Assembly: GCA_002205965.3 (NCBI GenBank)
Contig: NADL03000699.1
Coordinates: 620,001 to 684,000 of the forward strand
From: Kappaphycus alvarezii
Lineage: Eukaryota > Rhodophyta > Florideophyceae > Gigartinales > Solieriaceae
DNA: 64,000 nt
Reading direction: 5' to 3'
Of the stretch, positions 1 through 64,000 are shown one piece after another (position 1 is the stretch's first letter; the number at the start of each line of letters is the position of its first letter). The position numbers and the translations under genes are program-made. The notes beneath the pieces are model-generated. The model saw only the letters and a list, made by a program, of their open reading frames with translations, had not been told where the DNA came from and ran no database searches.

Positions 1-485
1 GGTTGAGCGATCCCACCTGCTCCAAGAATTTATTACTCACGCCCCACAGATTGCTCATTAAGCGCACCTGGCATACGGGTACTCGTATCACCATCTTCTT
101 GGCCCCCCTTTTCTCTCCCCTAGGATCGTTACACACCAGGGCGATACACTTGCCATGCACCTCTACGCGCTATCAGTCCACCCTTACATCAGTTGTCCAC
201 GACAGTCTTTCCCTACTGCCCCTCTCCAGACTTGGTACGCTGATGTCGGAAAAATCGTTATAAAACAGGACTTAGCCGTCTCCTTTTTGCATCAAATTGA
301 ATCCGAGGGATCTGATTATGGTACTTTCATCAATGTCCAGAGAACCTGGGCTTGTTGGTCCATTACCTAACAGAAACACCCTCTCCCCTGCACGGTCAAC
401 CGCCCTGGGGTCATCACTACTCTTGGCTCCCCAATCGGGCACCACAAGACTTTCTGCGCGATCATCAGGACACGACTCCAGCACG
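1..485 (-). repeat. Left arm of a long inverted duplication (partner 5618-6110)
   Basis: The reverse complement of this stretch matches 5618-6110 almost throughout; for example the block around 51-90 (reading TGCTCATTAAGCGCACCTGG) reappears inverted near 6030-6055. The arm is cut by the window start, so its true length is unknown. It encodes on the minus strand the reading frame 604-272, whose last ~75 residues (from LESCPDDRA to MQKGDG) match the plus-strand frame 5620-5919. The frame then hits a stop at 272, where the other copy continues. I do not recognise the encoded protein. The matching protein sequence suggests a duplicated coding segment, probably of transposon origin, not a host gene. 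Confidence 0.8.
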
Positions 486-604
486 ACAGGAAGCTGTGGG
501 AAGCACTCGAGTCTCTCCGCGACCCCCAAACGGCTTTCCACCTCCTCCGCCACTGCACCAGCACATCCCGAATGACCTGTGTCCTTTGAACTACCCCGCC
601 GCAA
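272..604 (-). pseudogene. Unknown duplicated protein fragment, copy 1
   Basis: A 110-residue frame. Residues about 40-110 are nearly identical to the start of the plus-strand frame at 5620-5919 (shared blocks include VVPDWGAKSSDDPRAVDRAG and SLDIDEST). This copy ends early at a stop, whereas the other continues for about 30 residues (GKVLFYNDFS and on). No catalytic motif or family is recognised. Conservation at the protein level with several synonymous-type differences suggests it was once coding. Only the two inverted copies are seen here. Confidence 0.5.
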
Positions 605-634
605 ATAACCCTTTTCACATCAAAACTTTTTGAT

Positions 635-1191
635 ATGGAATTGCGAGGGGCATTCAAGGCTATCCATAGGGACCTCCACGATGATTTTTGGCTCTGCGCT
701 TCTCCGCCGTTTTCTCTCAGGGGCCTCGGACGGACCTTGACAGCTTCCGTCTCATCTGTATCCTACTACAGCTCCCTGATTTCCAGTTTCTCCCTCATCC
801 GCGACTCCTTGCATCCCCCCGTCGAAGATTGCCTCACGTTAGCCCTCCTCGCTTCCCATGCCCACCTCTCCTCCCAACTCCTCCTCCCTCCCCAGCTTCA
901 ATTGCCCAATGTCCTCGCATCCACTCAACTGCACGGCTCTATCCTTGGTACAATATATATTCTGCCAGCCATCTTCCACAAGTGTCGCCTCGCATCGCAC
1001 CTATTCTCCACTCCCGGAATCGAGTCCCCTTCGAGCCGCCTTGCACGCAACCTCTCCTGTCGCACGCAGTCCTCCCACTTCCCCTTCACCGAACTGCCAG
1101 AGCCTAGATCCTGCACCAAGGTGGAACCTGAAGTGTGGAATATGATGGTTCAACTTCGCCTGGGAAACCCTCTCCTCGATTGGGCACAAAC
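635..1191 (+). pseudogene. Retroelement RT, post-polymerase region (5' part, split by LTR)
   Basis: This open frame resembles the region downstream of the RT palm in the element at 26504-29040. Here it reads ELRGAFKAIHRD and later SLRGLGRTLTASVSSVSYYSS; the other reads NGLRRVFEKIHRRQ and FRLSGLGLSQAQGVHTIAYTAS. It runs to EVWNMMVQLRLG, which corresponds to EVWRTM in that copy and to the MLRRHLG segment of the RT at 42148-44290. The frame is then broken at 1192 by an inserted LTR and resumes at 2699 with the expected CPNC zinc motif. The polymerase domain itself is absent, so it is 5' truncated. Assignment rests on similarity to the other copies in this window. Confidence 0.6.
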
Positions 1192-2698
1192 TGTTGTCAT
1201 AAAAACGTTCCTTTCTGTAGTAAAGCGTTCCTCTCCACAAAACTTTTTTCTTCTTCATCCCTGACCTCTGATTGTTCAAAACAACTTTTCTCACCAATTT
1301 TCTTTTACGAACAAAATCATGAAACGAATTTTCCCCCATGAATCAAAATTCATTGTAAAACTCCATCTCCATTTTATCACTGAGGATTTTGGTCCTCATT
1401 TTTCAAAAAGAATTCTTTCGACTCGTGATCCGCTTCGCCCTCCAAATTCAGTTCTGATATTTTATCAAGCAGATTTTTTAGTTATTGCTCTGCTTGAATG
1501 CAAACTCAAAGCTGCGGCATTGCCTAATATTTTTCATTTCGTCCAAGGCAGTGAAAATTTTCGAAGGCGTCGCCCTATTTAAAGTACGAAATCGACGTCG
1601 TTGAGGAAAAAACCCCTCCATCAACTACCCCATCGGCTCACCCCCTTTTTTTGCCCTCAACATGACCAACTTACGCCCGTCCCTCACCATCCTCAAGTTA
1701 TCCCGAGGCCGCCGCCCCTCAACGCTCTAGCCTTGATGGCCAATGTACCAACCGACTATGATGATTATTGTAGAAGAATGGACCGGGAACGCGTTCGGGA
1801 GTGGGTCCACCGGCACTGCTTCGAGGAGGCAGAAGAGGCGGAGGAGGAAGAGGGGGAGGAGGCATAATAAGAGCTAGAGGAGGAGGACTGGGTGGACCAG
1901 TGGGAGCCACTAGTGTACTACGGTCGGGGAGCTGGTGTGGAGAACGAAGGGGAGACTGAGGAAGTAATCGTTACCTCTGACTCTTCTGACAAGAATGAAG
2001 AGGAGGATGAAGAGGAGGACGAAGAGGATGAGGGGGAGGAAGATACGGAAAGTTTTAGAATGGTGGGACGGGGGCTGTAAAGTATAGACCAGGTGGTCCC
2101 GACGCTGGAACCGGATGGGGACATCTTTAGTGGTTTAGATATCTCCCAGGAGGAAATAGAGAATTGTAAGCCGTTCTCGGATATTTGTGGGGACTGCTTG
2201 GGTGGAATGGATATTTTGGAAGAATTACTTGTCTCTGATCACGACGGCTAAGCTTGTAAGGAAGAAATCTAGATATTTATCCTGATAGTATCTGCTGTCA
2301 GTCTTTCTCGTTCATAAGATTCCATTTGATGCATTTTGTGGTACTTAGAATGTTTGTTTCAGACTTTAAGGTTAGCCAAAAAGTCCATGTAAGCTGAGCT
2401 AACTACTTCCTCTTGTGAAGGTCAAGCAAGGTGGCAGACAACTTCAAGTCAAGTCCCGAGTAGTAGGAAGTTGGGAGTCAACTTCAGACACAAGAACAAT
2501 TTTTCTTAGGCTGGTCACAGAGCATCAGTGGTAGACCCTGCCCCTTCTATACTTGCTTGTAGCCCTCTCAACTGTCGTCCTTACTCACCACTTTTTTTCA
2601 CTCAACTATACCACGGTAGCGCTTTTGTCGCCTGGAACACCTACTTCGTGGGGTAATTGGTTCTGAGTATCTCTTCTCCCGACAATTTGCCCCTATCA
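1192..2698 (+). mobile_element. Solo LTR of the gypsy A-D family, gene-carrying form
   Basis: The segment starts TGTTGTCATAAAAACG and ends CCCCTATCA. Its start matches the 5' LTR of element A (20206) over about 390 bp. Its end matches every LTR of the family (A, B, D and the 3' LTR of C), including the block with AACTTC hairpins, the pyrimidine-rich CCTGCCCCTTCTATACTTGC stretch and TAGCGCTTTTGTCGC. Between them lies a pseudogene for an acidic SIM protein (1662-2251). It interrupts an RT-element C-terminus (635-1191 and 2699-3340) with no gag-pol, so it is best read as a solo LTR. A target duplication is not obvious: CAAAC on the left, CAGCC on the right. Confidence 0.75.
1662..2251 (+). pseudogene. 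LTR-borne acidic protein with SUMO-interacting motif, copy 1
   Basis: Begins ATG at 1662 (MTNLRPSLTI), with a TATTTAAA promoter box near 1577 and a conserved CATCGTTGAGG-like leader. The encoded order is: a basic RGRRP stretch; DYDDYCRRMDRERVREWVHR; a poly-Glu tract; a WVD.WEPLVYYGRG segment; VIVTSDSSDKN (degenerate SIM); a second poly-Glu/Asp tract; and a conserved tail VVPTLEPDGDIFSGLDIS then DICGDCLGGMDILEEL. The frame is broken by a one-base deletion near 1715, a double stop at about 1867, and a stop after GRGL near 2078. It shares order and sequence with copies at 20666-21255 and 59560-60163. SIM function is inferred from motif only: hydrophobic core followed by Ser and acidic residues. 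Confidence 0.7.
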
Positions 2699-3340
2699 CA
2701 GCCCTGCCCAAACTGCGCTCGCTCCCGACCCTCCGACCCTCCTCGACTCCCTTGTTGTGCGTGCTACCAGTTGCTCCTCGATAGAGGGGCATGTTCGCAG
2801 ACATAACCACATCCGTGATGAGCTTACCTCTATCCTCCACCACCCTACCACGGGGATTTGTCCTCAGGATTATACATTCCCTTGCCAAGATCACCTCCCC
2901 GTCAACGAGAGACTCCGCATAGACATCCTCATAGGTGACATCGTCCTGTCGCCTCGTCCGCAGGCAATTTACATCTTTATTGTAAGCCCCTATACATATC
3001 GCGCCCTCCCCGCCTCCACCAAACATCCGGGAGGGGCCACGATCGGCATCAATGCTCTCAGTGCCAGACGATGCGCCGGTCTTTGTAATACTATACATGC
3101 AAAAATTACACCCCCTGAGTCTGGATATTTATGGTAGTCTTGGATAGCCCATCCAAGCAGTAATGGCCCTCCTTGCTTGTCAATTCGCGCGCCGCAAAGG
3201 TACTAAATCTTCTTCCAAATACCTCTGAGTCCTAGCCATGATCTCCTCCCTTACCCTGCAACTAACGGCTCACGCCGTTTGTCGCCACTCTCTTCCACTG
3301 ACCGCTGACTAACAGTGGTCCCTGGTTATCCCAATAAAAC
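2699..3340 (+). pseudogene. Retroelement RT C-terminal zinc domain (continuation of 635-1191)
   Basis: After the LTR the coding signal resumes with a CPNC motif and then EGHVRRHNHIRDELTSIL (2757-3137). This corresponds to GHHASVC/RHN..RD in the RT copies at 28480, 43680 and 61430. Next come QAIYIFIVSPYTYRAL, matching the DVT.(V/I)SP segment, and LSLDIYGSLG, matching LAIDVYGQ at 28850 and MAFDIYGSP at 61787. There are frameshifts and stops between these blocks. Together with 635-1191 it forms the C-terminal half of one retroelement, split by the LTR insertion. Confidence 0.6.
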
Positions 3341-4156
3341 GTGTTCTTTTTTCCGCAGTAGGACCTCGGAGGTTTGGGAAATTGTCGCTAATAATACATG
3401 CTGTATTGCAACCCCAAACTAAGGCACACGTCCCGTTACAATGCAGTCAACCCCAGTTACACGCGATGCTGGTCGCATCATGCATGTTCCTTGGGACGGA
3501 ACAATGGTAAATAGTTGTCAACACGCCCAATAGCTGGCCTGATTTCGGGAAGGCCGCTACCTAGCCCTGGTTATTGCCCACTGTGCTCGCAGGAGAAGCC
3601 CAACATAAGAATAGTCGCAAACATCCTCGCCCAACATCGCAACCACCACTTCGGGAGGTCCAAGTCGGGCCAGCCGAAGGAGCATGAGTACAGTTACATT
3701 CAAACGTATGTTGCACAAGTAGGCTACTGGTACTGCAGCTTTCACGTTGGGTATTTAGCCCCGTACTAGTTTCGTGACGTTTTTTCGTCACTTATTTTTT
3801 TCGTGAATCTGGGTGTTTCTGCGTGATTCTCGCAGCGGTGCGTAAACTGTGTGAAGGTCTGGCGTGAACTTCACGCTAGACATCACGCAACTCACGCAAC
3901 GCCCAAAATAGTTCACACATCACTACCCATTGTGAGCTCTTCAACGACAACAAACCTAACTTTGAGAGTTATCTGCTTTGTTTTTCAACAACTCTGTCTC
4001 CTCTGCTGGAATCGTAGACCTTGAGAGAATCCCACTTGTGTGCCATGCAGACCAACACCTAGCACGAATGGCCTGCCGACACAATCTGCAGCACTGTTTC
4101 TGACGCGCACCTCCCTTCTTCTTCAGTACCTTACCTTTGTACTTTAAGTTGAAATT
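3341..4156. other. No gene recognised; CGTGA/TCACG-rich patch
   Basis: I find no convincing coding frame; the short frames at 3515-3791 have no recognisable content. The patch 3772-3905 is packed with CGTGA and its complement TCACG, including CGTGAC then GTCAC around a T-run, and an 11-bp near-perfect hairpin (TCTGGCGTGAA, one base, TTCACGCTAGA) at about 3860. This could be the end of a DNA element or a protein-binding cluster. Confidence 0.3.
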
Positions 4157-4937
4157 TCATGAAAATAATGCGCAGTAGGCTGCCTTCCACTTGACTTTCT
4201 TATGTGCTGAAGCATTTGACAGCCTTTTCTCATCATCCGCTTCTCTGTTATAATTTGTAGCATCATCTTTTGTATAGAGAGGCTTAAATGCTGTGGGAAT
4301 ACCATTGACTGAATTATCGCTCCCGTTATGATTCTGCAATGATTCGGTGTACTCTCTGGCTATGTTCCTATCAAAGCCGGCAAACGCTCCACAAATTCCA
4401 AACTGATAGCGGAGAAAGTTGTAACCAGTTGGTTTTCCATTTGCACAAACATCATTGTCTGAGAGATAGCCTTTGGCTTTTGCGGCAGATAGTCGGTGTA
4501 CTAATGCCGCATTGCTTATTTTCACGCATAGTAGCCTCCCAACTACACTTACAATTGGTTCTCAGATACATTGGTGTAACAAAAACTCTTGCGTGCCCTG
4601 CTAAACTCTTCTACTGCACTTTTAAGATGATTCCCATATACCAGGCATGTTGGCCGAATCATATGAGATGGGGGTAGAGGTCCCTCTGTCTTGCATAGAG
4701 CTTTGTACGCTTTTCTCAAATTACAAAAGGAGCAGAAGGAGTGATGGGCAGCTGCATGAGTCTCCCTCAATTGAGAGTCATACTCCTCTCATATCTTCTT
4801 ACAGTGATCTACTACCCACAAGAAACAACTGTTCCTGATAGCGGAAATTGCATAAATGTAGGAAGCAATCAAAGAGCTTGAGAACTTTAGAATACTAGCG
4901 TGGAGAATCTACCAGAACTTAAATTGATCCTCTTTCC
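4157..4937 (-). pseudogene. C-terminal half of a transposon-type nuclease protein, detached
   Basis: Read on the minus strand, the inverted-repeat arm 5086-4938 encodes the same peptide as the end of the nuclease-like frame on the plus strand (WLQYFHHAAVLGRRK.LFIVGK). It runs on into this region, where broken frames give SFCSFCNLRKAYKALCKTEGPLPPSH and VHRLSAAKAKGYLSDN followed by TGYNFLRYQFG. Several stops and frameshifts interrupt it. I infer that this is the original downstream part of the protein whose N-terminal half now points the other way at 5087-5466. No precise family is assigned. Confidence 0.45.
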
Positions 4938-5086
4938 CACAATGAAGAGAATTTTCCGCCTACCAAGCACCGCAGCATGGTGAAAGTATTGTAGCCAGTA
5001 TGCGGTTGTGGGTACCTGATAATGGAATGCCTGGTTGGAAGTTGCTGAACGCCCGATGTCAGGTATGTGCGAAATCTGGCTAAGTC
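4938..5086 (+). repeat. Inverted repeat arm 1 (partner 5467-5606)
   Basis: The reverse complement of this ~145-bp arm matches 5467-5606 at roughly 90-95% by eye; the shared block is AACTTCCAACCAGGCATTCC. The ~380-bp spacer between the arms carries the catalytic-looking part of a nuclease-like frame. The arms code for YQVPT.AYWLQYFHHAAVLG in each direction. The arrangement could fold into a large hairpin or support inversion of the spacer. Confidence 0.85.
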
Positions 5087-5639
5087 TGTCCGCTCATCTT
5101 TTTATCAGGCTTCTTTGGATGCATGTTTCATGAAGCAGTTGACAAGTACTGTTGGTATGACAGAGTGTTATGTGAACGAGGGAAGAATTTTGGAGGCCCT
5201 TCCAAGCTTCTTTGAGAAACACCTAGTCACCACCATTCAAAGCTTTTCTTCAGAGATGTCTATGGAACTGAACGTACAATATATTTGTACAGTTGGACTA
5301 GTGAGAGCTGGCAGAGTTAATCTTCTTGTAGGAAGTTCGGACGGGGTTGTTGCATTCTCTGATGACAATGTGGATGTGAATGTTGCTGCAGTTGAGATAA
5401 AGACGATGGCTCCCATAATAACAACAGAGAACACTAAGCGTGTCTGCAGTCAATACAGCACGATTTCGCACATACTTGACATCGGGCGATCGGCAACTTC
5501 CAACCAGGCATTCCGTTATCAGGTACCCACAATTGCATACTGGCTACAATACTTTCACCATGCTGCGGTGCTTGGTAGACGGAAATTTCTCTTCATTGTG
5601 GGAAAGTGGGGCAATTTAAGTGCTGGAGTCGTGTCCTGA
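5067..5639 (+). pseudogene. PD-(D/E)XK/YqaJ-like nuclease fragment
   Basis: A 190-residue open frame. The central part has SSDGVVAFSDDN, about 12 more residues, then VAAVEIKTM: an Asp followed by an E-X-K, the pattern of PD-(D/E)XK nucleases such as YqaJ-type enzymes. The tail YQVPTIAYWLQYFHHAAVLG is typical of the helix after that core. The start lies inside inverted-repeat arm 1 and the end inside arm 2 and the 5618-6110 duplication, so the frame is a rearranged fragment rather than an intact gene. Transposons of the ISL2EU group are known to encode YqaJ nucleases, one possible source. The family call is by motif only. Confidence 0.45.
5467..5606 (+). repeat. Inverted repeat arm 2 (partner 4938-5086)
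   Basis: Partner of the arm at 4938-5086. It codes on the plus strand for the last ~45 residues of the nuclease-like frame and ends ten bases before the start of the 5618-6110 duplication. Confidence 0.85.
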
Positions 5640-6110
5640 TGATCGCGCAGCAAGTCTCGTGGTGCCCGATTGGGGAGCCAAGAGTAGTGATGACCCCAGG
5701 GCGGTGGACCGTGCAGGGGAGAGGGGGTTTCTGTTAGGTAATAGACCAACAAGCCTAGGTTCTCTGGACATTGATGAAAGTACCATAACCAGATCCCTCG
5801 GATTCAATGTGATGCAAGAAGGAGACGGCAAAGTCCTGTTTTATAACGATTTTTCGACATCAGCGTACCAAGTCTGGAGCGGGGCAGTAAGAAAAGACTG
5901 TCGTAGACAACTGAGCTAAGGGTGGACTAATAGCGCGTAGAGGTGCATGGCAAGTGGATCGCCCTGGTGTGTAACGATCCTAGAGGAGAAAAAAAGGAGG
6001 CTAAGAAGAAGGTGAGACGGGTATCCGTATACCAGGTGCGCTTAATGAGCAATATTTGGGGCTTGAGTGATAAATTCGCGGAGCAGGTGAGACCGCTCAA
6101 TCATGTTAAA
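5618..6110 (+). repeat. Right arm of the long inverted duplication (partner 1-485)
   Basis: The complement of 1-485. It includes a 99-residue frame (5620-5919) that is the longer copy of the unknown protein at 272-604. The arm starts at GTGCTGGAGTCGTGTCCTGA and homology persists to about 6110. The two arms enclose about 5.1 kb of mixed elements. Confidence 0.8.
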
Positions 6111-6296
6111 CGCATTATTCAAGTCTACTTTCAGGAGCCGTGGTCGCTGTACGCGAGGTCGTCACAGGTGAGTCAAAGGGCATTAATTATGCTTTCATTT
6201 CCATATTTCGAACCGAATGCGTGCTTCAATGGCCGAAAATACGAGGTAAAGTCGTCATTTGAGCTTAGTTCGGCTGCTAGTGTCAATTGGACCGTT

Positions 6297-6719
6297 GTCC
6301 TCTTATGAGGACTACTTTTAGCACTTCTTTTTCAATAAATTTTTTTTCTACCTCCGCGTATTTCTTGTCCCTCCGCATTAGTTCATGAGTGCAGATGGCC
6401 GATCAAAACAAACTTTTCAAGATTGTTGCACTCGGTTAAGGTTAGAGCAATTTTCCGTCACTAACGTCGGCTCTTCGCAAGAAGCTGTGAAAACGATTTC
6501 ATTTTGGAAGGAAATATAGTTCGTATTATCGTGGGGGATTTCAGAAACGAATTCTCATGTACAGTAAGAATTACTGTACATTAAGAATTACTGTACCGTA
6601 CCTTAGTGTAAGAAATCTTTTTTGCTGTAAAACTTTCGGGCTTCCAAAAGATTTACCTTTCCAAAATGTAACAGAAACTGTCCTCATATGAGGACAATGT
6701 GTGCCTCATATGAGGACAG
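6297..6719. other. Segment bordered by TCCTC-ATATGAGGA palindromes; possible non-autonomous element
   Basis: GTCCTCTTATGAGGAC lies at 6297-6312, the perfect palindrome GTCCTCATATGAGGAC at 6680-6695, and CCTCATATGAGGACAGT about 8 bases later. The last two form an inverted repeat with 17-bp arms (ACTGTCCTCATATGAGG). Between them is AT-rich DNA with another palindrome, TACAGTAAGAATTACTGTA (6560-6578), whose right half is repeated directly. No coding signal is seen. It could be a small inverted-repeat element or a transcription-factor-binding region. Confidence 0.4.
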
Positions 6720-7290
6720 TGCTATTACGGATAGACACTAGAAGGCTTGTGACGAAACGTCGGAAGAGGATACCGATGGCGATCGGGTAAAGGCGCCGCC
6801 TGTCACCCGAGGACTTGGGAATGGCAATCAGGGTGCCCCCGGCGAACCAAGGTTGGAAGAAGATAGGGAAATCTCCATTCAAAAGCATGTTGACAAACAA
6901 TGTTGACAAACGATGTGAGGGTGGTTAGTGCGTTTTCACAAGGCTTCACGTCAGCTGGTGCTCCCGAAAGGAGAGAAAGGATGGCGGGGCGGAGGCCATC
7001 AGATACTGGGGTAAAATGCCGAGGGAAAGCGAGGAGGGCACGGCGGATGGTAGACTCATGAATAATGGGAGTAGAGCGAAGCAGGGGGCGTGGTGGGGGA
7101 GTGTACAGGGTGGAGGGAGAAGGGTGAAGTGGATCGCAGGGAGTATTTAGGGGGAAGAGGGAACAGGGGGATCGGGATGGAGGAGGGCAGAAAGCTGGCC
7201 TTATCAATATTACCGTCTCGGAAAAGGCGCTGACATCGTTGAGCAGGGGAGGGAGGGGGAGGGGGAAAAGCAGACTGCTGGTGCATGAGT
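6706..7290 (-). pseudogene. RT retroelement, N-terminal and early polymerase region
   Basis: On the minus strand the frames read FAGGTLIAIPKSSGDRRR then PIAIG.LFRRFV. This is the start of an RT finger domain and matches FCGGRFIALTKSKGCIRPIS in the copy at 26504. Upstream (7207-6803) lies RRALLAFPRHFTPVSDGLRP, the usual lead-in of this RT family. A frameshift separates the two parts. The rest of the polymerase is missing, replaced by the palindrome-bordered segment. Confidence 0.6.
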
Positions 7291-7357
7291 GGAAAGGCTT
7301 TCAGGAATCAGATGTACAAATACTTCCATTTGCCCGCGGAGGCTGGTGCGAAGCGAT

Positions 7358-7417
7358 ATCGCAGAGTGGAGACGAAGGCGGAACAAGAGCTTTCCGCCTT
7401 CGACTCCACTCTGCGAT
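7358..7417. repeat. 26-bp-arm hairpin
   Basis: Two arms of about 26 bases (7358-7383 and 7392-7417) are reverse complements with one mismatch, separated by 8 bases (CAAGAGCT). The core reads GCAGAGTGGAGACGAAGGCG on the left. It lies just upstream of the unidentified plus-strand gene remnant, in a pyrimidine-rich tract that could be a leader or promoter. Confidence 0.8.
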
Positions 7418-7694
7418 CGTACTTTTCCACGAGCTCCCTCCTCGACTTCCCCCTCCCAACCTTGCTCGCACTCGCGCTAGCACGCCATCGAAGGGCCACC
7501 TCGACCTCTTCCCGCAGCTTTCGCCTGCCCGGAAGGCCACTATCCACTCTTCCTTTCCCTCCCTTCCCTCCACTTCCCATTTCTCTCCCTCTTTTTTTCC
7601 TTTTGAGTTTTTTCCGGGCTCATGTCGGCAGCCAATCATACGTAGTGGTCATCCTCACATTCGCGCTCACCGCAACCCCTTAACCCTCCCGACC

Positions 7695-8803
7695 ATGACG
7701 TCAGCAAAAGCAGCTGCGTCCCGCGATGCCGCTATCGTCTCCCTCACCCACGCCTTCCTCTACCTATTCGTATAGTCGTCCTCCCTATTGCACAGAAGCG
7801 TCAACCTATGCGACTAAGACTCAGTTCAACTATTGGTATCGCAACTCGGCGATACCTGCGCTGCTCAAGCCCTCATCCCTTCATTACGCAACAACCTTCG
7901 CTTTCGATACTTAATCACTAGACTCGCTTCCTTAGCTGGACTGCCGTTAGCTGACTCATCTGGTCCCTCGCCTGTCCCTCAGGATCCCGCCTCAGCTTCT
8001 GGTACCCCCGACGGTCCGCCTTTCGACAACAAAACCCCCGATTCACCTTCTGCTTTGAAGTTCACAGCTTTCCTGTATCTTCAGACCGCTAAAAGGAACC
8101 CCTCGACCAAAACGGTCACCCTTCACCTTGCCTTGAGCCGCAGTGAAGTGCCTGAACAGCAGGAACTATCGGCCCTTCTCATCACGGGTAAATTTACTGG
8201 TACGGTTCGAAGGGCCACTCGTAACCTTTTCGGAGGCAATGAAAAGAAATTCTTCGGCATAACCTCTCCGGCAGGCTTCGCAGTTTATAATGACTCTCAA
8301 TTCCGCCGCACTCTCGCCAGTGGCGGATTTATGGGCTCTTATTTCGTGGTTCTAATAGCGGATACCCGCATCTTTTACATTGCCGCCTCTGAAGGTGACC
8401 CTCTGTGTATTCAGGCCACATAAAATACCTTCAAGACGCCCGCCGCCCAGCCCTGCAATTTTTCTGCGCCCGCACTGGACTTCTCATCATCACTCCGAAC
8501 GCCGGCCAACTTTCCATTGAGGAGATGGCCTCCATCCTCCCCTAGTTGCTCAATAGAATTGTGCGTCTCGAGTCGGAAACATGCTCGTCGATACCCGCTC
8601 CGTCATTCTCTTCCGCTTTGCGCGACGCGAGTGCACTTGGTACGACGCCCTCACATGCTCCGACGCTGGTGTCCAAGTCGACCCTCTGCCCCCTCCCTTC
8701 CGCTCAACAGCAACCAAGCGTCCGCTCTCGATCAACCTCCAGCCTGATTCTGACGGCTGCAAAACAATTGCTCATCGCCCCCTTCCTCATCTACCGGCCC
8801 TGA
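7695..8803 (+). pseudogene. Unidentified protein, possibly retroelement ORF1
   Basis: Begins ATG at 7695 (MTSAKAAASRDAAIVSLTHA). It has two in-frame stops before a continuous stretch 7833-8423 of 196 residues containing LKFTAFLYLQTAKRNP, RRATRNLFGGNEKKFFGITS and GSYFVVLIADTRIFYIA. After a frameshift near 8420 it continues as LQFFCARTGLLIITPNAGQL and EEMASILP, ending in a low-complexity Ser/Pro tail. The profile (Pro/Ser-rich linker, globular centre, possible coiled segment NRIVRLESE) could suit a gag-like ORF1. I recognise no domain and no zinc knuckle. It lies divergent from the RT fragment at 6706-7290. Confidence 0.4.
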
Positions 8804-9089
8804 CCCCTCTCCCGCCTCTGCCTCCACCGCCGAGTCATCAGTTACCGCCGGCCATCCCGTGCCTTCTCACACAACAGCAACCAGTTTTCTTCCCTTGTAC
8901 TCGGACAAATCGCCTCTTCCAACTCTGAAATGACACCACTATCATCATGAGCCAAGCTACGGAGAATCAGCAGCCCATTCTCCCTAACATTCTGTTCCCT
9001 GCTCGCGCCCAGAGCCTCAGGTAATTCCCCAACTGCCTCTGCGCAGATCATTGTAGAACAGTGCGCCTCATAAAGCAATTGGACTTCTT
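8804..9089. other. No feature recognised
   Basis: Pyrimidine-rich sequence with no coding frame I can support and no clear repeat; it separates the unidentified plus-strand remnant from the 3' end of the hAT relic. Confidence 0.3.
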
Positions 9090-10708
9090 ACAGGGCTGTA
9101 TGAAAATTCTGGGGACTACGATCTTCTGCGTCGGCATGCATCCCAGACCTTCCTTTCAGATACTGTGATGTTCTTAGTGGATTGACCCCAGATTGAGACG
9201 CCAAACTCTATAAGCCAAGACTTCAGTTGTTCAGGTGATACTTTACTCAGCAAAATGACTTAAAACACAACAGCGCATCACAGGATCCAACATTTCGCAG
9301 ATAGTTCAAACTATATCCCAGGTCTCAACGGAAGGAACTATTTGCATCAATTTTAGCTTTTCGTGATTGGAGAAGCAGTACTCCACAACGTCACGGTATT
9401 ACAGCATCATTTTCATCGTGAAAATATCCTAAACGAACCTTGTCTTGACTGAGGTAGGCATGAAATGTTCGGGTTTTCCTTTACCTTGCATGCAGAATAC
9501 CAAGAATAATAGCCTTTCGAACTTTTTTTGGTCCATGTAATGCACTTCTGAAGTGCTTCTCGGACAAGCTTTGAACTAGTCATTGACAAGCCGTCTTCAA
9601 CACTGAGGGATGTCTCTGCATTGCATGTGTTTGACAACAAATGCGCAAAGCAGGGGCCTTCAAACAGTTCTTTATTTCAATGGAGTGCATTTCAAATGTT
9701 CTCAAGAGCTTCAGTACAGGCTCGTAGATTAAATCCGCCATCTTTCACACAGCGAATAACTTTGTTGGTTTTATTCGGAAAGTACAACTACTTTTCCAAA
9801 ACCTCGGTAAGATAGATTCCAATAGTGAGCTGCACTGTAACGTTTGCGGGTGAACTTTCTGTTGCCTGAACTAATCGTCCATTTCACGCGAAATAAGATC
9901 AATATGTCCTCGCATCGCCTGCTCATCCACAAATCAAACGAGATAGAGACTGATGAAAAGCTCTCCAGTTTAGGACATATGAATTCCTCATTACATCGCT
10001 CTATGGAAGCAGATATGATAATCTCCGTTAATTTTCGCCGGCCAAAAATATGAATTAGAGGATTCCTTCCGTGCACATAGCGCCTGAAGTAACTGGTTTC
10101 GACAAGCTGGATCTGTAAGCAGCTTTAGTCAGCAAGAGAACCAAGTCATTATCATGCTTCTGTTTTTGGACTGAATCCGGTCCATATTCTTCATGAATTT
10201 TAAATGCTGAGAGTTTTCTCTTCTTACGCCGTTGTAGTGCCTGAGAAGTTTGCAGATCTATACTATTATTATCATGGGCTAGTTCTTTCATGTGGTGAGT
10301 TCTGACATGTCGGCGAAGTGACGAAGTGCCTGGAGAACTCTTATAGTACACGAGTCCTTTCTTCTACTTTTGTTCACTTGTGATCCCTTCCAGTTTCCGT
10401 TGCTGTTCGTATCCGGCAAATAAATCTCGAAAGCATAGAGATACCCCGATATATGCCTGAAACCATCGTACTTTCCATTCCTTCCATCGTTGAATGAAAT
10501 GTTCGACTTCAAATGATATTTTTCTATGGTCTGAGGTGTTCGGTTGGTTAGCTGTGACAGCAGGAGGAGATGTGCCGATCGGTAATCTTACTTTTAGTGC
10601 TTGCCTGTCAATCATGACGTCTTGCACACTGTTCTCTTCGATGGTGGGAGCGACAAAAATTGTTCCAGTTGTAAAAAACGCGTCGCTTGAATTTTCCATT
10701 GGAACCAA
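9090..10708 (-). pseudogene. hAT-family transposase relic
   Basis: Read on the minus strand in order. At 10351-10055 is a BED-type zinc-finger tail (YYKSSPGTSSLRRHVRTHH), then LLLTKAAYRSSLSKPV. At 10076-9771 come GRRKLTEIIISASIERCNEE and SFSSVSISFDLWMSRRCED, the TISFDLWMSRK-type signature of hAT transposases (catalytic Asp in FDLW). At 9640-9413 are LSNTCNAETSLSVEDGLSMT and VREALQKCITWTKKSS. Weak homology continues to about 9090. At least three frameshifts or stops separate the blocks. The N-terminal frame 10708-10364 may be its first part but carries no recognisable finger. Terminal repeats were not found. Confidence 0.7.
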
Positions 10709-12000
10709 CCCTTTCGTCGATTGAGTGTAGAGGGAAGACTCGGGAAATAGCTGAGAAAAGTGGGCAGAAGTCTTGGCTGCTGTGGAATCACAGTGCGGAT
10801 CCGGTATTTAAGAGGTAAGGGAAGGCAGGAGTCTTCTTTCAGATGATTTCGGTTTTCATCTGCGTCGGCAGTAGATCTATGGATTTTTGATGTTTTAAAC
10901 GTGGGCCTTATTAAGTGAAAGCAGACGGGCATTAAAGAAGAGGTGTAAGAAAAAGACCTGGCAAGGCATCTATTAAGTCCTACTAGCTGCGGGCATAAGG
11001 AAAAGGGTGCATCAGACCTAAAAAGATTCTCAAACAGTGCACTGGCAACGGTCATAGAAACAACTTTTTTTAATTATTACGGACATGAAGGCATCAAAGA
11101 GTTGTGCATAATACAGGGACATAAGCAAATAGGTGCATGTGCCCAAAATCGCACAAAAAGGAGGTCACTCCACGAGTATGATGCAAGCCCGGCCCCTGCA
11201 CCTATGCCTGCAGGAATGTACCGGTCCTATTTTTGATGCCCGCGAAACCCTGGTTTGAAATACATTTTAGGATCCACAAGGGCAATGGTCTTGGCTGTGG
11301 AATCATGGGAGCACCGGGATTTACCGATAGCCGCAGTGCGGACATGGCGGCGGTGCCCGAGGGTGGAAGCGTCGGCATTGGGCGGGGGCCGACGGGCCTG
11401 GGCGGAGGCCATCCGCTTTTGCCTTGGCAGACGGAACAATTGGGGCGTTTAAATGATTGAAAAATAGGTTAACTTATGCAGTTGTAGGATCCGACGTGGC
11501 AGATCCTACTGGGAGGGCATCTTGACGGGGAGGGGCGTTCTCGTTGGCGGGGTCAACAATGTACTTCTGGGAGCCTAGTTTCCGGAATTGCCAGGCCTTG
11601 TGGCGTAAAGATGCTATGACATTAATTTGGCCTCTGTTTGTCGGTCCACTGGGGATATGAGTTGGAGTGGTGAAGTGTTTGAGGGGTTGTTGAGTACTGT
11701 AGACGCTTACGCCCGGTTTGTCCGCTTATAGGTATACTGGATCCTTATATAGATCGAGAATAGGTCTAGAATCTACTTTGTTGTAAAGAAAATTGACTGC
11801 AGGGGAGACAAAATCATTTCTCTAAAGAGAGGAGCTAGCAAAATAATTGCACTAACTGCTGACTGCCCCGGTTGTCTGAGTACTTCACTAAAGTTATTAC
11901 GGTGCTCCTTAATAGGGTGTGTATCTACACTCCCTCCTTATTGTTGTGAGGGGAGTGTAGTGACGAGTCAAATCGTAGTCTTTCTTCGAAAGACCCATTG
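10709..12000. other. No confident gene; GC-rich island at 11310-11420
   Basis: Minus-strand frames at 10612-11055 and 11227-11439 have no recognisable motif. A sharply GC-rich block (11340-11420, runs of GGCGGnGG type) stands out from its surroundings and may be a captured fragment. AGGATC and GATCCT sit in inverted orientation near 11487-11508. Confidence 0.3.
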
Positions 12001-12644
12001 CTAAACAGGAAGGTCGCATTTGTTGAACTGAAGTATATGTAACAGAGGGGTGCAATTTGAAATTTTTATGAGGTCATCTGTAGAGCTATCAGCAGTGCGC
12101 AAGAAGCACACGTTAAATATTTCTTCCTGAATATATGGGTTCCGAGTGCTCTTAATGCCGATCATGAGTCTAACTTCTTTAATTGTGAAGCATTTTGTAA
12201 TTACGTCGAGTAGTGACTTAGAATCGGTAAATATGTTGAGCATTTTTGTTTGACTGTATATTGATTGCACATCTCCCTTCAGTGTGTAGGCAAAGTCAAA
12301 TGCACCCGCGAAGGCATAGACTTTGCCACCGAGAAAAGAATGGGCTACCCGACTGCTTTCCCGACTTTATTACGCAAGTACATGACAATTGTATTTTTTT
12401 GGGGAGCAGGATAATGTATCCAAGTTGCGATGTTAGGTTGGAGTTGTTTGCGAAGGAATAATACGAGTATAGCTTGAGACGAATGCTAGATGTATCAAGT
12501 TTTTAGTATATAAGATGAAGGTGAGGAGTGCGGTGGAGGTATTTTATGACCTTGTTGAGTGATTCGATGTCATCGATGCAGGAACTTTCGAAGTATTTTG
12601 AAACGCAAACTGAATTGTACATGAAATATCCGGACTGCTGTGAA

Positions 12645-13327
12645 GAGACTATTATAGAGTTACCCGAAGAGATTTAAAGTACGAGAAGGTAGAGTTAAGT
12701 GGTAACTCCTTTATTGTTTTATGAATGACGAGACTATTATAGAGTTACACGAAGAGATTTAAAGTACGAGAAGGTAGAGTTAAGTGGTAACTCCTTTATT
12801 GTTTTATGAATGACGAGACTATTATTGAGTTACACGAAGAGATTTAAAGTACGAGAAGGTAGAGTTAAGTGGTAACTCCTTTATTGTTTTTATGAATGAC
12901 GAGACTATTATAGAGTTACACGAAGAGATTTAAAGTACGAGAAGGTAGAGTTAAGTGGTAACTCCTTTATTGTTTTATGAATGACGAGACTATTATAGAG
13001 TTACACGAAGAGATTTAAAGTACGAGAAGGTAGAGTTAAGTGGTAACTCCTTTATTGTTTTATGAATGACGAGACTATTATAGAGTTACACGAAGAGATT
13101 TAAAGTACGAGAAGGTAGAGTTAAGTGGTAACTCCTTTATTGTTTTATGAATGACGAGACTATTATTGAGTTACACGAAGAGATTTAAAGTACGAGAAGG
13201 TAGAGTTAAGTGGTAACTCCTTTATTGTTTTTATGAATGACGAGACTATTATAGAGTTACACGAAGAGATTTAAAGTACGAGAAGGTAGAGTTAAGTGGT
13301 AACTCCTTTATTGTTTTTATGAATGAC
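12645..13327. repeat. Tandem array, eight copies of an 85/86-bp unit
   Basis: Units start at 12645, 12730, 12815, 12901, 12986, 13071, 13156 and 13242, each beginning GAGACTATTAT and ending TTTTATGAATGAC. Copies are nearly identical. Units 3 and 7 share the diagnostic change ATTATTGAG and an extra T, four units apart, so the array probably grew by duplicating a four-unit (~341-bp) block. The array splits the RT domain of the copia relic. Unit 1 starts mid-sequence with one extra difference (TTACCCG instead of TTACACG). Contiguous identical repeats with no spacers exclude a CRISPR array. Confidence 0.97.
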
Positions 13328-14807
13328 CTCTGATGTAGAATAATTCCATTTAGAGCTGTCTCAACGTTGACTTTAGCGAATTCAGTGTTGTCAAATTCGC
13401 GTTCTGTATATTTGCAGCATTGGAGGGCCTTTTCCGTCTCTTTCAAGAATTATTTATTTCCAAAAATGGAGGAGTAGTCAACGGAAGCACCAATTAAGCT
13501 AAGTACATCATCTGTGGTACGTTGGAAATAAAGTGACATGTCAAGAGATGTCTGTTTCATTCCCAGTTAATGAGGTAGGTGATTGCATTGATTAATTCGG
13601 GCGATGTACAACGTGGATAGGAAGGGTGAAGGATATCGGTGATGAGTGAATCGGGATACAACGATGGCTGTGTCTCATTGAGTTTCGTTGCAGTTGTATG
13701 AAATATTGAATCTAGAATGTGTGAGTTCTTTTCTCCGAGATCGGAAAGATCTCAGATGTAAGGGCGGAGTTGCAATATTGAATGTTGAACGATTTATCAT
13801 ATTGAATTTTGGCATTGCGATGCATAAATGCTTGCTTTTAATCAGCTGGAGTGATCTTGAAGGGAACTTTCAACTTAATTTGTTCCTTTTCTAGATATAA
13901 TGGAACCTACTGTCCAACTTTGAATGCAGATTTCGTAGCCCTTGGGAGATTGGATAGAAGCGGTCTTTCGATTCTTAGTTGTCACGTGATCGTTTCTGTT
14001 TCGGCACGAGCTGCTTCTGAACCCCTCAGAGTGAGGGCTTCAGATAGGGTTGGTAGTGATGTATTCACGGCGGGAAAATTTTGAACAGCATACCAGACAA
14101 GACAGGAGGTAAAGAGTCCGTCTGAGTTCATTTTTTCGTTCATATCTTTGACGGTAAATCGTAAGGCGAGGTCAATTTCTGCTCCGGGATGGTCGAGGCG
14201 AATTTTACGAAATATTCTATGAAGTGGCTCGTGGTATCATTCAAAAGGTCCGAGGGAATTTTGAGATTCGATTTTCGATAATTCTGGATTGCTTGCAGTC
14301 ATTCTTTTATATATCGGAAGCGTGGGGAGATCAAGACGGATCCTTTATCTAATTTAAATTTATCCGGAAATCCAATGTAAAATTTGCCCTAAAATTTCAA
14401 AAACGCGTGCCAAATTTCAATGACGGATTGTCCCGTTAGGATATCATCGGCACTGAAGTGCGTTTTGCAGGCGACGACGTGAAATATGGCGCGCCCCTTT
14501 TCAAACATGAGGTCTAAGGACAGTACAGCGTTAAATACTATATGGTCAGAGAAAGATGACTTGAATGATTTCAGTTTTGGAGAGAAATTTTGAAAGGGAG
14601 CACAGGCTTGTGAGATGTCGTTAAGGGTTTATAGTGTACCTTCGAGTCCTCGGATTGGATGGGACCTTTTGATAAGTTCGTAGATTTTTTTTCGGAGGGA
14701 TGGACGATTTGAGAGTGAAGATGTATCAATTCTCGTTTCATGAAACAAATTTAGCTGAAATTACAAACGACAAAGAGGTGTCCTAGTTTTCGTGTGATGT
14801 GAACTCT

Positions 14808-15060
14808 TCAGCCGAACTGTTTGCAGACGAGCACATTGTCGACGTTGTCTACAACGAGCCTTTCCTTGTCGATTATGTATTGCCAGAGGAGCATTGGTAC
14901 ATCTGCCTGGACGATGTCCATTAGTACGAAGAAAAATCCATAGCCTGGGGTTGGTATAAGAACTGGAATTTTTTGAGGCTCGAGTAGCATCCATCGCCGA
15001 AACGGAAGTATGTTTGCGATGTTCTTGAAGGGATACTGATGCGTTTGACCTTAGGTGTTT
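14808..15060 (-). pseudogene. Copia aspartic protease and flank
   Basis: The minus-strand frame 14990-14808 reads GYGFFFVLMDIVQADVPMLL and DKERLVVDNVDNVLVCKQFG, followed in another frame by HITRKLGHLF. This is the C-terminal half of a copia-type retropepsin region (the ADVP.L.G.D segment). Upstream, in another frame, RFGDGCYSS-like residues can be read. The catalytic DSG/DTG triad is not visible, so the domain is broken. Confidence 0.5.
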
Positions 15061-16601
15061 TTTAATAATAAGCGGCTACCTGGCTATTGCACACGAAATA
15101 TCGCTGAGCTCCGATGTACCAGCATATGCCTTCGAATGTTGGCGGTGAGGGAACTTTGAGATCTGAAATGTTTGTCGTGAGAATTTTCACAGTTTCGTTG
15201 GGAGGAAGGTAGTTTTCTTTGGTCTATTTTGACCAAATAATATCTTGTAGGCCTTTTTTCCTGCTTGACAGAGGGAGCGCTAACGGAACATGGTTGGGAT
15301 CGAGCACCCGTATTTAAAACATTTTATCAAAATCATGATAGTCGTTTTCGACCAGATATTGGTGACTTTTTGAGGATTGATGTGGCTGTAAATATCTACT
15401 AGGTAGTCCTTTTTGTAATCAAAGCTCTCGATTTTGTTAGCTTCGTCCTTAACTGAGAGTCCTGCTTCAATAAGCAACTCAAACTTATCAAAATATGGTT
15501 CCATACTGCCTGAATATTCTTCCTGGTCTAACGGGTACGACTTGATTTCTTGTGTTGCTTCGAACGGAAAGATCTCTAGAACTTTGTTGTCTTGTCTGAT
15601 TTTTTTGAACATGGGAAAGTTAGATGCTGCTGTCTGTGTCGGGTCTCGTTTAGGAAATTTTACCAGTATATGATCTGGCGAGTCAAATAACAATCAGCGG
15701 CGAGTAACTGCCGGTTTCCAGAGCAAATATGCGGATGAATGTAGTTGGTAGCTTTCTTACGGCTTTCACAAATGGCATGAAGACCATATTTAGTGCTATT
15801 GGTAGGCTGGTTTCCATAATGATTGCCATAGATAGACTTATTTGACTGAGCAAATACGGTTTCTTCCATAGTTTGAATATTGAAATGTAGCTGAGTGTAC
15901 ATTTCTTCGTATTTCATTGCCGTATAAGTGGCGCGAACAAGAGTTTCGCGTGCCCAATCACAGCTTATTACTGCGTTTTGCATGTATTACACCTTGTTTC
16001 TTTCAGTCCTGCAATGATTAGGGGCTTGGGACCAATACTTTGTGACAGGATATGGACTTTATCTAGCGCTGCGCTCCGATTGAGTCCTCCCAAGGCGAGT
16101 CTCTCGAAAAAAAATTTGAGAAAAGCGGAAGAAGCGTTTTTGGGCTGTTAAATTCGCGGTCTATAATTGTAATAGTTTCTCCAAAGTCTCGGATTCATCC
16201 TTCAGTGTGGGTTTGGTTGTATGTCACGGCGTTTCCAGTGAATAATAGATGTAGAAATTGAATTGCTTGTTCCTGGCTACGGTTGAAGTCTCGACAAGCA
16301 TAGTTGTATTCCCGAACAAACAGTTGAAGGATTTCGTGCGTAATTCCAGAAAATTTACGGGAGTCTTGTCTGATTCTGGCGAACATGGCTGGTATAATTT
16401 TGGTGACATCAGGTTTAGTCGGTTGATGAGGCACGTTATGGCGGGGTTTTCGGGATTATTTTGTCCAACCAAATTGCGTTGTTCTGGGGCTTCGGAGTTG
16501 AGGGGTAGATTGATGTATGTGTTTTTAACGGAGCAAACTGGTTCATAGTATATTGTGTATAAGAGGTCGAAGACCAGCCCTTGGCTGGTTTTTGTGACCA
16601 T

Positions 16602-16895
16602 TAGGTGATGGCTTACGCAAAATAGCAGGAAAAAAGAAATACTTGTGGTTTCGAATAATACATTTCGAAAACCTCACCATGAGCAAGCAGAACGAATCCA
16701 AGAGGTTGATCTCCGCTAAATTTGCATTGCAGTGGAGGTTGTGGGCTTCCTCGTAGTAAACAACTCTAAAGAAGAAACCCAAATTCGAAAAAAAATTTTT
16801 AAAAACTTTATGGAGGTACGTAACCTTTCATGGAACTGACACAAGAAAATTTGAGCGTGTAACATACACACAGAACCGACCATGCATGTGATTGC
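16602..16895. other. No feature recognised
   Basis: Intervening sequence between the gag-like end of the copia relic and the pogo-like element. It would be the expected place for a 5' LTR of the minus-strand copia, but no repeat partner was found. Confidence 0.3.
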
Positions 16896-17005
16896 ATGCG
16901 TCTGTACAGTAATGTACTGTGCACAGCAAACAAAGCCCTCCGACACGATCGGATATTACGCAGAAAAGAAAACAGCAGCCCTTCCTCTCCGCAACATAAC
17001 CGAAT

Positions 17006-18380
17006 ATGCACAGGAAATACCTCACAAGTAAGCAGCGCACTTCAATTCAGGCAGAAATTAGGAAGGGTATGTCAATCAAAGCATTCCGCTATGACGAACT
17101 GGCTGCGTGGGCGCGTGTTCAACTGAAGCTTCCATTCTACCCATCTCTTTCTGCTCTATCTCGCCTCTCTACCGCTCTGTTCGAGACAAGGGACATTCCC
17201 AAGAATGATGCAAAGAACAGTAAACATCCCGCTCAGGCTACCTTGGAGCATCAACTGCTGCAGTGGATAAATACCCAAAATAATTCTGAGCGATGTTTGA
17301 CCAGTGACGTCATCCGCACTAAGGCAATGAGAATTTTGGAAGAGATAAATGATCTATTACCGCAAGGTTCGCAGAATACGTTCAAATTCCCTTCTGGTTG
17401 GCTGTGGCGTTTTTAAAATCGGTGGAACTTGAAATCACGGAAACTGCACAGGGAAGCTGGGGGTGCAGACGAACAAGCAGTGGAGAGGGATCTAACGGAA
17501 CTACGCGCATCATGAAGTCTCTTTTCAAAGGAAGATGTCTGGAATGCCGATGAGAGGGTGCTAAATTATGGCATGCCACCGGGTCGGACAATCAGTCAGA
17601 CAGCTCATCCCGGTGGAAAGAAGGATAAGAAACGCCTGAATCTTGTAATGTGTTCTTATGCGACTGGCAAGAGAATTTTCCTTTACTCTTCATTGGAAAT
17701 GACAAGAAGCCTCGATGCTTTAACAAGAAAACGGGCACTGAGCTTGGCTTCGACTACGCATCCAATAAAAGTGATTCAATGATAATGGTAACCTTCTTCT
17801 ACTAGCTCAAGAGTCTGGATGCATTCATTGCATTCACACCTGAGAGAAAATTACTGTTGTTGCTAGACAATTTTTCTGGTCATGGTTCTCCAGAATGCCT
17901 TCCCAAGTTGAGGTGAAATTATTGCCGGCGAACACGACGTCGGGATTATAGGCTATCGATGATGGATCAGTTTCCAACTTGAAGTGGCGGTACCGTTAAA
18001 TTCAGTACAACAGAGTTTTGGATGCTATCGATAGCGAAGACAAAATATACGAAATTGATCAGCTTACCGCAATCTGTTATGTGCGTTCAGTGTGGCTAGA
18101 GAAGGCTGCGGACATGATTGCCAACTGTTGGCGAGTTTGTAGTTTGTTTGGTTCAGCGACGCGGCCAAGTGATAACTGTGAGGAATTGGTTGCTCCAGAC
18201 ACTACTGCACTAAAATCTATGCTCTCTAATTTGCCGAGCAACGAGAGGCGAAAGTCAACCAGTAATCTTCTCAATACTGACGGGGATGATTTCTTTGAGC
18301 CGTTCGATGATTCGGATCTGGCACGTAATGTCGTACAGGAAATTTCAGGAGAGCCTGCGGAGGACACGGAGGGCCCTTAG
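17006..18380 (+). pseudogene. pogo/Tigger-like (CENP-B/DDE_1) transposase
   Basis: Frame 17006-17416 has a helix-turn-helix start (MHRKYLTSKQRTSIQAEIRK) and a CENP-B-type second DNA-binding region (LEHQLLQWINTQNNSERCLT, then PSGWLWRF). After a frame break the catalytic part follows: VWNADERVLNYGMPPGR with first Asp, GGKKDKKRLNLVMCS, LLLLDNFSGHGSP with second Asp, and PANTTS...IDDGSVSNLKWRYR with third Asp. This D-D-D spacing suits the pogo clade. The last frame (18018-18380) is an acidic tail. Stops near 17416 and 17780 and a missing segment mark it as inactive. Confidence 0.7.
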
Positions 18381-18602
18381 GACTGAGTACCTATAAAGTG
18401 TACTTTACTACCGCTACAGGAGCAGATCAGGACTGTAAGATCCAGATTGCTTATTGTAGAGAGCAAGCAGGCTCAAAACTTGCAACCCGTGCATCACTTA
18501 GTCCGTCTGGTCCGTGATTTCAGCCCTCAGATGGTGTCATGAATGAATCAAACTATTCTCAAGTCGTTTTCAGTGCTTCGATATTAGTGACTCATTAAAG
18601 GA

Positions 18603-18666
18603 ATCCCTCGCTGTAAGGAATCTAAAGTGTCCACAACAAAATTGCTTAGAGCGAGGGACTACTGTA
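18603..18666. repeat. Candidate right terminal inverted repeat of the pogo-like element
   Basis: Read on the minus strand the end is CAGTAGTCCCTCGCTCTAAG, closely like Tigger/pogo termini (CAGT followed by a CCCTCG core). TA follows on the plus strand, as expected for a TA target. A second copy of TCCCTCGCT lies inside at 18607. I could not find a convincing left terminus near 16900, where only TACAGTAATG fits weakly. Confidence 0.45.
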
Positions 18667-19381
18667 GAGCAGTAGTACAGGCTGGAATACTGATAAAAGG
18701 CGTAGCGACCTTATGAATTGTTGCTCCAGAGCCGAGGATAAAGTTTGTTCGGCACTCGATGGGTTTTAAATGTCAATTTGCTTAGAATTTCAGACCAACT
18801 AACAAATAAAGTAAGCGTAAATTGGATTCGAAGTTCGGTATTAGCGATAAATACGCTCATAGGGGAAGATTTTTGGCACTAAATTATTGGAAGAAACGTT
18901 TATCATAGATAAATATATTTTTAATCGTGAAGGGAAAATATCTAGAGAATATATGGGGTCGTTTCTGAGGACCTCAGGGTACATTTTGAGGGATATCTAA
19001 TTTGGGGTGCGTGATATGCTAGTGGTGCCGTTTACTGCGGGTTTGAAGGTGGGGCAGATACTTCATTCGGAGGAAGATGGGGATTTTGCGGGAATAGAAT
19101 TGGAGAAGGGCGTTAAGATCATGATCTTCGAGGAAATTGCGAATCATAGTTGCAGGGGACTGCAGTTCCCATATTCGCGTGGAGTAGCGCTGTGGAATAG
19201 CAAGGTAAGGGTGTGAAAAAGGACTGCTTGTGATTAAATTCAGTCAGTAGAGCAAGTAGATGGTGAAGATGGAGAAGTTACAGTGTTCTGCGGTGCAAAT
19301 TTGCAATCTTTGCGAACTTCGCTGCGCCACCTCACACCTTTCACCTTGAAATAAAATTTTGCTCTTTACTTCAGCGTCCCA
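18667..19381. other. No gene recognised
   Basis: Short frames only (19007-19216). A 14-bp perfect palindrome AAGATCATGATCTT lies at 19115-19128. AT-rich, with nothing else I can name. Confidence 0.3.
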
Positions 19382-20192
19382 ATGTTCAGCTTGTCAGGCG
19401 ATTACGGAGATGAAGGCGAGGACAAAGGAGACTGACATTTGGACATCCTAGAGGATCCCGCAACACCTTTTGCGAGGGCGGAGGCCTCTTCATCGCACGT
19501 CCCGCGGAAGCTAAAGCCGCCTGGAGAATCTTTCCTATATTTGCGACTGGTCTACTTCGCCCTAGAAAGTGACGTCCGCTCCCTGCTCCGTGAACCGGAA
19601 CAAGTCCTCAACGGGTTACATGCACAGGTCAAGCACCTCGTGTCTGAACTCCAACGGCTCACACGCCTGCACAGTGTAACTGTGTGACTACAGGATCGGT
19701 CACGTGGTGGCAGCAATCATGTGCGATCCGCTCCCTCGTGTGAAAGCAGCCAAGACAGGAAAGCGTGGTTTGAACAGCTCCGTGAGGGACCTTTTGTTTG
19801 CGATATTTGATGGCTTAAGGTCGGATTCTCACTCGGCTCCGTTTGTTTACCGAATAAACAGGCCCATAGTGAGCTACCCTGTGGTACCGAACATCCCGCT
19901 CCCGCTACCTAGTGGCGGGAAGCTCTACTCTTCCATCTTGGTAGAAGCCGCCGATTTCCAAGCAACACCCAAAGGTGTCTATGGGAAGACGTCATAGCGC
20001 AAGAGTGGGGCTATCATGGCCACGGAGAAGAACACTGACCTGCCTGTGATGGGACCCTGCGGTATGGAGCATTTGTGGGTGCCTGTCCACTGGACGGACT
20101 GGTCTGATCTCAACTCCTCAGAAGGCGATGAAGTCGGTGATGCCGTTGCCGATCTGGAGGGGTCAGAAGTTGGTGGAGGGAAGGATGAGTAA
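19382..20192 (+). pseudogene. Two-copy family protein with LWVPV-W-DWSD tail, copy 1
   Basis: The candidate ATG at 19382 gives MFSLSGDYGDEGEDKGD, one stop (TGA) and then HLDILEDPATPFARAEASSS, continuing to SELQRLTRLH. After a frameshift near 19690 it resumes as MVAAIMCDPLPRVKAAKTGK and later PNIPLPLPSGGKLYSS. After a stop at 19997 comes VMGPCGMEHLWVPVHWTDWS and an acidic end. The second half matches 29339-29749 (GPYGTERLWVPVSWMDWSD). It ends 14 bases before the LTR of element A. Function unknown; probably a transposon or multicopy gene. No zinc knuckle or enzyme motif is seen. Confidence 0.5.
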
Positions 20193-20205
20193 GGGGTGGG
20201 CATAT

Positions 20206-21702
20206 TGCTGGTACGAAAACGGACCTTTCTGTAGGAGAGTGGTCCTGTCCACAAACTTCTGTCTTTTCCTTCCTCATGAGTTTTCAAAAACGACTCTTCC
20301 CACCAATTCTCTTTTACGAACAGAATACTGACACAAATTCCCCCCATGAATCCAAATTCACTGTGCAACTCCATTTCTGTTTTTCTTTGAGCGTTTGGTC
20401 CTCCTTTTTCAAAATAGGAATCTTTCGACTCGTGATTTGCTTGGTCCTCCAAATTCAGTTCCGATACTTTATCAAGCAGATTTTTAGGTATTGTCCTCAT
20501 CGCTTGAAAGTTCAAAGCTGTGGCATTGCCTCACATTTTTTATTTCGTCCAAGGCCGTGAAACCTTTCGGTTACGTTGCCCTATTTAAAGTCCGAAATCT
20601 ACGTCGTTGAGGCAAGCCCCCGCCATCAACTATCCCATTGGCTCACCCCTTTTTTTGCCCTCAAAATGACCAACTTCCGCCCGTCCCTCACCATCGCCAA
20701 GTCATCCCGAGGCCGCCGTCCTCTCAACGCTCTGGCTCTGCTGGCAAATGATCCAACCGAATACGATGACTACTGTTGAAGAATGGACCGGGAACGCGTT
20801 CGGGAGTGGGTCCGCCAGCACTGCTTCGAGCAGGCAGAAGAGGCAGAGGAGGAGGTAGGGGAAGAAAGGGAAGAGGAGGATGAAGAGGGGGACTAGGTGG
20901 ACCCGTGGGAGCCACTGGTGTGTAACTGTGGGGGAGCTCCCATGGAGAACGATGGGGAGACTGAGGGAATAATCGTTATCTCTGACTCTTCTGACGAAGA
21001 TGAATAGAAGGGTGAGGAGGAGGAAGAGGAGGAGGAGGGGAGAGAGACATGGAAAATGCTGGAATAGTGGGGAGGGGGCCGGAAAGTATGGAACAGGTGG
21101 TCCCGACTCTGGAACCGGATGGGGGCATCTTCAGTGGTCTATATATTTCCCAGGAGTAAATGGAGCATCGTAGGTCATTCGCGGATATTTTCTGGGACTG
21201 CTCGGGTGGAATGGATATTTTGGAGGAATTGCTTGGCTCTGATCACGACTGCTAAGCTTGTAAGGAAGAAATCTATATATTTATGCTGATAGTATCTGCT
21301 GCTAGTCTTTCCCGTTCAAAAGATTCCATTTGATGCATTTTTTGGTACTTAGTATGTTTGTTTCAGACTTTAGGGTTAGCCAAAAAGTCTATATATTCTG
21401 AGTTAACTGCTTCCTCTAGAAGAGGTCAAGCAAGCTGGCTGACAATTCCGAGCCAAGTCCCGAGTAGTAGGAAGTTGATAGTCAACTTCAGACCAAATAA
21501 CCATTCTTCTTGCGCTGGTCAGAGACCATCAGTGGTATACCTTGCCCCTTCTATACTTAATTGTAGCACTCTCAGCTGTTATCCTTATCCAATCCTTTTT
21601 GTTCGGTCAACTACACCACGGAGCACTTCTGTCGCTTGGAACACCTCCTTCTTGGGGTATTTGGTTCTGATTATCTCTTGTTCCGGCGATTTACCCCTGT
21701 CA
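20206..21702 (+). mobile_element. 5' LTR of gypsy element A, gene-carrying form (1.5 kb)
   Basis: Starts TGCTGGTACGAAAACGG and ends TTTACCCCTGTCA. It is followed at once by TTTGGTACTC, a plausible primer-binding site starting TGGTA, and then by gag at 21792, which identifies it as a genuine 5' LTR. It aligns with the solo LTR 1192-2698 over its full length, including the gene. It contains two promoter-like boxes: CTATTTAAAG near 20580 for the internal gene, and CTATATATTC near 21388 for the element transcript, followed by the hairpin-rich R-like region. Confidence 0.8.
20666..21255 (+). pseudogene. LTR-borne acidic protein with SUMO-interacting motif, copy 2
   Basis: This copy keeps the best N-terminus: MTNFRPSLTIAKSSRGRRPL, then LANDPTEYDDYC and a TGA stop, then RMDRERVREWVRQHCFEQAE. 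After a second stop (TAG near 20895) it reads VDPWEPLVCNCGGAPMENDG and IIVISDSSDEDE, a canonical SIM: four aliphatic positions followed by Ser-Asp-Ser-Ser-Asp-Glu. A stop and frameshifts follow, and the tail DISQE..DIFxDC.GGMDILEEL is still readable at 21140-21255. At least three stops make it non-functional. The consensus from three copies would be about 195-200 residues. Confidence 0.7.
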
Positions 21703-21791
21703 TTTGGTACTCTTGTAGAGGGGGTTGCACCCGAGGTATTCTAGTTCTGAAGTTCTAGGGAACACTTAAGTTTTATTTGTTTTCTGTAATC

Positions 21792-24700
21792 ATGGATCTC
21801 AAAGCTGCTCGTATATCCTTCACGGCGGGCAAGAGTGAAGACGTGGAGGAGTTTCTCTATGCATGTTTTAATGTTTTGGTGCGTAAGAAGAGCGATGAAG
21901 AGAAGGCTGCAAGTATCTTTGCCTATCTTTATGGTGACGCAAAGCACAAATATAGGGCCAAGTTTATCGGCGGGTGGTCTCTTAACGGGAATGGGCGTAA
22001 CTTTGGTGAGGTATGTGAGTGGCTTGTGAAAGGATAAGCTAAGGAGGTAGAACCAGATGCGATGATTCGTACCGTCATAGAAGCCCGGCCCAATTTTGAT
22101 GATTTGTTAAGCTCATTGGTATACTTGTGTGATCTGTATAATAAGGCTGGTTTCAACGCCCAAGCCAAGTACGGAATGCTGCGTAAGGCGGCGATGGGAA
22201 TAAGCGGCTCTCCGATATTTTCCTCATCAAGGGCCCTCACACTTTTAATGAACTGAAGGGTGCCATAGAAGAATTTGTCAAAAACTCGGAGACATTTCAG
22301 TCACTGAGTGAGGTACCGACGGAAACCCCTACTTCGATGTCTATCGTACATCCTAGAAAGAATTACCAAAGACCGGCTACTAATGCAGTGGCATTAGAAT
22401 CTGTCAGGAGCGATGTCAAAACTTGGAAGAACGGCTGGAAACCCGATTCGACAATCTAATTGACATGATAACCTCGCAGTTGGATATACTTACTCTTACC
22501 ATCAAGAAGAGCCAGTCTGGGGCCCCTAAGGCCGCATAAATCTGCTCCTTCTGCCACAAGCCTGGACAATTTGCAAAGAGGTGTCCTGATAATCCACATA
22601 GAAACACTTGCTGTGAAAAACGCGGCCGATATGGTCACCATGCAAGTAACTGCGGGTCTAAAGACAACAGAAGAGAAAAATTATCGGACGTCAGATGCGA
22701 ATCAGGGCCGGAGGTGAAAAATTTACAAAACCGGAAGGAGAAAGGTAACGTATCCATCGCTTAAGAAATCAGTCAAGCCAGTGTGACAAAAAGGGATGGA
22801 GAGAGGAACATTTTATCGTAAAAACGTAGGTTAGAGCATAGAATGCTGGAACATATCCCCGCACCTGTACCTCCTCGGACGAAGAGGTCTGATCAAGTTG
22901 TTCCAGTAATGGAAATCACTCCGGCCGAGAAAACGAAAAAGAATAAGAAATTAAAGAGTATCCCGGGGGACGTACTAGAGTATGCGAATAAGTACAATTT
23001 GGTAGTTGAGCTTGCATCGGCCCAAACTGGAATAACGTTTGGTCAACTTTTGAGGGTCGACGCATAGGATGCGAGAAAAGAACTCAAAACAATTATCAGG
23101 TCTAATAAGTCCGCTAAGGGTAAGAAATTTTTTCTCCAATCGGCCTCGACAGCACCAAGACGTCTTAAACTGATAACAGTAAAAGTATTGAGAATGAAAA
23201 GCCAAGCTCTTTTAGATTCGGGCGCTGTTCCAGACCTTATTTCAGACACTTTGGTGACAGATCTAGGTCTCGAATCTATTCTAAATACTCGAAGAATAAC
23301 TGTTGCGGATGAAACCGTATCAAAAGGCATGGGCACAGTTGACAAGGTTTCCGTGTTCTTTGGGGACTCTAAAGTTGATGTCGACTTTCTTGTCATGCTT
23401 GATCTACCTTTCGATTCAATCATTGGTTTCTTTACCGTAGAAATCCTAGATACATACATTGAATTGGGCAACCAAAGCGTTGCAGTTCATATATACGGCA
23501 GAACCGTGAAGATGCCCCTTTACTTCGACAAAAGCATACACCCAGAAGATTTAAGAGAAATGAACAATGAATAATCCACTTCTAGTTATGACAGCTAAAA
23601 TTCCGATCCTACTAACACTTACGGAAATAGAAAAGGGTACACTCGAGGAAAAATGAACATGACATGGGATGATTATGATTCCGGGTTTGGAACAGATGAC
23701 GAATGGGACTCTATGGAAAATTTGAGACCCAAATTTGTTTCCTTTTGCGATAATATCGAGTCAAAGGACGGCATTCAGAGGATGAAAGAGGATTTCCTTT
23801 GCAAAGAGAATAAAAATATGCCAAATTCCATACCGGAAGAGATCGTTCAAAATAGGAACGGTAAGGATCAAGAAGAAGAAGCGCGCAAGATTGCATAAAT
23901 TCAAGAAAAAGTACAGCACCTTCCCGCTCCCTCATCAAAGAAAATATCCAACATATTAACATCTTCCGAAGTAATTGCATGGAGCGTTTCAGACCTAAGA
24001 CAAGCAAGTGTACCGGTCACTCACTCATTCGAACTTACCGATGCTCAACCAATTTAACATAGGCCTAGACGTCAACCGCCGAAATATGACCAATTCATCT
24101 CAGAAAATGTTACGAATATGCTGGAAAATGATATATTATTTGGCCCGTTTCATCCCCATGGTCATTTGCAGTTGTGGTAGTGCCAAAGAAGGATGGAAAA
24201 CTTCGCTTTTGCGTCGACTACCGACAGTTGAACCAAAGAATGTTACCCGACCGATTTCAGATTCCAAACATCGAGAAAATCCTCGAGGACCTGAAGGACA
24301 GGAGATACTTCACCTCAATTGACCTTTACACTGGCTATTGGGAGATTCCGATGGATGAAAAATGTAAGGAAAAAACAAATTTTACCAGCAAAGCTGGTAA
24401 GTTCATGTTCGAAGTGATGCTTTTGGTTTCATGAATGCACCAGCTACATTACAGAGAATTATGAACGATTTTTTGAAATGACTTGCATTTGCAAGAGTTT
24501 ATATCGATGATTTGGTAATATTCTCAAAAAATTGGATCAGCACATATCGCACGTAAACGCAATGGTGGAGAAGATATCGGCATACAGCCTAAAAACCAAG
24601 TTGAGCAAATTGTTCTTTGCGAAAACTTCTATCCAAATACTCGGTCATATCGTCGATCAAGAGGGAATTAAAGTGGATCCAGAGAAAACGAAAAAAATCA

Positions 24701-25290
24701 AGTTGACACCAAGGCCCGCTTCAAAGACGGAGGTTCGAAGCTTCTTAAGACTTGCCTTATATTACTCTGAATGATGCGGAAAAGAGATACTCAGTCTCGG
24801 AGAAAGAAGCTCTAGCTGTCGTCTTCGCACTGAAGAAGTTTCGCGTCTACCTTTTATCACTTGAAAATTTTGTTTTGATAACTTCAAAAGAATGTGCATC
24901 ACCGCTTGGATCGAAGATTCGAAATTTTTGCAGAATATCGGTTTGTAATTGTGTATAGACCCGGACGCCATAATCAGCCTGCTGATTATCTATCCCGTTC
25001 AAGGGATCCAATTAATCCAAATGAAAAGGCTTCCGAGGACATCATCGGAGTTGCCGAGGTTCAAGTGCCAAACGATAACGAGTACGAAGCTAGTCTTCAC
25101 GGATTAATGAAATTCCTTGATGGAATAGAAATGAGAGTGGTCGATCTTGAACACAGAAATTGGGTACACAGGAATCAAAATGCTTTTACATCGTGGAATG
25201 GGAAACTATTCCGACACACTAAAGCTAGTCATCGACTAGTGTCCCCTTTGAAAGAAAGAATGAAGACCTTGAGGACTTTTCAGCGAGACT
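21792..25290 (+). pseudogene. Gag-pol of gypsy element A, decayed and truncated
   Basis: Gag starts MDLKAARISFTAGKSEDVEE and carries two CCHC knuckles at 22540-22650 (CSFCHKPGQFAKRC with His replaced by Gln; CEKRGRYGHHASNC with the second Cys replaced by Arg). The protease near 23210 reads ALLDSGAVPDLISD. RT reads LRFCVDYRQLNQRML (24200), then SIDLYTGYWEIPMD and YIDDLVIF (24500). The fingers, palm and start of RNase H follow. About 250 bp between LRLALYY and TLNDAEKRY are deleted compared with element C, removing the RNase H start. The frame ends in the integrase zinc-region lead-in (KERMKTLRTF) at 25285, joined abruptly to an LTR-gene fragment. Confidence 0.8.
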
Positions 25291-25326
25291 GAGGGAGTAA
25301 ACGTTATCTCTGACTCTTCTGACGAG
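25285..25326 (+). pseudogene. 41-bp fragment of the LTR-borne SIM gene
   Basis: Directly after the truncated pol of element A, the sequence reads GAGACTGAGGGAGTAAACGT and then codes VISDSSDE, matching the SIM region of the gene copies at 20955-21000. This is the expected scar of a deletion running from integrase into a gene-carrying 3' LTR. What follows, from about 25327, does not match the LTR. Confidence 0.75.
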
Positions 25327-26503
25327 CATATCTCGTGGAATGCTCAAAGCACTTTGCTTCATACGTTGTATCAATTAACTTTGCTTGAAAATAGGACTTT
25401 CCATCACCAGTAACCCTTGAAGACATTCCGGGCCCCAACTGACCACATGTTTCGAACATTAATGAGCCCTAACGTTCCCCCTCCCAGGGTGGATTTCTGG
25501 GTCCCGGGGAATCATTAGATCCTTTAATACGAACTTTTCGCTGGCCTGTGGCGCGTATCGCGATCCATAATCTCTACAAACTGCTTTTTCTTCGTTCCTT
25601 AAGCTTGAAAATACTTCGGATAACCTCGACGCACCCGCCCTAGATTTTTGCTCAGTTGTGTATCTCCTGTCTGACATGGACGGTTCCTAACTACCTAAGT
25701 TCTATCCCGGTCTATGAGACTAAGTTGACGGCCTTGAGTAACTGTCTTACCAATGGAAACCAAAGCTCTCCGTCACCAAAGAACTGCGCTCAGTCGAGTC
25801 CGCTGTCTCATCTATCCTTTGCATAGACACATTTGCCAACACGATTGCTCCATACGATACCCATCGAGATGCTGTGTTGAACCGAAAACGTGGCTGTCTA
25901 GTCCCGGTAGGCCCAGGAGCCGACGGGTTTACTCCTGTTGTACGCAATTACATAGCACTGCCTTTGGTAAGTTCTCCCAGGTCCGCAGTTTCGAAACCGC
26001 CCAATACTACCCAGGCTTATATAGTTTTTTAATAAGTCGGGTCTGGCAATTAAATGGATGTCCAATGACTATTGATGCCCATTTCTTCCGTAAAACCCTG
26101 CTCTCCAACAATCTTCCGCTCTTACGTTCTCCTTGCTATTCTCAGCACATACCCAGATCCTAGCTTTCATCGCTGGACCTATACAATCTTCAGCGTATAA
26201 TCTTTTGCTACAAGTGTCTTCAGAGAGTTGATTCCACTCATTCGAATGTTTGCCATTAACGGAAGTTCCTTCAACTTTTCGCTCACCAGGAACGTCGCAC
26301 GTTTTTTCGTCGCAGAGGCCATTCTTATTAAGTCTTTCAGCGCAAAAGTCGCCACACAAGCCTAACCAAGCGAATTAGAATGGCTTTAGACAGACTCTTT
26401 GATGACCTATTTGCTAAAGCGTTCTCCATTTTGGGGGGGAACTATGGGGTAGTTTACGTCGTCGTCTGACATGCCTCCATTTTCATAGTTCCTGAGCTCC
26501 GTA
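25327..26503. other. Unidentified, possibly leader or ORF1 remnant of the next RT element
   Basis: One plus-strand frame gives SVTKELRSVESAVSSILCID and GCLVPVGPGADGFTPVVRNY (25770-25960). A later frame gives RELIPLIRMFAINGSSFNFS (26220-26290). These look protein-like but match nothing I recognise. They precede the RT at 26504 in the same orientation, so an ORF1 relic is possible. Confidence 0.3.
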
Positions 26504-29040
26504 ATGTCCTTACCTAACCTTTCATCCTTCTCTCTAACCTCCAAAGATGTCTCTTGTACCTCTATCACCACAGTCCCTCCCGAGCTCGAGTGCGGTTGCC
26601 TCTACGTGCTAATAAATTTCAGTCAAATGTGCTCAAACGGGTATTTGCCTAAGGCTTACCGGCCATACTTTTGCGGCGGTCGTTTTATCGCTCTTACCAA
26701 GTCAAAGGGTTGTATCCGCCCGATCTCCTTTGACCTCCTCCGACGCCTCGTCGCTCGGATCCTTGCCCCCCAAGCTTTAGCTGTCGTGGCCTCTTGCTTC
26801 CCCATCAGCTTGGTACTGGCGCACGGAATGGTACCGAAGCACTCATCTGCGCCATTCATCGGTTGGATGAACGTGCGGAGTACCGGGAAAACGTTCTAAT
26901 AAAGATCACTGCCCATCACGCGCTCAACAGTATGGCCCGTCACCATATTCCCGATGCTGTAGCTGACCATGTCGTTGGCCTCACTCATTGGGTGTAATAG
27001 TGCTATAGAGACGTCGTTTCTCTATCGCTTGGTCCTTTTGCTATTCCTAGTGCTGCCGGTTCTCAACAAGGCGACTCTCTCTGTCCTCTGCTGTTCGCTC
27101 TGGCATTTCACCTCCTACTCATATCCTTTCAGGAACGCCTCCAACCAACGTTGAATCCCTGGTAAGCGAATAATGGTAGCATCGTCGTCCACCGCTCCTC
27201 CGCATTCCCTGTGATGCAATTCTTCGTATATCACGGATCTCTTGTTGGTTTCGACTGAACATATCCAAAACCCGCGTCCTCTGTTTTTCCTCCTTCCGCT
27301 GTAAAAATTAAATGATATGTGTAGATCCAAAATAGGTAATTCCAAATAAATGAATAATAAATTACCTGATAGGACTGAAAACAATAATAAAAGAAAATAA
27401 ATATTTATTGATCGATAGGGATAGTTCGATGGCCCGAGACTTGCTAAAATTTTATAACAGCCTATGACTATGAATACCGCAGATCAGATTAGAAAGCTAC
27501 AAAGATGATTTCACCAGTATAATAATAATTGTATACCAAATTTATGCTCACTAATAATTGTAGAATACTAATACAGGTGAGCATTAATCCAAATAATAAT
27601 TTGTTGGCAATATAATTCTAGTAATTATAACTGTAGAATATAAAAACCAACTACCAGACATAAAAATTGCCTCACTTGTAATACAGTATAAACATGGGCA
27701 AGTGAAAATAGATAAAATTATTTTCGATGATTCACAATAAATAAAAAGTGTTGACATCTGATAAAAAATTGTTCCACAATTTTTCATCACTGTATGCCAT
27801 ATGGAAAAGAAATTAAATAGTTTTCCATTGTAAAAATATTTTCCTATGCAGTACCCCGCCGCACTTAACCGCTGCCCTTGCTAAGTCGTTTGACAACGGA
27901 TTGCGAAGGGTATTCGAAAAGATACACCGCCGCCAAACCGACGCAGGCTGGATCCAAGCCACACTTCCCTTCCGCCTGAGTGGCCTCGGCCTTAGCCAGG
28001 CCCAAGGCGTTCACACCATTGCCTACACGGCATCCCTCGTCGGCAACTCCGCACTCGTGCAACAGGTTCTCGGCCCCACCCCTCTCGGCCCCGCCCGCCT
28101 CCTCCTCGCTCAATCCTATGATCCCCTTGCAATCGCCCTCGACCTCCCCTTCAACGTCTACGTTGAGAGATTGATCTCTCGAACGTCCCGACTCGACTAC
28201 CCCCACACCCGGCACCTCCAAGACGAAATCACAGCATACCTCCACACCGACACCCTATATCGGCTACAACGTCTGACACCCGCATCCTCCACCGATCACC
28301 GCGCCCGCTTGGCGGCCGCTGCCTCAACCGCCGCATCCGCTCCATTCTACACCCTATCGCTATCCGGCAACGACCTCTACATTGGAGCCGAGGTCTGGCG
28401 CACTATGGAACCCCATATTCGACGGCTCTCGTCTCTGCCCGATGTGCTCCACAACATCTGCGCAGCAACTCCCCGTACTCGACGTACCCGGTCACCAGGC
28501 CTCCGTCTGTAAGGGCACAGTAGGTGCGGTGAGGCGGCTCAACCGTTTACGAGACACTCTCTACCGCCACCTCACCAACCCTGCCATTGCCCTGTCTGTC
28601 TCACGAGAACGGCCCGTGGCAGCCGACCTCCGCAAAAGCCCGGCCGAACAACGGAAACTTGACCTCATCGACGACCCCTTCTTCGCTCAATCCCAGAAGG
28701 AATCGACGTCACTATCGTCAGCCCGCACTTTCGCCCCTACCAAGAGCTCGCCGATGGCGGAACATCCGCGCTCTAACGATCCAAACTGACGAACACAACT
28801 ACTACGGCCCTCCTTGCCGGTCCGAGGGCATCAAACTGGGCCCCTTAGCAATCGACGTTTATGGTCAGATCGACATCTCCGGCCTCCAGCTCCTCCAAGA
28901 CATTGCCAACTGCACCGCCGCTAGGCGGGGAAAGCCTGCCCTCACGGAGTTTCGCGCGCTTCGTTCACCGAAATCAGAGAACATACCCCACCACCTGACG
29001 TCCAGACGGGATACCCCAATACAAATCATGAATTAAAAGT
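26504..29040 (+). pseudogene. RT retroelement (type 2), polymerase to C-terminal domain
   Basis: RT fingers: FCGGRFIALTKSKGCIRPIS, then DLLRRLVARILAPQAL. Palm: NGTEALICAIHRLDERAEYR, then ALNSMARHHIPDAVADHV (the NAFNS motif altered) and GSQQGDSLCPLLFALAF. The catalytic YADD is ruined: at about 27160 the codons read W-stop-A-N-N-G-S-I-V, GAT-GAT having become AAT-AAT. After TRVLCF an AT-rich insertion (27300-27845) interrupts. The thumb and tail resume with LAKSFDNGLRRVFEKIHRRQ, EVWRTM, VLDVPGHQASVCKG, RRLNRLRDTLYRHL and LAIDVYGQIDISGLQ. The same C-terminal type occurs at 2699, 41862 and 61322. Confidence 0.7.
27300..27845. other. AT-rich insertion inside the RT pseudogene
   Basis: Composition changes abruptly from GC-rich coding DNA to strongly AT-rich DNA and back. 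The insertion has no coding frame and contains ATGCTCAC and GTGAGCAT as inverted arms near 27544-27590. RT sequence continues on both sides (TRVLCFSS before, LAKSFDNG after). It could be a small AT-rich transposon or a piece of organelle DNA; organellar DNA of many algae is AT-rich, which is suggestive only. Confidence 0.6.
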
Positions 29041-29109
29041 TCTCTTTTCCTCTCTCTGTTCTCCAATTTCCACATCCACTCCCTGTACCCTACCCTGCTC
29101 GTACCTTAG

Positions 29110-29749
29110 ATGTTTTTGCAGCCCTCGTCTCCCCAATTTGTTCCTGCACCTTCGTCAACAATTATGTCGGTGCCCGTGAAGGCGACGTCAATCGCATTTT
29201 TGCATGTCTCCAAGACCTCGGCGACTCCCAGCTGGCTAATCACCTGCACCGCTTTGGCGCAAGCGTATGTAATGTCGTTTATCTGCTGCTAACTCTTCCC
29301 ACTAGGCAATCTTCGATATGATGCAATAGGAGGCATTCATGCAGATTCATGGTCCGTGCACCAATGAAGAATGGAACCGAGCGTCTTTGCCAGCCCTGTT
29401 CCATCAGCCTCTACAACAAACAATCCACCGGTCAACACCTCATGTCTACCGAACCCCTCACCCTCATCACGATGATGGGAAGCCCTTATCTTCTTCGGAA
29501 GCCGCCCCAATCACATTCAACCCCGAAGTCGCCTATGGGCAGGCGTACACTAGGCGCGCAGGCGAGGCTATTACGAGCATGGAGACGACCACCGGTTTGC
29601 CTCTACAGGGTCCGTATGGAACTGAGCGCCTGTGGGTGCCGGTTAGCTGGATGGATTGGTCTGACTCTAATTCTGTGGAATGCGACGACGTTAATAGCGA
29701 CGTCGCCGACCCATTAGAGCCAGATTCGATTGAGGATGAGGATCAGTAA
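29110..29749 (+). pseudogene. Two-copy family protein with LWVPV-W-DWSD tail, copy 2
   Basis: The clean last frame (29339-29749, 136 residues) contains PHPHHDDGKPLSSSEAAPIT, VAYGQAYTRRAGEAITSMET, GPYGTERLWVPVSWMDWSDS and an acidic end (ADPLEPDSIEDEDQ). The same order is visible at 19880-20192. Upstream, another frame reads FVNNYVGAREGDVNRIFACL then LANHLHRFGASV, faintly like YFALESDVRSLLREPEQVLN in copy 1. It lies just downstream of the RT element and in the same orientation, so it could be a further part of that element or an independent multicopy gene. Function unknown. Confidence 0.5.
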
Positions 29750-30169
29750 GTGTTGGACTTTGCGCAAGTTGTGACATTACAAGACCGTACCTTCACAAAC
29801 CAATATTATCAGGGATTACAGACGACCTTATTTTTCAATCATTAAAACACGCGAAGTTTTCCCCCTATCTCAAAGGGCTGCCGTCGCCTCAATTTTGCCG
29901 CGGATAGTGTTGAAGCGGCGTACACCGCCTCCACCACTGGCTCTTTCCGAATTTACTCTGACTTCCTCTCCTTCTCCAACGATCGTGCCCTGGCCGAAAT
30001 ACCTCGCTAAGCCTTCTCACTGTTCTCGGCTTGCGAGCTTGCATTCCACCCACTGCCCTCTTTCGGCCCTGCGACTCTCCGGTCCCTGAGGAGCTTCTTC
30101 AATATGTCATCTCCTCAGGTTATGGTTTCGAATTTCGACAGACTTTTACTCTCCTCGCCCTTTCCAGCG
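29750..30169. other. Flank of the gypsy insertion; faint coding signal
   Basis: One frame reads EELLQYVISSGYGFEFRQTF at 30082-30150, protein-like but unrecognised. The pre-insertion sequence continues across the element at 36331. Confidence 0.3.
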
Positions 30170-30174
30170 CGAGC

Positions 30175-30600
30175 TGAAACAAAGAGGGAGACAGCCGGGG
30201 CGCTGCTAAAGGAACAGTAGAGGCGGTGGTAAAGGGTTTCAGAAAGTTGGGGGAAAAGGGTGTTTGGAGTGTACCTGGATTCCCACAAGAATCCAGATGA
30301 GCCCCCCTTTTATAGACAGTACGGTAGCTCTACTCTAGAAATTCTATACTTTGTTAGCTCAGTAGAACTTACTAGAAAGTAGAGGTTTAACTATAGAATT
30401 TTACTATCTAGAATATAACTACGTAAATAAAACGATGACGTGGGGCTCCACGTCAAATAAAAACATTGAAGGAAAATCAAATTTCTAAAATCATTTAAGA
30501 CGGTACAGTTTCTCTGTTACACCATTGTGTAATAGAGAACTGGAATAGCTACAGCGAACAAGTCTCTATTGCACAGTGGTGTAACAGAGACATTGCTACA
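30175..30600 (-). repeat. 3' LTR of the chromodomain gypsy element
   Basis: 426 bp, plus-strand reading TGAAACAAAG to CATTGCTACA. It contains the inverted-repeat arms 30511-30538 and 30563-30590 (two mismatches) and TATA-like TTTTATAGACAG near 30309. Confidence 0.95.
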
Positions 30601-30616
30601 CTATTCCCTTCCCCGG
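30601..30616 (-). other. Polypurine tract
   Basis: Directly internal to the 3' LTR; the minus strand reads GGGGAAGGGAATAG before the LTR start TGTAGC. This is the expected position and composition for plus-strand priming. Confidence 0.8.
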
Positions 30617-30632
30617 ATTATTGACGTCCTCG

Positions 30633-31970
30633 TCAATGATACTGCGGGAGTATATTATGTTTCCGAATGTACTCTTGGAAAGCTTCCGTTACTACAGCAG
30701 ATCCATCTTCTGTGACATCAACAAAGTCCTTTGTTTGTTGCCACTCCGCCTCATGACGTGGCACACCACGCATCAAAACCAAGAACTTGAAACCGCGTAT
30801 AACATTTTTGTGATCCAAGATAACCTCAACTTCCTGTTCTGGTCCATCAGGCAGTTTAAACGGTGCAGGTGCAGGAGGAATGGGCAAAACAATGTCATCG
30901 AGCTGCTCCAAATGTGGTGTGGTGTGAATGATATGAATGACTGGATGGATTCTAAAATGAGCAGGGAGATCCAGTCGAACAGCATTCTTACCAATTATCT
31001 CCTTAACCACAAATGGCCCATATCTGCGCGCACCAAGCTTGTTAGAATCCTGGGACCTAGAATAAACATCCGTAAACAACGAACGATTGATCCATAGCTT
31101 TGAACCAACTTTATAATCTGGAACCTTGTATCGACGTGAAGCAGATGCAGCTTGCCGAGCTTTTGCCACTTTGTAGGCAAATTGCGCATCCTCAAGAGAA
31201 ACTTTGAGCTTGGCACGAAAGTCGTCCAAACTCTGAAGAGGTATGCTGCTGCTAGCCAAGAAGTCCAATGGCGGTTTAGGTGTCCATCCCAAGTCCAGCT
31301 CAAATGGTAACATACCCAGATCATCGTTCACAGCCGAGTTGTACGCAAATTCTGCAGAAGGAAGTAGTTCATCCCAGTCATCCTGATGATACGAGCAATA
31401 GCAATGGGGATAGTTCTCGATCATCCTATTCATAATCTCGGAAGCTCCATCTGTTTGTGGGTGTCTACTTGTAGACATTCTTAATTTCACCCCACAAAGA
31501 TTCATCAGTGACTTCCAAAACTTTGAAATGAACTTGCTGTCCCTATCTGAAGTCACATCATCCGGCAACCCGGGATTCTTGAAGATGTTCGCGAAGAAGT
31601 CTCGAGCCGTGTCCTCAGCAGTATCTGATGTTTTAGATTTCAGAAAATGGACTCGAGGAGTAAGTCATCAACCCAAGTTGTGATTGAATCATGACCGCTC
31701 CTCGTCAGGGGTAGCCTCACAATGAAATCTGTAGCCAATGATCCCCATCTGTGGTCAGGCAGTTCCAGTGACATTGGATCTGTTAACTTTTTTTGATTAG
31801 AGTCCTTATACTGCTGACACGTGAGACATCCTTCACAATACTTTCGAACATCCCGGCTCTTATGTTTCCAATGGAAGTTATCCGATCTGGACAATGTATT
31901 TGCAAATTTAAAATGAACACCAACTTTCGAGTCGTGAGCAATTTGCAAAATATCCGAAACTGACCTTCTT
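30633..31970 (-). pseudogene. Integrase and chromodomain of the gypsy element
   Basis: The zinc region reads KYCEGCLTCQQYKDSNQ (CxxC pair; upstream His region in another frame). The core reads WGSLATDFIVRLP (first Asp), then after a frameshift near 31655 VTSDRDSKF (second Asp) and HPQTDGASEIMNRMIE (Glu; usually QTDGQTE). It continues with ELDLGWTPKPP, a GPF-like segment YGPFVVKEIIGKNAVRLDLP, and a C-terminal chromodomain-like tail (EVEVILDHKNVIRGFKFLVL then HEAEWQQTKDF, with the V-I-L-x-H-K and W positions). The 311-residue frame from 31568 to 30633 is intact. Chromodomains of this clade are thought to steer integration to heterochromatin; no activity is expected here. Confidence 0.9.
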
Positions 31971-33651
31971 GGTACTCACAACTTTCCATTGTAAAACAGC
32001 CTTGAACCATCTTTTCGGAGCATCGGCAGAAGTCTTTCAAGTTTCTGCTTCTGACCGTATCCTCAGGCCACTCTCCTTCCATGTATTTTACGACTGGACC
32101 AAAGAACTGGTCGTCATCATACCGAGGAATGATCTGATCAACATCCAGGTAAGGAACTTCAACTTCATTCACTGAGACGTCACGATCTCCTCTCGTCACG
32201 TGCGGAGCCCGGGATAATGCGTCTCCTAAGACGTGAATTCTTCCAGGCTTCAGTGTGATGGGAAAGACTCCGAAGTTACCGAGAGTTTCCAACCAACTAG
32301 CTTCTTTCCGACTCAGTTTCGGTTTTGTGAAGAAGCTCTTAAGCACCTGGTTGTCTTTGAAAATCTCAAACTCAGAACCTTCAAGACAGCACCTAAATCT
32401 TCCCAGAAAATTAATCAAATCCAGAAGCTTTCTGTCATTTGCAGTGTAGTCCGACTCAGTTGGTGAAAGTTTCTTTGAATAGAAAGAAATTACACGATCC
32501 CTTCCATTATCATCCAACTGTGTTAGAGTTCCACCGACAGCAAGCTGTGAAGCATCTACATGACCACGAAATGTCTTTTTACAATTAGGAGCAACTAAGA
32601 TTGGAGCCAATGTCATCGCTTCCTTTAGCTTCTGGAAAGCTTTATCACACTGTTGACCCCATTTCCCTATACCTCGACCTTTCTTTGTAAGATCTGTGAG
32701 AGGTGCAGCAATTGTAGAGAACTTCGGAATGAACCTATGGAAAAACTGTATTAGACCTAAGAAACTTCTCAACTCCGTTAGAGATTCAGGTTTCGGCCAA
32801 GTTAGTAAGACTTCGACCTTCTCAGGATTGACACGAATGCCGTCATTCCCGACAATTAAACCTAAAAACTCCAACTCAGTCTGAAAGAAAGAGCATTTCT
32901 TCGGAGAGATGTACGCCTTGTGATCCTTAAGTCTATTTGAATGCAATTTGCAGATATTCGTAATGTTCTTCCTCATTCTTACTGAATATAAGAAGTCACA
33001 TATAGAGAACCAGGAAGACATCGATGCAATCATAGAAGATCTGATTCATCAAAGTATGGAACGTAGCAGGAGCCTTGCAAAGTCCCATTGGCATAACAAG
33101 GTATTCAAATTGCCCATACTTTGTATTGAACGCAGTCTTTTCGATGTCCTCTAGTTTCACCCTTATCTGATGGAATCCCGTTTTCAGATCAAGCTTGGAG
33201 AAAAATCTCGCATCTCCAAGTCGATCGAAGATTTCATCAAAACGATGGAGTGGAGCATTATTCTTTTTGGTGATGCGATTCAAAGCGCGATAATCGACAA
33301 CACCTCTAATTTTTCCATCCTTTCCTTTCACAAAGAAAATTGGTGCTCCATATGGCGATTTACTGGACCTGATCTTCCCTTTCCTCAAAGAGACTCGACG
33401 TACTCTTTTGCTGCCCTAAGCTCGGATGGGGACAACTGGAATAAAGATCGATGAGGTGCCTTTGATCCTTCCTCCACTTTGATCTCATGATCAACTGATC
33501 TAATCGGAGGAAGTCCTCTTGTAAATTCATCCTGGAAGACCTCTGTAAAATTATCCAGTAATCTGCTCAGTCTTCCATCGAACTTTGAATCTGTCACTCC
33601 TCTCATACTGTGAGCTTCAAGTAACTGAAAAAACTTCGAAGTCACCCCCAT
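31970..33651 (-). pseudogene. RT and RNase H of the gypsy element
   Basis: Frame 33651-33385 is the pre-RT linker (RGLPPIRSVDHEIKVEEGSK). RT follows: SPYGAPIFFVKGKDGKIRGV, DYRALNRITKKNNAPLHRFD, FFSKLDLKTGFHQIRVKLED, FEYLVMPMGLCKAPATF. The active site that should read Y-M-D-D reads LVLYM-stop-LLIFS (about 33000), with both Asp codons lost. After another frame change come VNPEKVEVLLTWPKPESLTE, LRSFLGLIQFFHRFIPKFST, and RNase H (GHVDASQLAVGGTLTQLDDN, then the YTANDRKLLDLI segment and NQVLKSF). Breaks at 33385, 33000, ~32930 and ~32000. Confidence 0.9.
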
Positions 33652-34272
33652 GCCTCAGCATTCGTCTAAATTTCTTCACTCCTAAATTGGACACATCAAC
33701 ACGGTTTTCGTTATCTGGATCAATCACTGGAATGGAAGCATCTTTCACCATCACAATCCGTTTCCGATAGTCGACACGTAGATTGTGGGCAACATGCCAC
33801 GGCATTCCCAACAGAACGTCATACCTGGTTTGGGACACAGCCCAACTAGAAGTATATGTATGTTCGCCTAACGTAATAGTTCCGTTGGAAATGATCTCAG
33901 ATACTTCTCAGTAACTCGCTTCTGTGAATGGCAAACAATGACTCGTTCACGCCGAATCTCAAACAAGTTCCTATTTCGCTTCAGGAACTCGGCTGGAACC
34001 ACGTTTGTATTGAATCCATCTTTTTTTAGTACTTTGACTGCTATTCTATTCAGTCTAGCTTCAAGAACTAACAAAGGCTCCACTGGTATAGGTCCATCAG
34101 TGAGGATGCTGTCATCATGACTAGACATGATTCCATCAGATTCTGCTCCGGAGATTCTCGAATTTTTCCTGTCCTCTGAGAATTTAGCTCCGGTGATGTC
34201 CACAACAGTTTCACTCTGCTCATTGGGACATCTGTTCACACTCACTACTGGTCTCACCTGAGTGTTCACCAA
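33617..34272 (-). pseudogene. Retropepsin region of the gypsy element
   Basis: The frame 34272-33868 contains LNRIAVKVLKKDGFNTNVVP, where a D-G with preceding Lys stands in place of the usual D-S-G or D-D-G. A frameshift leads to RYDVLLGMPWHVAHNLRVDY (33838-33617), the conserved ILG.PW segment of gypsy proteases. The first catalytic Asp position seems altered, so the domain is doubtful functionally. Confidence 0.75.
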
Positions 34273-34284
34273 GTCTTGTGGACC

Positions 34285-35078
34285 AACTAGTTTTCCGAGT
34301 CAAATCCATTCAAATCAGTACGGTGTCCTGCCTGTGTATTGTTCGCTACTATGCGAGTGCCACTCCTGTTACCTTTATTCCCGTTTCCTTTTCTGTGTTT
34401 CCAAGGTCTACATCCCACCTTCTGGCACGTAAAGCATCGGTTCTCCATCAAGTCTTTCTGACGCCGCCCATCGTTTTTACGTTCCAGGTTTCCGATCTCC
34501 ATCGGCATAGGACCTGAGGCATTTCGATTGGTGTGAAATGAGCCTCTGCCAGTGAAGAACCCTGCACCGTAAAATGCTCCATCAACGTTAAGAGCAATGG
34601 TAGTCGCAGCTTCAAACTTGGATGGGTTCCCTTACGAACCTCCAACAGAATGTGGGGTTTGAGACCTTCACAGAACCGCGCCAATTTTCCCGACTCACTG
34701 ATACCGGGAATATTGATAACCAAATTCCTGAACTCCGAGAGGTACGCTGCCACACTTTTGTTCTGGCGGATCTTGTCAAGCTTGTCGCGAGCTCGAATGA
34801 CATTGTCCTCGGGACAAAATCAGCCTCAACAAGGAGTTTGAAAGCTTCCCATGTAGGCGGAACAGCATTCTCGGACACAACTGTATACCACCAGTTTGCG
34901 GCAGTTCCGGTCATGAAGGTCGAAGCAAATTCGATAGCATTCTAGGCACTGATGACTTATTCATGGCCCACCTGAATAAGTCTCAGGTACTTTTCGACTG
35001 AATGCAACCATGACCGAACCGTAACGCATATCGAGTCCCATCGAACAACACAGGCTTATTTGGTTTGAAGAAAGACAT
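34285..35078 (-). pseudogene. Gag of the gypsy element
   Basis: The start ATG on the minus strand at 35078 gives MSFFKPNKPVLFDGTRY, after which the frame breaks. The gag core is clear in pieces: GTAANWWYTVVSENAVPPTW then EAFKLLVEADFVP; VAAYLSEFRNLVINIPGISE then KLARFCEGLKPHILLEVRKG; and a zinc knuckle CFTCQKVGCRPWKH (CX2CX4CX4H spacing) at about 34430. It needs at least three frame changes. Confidence 0.85.
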
Positions 35079-35887
35079 GTTCAACAAACCTCTTCAAGCC
35101 TTACACTAACACCTAAACTTGATTACAAGCACTTGAAGTTGAAATCTGTAAGGAGATTCGTCCCTGGACGACGGGTTGGCTCCCTACCTCGGAGAGAGTG
35201 ACTCACCAGCAGCTTTGATCACACCTACACTCCGGTGTGACTCAGCAATCCGTTCGGGATATCCCACAAGTCCACTACGTAGACCGCGATCGGTGTCCTT
35301 GTCCTATAGGAAAGCCTCTCAAGCCGACTTTAAGCTAGCGAGTAACCAAAGAATACCCGTTCTGAGCACGTACCCCTAGTCCAAGTCCAGTCCAAGTCAA
35401 CCCTATGAAGCGTTACTTGAAACCGTGACCCAGTCGGCGCACCCAGCTGACAGCCAACGAGAGCAATAGGATTGTATAGGAATACTGAGAGGGGACCCTC
35501 AATTGGGGACTTAGTCAGAAGTACGGCTTAACTGTCCAGTCTAAGTATTCTGAACAGGATCACGCAGCTTCGTGAGGCCTGCACGCTACCTGAACAGAAT
35601 AGCCAAGAGAACGCAGACTATGCTGCACCCCCAAGTTCCCGGTTACCTAGCTCTCCAATTAGTAACCGCGACCTGCGTGGAACAATGGGGCTTAGAGTAC
35701 CTTGCAGCCCTCAGGTACTCTCCGGTACTTGGCACTCCAGCCCACAAGTACAGTATATGATATTGCTTACAGTAACACCTGTCGGCAAAATTTTTCCAAA
35801 ATTCAACAACCCACACAAAAAAAATACACGTGTAAAAAAACCTCGAACTTGAGCGAGACGAAAGCAAAAAGCAGCGGAACCGGCGAA
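35079..35887 (-). other. 5' leader between primer site and gag
   Basis: No coding frame of note. This is the untranslated leader expected between PBS and gag, unusually long at about 800 bp. Confidence 0.5.
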
Positions 35888-35900
35888 GGCGATGCTACCA
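35888..35900 (-). other. Primer-binding site, initiator Met tRNA type
   Basis: One base inside the 5' LTR, the minus strand reads TGGTAGCATCGCC. TGGTAGC pairs with the usual ...GCTACCA 3' end of eukaryotic initiator Met tRNA, the common primer for this group. Confidence 0.75.
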
Positions 35901-35901
35901 G

Positions 35902-36325
35902 TGAAACAAAGAGGGAGGCACCCGGGGCGCTGCTAAAGGAACAGTAGAGGCGGTGGTAAAGGGTTTCAGAAAGTTGGGGGCAAAGGGTGTTTGGAGTGTA
36001 CCTGGATTCCCACAAGAATCCAGATGAGCCCCCTTTTATAGACAGTACGGTAGCTCTACTCTAGAAATTCTATACTTTGTTAGCTCAGTAGAACTTACTA
36101 GAAAGTAGAGGTTTAACTATAGAATTTTACTATCTAGAATATAACTACGTAAATAAAACGATGACGCGGGGCTCCACGTCAAATAAAAACATTGAAGGAA
36201 AATCAAATTTCTAAAATCATTCAAGACGGTACAGTTTCTCTGTTACACCACTGTGTAATAGAGAACTGGAATGGCGACAGCAAAAAGTCTCTATTACACA
36301 GTGGTGTAACAGAGACATTATTACA
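35902..36325 (-). repeat. 5' LTR of the chromodomain gypsy element
   Basis: 424 bp, TG...CA ended, ~97% identical to 30175-30600. Its inverted-repeat arms 36237-36264 and 36288-36315 are perfect 28-bp complements separated by 23 bases, close to the transcription-start side on the minus strand. Confidence 0.95.
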
Positions 36326-36330
36326 CGAGC

Positions 36331-37375
36331 TCTCTTTCTCTTTGTCAGCGAACCGTATTCTTGTGTCGTATTCTCCAGTCTTCCTCTTAGGCCAGGATCA
36401 TAGTCGTTTCTTTTCTGGTCAGGATCGCAGTCCAACCTGTTTTTTAGTTCCGTGGAGGTTGCCTCTCTGCTGAAATCAGCCTCGAAACATGCTCTCAGTA
36501 GCAAGTACGAAGTGGCCATACGCGTCGATAAAATATCCTCCGTAATTCTATTCACCAATACTGCAAGGAACTCCGCATTTCTGCCGTTACCGAATACTTT
36601 CTCCGTCCTCTTCCTTCCCTTGCTACTCCTTCCCGCACATCTTTTTTAGTCGATTGTGTTTGTCTGGAAAACTATACATAGATGGAAAATATCCTCCAAC
36701 AATAAAAACACCCAAAACTTCCACTTAATCCTTCCTCCCTTCGCACCGACCTGTTCATTCCCCACTCATACGGTTTACATTCCTGCCATATCGCTCTCCC
36801 GTCACTTTCGTACAGCTTCATGCTCATCAACGCCGCAACAAGTGCGTTGAAACTGGTGGAGCAGCTGTAGATCTCGCGGAACTCGCTAAACTATGGAATT
36901 TGGAATAGCAAAGCATTTAATCAAACTGATATGAAACGATGCAGTGGCAATGCACCCGTGTGTGATGCTTCTGCAGGACCTTGCTCTACCGAAGTACAGA
37001 ATTACCTTCATTGATTACCTTCATTGATGTATGAGTTTTTTTGAAGACCATTGACAACTTTGCATTTGTGTAATATCATAAAACACAACTTCGTCATGAC
37101 ACCCTTTTCAGCTTGAACTGTACTAGAGTTTACTGAGTCTACATAACGTCTGTTTGTTGATGCTTTCTTTATGGTTCGGTAGAGATGAGACTAACAAACC
37201 GAACCCCATAAAACTGAACCATCACAATCGTTTTGAACCAAACCGTTGAATTCTTTTTGAAATTCTTAACCTGAATCTCTACTTTTATCTGAGCCCTACC
37301 AAATACCGAGTCATCTATCAATCCAGACCTTTACCAACTCCCTTTCTTCACAGTTGCCCGTGACTCTATATAGTT
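36331..37375. other. No gene recognised; one dispersed repeat inside
   Basis: Continuation of the host sequence interrupted at 30170. The stretch 36648-36716 (TCGATTGTGTTTGTCTGGAA onward) is related to 44405-44500 and 61165-61255. Nothing else is recognised. Confidence 0.4.
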
Positions 37376-40300
37376 GTGGGCCCAGACGTGCCCACTCGTC
37401 CACGCTTTGCTTGGGACATGAGAAGCGCACCCTGGACCGATGGTAGAGGCAACCAAGAAGGCTACTACAATGCAGTTCTGCTATGGAAAGCATTTCACGG
37501 CAAATTGCCGTCGAGCAATTCGAACAAGATTCCTGTTGAACTCCAGGGTACTGTTTCGCAGTCTCAGCTATTCAACAGAGCTTTGGATTTGTGCAAGGAG
37601 ATATTTGAAAGTGGGATACAGTCTGCAGCTGGTGCTACGAAGATTTCACAGGCACTGTATAAGAAATACTTGCTTTCGGCTGTGACTGATCATTTTAACA
37701 AATTTAAATAGCTGCTACAGACTTCGCGTAGTGATAACGAGTCGTTCCGAAATTTTGAGACTCGATTTTACCCACAAGTCTGTCTATTTAATGCTTCTAG
37801 TTCAGATACCAACCTACCAGACTCTTTGGAAGCATTTTTGCTCATCGCTGATGCACGTGTAGAAAATAATCATCGGGGGTTTGTTCTCGCCTCTGCGATC
37901 TCTTGGGCAATCGAAACCGACGAAAAGAAAATTAGCTACAGCTCCGTTGCCTCTATCGTCTGAGCCTGCGAAAATCCTAGGGTAACCAGTTTATCAAACC
38001 GGCGTGTTCTACATTCGAGTGCAGCCTTCAACCCGAGGTATAGTGACCTTAAGTGGCAACGGAAGAAACGTCCTTCACCGCAAGACTTTGCTGAGATGAA
38101 GCTCCGATCAACTTGTAAGGCTTGTGGAGAGACAGGGCACTGAAAAACAGTTGCTATGTGTCCTAAACATAAATTTAAGTCTATTGGAACGAGGAGAGAG
38201 GACAAATCAACGAAGTCAGGCCCCAACTTTCAACGGAAAACTGATAATGTATCTTTCCACATGTGTACTCTGTCTCCTGAATTTGACGCCCTCGATCTTG
38301 GACCGGCCCACTAGTTGACGATGGGTCACCATACCGTGGCGTGGGCATGCAGGAATTTCTGAGCCTTGCATTTGCAATCATGCCATAATTTAACGGAAGA
38401 TTAGAACCAATTCCTGACTCAGTATCAGATCGTACCTATTGGCAGTACGGCAGTGGCAATTACAGCATTGAAAGGCGCAAAATACTAGGTTCTGTCGTTT
38501 TATCGTTATTGTCCGACACTGGCAATACAGTGCAATCAGACACCTCATTATAGAAGGGTCTTCAATTTGGGTAATTGGAAGAAATGTGACCACAAAGGCT
38601 AATATCATTCATCTCAACAGAAGCGTTTTGCAATTTGTTAGTCCCCACAACAATGGAACTGACACTATCGAACTTGTTGAGTATGATCAACATAGTTACA
38701 TACCAAGGTACAAGTTCTTTCATATTGATCATCCATCAACATATGCCCCCTGAGCCAATCATTATGCAACTTTCGCTCCTATTTGGTGTGGTCAGACATG
38801 AAGGAGATCATCGACAAGGTACACAACCACGTCTGCGGATATCAAACCTACCGGGACATAAGCATTTTGTTGAAACGTAACAGAATTTGGGCGGATGAAT
38901 GTGCTCAGTGCTTAGCGCAAGTGCTTGAAACATTTCCATCATATGATGCAGTTCAGAAACCTACTGGACTCGACCAGTATCCCTCAGCAACTTGTCGAGA
39001 GGATTCAACGACCTTATCCATGTTGATCACCTATTTCTAGGAAGCAGTATCGTTTTTCATGTTATGGATGCTGTAACTCGGTACTCATCTGGAAGTTTTG
39101 TATCATCTACCAGCATGACATATGCAATAGCTGCATTAGAGTCCTCATGGATTGCACCGTTTTGGTCCCCTACGTCAATTCAGGGAGATCAGGCTTTTGC
39201 AGCCCACGACTTCAAGGACTACCTGAAGCGTTTTGATGTCGAGTTCCGACCAGAACCTTCTCGCCGACACAGCAAGAACGCTATAGAGTCGAAGCACCGT
39301 GTTATGAGAGATATTTTTCTTCGTCTCCAATCAACTAATCCGAACTGCGATGAACGAATCTTAATCGCCCAAACCATTCGTATCTTCAATGACTTGTATG
39401 GAAGTTATGTGGCTAGCGCACACGAACTTGGAAAAGGATATACCAGACCAATTTCTGGTACTGAACCAGTGCATCTACCCAAGGAAGTGCTTGAAGCCCA
39501 TTATGAGCTTACGGCTAAACGGAAACTGAATAAAATACTCTCAAAGCATTCGATTTTTGAACAGTCTGTTAAGGTAGGAGATATTGTGGAGGTTTTCATT
39601 CGCAACCAAGCACAAAAACTTTGTTCATGGTCTGGTTCGAAACCTATTCCTCAATGTTATTTTGCTGCTCGCACCGTAACTGTTCCTGGCAGTAGTGGAA
39701 GAACAACCAAAGCAGCTCTAGAGGATATCAGACATGCAATTGGTGATCAAAACATACTTGCTCGCGCAGTACAAGAAGCAGCTGACAGGTGTGACAAAAC
39801 CCAATCTGACCTACTAGATGACACAAGTCATGATGTCGCGCCGTCCAAAGCTGTCCCTGCCATTACGGATAATCAAGGTCAAACAGGAATTAGTCTCTTG
39901 CCTCCCCTTTATGATGTTCTTCCAGAACAACTTGTGCATGTACCCAATACCGACCCCGAAATTGAGCTGAATACAGACGAATCCGGTGTTGCACTCGAAC
40001 GCACGGCTAAACCCGACGTCAACCAACAGTCTAATGAGACAGCCCCTGACTTAGGCGATGTGATTGAGGCTGGAGCAATTGAACTTCTCCCTGGCCAAGA
40101 GCTACAACGCTGCGACCAAGTGTACATAGCGCAGTGCCACAACCGGTTTTCTCCGAAGGAATTCCTTGCCTTTCCATCATAAGGTCTGCCGAACTCTGTT
40201 CTAGAGAATTCATACGAGACAGAAGAGCAAAACTTTTTGAAGGCATGCACTACGGTACACATTTCCAAAGTCCCACTCGACTCTAACATTATCAGCAGCC

Positions 40301-40640
40301 ATGTGACCTACGAGATTAAGACACTAGATGATGTTAATAAGTTGTGCAAGGCGCGAATTGCAACACATGACAACAAGGACCGGGATAGATTTGACCTAAT
40401 GACTTATTCTTCATCTTGTCCGCCCTCTGGGATTCGCCTTCTTATATCTGTCAGCGAAATTCACAACTGGTTTATTACAAAGATAGACGTGAAGATCGCA
40501 TTATTGCAGTCGGGAAAAGCCACGAGAGATGTATATGTGATACTGTCGCTTGAGTCTAGCTTAAGTACATTCTATTGGCTTTTAAATGTTGCATCCTATC
40601 ATTTGGTTAAGGCCAAAGCCAAGTGGTAACTGCATTCGGA
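37376..40640 (+). pseudogene. Ty1/copia gag-pol relic (plus strand)
   Basis: Gag 37376-37711 then continuing in other frames: YNAVLLWKAFHGKLPSSNSN, LYKKYLLSAVTDHFNKFK, LPDSLEAFLLIADARVENNH. The zinc knuckle CKACGETGH..TVAMCPKH lies at 38115. The protease shows LVDDGSPYRGVG with a D-D-G-S triad near 38310. The integrase zinc region reads VHNHVCGY..ECAQC. The long frame 38992-40182 holds the DDE core: DLIHVDHLFLGSSIVFHVMD, QGDQAFAAHDFKDYLK, SRRHSKNAIESKHRVMRD. RT begins at 40290 (SHVTYEIKTLDD, HDNKDRDRFDL, TKIDVKIALLQSGKATRDVY) but stops after its first motifs. RNase H is absent, so the element is 3' truncated. Confidence 0.8.
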
Positions 40641-40697
40641 CCAAATGGGAAATTTTTGGGTTATTTTATTGCAGTGGTCCCTCTTGTAAATGAAAAT

Positions 40698-40822
40698 TTG
40701 GGCATGCTCCGCTGGCTGCGCTTCAACATTTGGGCATGCTCCGCTGGCTATGCTGGAACTCTGCGCTGGCTGGGCTTGCATGCTGCGCTGAATAGGCTTG
40801 CATGCTGCGCTGGCTGCGCTGT
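40698..40822. repeat. Degenerate GCATGCTGCGCTGGCT repeats
   Basis: TGGGCATGCTCCGCTGGCT occurs at 40699 and 40731, then variants built from GCATGCTGCGCTGGCTGCGC continue to 40820. Unit lengths are irregular (19-32 bp). Confidence 0.8.
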
Positions 40823-40929
40823 CACAGTAATTACAATTTTATTTTCAATTATTTTTAGAGGATGCTTTGCACCGTACTGTAGCGGTGCCGCCGATAGAGC
40901 ACATAGGTACTGTATAGGTGCTACGAATT

Positions 40930-41470
40930 GTGAGGGTTGAAAACTCTATATAAGGAACAGTTTGCATGAAATTATAGGAGTACTTGGGAGGGCCAGCAAG
41001 CCCTAGTGGAAAGCTCACCAAACGAAGTTACACACAATACAGAGAGCAAGCCCTAGTGGGACGCTCACCAAACTAAGTCACACACAACACAGAGTGTAAA
41101 GGAAGTTGGCAGACAACTTCAAAAGAGATTCTCCAGTAGTAACGAAGTTGGTAGTCATCTTCAGGCCCAAAATTTATAAACGGCTCTCAAGCCTCGAAGC
41201 CAGGTGGAAGAGCCTGCCCCTTTACGATTGTTGGGGGAACCACAAAGCACTCTTCCATTTCAGCCCATTGCATTTGCCTTGCAACGTATACGGAAGCAGA
41301 TCTGTTGTTCGCAAGGCGAAGGTATAGACTGCTTCTTTTGGACAAAGTCGGTTGCCCTAGGTCTCTCGTCCGAATACAGCACATTTTGTCCCCGAAACTA
41401 CCTTACCATAGCACTTTTGTCGCTCGCAGTATACCGTATACTCCTCATCCACTTATAGTACCCTACCTTA
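40930..41470 (+). mobile_element. Divergent LTR of the gypsy A-D type
   Basis: Contains CTCTATATAAGG (TATA box), the GAAGTTGGCAGACAACTTC hairpin (near 41103), a second degraded GAAGTTGGTAGTCATCTTC, GCCTGCCCCTTTACGATTG, and near the end CCATAGCACTTTTGTCGCTC. These appear in the same order as in the A-D LTRs but at much lower identity. It is likely an older relative. Ends are approximate. It lies directly after the truncated copia relic. Confidence 0.55.
40995..41094. repeat. Two tandem 50-bp units
   Basis: Units at 40995-41044 and 41045-41094 begin AGCAAGCCCTAGTGG and end ACACA..ACAGAG, with about five differences. They sit between the TATA box and the first hairpin of the divergent LTR, so they would lie in the transcribed leader. 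Confidence 0.9.
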
Positions 41471-41589
41471 CGTAAAATCACCCCATAAACAACATTTTGC
41501 CCTCTAAGTCGCTGACCTCTCAAAATCGTACTTTCGTCCCTGGTAACTTTGGATTTCTCCTGAAATGCCTTAGGGCCACCCTTCAATTA

Positions 41590-41760
41590 ACACGTACAGT
41601 ATTTGGTATATTACGATGTACAGTGCGAAGTACAGTACCTCATTTGGCATTAGTACAGTATGTGTACACCACTGCACAAAAGGTTTCTACTCTTAGCTGT
41701 ACCACGTGTACATCACATACACAACTGCCACCACGTACACGTGTACATAGTTTCCCTCAG
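41590..41760. promoter_or_regulatory. GTAC-core cluster
   Basis: About nine GTAC tetramers in ~165 bp, mostly as GTACAGT or CGTGTACA. GTAC is the core of copper/oxygen response elements bound by SBP-type factors in green algae, but the same motif could be chance or another repeat. No gene starts immediately downstream. Confidence 0.3.
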
Positions 41761-41847
41761 CATATCTCTCATACAGTGATCAGCACCTACGTTTTTGGAT
41801 AGTGGGCGTAGGATATATCTCTTAAGCCGACTTTCTGCTAACATTCC

Positions 41848-41861
41848 CCATTACTGTATCG
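41848..41861 (+). repeat. 14-bp direct repeat, left copy (candidate target duplication)
   Basis: CCATTACTGTATCG, identical to 44378-44391. A single copy occurs at 61146-61159 at the head of the second copy of the segmental duplication. Confidence 0.75.
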
Positions 41862-42147
41862 CTCGGTAACCGCAGGCGCTGCCGTAACACTCACAGAGTG
41901 CGAGAAACATCGTCATTACGGCACTTACTGCAACCAAAACGATATTCTCCTCTCCCCCGTCGGGATTGATATCTATGGCGCCTTGGGCGACGACGGCAAG
42001 GGTTTTCTTCGCCGCCCTGCTTCCTTCGCTGCTTCCCGTCGCGGTTCCTACCCTCAACAGGAGCTCCGCGACTTCGTTACCCGTTTTGCGATTAGTCTCC
42101 AAATAATGCAGGCACGACAGGTTTCTACCCGCCGCCCGCATCCGTAG
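41862..42147 (+). pseudogene. RT retroelement type 2, C-terminal end
   Basis: Reads LTECEKHRHYGTYC, then LLSPVGIDIYGALGDDGKGF, ending in a Arg/Gln-rich tail. It matches DEHNYYGPPCRSEG then LAIDVYGQIDISG at 28790-28890, and HPMAFDIYGSPGPDAERGL at 61780. Only the last ~90 residues remain. It is followed immediately by the RT at 42148. Confidence 0.55.
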
Positions 42148-44290
42148 TTGATTTATGAATACCCTCCGCACGCTTCTGTGCAACGTTGTACAACCCATAA
42201 AGATTTACCACCAGCCCAGGCATTGGAAGACACGAGAGAATACCTCGCTCCACCACAGGTGGCCAACGGAGTGCACTGCGGACTGGATTCTATCGTACAC
42301 GAAGCCCGAAGACTGGTCGCCACCAAAAGTGAAGATGAGGACTACGCGCTGGTTTCAGTGGATGCACATAATGCGTTCAACCGCTTCTCGAGACAGAAAA
42401 TGATCGACCTCCTACCGACCAAAGTGCCGTCGTTATGCTGCTTTCTGAACATGGTGTATGCCCGTCAAATGCCGTCCCTAATCTTGCCTGCGGCATCGAC
42501 ATAAGACATCCCTAGCCAAGAAGGGATGCAACAAGTGGACCCAGCAAGTATGTTGATGTTCTCCCTTGTCATACACCAACTGGCAAGAGAAATTTCCGAT
42601 CAGACCCAACTCCATTTACACAGATGGTATGCGGATGACTGTACCCTGGTAGGCAATCACACTGAGCTCGACAAGGCTGTCGAGATCCTGAGGTCTAAGG
42701 GACCTGACCATGGCCTGTATCTAAGCCCGGCGAAGACACGCCTATTCTGGCCGCGCCACCCCGCCACTGAGACACCCCTACTGCACCGCTTTCCATATGA
42801 GAACTTCTCAAATCACGGCATTGACCTCCTCGGCGCCCCGATCGGTTAGCCTCAATTCATGGAGAACTTTCTCAATGAAAAAATTGCAGGATGCAATAAT
42901 ATGTTATCGCTGATCGATGGGATTGGGGATGCTCGCATCCGGTTCCACCTCCACCGTGTTTGTGCCTCGGCACTCAAGCTACATCATGTGATGAAGCTAA
43001 CACCGCCGAGTGCAACAAGCGTCCTGGCAATGAGATTTGACCAAGAACAGATGGAATATTACTCGCGGTCAAACAAAGTGCCGATGACAAGTGCGGTCCG
43101 ACAGCAAATGGCTCTTCCGTTACGCCTCGGAGGCCACGGATTCACACCCGTGGCAACGCTGAATCTAGCGTCGTATGCGGCCAGCGTCATCGACTCCGAA
43201 CAAGTGACATGCCCCGATGATCCTAGCGTAGCCCACCACCGTGCACAAAGCTATGCACATGCTGATACCCACCTTCTCGAGTTTGTCCGACGACTCCACC
43301 CAAGCTTCTCTGACGGATATGGTGGTCTCCCAGAAATGCTGACAGCCGCCAATCTTGCAAACAAGCCCTATAATACACTCAGTATTTTGTATCGAGCCTG
43401 GTGCAAGTCGGCAGCAAAGGTATTCTGGAAAGAAGACCAATGGGAGAGGTTTCCAAGCACTACGCTGCATACGGAAGCTGATATTCGGCAAAGGATCCGC
43501 CGCCAGGCATACTTAGAGACGCCTGCTGCAGCCTTTCTCACCGCACATCCGTCTGCGGTCAGCCGGACCTACAATAAGATGTGGTCAGTGATGTTACGCC
43601 GCCACCTGGGAGTTCACGTGTTTGACGACACTGTGCCGCTGCAATGCGCGGAGTGCAACAGGCCCATGGACAACCGAGGTGACCATGCAGCGGATTTTTG
43701 CAAAAAAGGCCTGGGATGGACTAACCGGCACAATGCCGTAGTGAAGGTATTTGCCCGACAAGTGTTCAAAGCAGCAGGAGTCGGCGTCCAATATGAGGTG
43801 AATTACTTACTTCCCAGACTGAATGCACGGCCTGCCAACATTCTAGTGTACCCGAGGTCGGAAGAGATCAACACCTTGCCGCCCCTCCCGGTGGCGTACG
43901 ACGTCACAGTAACATCGCCATTCCAAGAGGGTTCATGTCCATTGGAGCGAGTGGGGCGCGCGCCGTTGCCAATGCAGCGGAAAGACGGAAAAATAGGGAG
44001 CTTGCCAGCAAAGTAGCAGCCATCCCCGGTGAAGCCATCCCAGGACGATCAAAACTGGGATGGAAGTTTGTGCCGCTAGCCTTTGACTCACTTGGATCGC
44101 CGTCTGCGACGACGTCGAAGGTAATCGACGAATACGCGGTCGCTGTCGCAACCCGCAGCGGATGCTCGACGGGAGGAGTGAAGACTCGGCTTTAACAGCA
44201 GCTTAGTTATGCGATTTGGTCCACGTGTGCCGCGTCTGTAATATGTCGCGCCCCACAACATGCAGAGTTTAGCTACCCTATTCAAACCTA
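42148..44290 (+). pseudogene. RT retroelement type 1, YADD polymerase and zinc C-terminus
   Basis: RT palm: VDAHNAFNRFSRQKMIDLLP, then after a frame break the segment with SLVIHQLAREISD and LHLHRWYADDCTLVGNHTEL; catalytic YADD intact near 42630. Next LYLSPAKTRLFWPR and GIDLLGAPIG. A stop at 42848, then a 385-residue frame 42859-44016 covering thumb (ALPLRLGGHGFTPVATLNLA) and a C-terminal zinc domain (CAECNRPMDNRGDHAADFC then RHNAVVKVFARQVFKAAGVG). It ends DVTVTSPFQEG and, in the next frame to about 44290, EYAVAVATRSGCSTGGVKTR. It lacks fingers at the start. Resembles non-LTR-like RT families of marine organisms by general pattern; exact clade unknown. Confidence 0.75.
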
Positions 44291-44377
44291 GTTTTGTTAG
44301 GTTTGTTACAGTGGGGTATTCAAGACTTTGCATGTTGCACCTGCATATGTCTGTGGTACATAAAGTAATCGATTCTT

Positions 44378-44391
44378 CCATTACTGTATCG
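44378..44391 (+). repeat. 14-bp direct repeat, right copy
   Basis: CCATTACTGTATCG, matching 41848-41861 exactly. Here it is followed by GTAT, as at 61160. Confidence 0.75.
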
Positions 44392-45251
44392 GTATACCCT
44401 TATTGAGTCGATTGTGGTTGTCTGGAAAACCATGGGATAGATCGGATATATCTCCCAATAGTAAAACACCTAAATCTTTCCCCCTCTTCCTGTCGGTACT
44501 GACATTTTCGGTGCGCTCGGTGCTGAGGACTCAACTTGCCTTCGACGGCTTGCCACTTTTGCTGCAGCCTGTCGTGGATCCAATCCCCAAACGAAGCTCC
44601 GAAGCTTCGTCACGCGGTTTGTCCTCTGTTTGCATGGGATGCCACCCGGTCAGATTCTCACCCGACGCTTTTCTAAGTAGTCTTTCTGTACTCCCCCCTC
44701 TGTATCTGGCATGCCTTGATCCGCCCCGGTAAAGATTGACAACCACCAGAATAACATGTCCACAGAGTTCATTCAGCTCGGCGCACAAGGAAAACCAGGT
44801 CAAGCACACTTGCAAATAGCGATTCCGTCACATGGCCCCGCTGACTATTGTCTCCGTCTAGTTCACATTTAATCCCGTAATCGGGAGATTTGTTCCGTTT
44901 ATTCATCCCTCTCGCAGCCAAATGTCTACCCACGTCTATGGAATCATCTGGGCATGCGGCACTGTCGCCGCCACCAAGACGCCTGCCATTAACTTATCCT
45001 CTATGCAGCAACTTTCTTCTACAAACTTTTCCCAGTCCCCAGCCCATCAGTTTCTCACAGTACACTCAGCTTCATTTTTCTCCCTGTTATCTTCAAGCAG
45101 AGGCGTGCCATAAGTCCTCTGTTGCACCTTTCACAACGTGGAAGAGATTTGGTCTTGATCTCAAAGTCAAAACACCGTGTCCAATTTTGAAACGGGAGTC
45201 TGCATTCCACGACAAGCGAGTTTTCCTGCTTTCGGCCGGTCACTAAATCAT

Positions 45252-45503
45252 CTACAGGGATGGAGAGGCGAGAGCGGCGGCAGCGGCCTGGCCTGGACCG
45301 GCAACGCCTAGTACGGAGCCGATACCCTCGAGGGAGCCTGCGGCAACACCGGACTCTGCATCAGCAGAAGCACCAGCGGTAGTAGTGCCGTCACTCTGGA
45401 AACCGGCCCCAGAGCTTATGATGCCTTGGATGGAAGCACGGGAAACGGGAGCGGCAACAGCAGCGCCGACAAGAGCGAGAACGGTAGCGATCTTGGCAAT
45501 CAT
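45252..45503 (-). CDS. Small secreted-type Ala/Ser/Gly-rich protein, copy 1
   Basis: 83 residues. The N-terminus MIAKIATVLALVGAAVAAPV is a typical signal peptide: Lys early, a hydrophobic core, and an A-V-A-A cleavage region. The mature part of about 65 residues is low in charge and rich in Ala, Gly and Ser (SASIQGIISSGAGF-like start, IGSVLGVAGPGQAAAAALAS end), with no cysteine. It should enter the secretory route; in some algae such an N-terminus can also lead to plastid targeting. The frame is intact and apparently identical in sequence at 62794-63045, suggesting recent duplication or constraint. A TATA box lies about 105 bp upstream. No family is recognised. Confidence 0.75.
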   Translation of the reverse strand: MIAKIATVLALVGAAVAAPVSRASIQGIISSGAGFQSDGTTTAGASADAESGVAAGSLEGIGSVLGVAGPGQAAAAALASPSL

Positions 45504-45608
45504 GGCGGAACGAGAGAGTGAGTGGAATTGAGATTAGGAAAGTCTGAGGCTTTTGACAAGATGCTCTTACTATTAGCCATTACTTGCGAAAGAATCGAAT
45601 GGTCTGTC

Positions 45609-45616
45609 TTTATACT
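45609..45616 (-). promoter_or_regulatory. TATA box of the secreted-peptide gene, copy 1
   Basis: The minus strand reads AGTATAAAGACAGACC about 105 bp before the ATG at 45503, consistent with an RNA polymerase II promoter and a ~75-nt leader. Confidence 0.6.
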
Positions 45617-45705
45617 GGACGGGGAATGCTCTAGCAGTGCAATCGGGAACAGAATTGTCGTTGTGGGGCTTTCAAAGTAAAGGGCCAGCAGTGTACTGCG
45701 GTTTG

Positions 45706-47468
45706 AATTCACTTTGCCCCGCAAGTGTCACTCCTGGGAGCTAACACAGTTTACTGCAACGGGGCCAGACAAGAAATCAGTTGTGAGGGAACTAATCCCC
45801 AGCCCAGAAAACTGAGAATCAACGGGATGGATTTGCCGCAGTAGTGCAACCGACAAATGTTTTGCAAATGGGCTTCAAGAACAGAATTCCAAATTCCAGC
45901 GGGGCCAATTCATTATGCATGGAGCCCAGCAGTAATATAGCCCAATTCAGCTGCAGCTTCCTCTTCAGCATTTGAGGGGCAGTTGCGGATCCTTACGTTC
46001 AGAAGGGGCAATCAACGGTTAGCAGGGCAAAATTCGCTATACACTTGTTCTATGTTTTCTTTCCTATGCATCGCACTTTGCATTCTTGCTATTAACTGAA
46101 ATGTTGGTAAACACACCGGACTGTGCCGTTCGCCCCTTAGCTCAAGTCTGAAATGACCGGTAATAGATTACACGAATAAACTTTATGCAACCCTAAGACG
46201 CGCGGACCCCTCCAGAATTGCCTAGCTGCTTCAGGGGAGGAAAAAGGTTGCTGCTTCAGGGTATGTAAGCTAGGTTACCTCCCCATGACGAGCTTCCATC
46301 GTGTACTATGTAAACGGCAGCTTACCTTCACCAGACCGCGGAACAAGAGAGAGAGACTTTAATGAAACATTTCTTAACGTGCCATGTGATATGCACTAAA
46401 GTTGGGCCTGCTGAAAAAATCTTGAAGAGGACGTTCTTTACTTTGGTGTAATGATTGGAGGAGGCTCCGACGTGGCTCAGATCCACAACTGGAAGCAAGT
46501 CAGGCTGTCACGCATCTTAACTGCGCTGGATGTATCAGCTGCATTCGTTTCGCTGTAAAAAATTCAAGCGAGCGCAGGAAATGTAGCTTACCGTTTGCGT
46601 ACAGGTTCTTTGTGCGGGATCAGGACCCGTAGGGTAGTGATATATAACCGTCAACTTGGAAACCTCTTGTCCAACTTCTCGGTTCTTCAAGTCGCCGCTT
46701 ATTTTCCGACTCCCGCCCTCCACTCATTCTTCATGGCCCAATCACAAGTCATCTTTGTTCTTTGTTTCAGTTGTTTTATTTCTTTGAGTCTTCGTTTTCT
46801 GTTAAAATTTTCGAATCAAAATTGTGCGTCCTTCGATCCCTTATTAAATTGTGATTTGAAGTATCTCGTGTCATTTGGATATTTGGGTTTCTCTTTCATT
46901 TGATATCGTACCTCGTATCGTTACCGCTATCTTTTCAGGTTCGCTTGCAGAAGTATCGCTTTCGAAAAACGTCAAATGGACAAGACGTAAGCTTCCGCAA
47001 GGCAGAGATCTGTCTCGAGTGTGCTAAATTAGTGGTCAACTGATTTCTCGGTCTTCTGAACGAGCATTGCCTCGAAAAGGCTTTAGTGTGAAATTAATGT
47101 TGCAGAGACGAGCCGAATGGCCCGCGACAGGTGAAGGCACTTGCGTAAATCAAATACACCCTCTGTGAGAAGTATGGACACCTAAAGATAACTGTCACAT
47201 CTCGTTAACTTTTGGACTGACGATACCTCAATTTTTAGCTTGATTTGGGATTGGACGCTAGCACCCGAACCATCTCATGCAAATCGTCTGTTCCTAGTAT
47301 TGACCCACCTAACCCTCTTAGCTTCACTATATCTGTCGAAGCTGCTACTAATAGCGTATGCGACGAGAACGCGGGGTATGTTATACGTCATGAATTAGCT
47401 GTTTTACCTTTAGTTAATCTAGTAAATGCGTTTGTGTTTCTCTGCTTGTTAATTCAACTCAGACATAT
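45706..47468. other. No gene recognised
   Basis: Unique sequence beyond the duplication end. The short frames 46595-46903 and 47245-47472 have no motif. Several GGGGCA/CAGTGCAAT-type words recur near 45640-46020, but no clear repeat is defined. Confidence 0.35.
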
Positions 47469-48217
47469 GTAGGTACAACTAGCAAAGTCCGAATACCCCA
47501 CTGTAACAAATCTAAAAGAAGAGGACCCATTTTGGGTGCAGTATCTGAATTAGCAAATATTTTTACATTTTTACAGTATCCGAATTTGAGAGAAAATTTT
47601 AAATTTGGATGAGTGCGGCAAGTTCATGGGTTGATTGTTTTAAATTTTATGACATGCTGGCATTAGTAGATGTCAGTACACGCCAAGGTTCTGGGTAATA
47701 CCAAGAGTGACTCTGGAAAATCTATATAATGGCCGCATCAATTCACGCCCCTGGCCGATGGGTAGCGGGTATGTGTATGGCACCTAGATACTTTCCTTGA
47801 AGAAATTTCTTCTACTAATCTCTCTCGTTCACAATATTCCCTATAATGCATTTTATGGTACTTACTATGTTTGTTTGAGACTTTATGGTTAGCCGGAAAT
47901 TCTATATAAGCTGAGTAAACAGTTTACTTTTGTGGGGGTCAAGCAAGTTGCCAGACAACTTCAAGTCAAGCCCCAAGTAGTTAGGAAGTTGAGTGTCAGC
48001 TTCAGATCCAAGAACAGTTATTCTCACGCTGATAACGGAGCGAAAATGGTAGACCCTGCCCCTTACATGCTCGCTTGTAGCCCTCTGAACTATCTTCATT
48101 ACCCACTTCTTTCTGTTCGCTCAACTATGCCACGGTAGCACTTTTGTCGCTTGCAACACATCCCTCCTGGGATATTTGGTTCTGATTATCTCTTCTCCCG
48201 ACGCTTTATCTATATCT
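47469..48217 (+). mobile_element. 5' LTR of gypsy element B, gene-less form
   Basis: About 750 bp. It aligns with the LTR at 63248-63966 throughout, including AATTTGGATGAGTGCGGCAA, CTATATAATGGCCGC (first TATA), the GCCGATGGGTAGC block, TTCTATATAAGCTGAG (second TATA) and the AACTTC hairpins. It lacks the SIM gene. It is followed by TTTGGTACTC and then gag at 48304. The left end is degraded, so the start is approximate. Confidence 0.75.
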
Positions 48218-48303
48218 TTTGGTACTCTTTAGTAGGTGTTTGCACCCTAGTTATTCGAGTTGTGAAATATTACGGAACATTTAAGTGGGAATTTTCTGTA
48301 ACC

Positions 48304-51300
48304 ATGGATCTCAACACTGCCCATATATTGTTCAAAGGTAACAAGAACGAATGCTTTTAGGATTTTATTTCTACATAATATTCAGAAGTTTCTTTATACA
48401 TATTTTAATACTTTGATGCGTGAAAAGATTGGTGAAGAGATGGCCGTAAGTATCTTTTCCTATCCTTATGGTGACGCAAAACATAAATATAAAGCCAATT
48501 TTATGGATGGGTGGTCCCTTAATGGGAGTGAGCGGGCTTTTGAAAGAATATGCTGAGAAGATAGAACCAGATGAGATGATTCGCACGGCTATAGAGGCCC
48601 GACTCAACTTCGCTGATTTGCTAAGCTCATTGGTACACTTGTGTGATCTCTATGAAAAGGCTGGGTTCAACTCCCAAGCCAAGTACGGAATGCTGCATAA
48701 GGTGGCGATGGAGTATAATCGTCTCTCCGATTTCCATCTCATCAAGGGCCCTCACACTTTAAATAACCTGACGGGTTCCACAGTAGAATTCGTAAAGAAC
48801 TCGGAGACATTTCAGTCGCTGAGTGAGATAGAGAAGAAACAGAGTACATCTATGTCTGTAGTACACCCTTGAAAGAATTGTTAAAGGTCGGCTACTAGTG
48901 CAGCGTCATTGGAATCTGTCAGAAGCGGTGTTTAAAACTTGGAAGAACGGCTGGAAACCCGATTCGATAATTGACTTGACATGATAGCCTCGCAGTTGGA
49001 GAGCCTTACTCGTATTACCAAGAAGAAATAGTCCGGAATCTCTAAGGCAGTAAAAGTCTGCTCCTACTGCCACAATCCTGGACACTTTGCAAATGAGTGT
49101 CCTGAGAATCCACATAGAAACACTCGTTGTCGTTTTGGAATGTGCGGTCGATAAGATCATCATGAAATTTAACTGCTGGTCTAATGAAAACAGAAGATCA
49201 AATATATCGGACGCGAAAAGCGAATCAGGACCAGAGGTGAAATTTTACAAAACAGGAAGGATAAAAGGTTGATAGATGCCGGTAACGTATCCATCGCTGA
49301 CGAAATCAGTCACGTCAATGTGACAAAAAGGGAGAGCGAACGGAGAATTTTATCGAAAAAAAGATAATTTAGGTTATAGAATGCTTGAATATATACCACC
49401 ACCTGTACTTCCTCGGACGAAGAGGTCTGATAAATTTGTCCAGGATTGGATTATGTGAAAAAGTGCAACTTAGTAGCTGAGATTGCATCGGCCCCAGCTG
49501 GAATAAAGTTTTCTCCGCTTTTGAGGGGCGACGAAGAGGATGCGAGTAAAGAACTCAAAAAATAAGTTCTAATAAGTCCGGTAAAGGTAAGAAATTGTTT
49601 CTTTAATCGGCCTCTGCAGCTCCAAAAAAGTCTCAATATGGTACCATCCAAAGTATTGGGAATGAAATAACAAGATCTCTTCGATTCGGGTGCTGTTCCA
49701 AATATCTTTTCAGAAAGTATGGTAACAGATCTCGGTATCGAAATTATTCCAACTACGCGAAGAATAACAGTTGCGGGTGGAACCGTATCAAAATGTATGG
49801 GCGCTTTTGAGAAGTTTTATGTGTTATTTGGGGACTCGAAAGGTGATTTTTAATTTCTTGTTATGCCTGATCTATCTTTCAATCAAATCATTGGTGTCCT
49901 ACAATGGAAAAACTGGGGAAATGAATTGAGTTGCGCAACCAAAATGTTTCAGATCGTATTGACGGCAGAACCGTAAAGATGCCCTGGACTTCGACAAAAA
50001 AAAATACATCTGGAAGATTTAAGAGAAATTGACAGTAAAGATTTCACTTATAGCTATGACAGAGAAGAATCCGAACCAACAATTTCGGAAATGGAAAAAG
50101 ATATGCTCGAGGAGTAATAAACATGGCACGGAATGATCATGATTACTGGTTTGAAACCGACGACGACTGGAACTCGCAAAAGGAACGTATTTCGTATCGC
50201 GATAACATCAAATCACAGGACAGTGTTCAGAGTGTGAAAGGCGACTGCTTTTGCAAAGATAATAAGGATATGTCGTATTCCATATCCAAAGATATGGGCA
50301 CACCGGAAGAGGTCCTTCAAAACAGGGAGAGTATGGATCAAGAAGAAGAAGAGCCAAAGATCACAGAAATTCAAGAAAAATGCAGCATATCCCCGCTCCT
50401 GTATCAAAGAAAATATCCGACATATTAACATCTCCCATAGACATTACATGGAGCGTTTTAGATTTTAGACAAGCAAGTGTACAGGTCACTCACTCCTTCT
50501 AAATTACCGATACTCAACCAATTTATCATATGCCTAGACTTCGAACACCGAAAAATGACCAGTTTATATCTTAAAATGTTACAAGTATGCTGAAAAATGA
50601 TACTATTGGGCCAGTCTCGTCTACATGCTCATTTCCCGTTGTAGATACACCAAAGAAGGATGAAGACGTCCCCTTTGCTTCGCCTACTGAAAATTTAACG
50701 AAAGAATGGTATCTGATTGATTTTAGATTCTAGATATTGAAGGAATCCTCAAGGACATGAAGGACGGGAGATAATTACCATCAATTGAACTTTTAAACTG
50801 ACCACTGGTAGATTTTTTGGATGAGAACAGTAAGGAAAAAACGAAGTTTACCAGCAAAGTCGGCACCTTCAGATTTGAGGTGTTTCCCTCCATTTGCGAA
50901 GGTTTACATCGATGATGTGGTAATATTCTCAAAAATTTTGGATCAGCACATATCGGATTTCAATACAGTGGTGGATAGGATCTCTGCATAAAGCCCGAGA
51001 ATTAAGTTGTGCAAATGCTTCTGTGGGAAAAAATCTATCTAAACACTCGGTCATATCGTCGATCAGGAGGGAATTAAGTTTGATCCATAAGAAACGAAAC
51101 AAACCAAGTTGGCGCCAAGGGCCGCTTCAAAGACGGATTTTCGAGGCTTCTTAGGTCTTGCGTCATATTACCCAAGATTTATCAAAGATTTAGCAAAGAC
51201 GGCAGCACCGCTACATGCTAGTACTACGAAGAACAGAAAGTTTTTGTAGAGCAATTAAATGCAAACTGCATTCGAGGATCTTAAAGAAAAGCTATTTGTC

Positions 51301-52992
51301 CCTCCAGTGCTCATCTATCCAGATTTCGAGAGACCATTTGTTGTGAAAAAAGATGCCTCAGAATTGTCCCTGGGTGCCGGTTTGTCCCAAAAGATGAATA
51401 CGGAAGGCTACACCCTGTTCAATTCGAAAGTCGAACCCTGAATGACGCGGAGAAGATATACTAAGTCTGTTAAAAAGAAGAACTAGCTGTCGCATTCGAG
51501 TTGTAAAAGTTTCGCATCTACCATTTATCGCTCAAAAAAATCTTTTTGATAACTGATCACCAGACACTTAAGAACGTACGCCAAAAATGAAAGATGTGCA
51601 TCACCGTTTGGCTCGATGGCTCGAAATTTCTGCAGAATATCGGTTTGAAATTTTCTATAGACTCGGATGCAGAAATCAGCCTCCTGATTCCCTATCCCGT
51701 TCCAGGGATCCAATGAATCCAAGTGAAAAGCTCCCGCGGGCATCGTCGGAGTTGTCGAGTTACAAGGGCTACACGGCAACGACTAAGAACCTAATTTTCA
51801 GGGACTAATGAAATTTGTTGATAAATTGTAAATGAGTTGATCTTGAACACATAAATTAGGTACACAGGAACCAAAATGCTTTTGCATTGTAGAATGGGAA
51901 CTCTTCTGACATAACCAAGCCAGTAATCGACCAGTAACCCCGGTGAAAGAATGAATGAAGATCTTGGGGACTTTCCATACTGAGTTAGGGCATTGGGATC
52001 TCGAAAAAATCAAGCAATTAATTACAAAAAGATTTTGGTGGCTCGGTATCCATAAGGACGTCTATTATTTCGTGAGAAGGTGCAACGACAATCAAAAATT
52101 CACTCCGACCCGAAAGTGCAAACCTACTCTAAGCTTTCCATTTTCCGGTCTTTTTGAAACCCTCTAAATCGACTTTGCCGGCCCATTCAGGGAAACGTAT
52201 TCCCAAAACAAATATCTCCGTATACAGGTAGAGAATCTTACTGGATTGCCATTAGCAGTCGCAGTTGACGAGGCCAATAATGATTGGGTCATGAGATTCA
52301 TCGAAAAAGAAATAGTTGATCCGTTTCATCTTCCAAAAAGGATCATCCCGGATAACGCCCGTTGTTTCAATGTAAAGTCACTGCTTCGCTTTTTGAGAGA
52401 TAAATGGATTCAATTGGAGACAGTTCTTGTTTACGCTCCAATTTCAAACGGGAAAGCGGGAAGAATGGTCAGAACCATGAAATGAACGATATAGAAAACT
52501 ATGTCGGAGAATGAAATCCAATGGGTACATGCCTTACCAAAGGTTTAATACGGGTATTGCCGAAGAAGAAAGAGTGGACGCTCACCGTTTGAGCTAATCT
52601 ACGGAAGGCTCCGAGAATGCTAAAGAGAGAAGTACAACAAATATTGTTGTTGAGGAGAGTAGAGAACTTGAACTACTGGAGATCACACCGCGCGTTACTA
52701 CAGAAAAGAAACAAGGGCGAAGACCATCCAGTCTAAACCTTTTCAGTCGGCTCTAGATACTTGTTTTACATGGAAAAGCCACGCGGCAGAATATGAAGTG
52801 GCCTGCCTTTCAAACAAATTACTCGAATCCTTTCATTGCCACGGAGGAGAGACACCCGCATTAAAAACTATGTTCAAGCTTAAGAAAGATATCAAGGAGG
52901 ACCATCCATGCACGTCGTATCTTCCCTTACCAACAAAGGCCTGAAGAATTCCTTCTCACTAAGGACTATGTGCCACCACGAAAAATAATCAT
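48304..52992 (+). pseudogene. Gag-pol of gypsy element B, heavily decayed
   Basis: Starts MDLNTAHILFKGNKNECF and breaks at once. Gag pieces include KYAEKIEPDEMIRTAIEARL-like sequence (48545 on). Zinc knuckles near 49060 read VCSYCHNPGHFANEC (intact CCHC) and a degenerate second one. Protease near 49680 reads LFDSGAVPN. The RT active site VYIDDVVIF (50903) survives, but the front half of RT is full of stops and partly deleted. RNase H (ERPFVVKKDASELSLGAG) and integrase (TFHTELGHWDLEKIKQLITK, CNDNQKFTPTRK, AGRMVRTMK) are recognisable. It is cut at about 52992, where a truncated LTR of element C begins. Much older than element C by its mutation load. Confidence 0.8.
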
Positions 52993-53233
52993 AGTAGTAG
53001 GAAGTTGATAGTCAACTTCAGACCCAAGAACCATTCTTCTTACTCTCGTCAGAGAACACCAGTGGTATACCCTGCCCCTTCTATACATAATTGTAGTCCT
53101 CTCAGATATTATCCTTGTCCACCTCTTTTCGTTCGCTCAACTACACCACCGGAGCACTTTTGTCGCTTGCAACACCTCCTTCTTGGGGTATATGGTTCTG
53201 AGTATCTCTTGTTCCGACGATTTCCCCCTATAA
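52993..53233 (+). mobile_element. Truncated 5' LTR of gypsy element C
   Basis: Contains only the last ~240 bp of the LTR, starting inside the second hairpin block (TAGTAGGAAGTTGATAGTCA) and ending before TTTGGTACTC. It is joined directly to the broken pol of element B, so element C lost its 5' LTR promoter half. Confidence 0.8.
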
Positions 53234-53321
53234 TTTGGTACTCTTTTGGAGGGGTTGCACCCGAGGTATTCTAGTTGTGAAGTATTAGGGAACACTTGAG
53301 TGTTATTTGTTTTCTGTAATG

Positions 53322-54250
53322 ATGGATCTCAACGCTGCTCGTATAACGTTCACAGGGGGTAAGAGTGAAGACGTGGAGGAGTTTCTCTATACATATTTTA
53401 ATGTTTTGGTGCGTAACAAGAGCGATGAAGAAAAGGCTGCAAGTATCTTTGCCTATTTTTATGGTGACCCAAAGCACAAATGATAGGCCAAGTTTATCGC
53501 CGGGTGGTCTCTTAACGGGAATGGGCGTAATTTCGGTGATGTATGTGAGAGGCTTGTGAAAGAATATGCTAAGGAGGTAGAACCAGATGCGATGATTCGT
53601 ACCGCCATCGAAGCCCGGCTCAATTTTGATGATTTGTTAAGCTCAATGGTATATTTGTGTGATCTCTATGATAAGGCTGGGTTCAACGCCCAAGCCAAGC
53701 ACGGAATGCTGCGTAAGGCGGCGATGGGGATAAGCGGCTCTCCGATTTCCTCCTCATGAAAGGCCCTCACACTTTTAATGTACTGAAGGGTTCCATAATA
53801 GAATTTGTCAAAAACTCGGAGACATTTCAGTCACTGAGTGAGGTACCGACGAAGACCCGTACACCGATGTCTATCGTACATCCTAGAAAGAATTACCAAA
53901 GGCCGGATTCTAATACTGCGGCATTAGAATCTGTCAGGAGCGATGTAAAAACTTGGAAGAACGGCTGGAAACCCGATTCGATAATCGAATTGACATGATA
54001 ACCTCGCAGTTGGAGAGCCTTACTCTTACCATCAATAAGAACGAGTCTGGGCCTCTAATTCCGCATAAGTCTGCTTCTACTGCCACAAGCCTGGACACTT
54101 TGCAAATAGGTGTCCTGATAATCCACATAGAAACACTTGCTGTGAAAAAAGCGGCCGATATGGTCACCATGAAAGTAACTGCGGGTCTAAAGACAACAGA
54201 AGAGAAAATTTATCGGACGTCAGATGCGAATCAGGGCCGGAGGTGAAAAT
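53322..54250 (+). pseudogene. Gag of gypsy element C
   Basis: MDLNAARITFTGGKSEDVEE then FNVLVRNKSDEEKAASIFAY, broken by a stop at about 53480. It resumes with KEYAKEVEPDAMIRTAIEAR (53556 on) and LYDKAGFNAQAKHGMLRKAA. After a stop and frameshift the zinc-knuckle region near 54070-54180 reads CHKPGHFA.RCPDNPHRNTC and CEK.GRYGHHES-NC-like. Homologous to gag in A and B. No catalytic role; it would form the capsid and bind RNA. Confidence 0.75.
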
Positions 54251-54436
54251 TTTACAAAACCGGAGAGAGAAATGTAACGTATCCATCGCTTAAGAAATCA
54301 GTCAAGTCAATGTGACAAAAAGGGATGGAGAAAGGAACATTTTATCGAAAAAAGTAGGGTACAGTATGGAATGCTGTAACATATCCCAGTACCTGTACCT
54401 CCTCAGACGAAGAGGTCTGATCAAGTTTTTCCAGGA

Positions 54437-57400
54437 ATGGGAATCACTCCGGCCAAGAAAACGAAAACGAATAAGAAATTCAAGAGTATCCCCAAGGACG
54501 TACTAGATTATGCGAAGAAGTACAATTTGGTAGCTGAGCTTGAATCGGCCCCAGCTGGAATAAGGTTTGGTCAACTTTTGAGGGGGACGCAGAGGATGCG
54601 AGAAAAGAACTCAAAACAATTATCAGGTCTAATAAGTCCGCTAAGGGTAAGAAATTTTTTCTCCAACCGGCCTCGACAGCACCAAGACGTCTTAAGCTGA
54701 TAACAGTCAAAGTATTGGGAATGAAAACCCAAGCTCTTTCCGATTCGGGCGCTTTTCGAAACCTCATTTCAGAAACTTTGGTGACAGATCTAGGTCTCGA
54801 AATTATTTTAACTAATCGAGGAGTAACTGTTGCGGATGGAACCGTATCAAAATGAATGGGCACTGTTGAAAAGGTTTCCGTGTTCTTTGGGGACTCTAAA
54901 GTTGATGTCGACTTTCTTGTCATGCCTGATCTCCCTTTCGATGCAACCATTGGCCTACCATGGAACGACTAGGGACATGCATTGACTTGGGCAACCAAAG
55001 CGTTTCATTTCATATATACGGCAGAACAGTGAAGATGCCCCTGTACTTCGACAGAAGCATACACCCAGAAGATTTAAGAGAAATGGACAGTGAATAATCC
55101 TTTTCTAGTTATGACAGCGACGATTCCGATCCCACTAGCAATTTCGGAAATAGAAAAGGGTAAGCTCGAAAAATACTGAACATGACATGGGATGATTATG
55201 ATTCCGGGTTTGAAATAGATGTAGACTGGGATTCTACGGCAAATTTGGGACCCTAATATGTTTCCTTTTGCGATAACATCGAATCAAAGGACGGTATTTA
55301 GAGGATGAAAGAAGATTACCTTTGCAAAGTGAATAAGAATATGTTGAATTCCATATTTGAAGATACGGGCACACCGGAAGAAGTCGTTCAAAATAGGAAC
55401 GGTAAGGATCAAGAAGAATAAGGGCACAAGAGCGCATAAATTCAAGAGAAAGTACGGCAACTTTCCGCTCCCTCATCAAAGAAAATATCCAACATATTAA
55501 CATCTTCCGAAGTAAGTGCATGGAGCGTTTCAGACCTAAGACAAGCAAGTGTACCGATCACTCACTTATTCGAACTTGCCGATGCTCAACCAATTTACCA
55601 TAAGCCTAGACGTCAACCGCCGAAATATGACCAATTCATCTCAGAAAATGTTACCAATATGCTGGAAATGATATTATTTGGCCTGTTTCATCCCCATGGT
55701 CATTTACAGTTGTGGTAGCGCCAAAGAAGGATGAAAATCTTCGCTTTTGTGTCGACTACCGACAGTTGAACCAAAGAATGATACCCGATCGATTTAAGAT
55801 TCCAAACATGGAGAAAATCCTCGAAGACCTGAAGGACGGGAGATACTTCGCCTCAATTGACCTCTACACTGGCTACTGACAGATTACGATGGATGAAAAT
55901 GTAAGGAAAAAACAACTTATACCAGCAAGGCCGGCACGTTCAGATTCGAAGTCATGCCTTTTGGTTTCATGAATGCACCAACCACATTGCAAATAATTAT
56001 GAACGATTTGTTGAAAGGACCTCCATTTGCAAGAGTTTACATCGATGATGTGGTAATATTCTCAAAAAACTTGGATCAGCACATATCGCATGTCAAGACA
56101 GTGGTGGATAGTATATCGGCATACAGCATGGAAATTAAGTCGAGCAAATGCTTCTTTGCGAAAACTTCTGTCCAATTACTCGGTCATATCGTCGATCAAG
56201 AGGGAATTAAAGTGGATCCAGAGAAAACGAGAAAAATCAAGTTTGCACCGAGGCCCGCTTCAAAGACGGAGGTTCGAAGCTTCTTAGGACTTGCCTCATG
56301 TTACCGACGATTTATCAAAGATTTAGCCAAGACAGCAGCCCCGTTAAATGCCAGTACTACGAAGAACGGGAAGTTTTACTGGAGCAAGGATATGCAAACT
56401 GCATTTGAGGAGCTCGAAGATAAGCTATGTTTCCCCAAGTGCTAATGTATCCAGATTTCAAGAGACCATTTGTTGTGGAAACAGATGCCTCAGAACGGCC
56501 TCTGGGCGCCGTTTTGTCCCAGAAAGATGAGAACGGAAGACTACACCCTGTTCAATTCGCAATTCGTACTCTGAATGATGCGGAAAAGAGATACCTAGTC
56601 TGCGGGAAAGAAGCACTAGCTGTCGTCTCCGCACTGAAAAAGTTTCGCGTCTACCTTTTATCACTCGAAAAATTTGTTTTGATAACTGATCACCAGGAAC
56701 TTAAGACGGCTTTCCAAAAGAAAGATGTACATCACCGCTTGGCTCGATGGCTCGAAATTTTCGCAGGATATCGATTTGAAATTTTGTATAGACCCGGACG
56801 CAATAATCAGCATGCTGATTACCTATCCCGCTTGAGGGAACCAATGAGTCCAAACGAAAAAGCTTCCGAGGGCATCGTCGCAGCTGCTGGGGTGCAAGTG
56901 CCGAACGATACCGAATACTAAGCTAGTATTCACGGACTAATTAAATTTATTGATGGACTAGAAATGAGAAAGGTTTATCTTGAACACAGAAATTGGGTAC
57001 ACAGGAATCAAAAACCTTTTACATTGTGGAATTGGAAACTATTTCGACACACTAAAGCCGGTCCTCGACTGGTGGCCCCTTGAAAGAAAGAATCAAGATC
57101 TTGAGGACTTTTCATGATGAGTTAGGGCATTGGGATCTCGAAACAACCAAAAACTTAATTACGGAAAGATTTTGGTGGCCCAGCATCCATAAATACGTGT
57201 ATAATTTCGTGAAAAGCTGCGGCAACTGTCAAAAATTCACTCCGATACGAAAATATAAGACAACTCTAAGCTTTCCAGTTTCTGGTCTTTTTGAAACCTT
57301 CTCAATCGACTTTGCTGGCCCATTCAAGGAAATCTCTTCCGGAAACAAATATTTCCTTATAGGGGTGGAATATCTTACTGGATGGCCAATAGCAGTTGCA

Positions 57401-58164
57401 GTTGAGGAGGCCAATGCTGAGGTTGTCCTGAGATTCATCGAAAAAGAAATAATTGAACCGTTTGGTCTTTCAAAAAGGATCATCTCGGATAACTTCCCTT
57501 GTTTTACTGCAACTTCACTGCTACGTTTTGGGAAGAGAAAGGTATTCAGCTGAAGAAAGTTCTCGCATACGCTCTTATGTCAAACGAGAAAGCGGAGAGG
57601 ATGGTTGGAACCATGAAACGAGCAATATCGAAAACTATGTCGGAGATTGAAATCCAGTGGGAAGATGCCTTACAAAAAGTGTTATACGGCTATCGTCGAA
57701 GAAGAGGAAGAACTGGACGCTCACCATTTGAGCTAATGTACGAAAGGGCTCCTAGAATGCCAAAGAGAGACAAGGAAACAAAAAATATCGACGAAGAGAG
57801 TAGAGAAGTCGAACTACTGGCCACAGAAGGCTGGGGACCACACCGCGCGTTAATACAGACAAGAAATAAGGGTGCAGAGCCTCCAGTCCAAACCTTTTCA
57901 GTCGGCTCTACAATACTTGTAGTATATGGAAAAGCAATGCAGCAGGCTGTGAAGTGGCCGGCCTTCCAAACAAAGTACTCGAACCCTTGCATCGTCACGG
58001 AGGAAAGACACCCGCGTTATAAGCTCTGTTCTATCTCAGGTAAGAGACAAGGAGAGCCATCCATGCACGACTTCTGGTCTCTTACCATCATAGGCCTGAA
58101 GAATTACTTCTCACTCAGGACTATGCGCAACCACGAGGCATACTCATCGTTAACTATAGAATGA
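54437..58164 (+). pseudogene. Pol of gypsy element C, best preserved of the family
   Basis: Protease: ALSDSGAFRNLISETLVTDL with D-S-G at 54742-54750. RT: FCVDYRQLNQRMIPDRFKIP, FASIDLYTGY, MPFGFMNAPTTLQ, and an intact YIDD at 56038-56049. RNase H: KRPFVVETDASERPLGAVLS and TDHQELKTAFQ (56460-56720). Integrase zinc region: HDELGHWDLETTKNLITERF then CGNCQKF. Core: FSIDFAGPF (Asp), RIISDNFPCF (Asp), NEKAERMVGTMKRAI (Glu). The last frame 57499-58164 is open for 221 residues. Stops or frameshifts near 54855, 54968, 55880, 56440, 56920, 57080 and 57530 inactivate it. There is no chromodomain, unlike the 30-36 kb element. Confidence 0.9.
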
Positions 58165-58192
58165 TTCCTATGGGAGGAAAAAGAGCCTGGTA

Positions 58193-58630
58193 ATGGATTA
58201 TCTCGATTACGCAGGACTACTACGAACTCCAAGTAATCATCCATTTCTACATTCATATATCCTATGTTTTCGTTCGTTGAACGGCCAATTGCTACCCGGA
58301 GAAGATTTCCGACTATTAATAAGAGTTCTATTTTCATTCCAAAACGGAAGGTTCGCGGAAGCAGGTCCAGAATTTGTAGAGGTAATATATCATTACTCTA
58401 TTGGAAAGTATGGGAAAGTAGCTATCGAAGACTTTTCGCAAACATATCTGAACATTATCCGCCCCATTTACGTATTTCTAAAGACCAACCAAGATGTGCA
58501 ACTGAGAGGTCACAGCGTACCCCCTGATATGGATATCGACTGGTCCATTATCCCCTATGGGAACCTTACGTTTCTCCGCCAAAGAACACGAACTCAGCTG
58601 AAGACCAAGATCCTCCCGAGACCGTCATGA
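58193..58630 (+). CDS. Accessory ORF X1 of gypsy element C
   Basis: 145 residues, starting 28 bases after the pol stop, in the same orientation and before the 3' LTR. It begins MDYLDYAGLLRTPSNHPFLH and has a central segment FVEVIYHYSIGKYGKVAIED followed by FSQTYLNIIRPIYVFL, ending in a basic tail. The central segment lines up with X3 (AYYIYYLTFGRFGEVKREE, then DHYKTIRRIYETL), suggesting one duplicated domain. No transmembrane helix or signal peptide, so it is not an env-like protein. Its stop overlaps the start of X2 (ATGA). Intact frame. Function unknown; I know no standard gypsy protein like it. Confidence 0.6.
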   Translation: MDYLDYAGLLRTPSNHPFLHSYILCFRSLNGQLLPGEDFRLLIRVLFSFQNGRFAEAGPEFVEVIYHYSIGKYGKVAIEDFSQTYLNIIRPIYVFLKTNQDVQLRGHSVPPDMDIDWSIIPYGNLTFLRQRTRTQLKTKILPRPS

Positions 58631-58896
58631 TGATACGACCAGGACCATCCAGTGATCGGGGCGGGTCATCAAAGAGGGCAAGGCGTCGAGAACAACGAGG
58701 AAGATCACCGAGGAGATCACCTCAAACACCGCCTAGTCTCCCAGGAGGAAACTACGTATCCGTCATTATTGGACGGCTACCAATTAGACGTTGGCTTCGC
58801 GAAATGACAGAAGACCCTCGAGAAAGAGAAGTATTTTTTTTGCCATTAGTATTTGCATGTTCTTCCAAAGCATTCACGGGCGCACCTTACCCGTAA
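58627..58896 (+). CDS. Accessory ORF X2, arginine/serine-rich
   Basis: 89 residues overlapping the X1 stop by four bases (ATGA), an arrangement that allows termination-reinitiation. The N-terminal half is strongly basic (SSKRARRREQRGRSPRRSPQ), resembling a nuclear-localisation or RNA-binding stretch. The C-terminal part is hydrophobic (EVFFLPLVFACSS) and may be frameshifted relative to X3. It could be a linker of a longer X1-X2-X3 protein now broken by mutations. Function unknown. Confidence 0.45.
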   Translation: MMIRPGPSSDRGGSSKRARRREQRGRSPRRSPQTPPSLPGGNYVSVIIGRLPIRRWLREMTEDPREREVFFLPLVFACSSKAFTGAPYP

Positions 58897-58954
58897 CGAC
58901 TCAGTCCTTATGTTGCGTGTTTTTTTCTCCTTCAGATAACCGTTTCTGGACCCT

Positions 58955-59215
58955 TTGCCAGAGAAGTTCGCATACTACATATACTATTTAACATTTGGAA
59001 GGTTTGGAGAAGTGAAACGAGAGGAGCCCATTACAGACCACTATAAAACCATACGCAGGATCTACGAAACTCTTGACCAAGGAGTTAAGCCGGTCATGGA
59101 ACGGTACACACTCTCTCACCATACCGGAAATGAGTTACTGCCCTATCCATTCAGTCAACCATATAGTCTCCCCGATGAATGGATAGAACTACCAGAAGAA
59201 CAGCAGGAGCAGTGA
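58955..59215 (+). CDS. Accessory ORF X3 of gypsy element C
   Basis: 86 residues, likely N-terminally extended before a frame break (upstream in-frame residues include FLDPLPEKF). It contains KFAYYIYYLTFGRFGEVKRE, DHYKTIRRIYETLDQGVKPV and a PYPFSQPYSLPDEWIELPEE tail. The first part matches X1's IYHYSIGKYGKV region in order and spacing. It ends about 35 bp before the polypurine tract. A retroelement domain of unknown function is the most cautious reading. Confidence 0.5.
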   Translation: MPEKFAYYIYYLTFGRFGEVKREEPITDHYKTIRRIYETLDQGVKPVMERYTLSHHTGNELLPYPFSQPYSLPDEWIELPEEQQEQ

Positions 59216-59235
59216 AGACGAGCCGCGACGATCGT

Positions 59236-59251
59236 CTTGAGCGGGAGGGCA
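59236..59251 (+). other. Polypurine tract of element C
   Basis: TTGAGCGGGAGGGCA immediately before the LTR start TGATATGCGC. The same tract precedes the LTR at 63966 on the minus strand, which fixes the LTR boundary. Confidence 0.8.
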
Positions 59252-60610
59252 TGATATGCGCAAAAATTTCAAACGAAAAAAAATCTATAAGAGGACCAAA
59301 TTTGGATACAGTATCGGAATTCGCAAGATATTTTTACAGTTTCTGAATTTGCAAGATATTTTTAATTTGGATGAGTATGGCAAATTTATGGGTTTGTTTT
59401 TTATTTTAAGACACGTTGTCATTAAAGATGTCATTACATGTCCGAGGTCGTCATACTTTTCGAAGACGTCGCAGTATTTAAAATTCGAAATCGACATCGT
59501 TGAGGCAATCCCCCCGCCATCAACTACCCCATCGGCTCAACCCTTTTTTGGCCCTTAACATGAACAACTCCGCCCTTCCCTCACAATCACCAAGTCATCT
59601 CCAGGCCATCGTCCACTCAACGCTCTGGCCCTGATGGCAAATGGTCCAACCGACTACGATGATTACTGTAGAAGGTTGGACCGGGAACGCGTTCGGGAGT
59701 GGGTCCACCGTAACTGCTTCGAGCAGGCAGAAGAGGCAGAGGAGGAGGAGGAAGAGGAAGAGGAGGATGAAGAGGAGGATGAAGAGGAGGACTGGGTGGA
59801 CTGGGTGGACCCGTGGGAGGCACTAGTTTATAACGGTGGAGGGCTCCCATGGAGAACGAAGAGGCGACTGAGGGAGTAATTGTGATATCTGACTCTTCTG
59901 ACGAAGATAAAGAGAGGAGTGAAGAGGAGGATAAGGAGCATGAGGGGGAGGGAGACATGTTAAGTGCTGGAATAGTGGGGAAGGGGCCGGAAAATATGGA
60001 CCAGGTGGTCCCGACTCTAGAACCGGATGGAGGCATCTTCAGTGGTCTAGATATTTCGCAGGAGGCAATGGGGAATTGTAAACCGTTCGTGGATATTTGT
60101 GGGGACTGCCTGGGTGGAATGGATATTTTGGGAGAACTGTGTGGCTCTGATATAGAGGACTAAGATATTAAGGAAGGAATCTAGATATTTATCCTGATAG
60201 TATCTGCTGGTAGTCTTTCTCGTTCACACGATTCCATCTGATGCATTTTATGGCTCTTAGTATGTTTCTTTGAGACTGTAGGGTTAGCCAAAAGTCTATA
60301 CAAGCTGAGCGAACTGCTTTCTCATGGAGAGGTCAAGCAAGTTGGTAGACAAGTTCAAGTAAAGTCCCGAGTAGTAGGAAGTTTAGAGTCAACTTCAGAC
60401 CCAAGAAACGTTTTTCCTACGCTGGTCGCAGAGTATCAGTGGTAGATCCTGCCCCTTCCATACTTGCTTGTAGCCCTCTCAACTGTCTTCCTTATCCACT
60501 CCTTTTTGTTGGCTCAACCATACCACGGTAGCACTTTTGTCGCTTGCAACACCTCCTTCTTGGGGTAGTTGGTTCTGAGTATCTCTTCTCCCGACGATTT
60601 ACCCCTATCA
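59252..60610 (+). mobile_element. 3' LTR of gypsy element C, chimeric gene-carrying form
   Basis: Starts TGATATGCGC beside the polypurine tract and ends CCCCTATCA, 1359 bp. The first ~190 bp match the gene-less LTRs (63966 inward on the minus strand). At about 59440 the sequence switches to the gene cassette shared with 1192-2698 and 20206-21702. At about 60180 all forms become alike again. It has a TATTTAAA box near 59476 for the internal gene and a degraded CTATACAAG box near 60296. It abuts an RT-element fragment at 60611. Confidence 0.85.
59560..60163 (+). pseudogene. LTR-borne acidic protein with SUMO-interacting motif, copy 3
   Basis: Start ATG at 59560, with a one-base loss soon after. 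The middle frame 59634-59879 reads GPTDYDDYCRRLDRERVREW, HRNCFEQAEEAE, a poly-Glu/Asp tract and WVDPWEALVYNGGG. A one-base shift leads to frame 59849-60163: MENEEATEGVIVISDSSDED (canonical SIM plus acidic residues), a second charged tract, then QVVPTLEPDGGIFSGLDISQ and DICGDCLGGMDILGELCGSD with a natural stop TAA at 60161-60163. Only two frameshifts are needed to explain it, so this is the least damaged copy. Conserved Cys pair in DICGDC. Confidence 0.75.
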
Positions 60611-60990
60611 AGAGCCATGGGGCCGCATGTGGAACTGACTATTTCGACATGACATTCGTCAATCCACTCGCTCCCTCCCATTCCAGAGTCCGGACTTCTA
60701 ACCCGGTGACCACTCTCATTTCAGCAATCGCGGAAAAGCAGCGAAAGTACCAAGGTTTTCTTGCGGAATTACCTGAGAGAAGCAGGCTAGTTCCTGTTGA
60801 AATCTCTGCTCTTGGCGAATGGCATCCAGAGGCGTTTTCAGTGGTCACGGAGCATGCAAGAACCGTCGCCAGCCGCGCAATGGAACGGTTTTCGAAGGTT
60901 CGAGGCATTCTTCTACAGCGACACTCGGCGCAAGCAGTAACTTCTAACGCTGCTTGTCTGCTGGCTGGCATCCCATCGACTTTCTGGTAG
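60611..60990 (+). pseudogene. RT retroelement type 1, extreme C-terminus
   Basis: Reads DMTFVNPLAPSHSRV, then IAEKQRKYQGFLAELPERSR, LVPVEISALGEWHPEAFSVV and ACLLAGIPSTFW with natural stop. This is the tail after the zinc domain, matching DVTVTSPFQEG and the EIPGRSKLGWKFVPLAFDS region at 43895-44290. It is the right flank of the element C insertion. Confidence 0.65.
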
Positions 60991-61321
60991 ACTGTTGCTG
61001 GTGCTAGCATTCGACAGCAATGATTTGTATATTGCTTCGACCATTGGTACATGTATTTAATACTACATGCAGATTTGCAACTCCAAATGGGTCCCAATCA
61101 ATCCATACATCTCAATAAAGGCACCCCCTTTTTTCCCAGTAGTCCCCATTACTGTATCGGTATAACCTTTCTGAGTCGATTGCGGTTGTCTGGAAAACCA
61201 TGGGATAGATCGGATATATCTCCCAAGAGTAAAACACCCAAACCTTTCCCCCTCCCGTCCCTTTCACAACCTTCCGCAGGGCCATCTAAGTACCCGGGCC
61301 GCTCCTGAAGTCTGGCGAATC

Positions 61322-62001
61322 ATGATTTGCCTCCGTCTTCGTGTCCCCATCTTCTCTGGCATACAACCCTGCACCTATTGCGCCGCCGCCCACTTTCGCA
61401 CTATCCCCACCCTGGATTCCTACGGACACCACGCCTCTATCTGTCCCTGCGCAGACGGCTCCATTCGGAGCCACAACTGTGTTCGCGACCGCCTCATTTC
61501 CGGGGTATCACGCTTATCAATTTGGATTCGCCCTGTCCGGGAATGGAACTTCCCGCAAGACTTGCCCCGACCCTCCAACTCTCGCCGGCGCCTAGACATC
61601 TACATCTATGATGACCAGTTCTCTCCCGTCCCACAGGGCTACGATGTCACTGTAATCAGCCCCCACTCCGCTCCATAAGCCCAACAGCGGATTCACACGC
61701 CCCTCGCTGCCCTTACTGCATCTGAGCGCGCGAAATCTCTCCGCTATGGCCACCTCTGCGCCGAACTACGTATCAACTTCCACCCGATGGCTTTCGATAT
61801 TTACGGGTCTCCTGGTCCCGATGCCGAAAGAGGTCTATCCAGAATTGCTGAGTATATCGCTCTACGGAAAGGCTGCAGCCCTGCCTTCGAGCGCGATCGC
61901 TTGTTCACGATTATCAGCTCGCTCATAGAACAACGAACTTCTGTCGCGACCAACCGACGACAACTCAACCGGATAGATTTTTCCCCTTTTGAGGGCCGCT
62001 A
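61322..62001 (+). pseudogene. RT retroelement type 2, C-terminal domain
   Basis: Frame 61322-61678 begins at EVWRI-like residues and has CTYCAAAHFRTIPTLDSYGH then HASICPCADGSIRSHNCVRD, a zinc-type domain, and ends GYDVTVISPHSAP. The later frame 61787-62001 reads MAFDIYGSPGPDAERGLSRI then EYIALRKG, matching 28850 and 41960. The polymerase is absent. Confidence 0.65.
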
Positions 62002-62793
62002 GCCCCCCCCTTTCCTGCTTGGTAAAGTCTTGTTCTTCTTTTTCCCCTTCTTCCTGTCGGTACTGACATTTTCAGTGCCCTTGGTGCTGAGGACTCAACT
62101 TGCTTTCGACGGCTTTCCACCTTCGCTGCAGCCTTTCGTGGATCCAACACCCAAACGCGGTTTGTCGTTTGTTTGCATGGGATGCCACCCGGTCAGATTC
62201 TCACCCGACGCTTTTCTGAGTAGTCTTTCTGTACTCCCCCTCTGTATCTGGCATGCCTTGATCCGCCCCGGTAAAGATTGACCACCACCAGAATAACACG
62301 TCTACAAAGTTCATTCAGCTCGGCACACAAGGAAAACCAGGTCAAGCACACTTGCAAATAGCGATTCCGTCACATGGCCCCGCTAACTATTGTCACCGTC
62401 TAGTTCACATTCAATCCCGTAAACGGGAGATTTTGTCAGTTTATTCATCCCTCTCGCAGCCAAATGTCTATCCACGTCTATGGAATCATCTGGGCATGCG
62501 GCACTGTCGCCGCCACCAAGACGCCTGCCATTAACTTATCCTCTATGCAGCAACTTTCTTCTACAAACTTTTCCCAGTCCCCAGCCCATCAGTTTCTCAC
62601 AGTACACTCAGCTTCATTTTTCTCCCTGTTATCTTCAAGCAGAGGCGTGCCATAAGTCCTCTGTTGCACCTTTCACAACGTGGAAGAGATTTGGTCTTGA
62701 TCTCAAAGTCAAAACACCGTGTCCAATTTTGAAACGGGAGTCTGCATTCCACGACAAGCGAGTTTTCCTGCTTTCGGCCGGTCACTAAATCAT

Positions 62794-63045
62794 CTACAGG
62801 GATGGAGAGGCGAGAGCGGCGGCAGCGGCCTGGCCTGGACCGGCAACGCCTAGTACGGAGCCGATACCCTCGAGGGAGCCTGCGGCAACACCGGACTCTG
62901 CATCAGCAGAAGCACCAGCGGTAGTAGTGCCGTCACTCTGGAAACCGGCCCCAGAGCTTATGATTCCTTGGATGGAAGCACGGGAAACGGGAGCGGCAAC
63001 AGCAGCGCCGACAAGAGCGAGAACGGTAGCGATCTTGGCAATCAT
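62794..63045 (-). CDS. Small secreted-type Ala/Ser/Gly-rich protein, copy 2
   Basis: The same 83-residue protein as 45252-45503; by eye the translation is identical and the coding DNA shows perhaps one silent difference (near 62961). Same TATA box upstream (minus strand TATAAAGAC near 63151-63158). Its upstream region is interrupted about 200 bp before the ATG by the LTR of element D at 63248, which could change its expression. Confidence 0.75.
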   Translation of the reverse strand: MIAKIATVLALVGAAVAAPVSRASIQGIISSGAGFQSDGTTTAGASADAESGVAAGSLEGIGSVLGVAGPGQAAAAALASPSL

Positions 63046-63247
63046 GGCGGAACGAGAGAGTGAGTGGAATTGAGATTAGGAAAGTCTGAGGCTTTTGACA
63101 AGATGCTCTTACTACTAGCCATTACTTGCGAAAGAATCGAATGGTCTGTCTTTATACTGGACGGGGAATGCTCTAGCAGTGCAATCGGGAACAGAATTGT
63201 CGTTGTGGGGCTTTCAAAGTAAAGGGCCAGCAGTGTACTGCGGTTTG

Positions 63248-63966
63248 TGATAGGGGTAAATCGTCGGGAGAAGAGATACTTAGAACCAACTACCCCAAGA
63301 CGGAGGTGTTGCGAGCGACAAAAGTGCTACCGTGGTATAGTTGAACAAATAAAAAGCAGTGTATATGGGAGAGAGTTGAGAGGGCTACAAGCAAGTATAA
63401 AAGGGGCAGCGTCTACCACTGATTCTCTGCGACTTGCTTAGGAAAAAGTTTTCTTGGGTTTGAAGTTGACTCTCAACTTCCTACTACTCGGAGCTTGACC
63501 TGAAGTTGTCTGCCAACTTGCTTGACCTCTCAAGGAGGAAGCACTTTACTCAGCTTATATAGACTTTCGGCTAATCCTAAAGTCTCAATCAAACATACTA
63601 AATACCATAAAACGCATTCACGGGAATCGTGTGAACCAGAGAGACCATTAGAAGATATTTCCTCAAGGTAAATATCTAGGTGCCATACCCATGCCAGCCA
63701 CCCATCGGCCAGGGGTGGGAATTGATGTGGCCATTATATAGACCTTTCAGAGTCACTCGTAGTATCACCCACAACCTAGAACTGTACTGACATCCACTAT
63801 GACAGCGTGTCCTAAAATAAAAAATCAACCGATGAATTTGCCACACTCACCCAAATTAAAAATATCTTGCAAATTCAAAAACTGTAAAAATATCTTCCCA
63901 GTTCCAATACTGTATACAATTATGGTCCTCATCTAAATTTTTTCGTGTGCGAATTTGCGCACATCA
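63248..63966 (-). mobile_element. LTR of gypsy element D, gene-less form
   Basis: 719 bp with clean ends: on the minus strand TGATGTGCGC to CCCCTATCA. It carries two TATA boxes (TCTATATAATGGCC and TCTATATAAGCTG) and both AACTTC hairpins, all intact. The uninterrupted sister sequence at 45701 (GTTTGAATTC) shows the insertion point after GTTTG. Orientation and the polypurine tract outside (63967-63980) make it a 3' LTR of an element that continues past the window end. Confidence 0.85.
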
Positions 63967-64000
63967 CGCCCTCCCGCTCAAGACGAACGTCCCGGCTCGT
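63967..64000 (-). mobile_element. Internal end of gypsy element D (polypurine tract), cut by window
   Basis: The minus strand reads CGTCTTGAGCGGGAGGGCG before the LTR, matching 59229-59251 of element C. Element D therefore extends beyond 64000, where its pol and accessory ORFs should lie. Confidence 0.75.

Follow-up and report, generated by a model that had tools for sequence, protein, structure and literature searches.

In a red alga, a family of Ty3/Gypsy retrotransposons almost certainly carries a selected protein-coding gene inside its long terminal repeat (LTR), judging from the way its copies have diverged. Purifying selection has acted on the frame while the family replicated, in agreement with an original prediction that this LTR encodes a protein.

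The LTR and Its Element

The window, meaning the whole stretch of 64,000 nucleotides that was analyzed (C695:620001-684000), belongs to a 336-Mb genome in 884 contigs and holds three copies of the LTR on its forward strand: W1 (1192-2698), W2 (20206-21702), and W3 (59252-60610). Partial LTRs lie at 47519-48216 on the forward strand, from the superfamily of these three copies, and at 63248-63966 on the reverse strand. The U3 of the W1/W2 subfamily has no match to that of W3 upstream of LTR position ~190-206. No Rfam match was found anywhere in the window. An 85-bp tandem repeat of eight copies, 98% alike, occupies 12641-13327, and a 385-aa ORF at 42859-44016, which has no Pfam match and resembles by eye a frame beside the genome place L002, probably belongs to a non-LTR element.

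Searched at the DNA level, the genome gave 6490 first-look candidates (such numbers, here and in the protein searches, are not copy counts), 40 of which were scored, with 41 matches listed. Among these matches, from the 40 candidates scored out of 6490, identity runs from 85 to 100%, and most are near full length. Thirty-nine genome places from this search and the three window copies form a set of 42 LTRs, and the structure predicted for the window, an LTR with a gene inside it, recurs in these 39 further copies.

W3 is a true Ty3/Gypsy LTR, of a family with paired LTRs, TG..CA ends, and short target duplications. It stands in the 3' position, and the limits first proposed for it, with TG..CA ends and a purine-rich, PPT-like stretch just upstream (59239-59251, forward strand), are borne out by the ends of solo copies with 5-bp target duplications. 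Such solo LTRs account for 16 of the 42 by script, a count that includes L013, a repeat of L012, and L027, whose duplication depends on a shifted match. L012 and L013 are identical, share their target duplication, and lie on different contigs, which suggests that contigs are duplicated or represent haplotypes. The PPT-like stretch, the mark of a 3' LTR, precedes five of the 42, W3 included, in identical or almost identical form; a PBS-like stretch, the mark of a 5' LTR, follows two; and the script assigned no class to the other 19. W2 is the 5' LTR that it was predicted to be: directly after it, at 21703-21720 on the forward strand, comes the PBS-like stretch beginning TTTGGTACTC, which is conserved after 5' LTRs, and gag pieces lie beyond. 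A paired element on contig C641 (left LTR L070, right LTR L028), known from its LTRs and flanks, the interior not having been fetched, has ATATC on both sides, a PBS, and a PPT, and its two LTRs differ at 12 of 1366 aligned sites.

The internal region upstream of W3 (53232-59251, forward strand) is broken into pieces in several frames, and it keeps the Ty3/Gypsy domain order of RT (55897-56442), RNase H (56424-56918), and integrase (57056-57550). RT, RNase H, and the zinc domain of the integrase score over the Pfam cutoff; the integrase core and a zinc-knuckle-like segment at 54069-54290 score below it. For the protease, one profile model is over its cutoff in the copy at 23068-23571, the only copy tested. 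Ahead of the internal region lies an LTR 3'-end fragment (52993-53231, forward strand) with 89% identity to W2 and 84% to W3. That it is nearer the W2 subfamily than the 3' LTR suggests recombination or rearrangement between subfamilies. Extra ORF pieces without a Pfam match at E 0.1 run from the integrase to the 3' LTR (58160-59212, forward strand); two of them are weakly alike (34% over 44 aa), and a splice-acceptor-like stretch stands directly ahead of the second of these.

The Gene Inside the LTR

Across the family, the gene is a single sense frame of 175-222 codons at a fixed place. In one reference copy, it spans LTR positions 317-925 of 1373, so that the ORF is wholly within the LTR, and among the 41 aligned LTRs, 35 begin the gene with ATG and 39 end it with TAA. 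In W3, the predicted elements are present, namely the putative promoter box TATTTAAA at 59475-59482, an ATG at 59560, and a segment reading VIVISDSSDED at 59876-59908, which resembles a SUMO-interacting motif (SIM). The frame itself, from ATG to TAA at 59560-60163 on the forward strand, is broken by shifts near the start and in mid-gene. The same gene had been proposed for the other two window copies; it is at the same place in both, as relics with frameshifts and stops, at ~1662-2245 in W1 (with TATTTAAA at 1576-1583) and at ~20666-21249 in W2 (with TATTTAAA at 20582-20589). The three copies in the window are all pseudogenes. At 25285-25325, where the pol of another copy breaks off, there is also a ~40-base segment from the SIM region of the LTR gene.

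Intact copies do exist elsewhere in the genome. Translated as they stand, 8 of the 42 LTRs examined keep the complete frame (L009, L015, L016, L019, L025, L039, L043, and L045), which begins at the second ATG in L039 and L043; L015, L016, L025, and L045 are solo LTRs. Searching the genome with the protein gave 9580 first-look candidates, of which 150 were scored, and 154 matches at 70-100% identity. The 30 best-scoring of these 154 were fetched with their flanks, and all 30 lie inside an LTR, which rules out a nested insertion limited to the three window LTRs.

Selection on the Reading Frame

A set of 28 ORFs (378 pairs), selected because their frames are open, has a pooled dN/dS of 0.494, which drops with distance from 0.82 at dS<0.08 to 0.42 at dS>0.3, well below 1 at depth. 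The acidic columns give 0.273; the non-acidic columns give a pooled 0.643, falling from 0.89 to 0.50 with distance. Control values are 0.92 and 0.83 for the shifted sense frames and 1.02, 0.60, and 0.95 for the antisense frames.

A second set, 41 LTRs taken by DNA similarity and not by open frame, allows changes to be sorted by how widely they are shared. The site-normalized ratio of amino-acid to silent changes (N/S) is 1.22 for private changes, 0.62 for those in two copies, and 0.44 for those in three or more. The contrast between single and shared changes has a Fisher p of 1.3e-5, to be taken as a guide given that the test assumes independent changes; with three other reference copies, p is 9.5e-5, 0.0012, and 5e-6. 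Leaving out Glu/Asp codons, the ratios are 1.29, 0.70, and 0.56 (p=0.001). The controls were 11 frames: two in sense, three antisense, three from upstream, and three from downstream. A smaller drop is seen in one antisense frame (1.07, 0.88, and 0.56; p=0.024), and in the others the change is not significant (p 0.09 to 1). The lowered antisense frame is tentatively attributed to shared silent sites. The deficit of amino-acid relative to silent changes among inherited variants is frame specific, with one antisense frame partly lowered.

No stops occur among changes common to at least six copies. Within the gene, 6 of 8 gaps found in several copies have a length divisible by three, versus 0 of 2 downstream; for private gaps, the numbers are 7 of 20 in the gene and 3 of 17 downstream. 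As read from these comparisons, the pattern is that of a gene kept working in replicating copies and free to decay after insertion.

Constraint differs along the protein. By shared changes, N/S is 0.44 for the N-terminal extension, 0.77 for a predicted helix, 0.33 and 0.48 for two acidic tracts, 0.44 for the middle, 0.22 for the SIM, and 0.67 for the C terminus. The SIM, predicted from the window copies, is present and conserved, with the lowest of the seven ratios (N/S 4/6, ten changes in total). By the same measure, the helix and the C terminus are only weakly constrained.

The Predicted Product and SUMO

The product is about 200 aa long, with a slightly basic N terminus, one predicted helix, two acidic tracts, and a C terminus in which hydrophobic and acidic residues alternate. 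That of copy L049 has 202 aa, 22.6 kDa, and a pI of 4.05, with a net charge of +4 over residues 1-57 and a strongly negative one beyond. An AlphaFold2 model from 27 sequences has a mean pLDDT of 50 and a single notable helix at residues 33-53. The product resembles an acidic adaptor that is largely disordered.

By identity, DPWEPLVYNG is conserved better than any other stretch, the SIM included, and the SIM core is slightly above average (0.913 vs 0.872). The SIM-like segment (59876-59908 on the forward strand in W3) has the hydrophobic V/I core beside an acidic and serine stretch that marks such motifs, and it is conserved in the 28 ORFs. Of 30 ORFs, 25 match a strict SIM pattern, which arises in 0.06% of shuffles of one of these ORFs; a relaxed pattern arises in 3.5% of shuffles. 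The host has a SUMO gene, one exon of which has SUMO chains as its best matches, in a frame that ends with GG plus one residue. That the product binds SUMO is plausible, and we judge it to be an even call.

Proposed Role

The explanation preferred here, held with even confidence, is that the gene is an accessory gene of the LTR whose product, a disordered adaptor, would act in trans in the nucleus by docking on SUMO; the gene's own transcription, the nuclear action, and the docking are what we infer. The Gypsy-family LTR would carry the gene behind a TATA box of its own, and any LTR, a solo LTR too, would be a one-gene unit. The product would dock on SUMO or on SUMO-modified chromatin and transcription factors, and this docking in trans might keep the element's promoter usable or aid its spread. 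That the product counteracts silencing is speculative, and we hold it to be doubtful. It is improbable, in our estimate, that solo LTRs, having kept a promoter and a complete gene after recombination, seed the genome with a trans-acting, SUMO-docking factor that shields full-length relatives from SUMO-dependent silencing, even where gag-pol is gone. How the gene decays or survives in solo LTRs offers a natural way to test whether copies help one another in trans, and provided that the SIM is functional, the element would encode a factor directed at the SUMO system of a red alga.

The main rival to the SUMO adaptor is an acidic transcriptional activator of the element's own LTR, a role like that of Tax or Tas, with the SIM-like stretch being mainly an acidic cluster of the casein-kinase-2 type. 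The acidic tracts, the alternating residues of the C terminus, the predicted disorder, and the closeness of the gene to candidate promoters are all consistent with an activator. However, Pfam finds no DNA-binding domain, and the hydrophobic core VIVI is itself conserved, beyond the needs of a kinase site, and we regard the activator as possible but somewhat unlikely.

Candidate Promoters and the Position of the Gene

TATTTAAA (59475-59482, forward strand, in W3) begins 85 bases ahead of the ATG. Of 41 aligned LTRs, 33 have it unchanged, and in 39 no ATG intervenes before the gene starts. Its conservation beats 95% of windows within 100 bases (5% match it). It would drive the gene's own transcription. 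A second TATA-like box, decayed in W3 (60296-60305, forward strand), is a candidate promoter for genomic RNA by its motif; as CTATATAAGC, it lies downstream of the gene, at position 1059, in 29 of 41 LTRs. It is not exceptionally conserved, with a quarter of all ten-base windows kept equally well. If CTATATAAGC drives the genomic RNA, the gene is in U3, and if CTATATAAGC is not a promoter, the gene is in R; we place it, probably, in the U3 part.

Placing the gene in R would make TATTTAAA the sole promoter of the element and the ORF the first frame of the genomic RNA, with a part in packaging or in controlling gag translation. TATTTAAA is indeed common to W1, W2, and W3 despite their diverged upstream U3 and is locally well conserved, and the alternative promoter is a motif match. 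Yet CTATATAAGC past the gene puts an ordinary second promoter on offer, and a long translated leader would precede gag; we consider this arrangement unlikely.

Searches for Relatives

Searches of 5.8 billion proteins gave no relative of the gene product at E ≤ 0.01, either with a single sequence (6716 candidates scored) or with a 27-sequence profile (the 7978 candidates sharing most words scored). Among viral contigs, 263 pattern matches were found, none confirmed as relatives. Pfam gave subthreshold matches only, with no family at cutoff, the superantigen family included. Among PDB sequences, a single-sequence search found no match, and the best match in a profile search, at E=0.24, is taken as chance.

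The protein collection does include red algae, as seen from the 120 best-listed matches of host actin: Within these, identity is 83% for Gracilaria and Gracilariopsis, 77-79% for Pyropia and Porphyra, and up to 96% for metagenomic or read-set entries. Two contigs (genome places L092 and L093) have oxidase genes, one of the cbb3 type, whose nearest chains are bacterial, suggesting that the assembly includes bacterial contigs. In a COX1 fragment, TGA is read as tryptophan, as it is in red algal mitochondria, and its nearest chain is 7jro, a plant enzyme, ahead of animal and yeast chains. Judged by actin and COX1, the host is probably a florideophyte among the red algae.

A host gene caught by the LTR as a passenger, and kept for the host and not for the element, would fit with the lack of any retroelement relative in these searches. 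No host relative turned up in Pfam, the PDB sequences, or the protein collection with its red algae, though, and the best 30 of the 154 genome matches are all in LTRs, which leaves this origin very unlikely. A functionless open frame arising by chance in a low-complexity, purine-rich LTR might be suspected from the 34 of 42 copies that are broken and from the low-complexity acidic tracts, but it is in effect ruled out by frame-specific selection, seen in the drop of dN/dS with distance and in the contrast between private and shared changes in the true frame, even without Glu/Asp codons (p=0.001).

Comparison with Known Systems

Mouse mammary tumor virus has the sag gene, for a superantigen, in its LTR. 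As with sag, the gene described here is a protein gene within the LTR, in sense, and apart from gag-pol. The proteins are unrelated by our searches, the element is a Gypsy element of an algal host and not a betaretrovirus, and the gene here has a TATA-like box ahead of it inside the LTR. HIV nef and foamy virus tas/bet are likewise accessory frames that extend into an LTR, but these begin outside and only overlap it, whereas the gene here is wholly inside. To our knowledge, it is rare for an LTR to contain an entire gene.

Extra genes beside gag-pol are also found in Gypsy elements of plants, where additional ORFs of unknown function are described in LTR retrotransposons (PMC11963269 and the review PMC7264820). 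The extra ORFs of Retand, as described there, are in the internal region and often antisense, in contrast to a sense gene in the LTR, and the plant additional ORFs are defined as lying between the LTRs, while the gene here is inside one. LTR retrotransposons of bdelloid rotifers likewise have family-specific accessory genes, the extra ORF3 genes, and these are described as enzymatic or env-like (PMC5408684), unlike the LTR gene here. A literature search found no Gypsy LTR gene of this kind, most subscription journals being outside its scope. In position, the closest precedent is MMTV sag; in general concept, it is the extra ORFs of plants or rotifers. What is new here is the combination of a Gypsy element, a red alga, a gene wholly within the LTR, and a protein that is so far an orphan.
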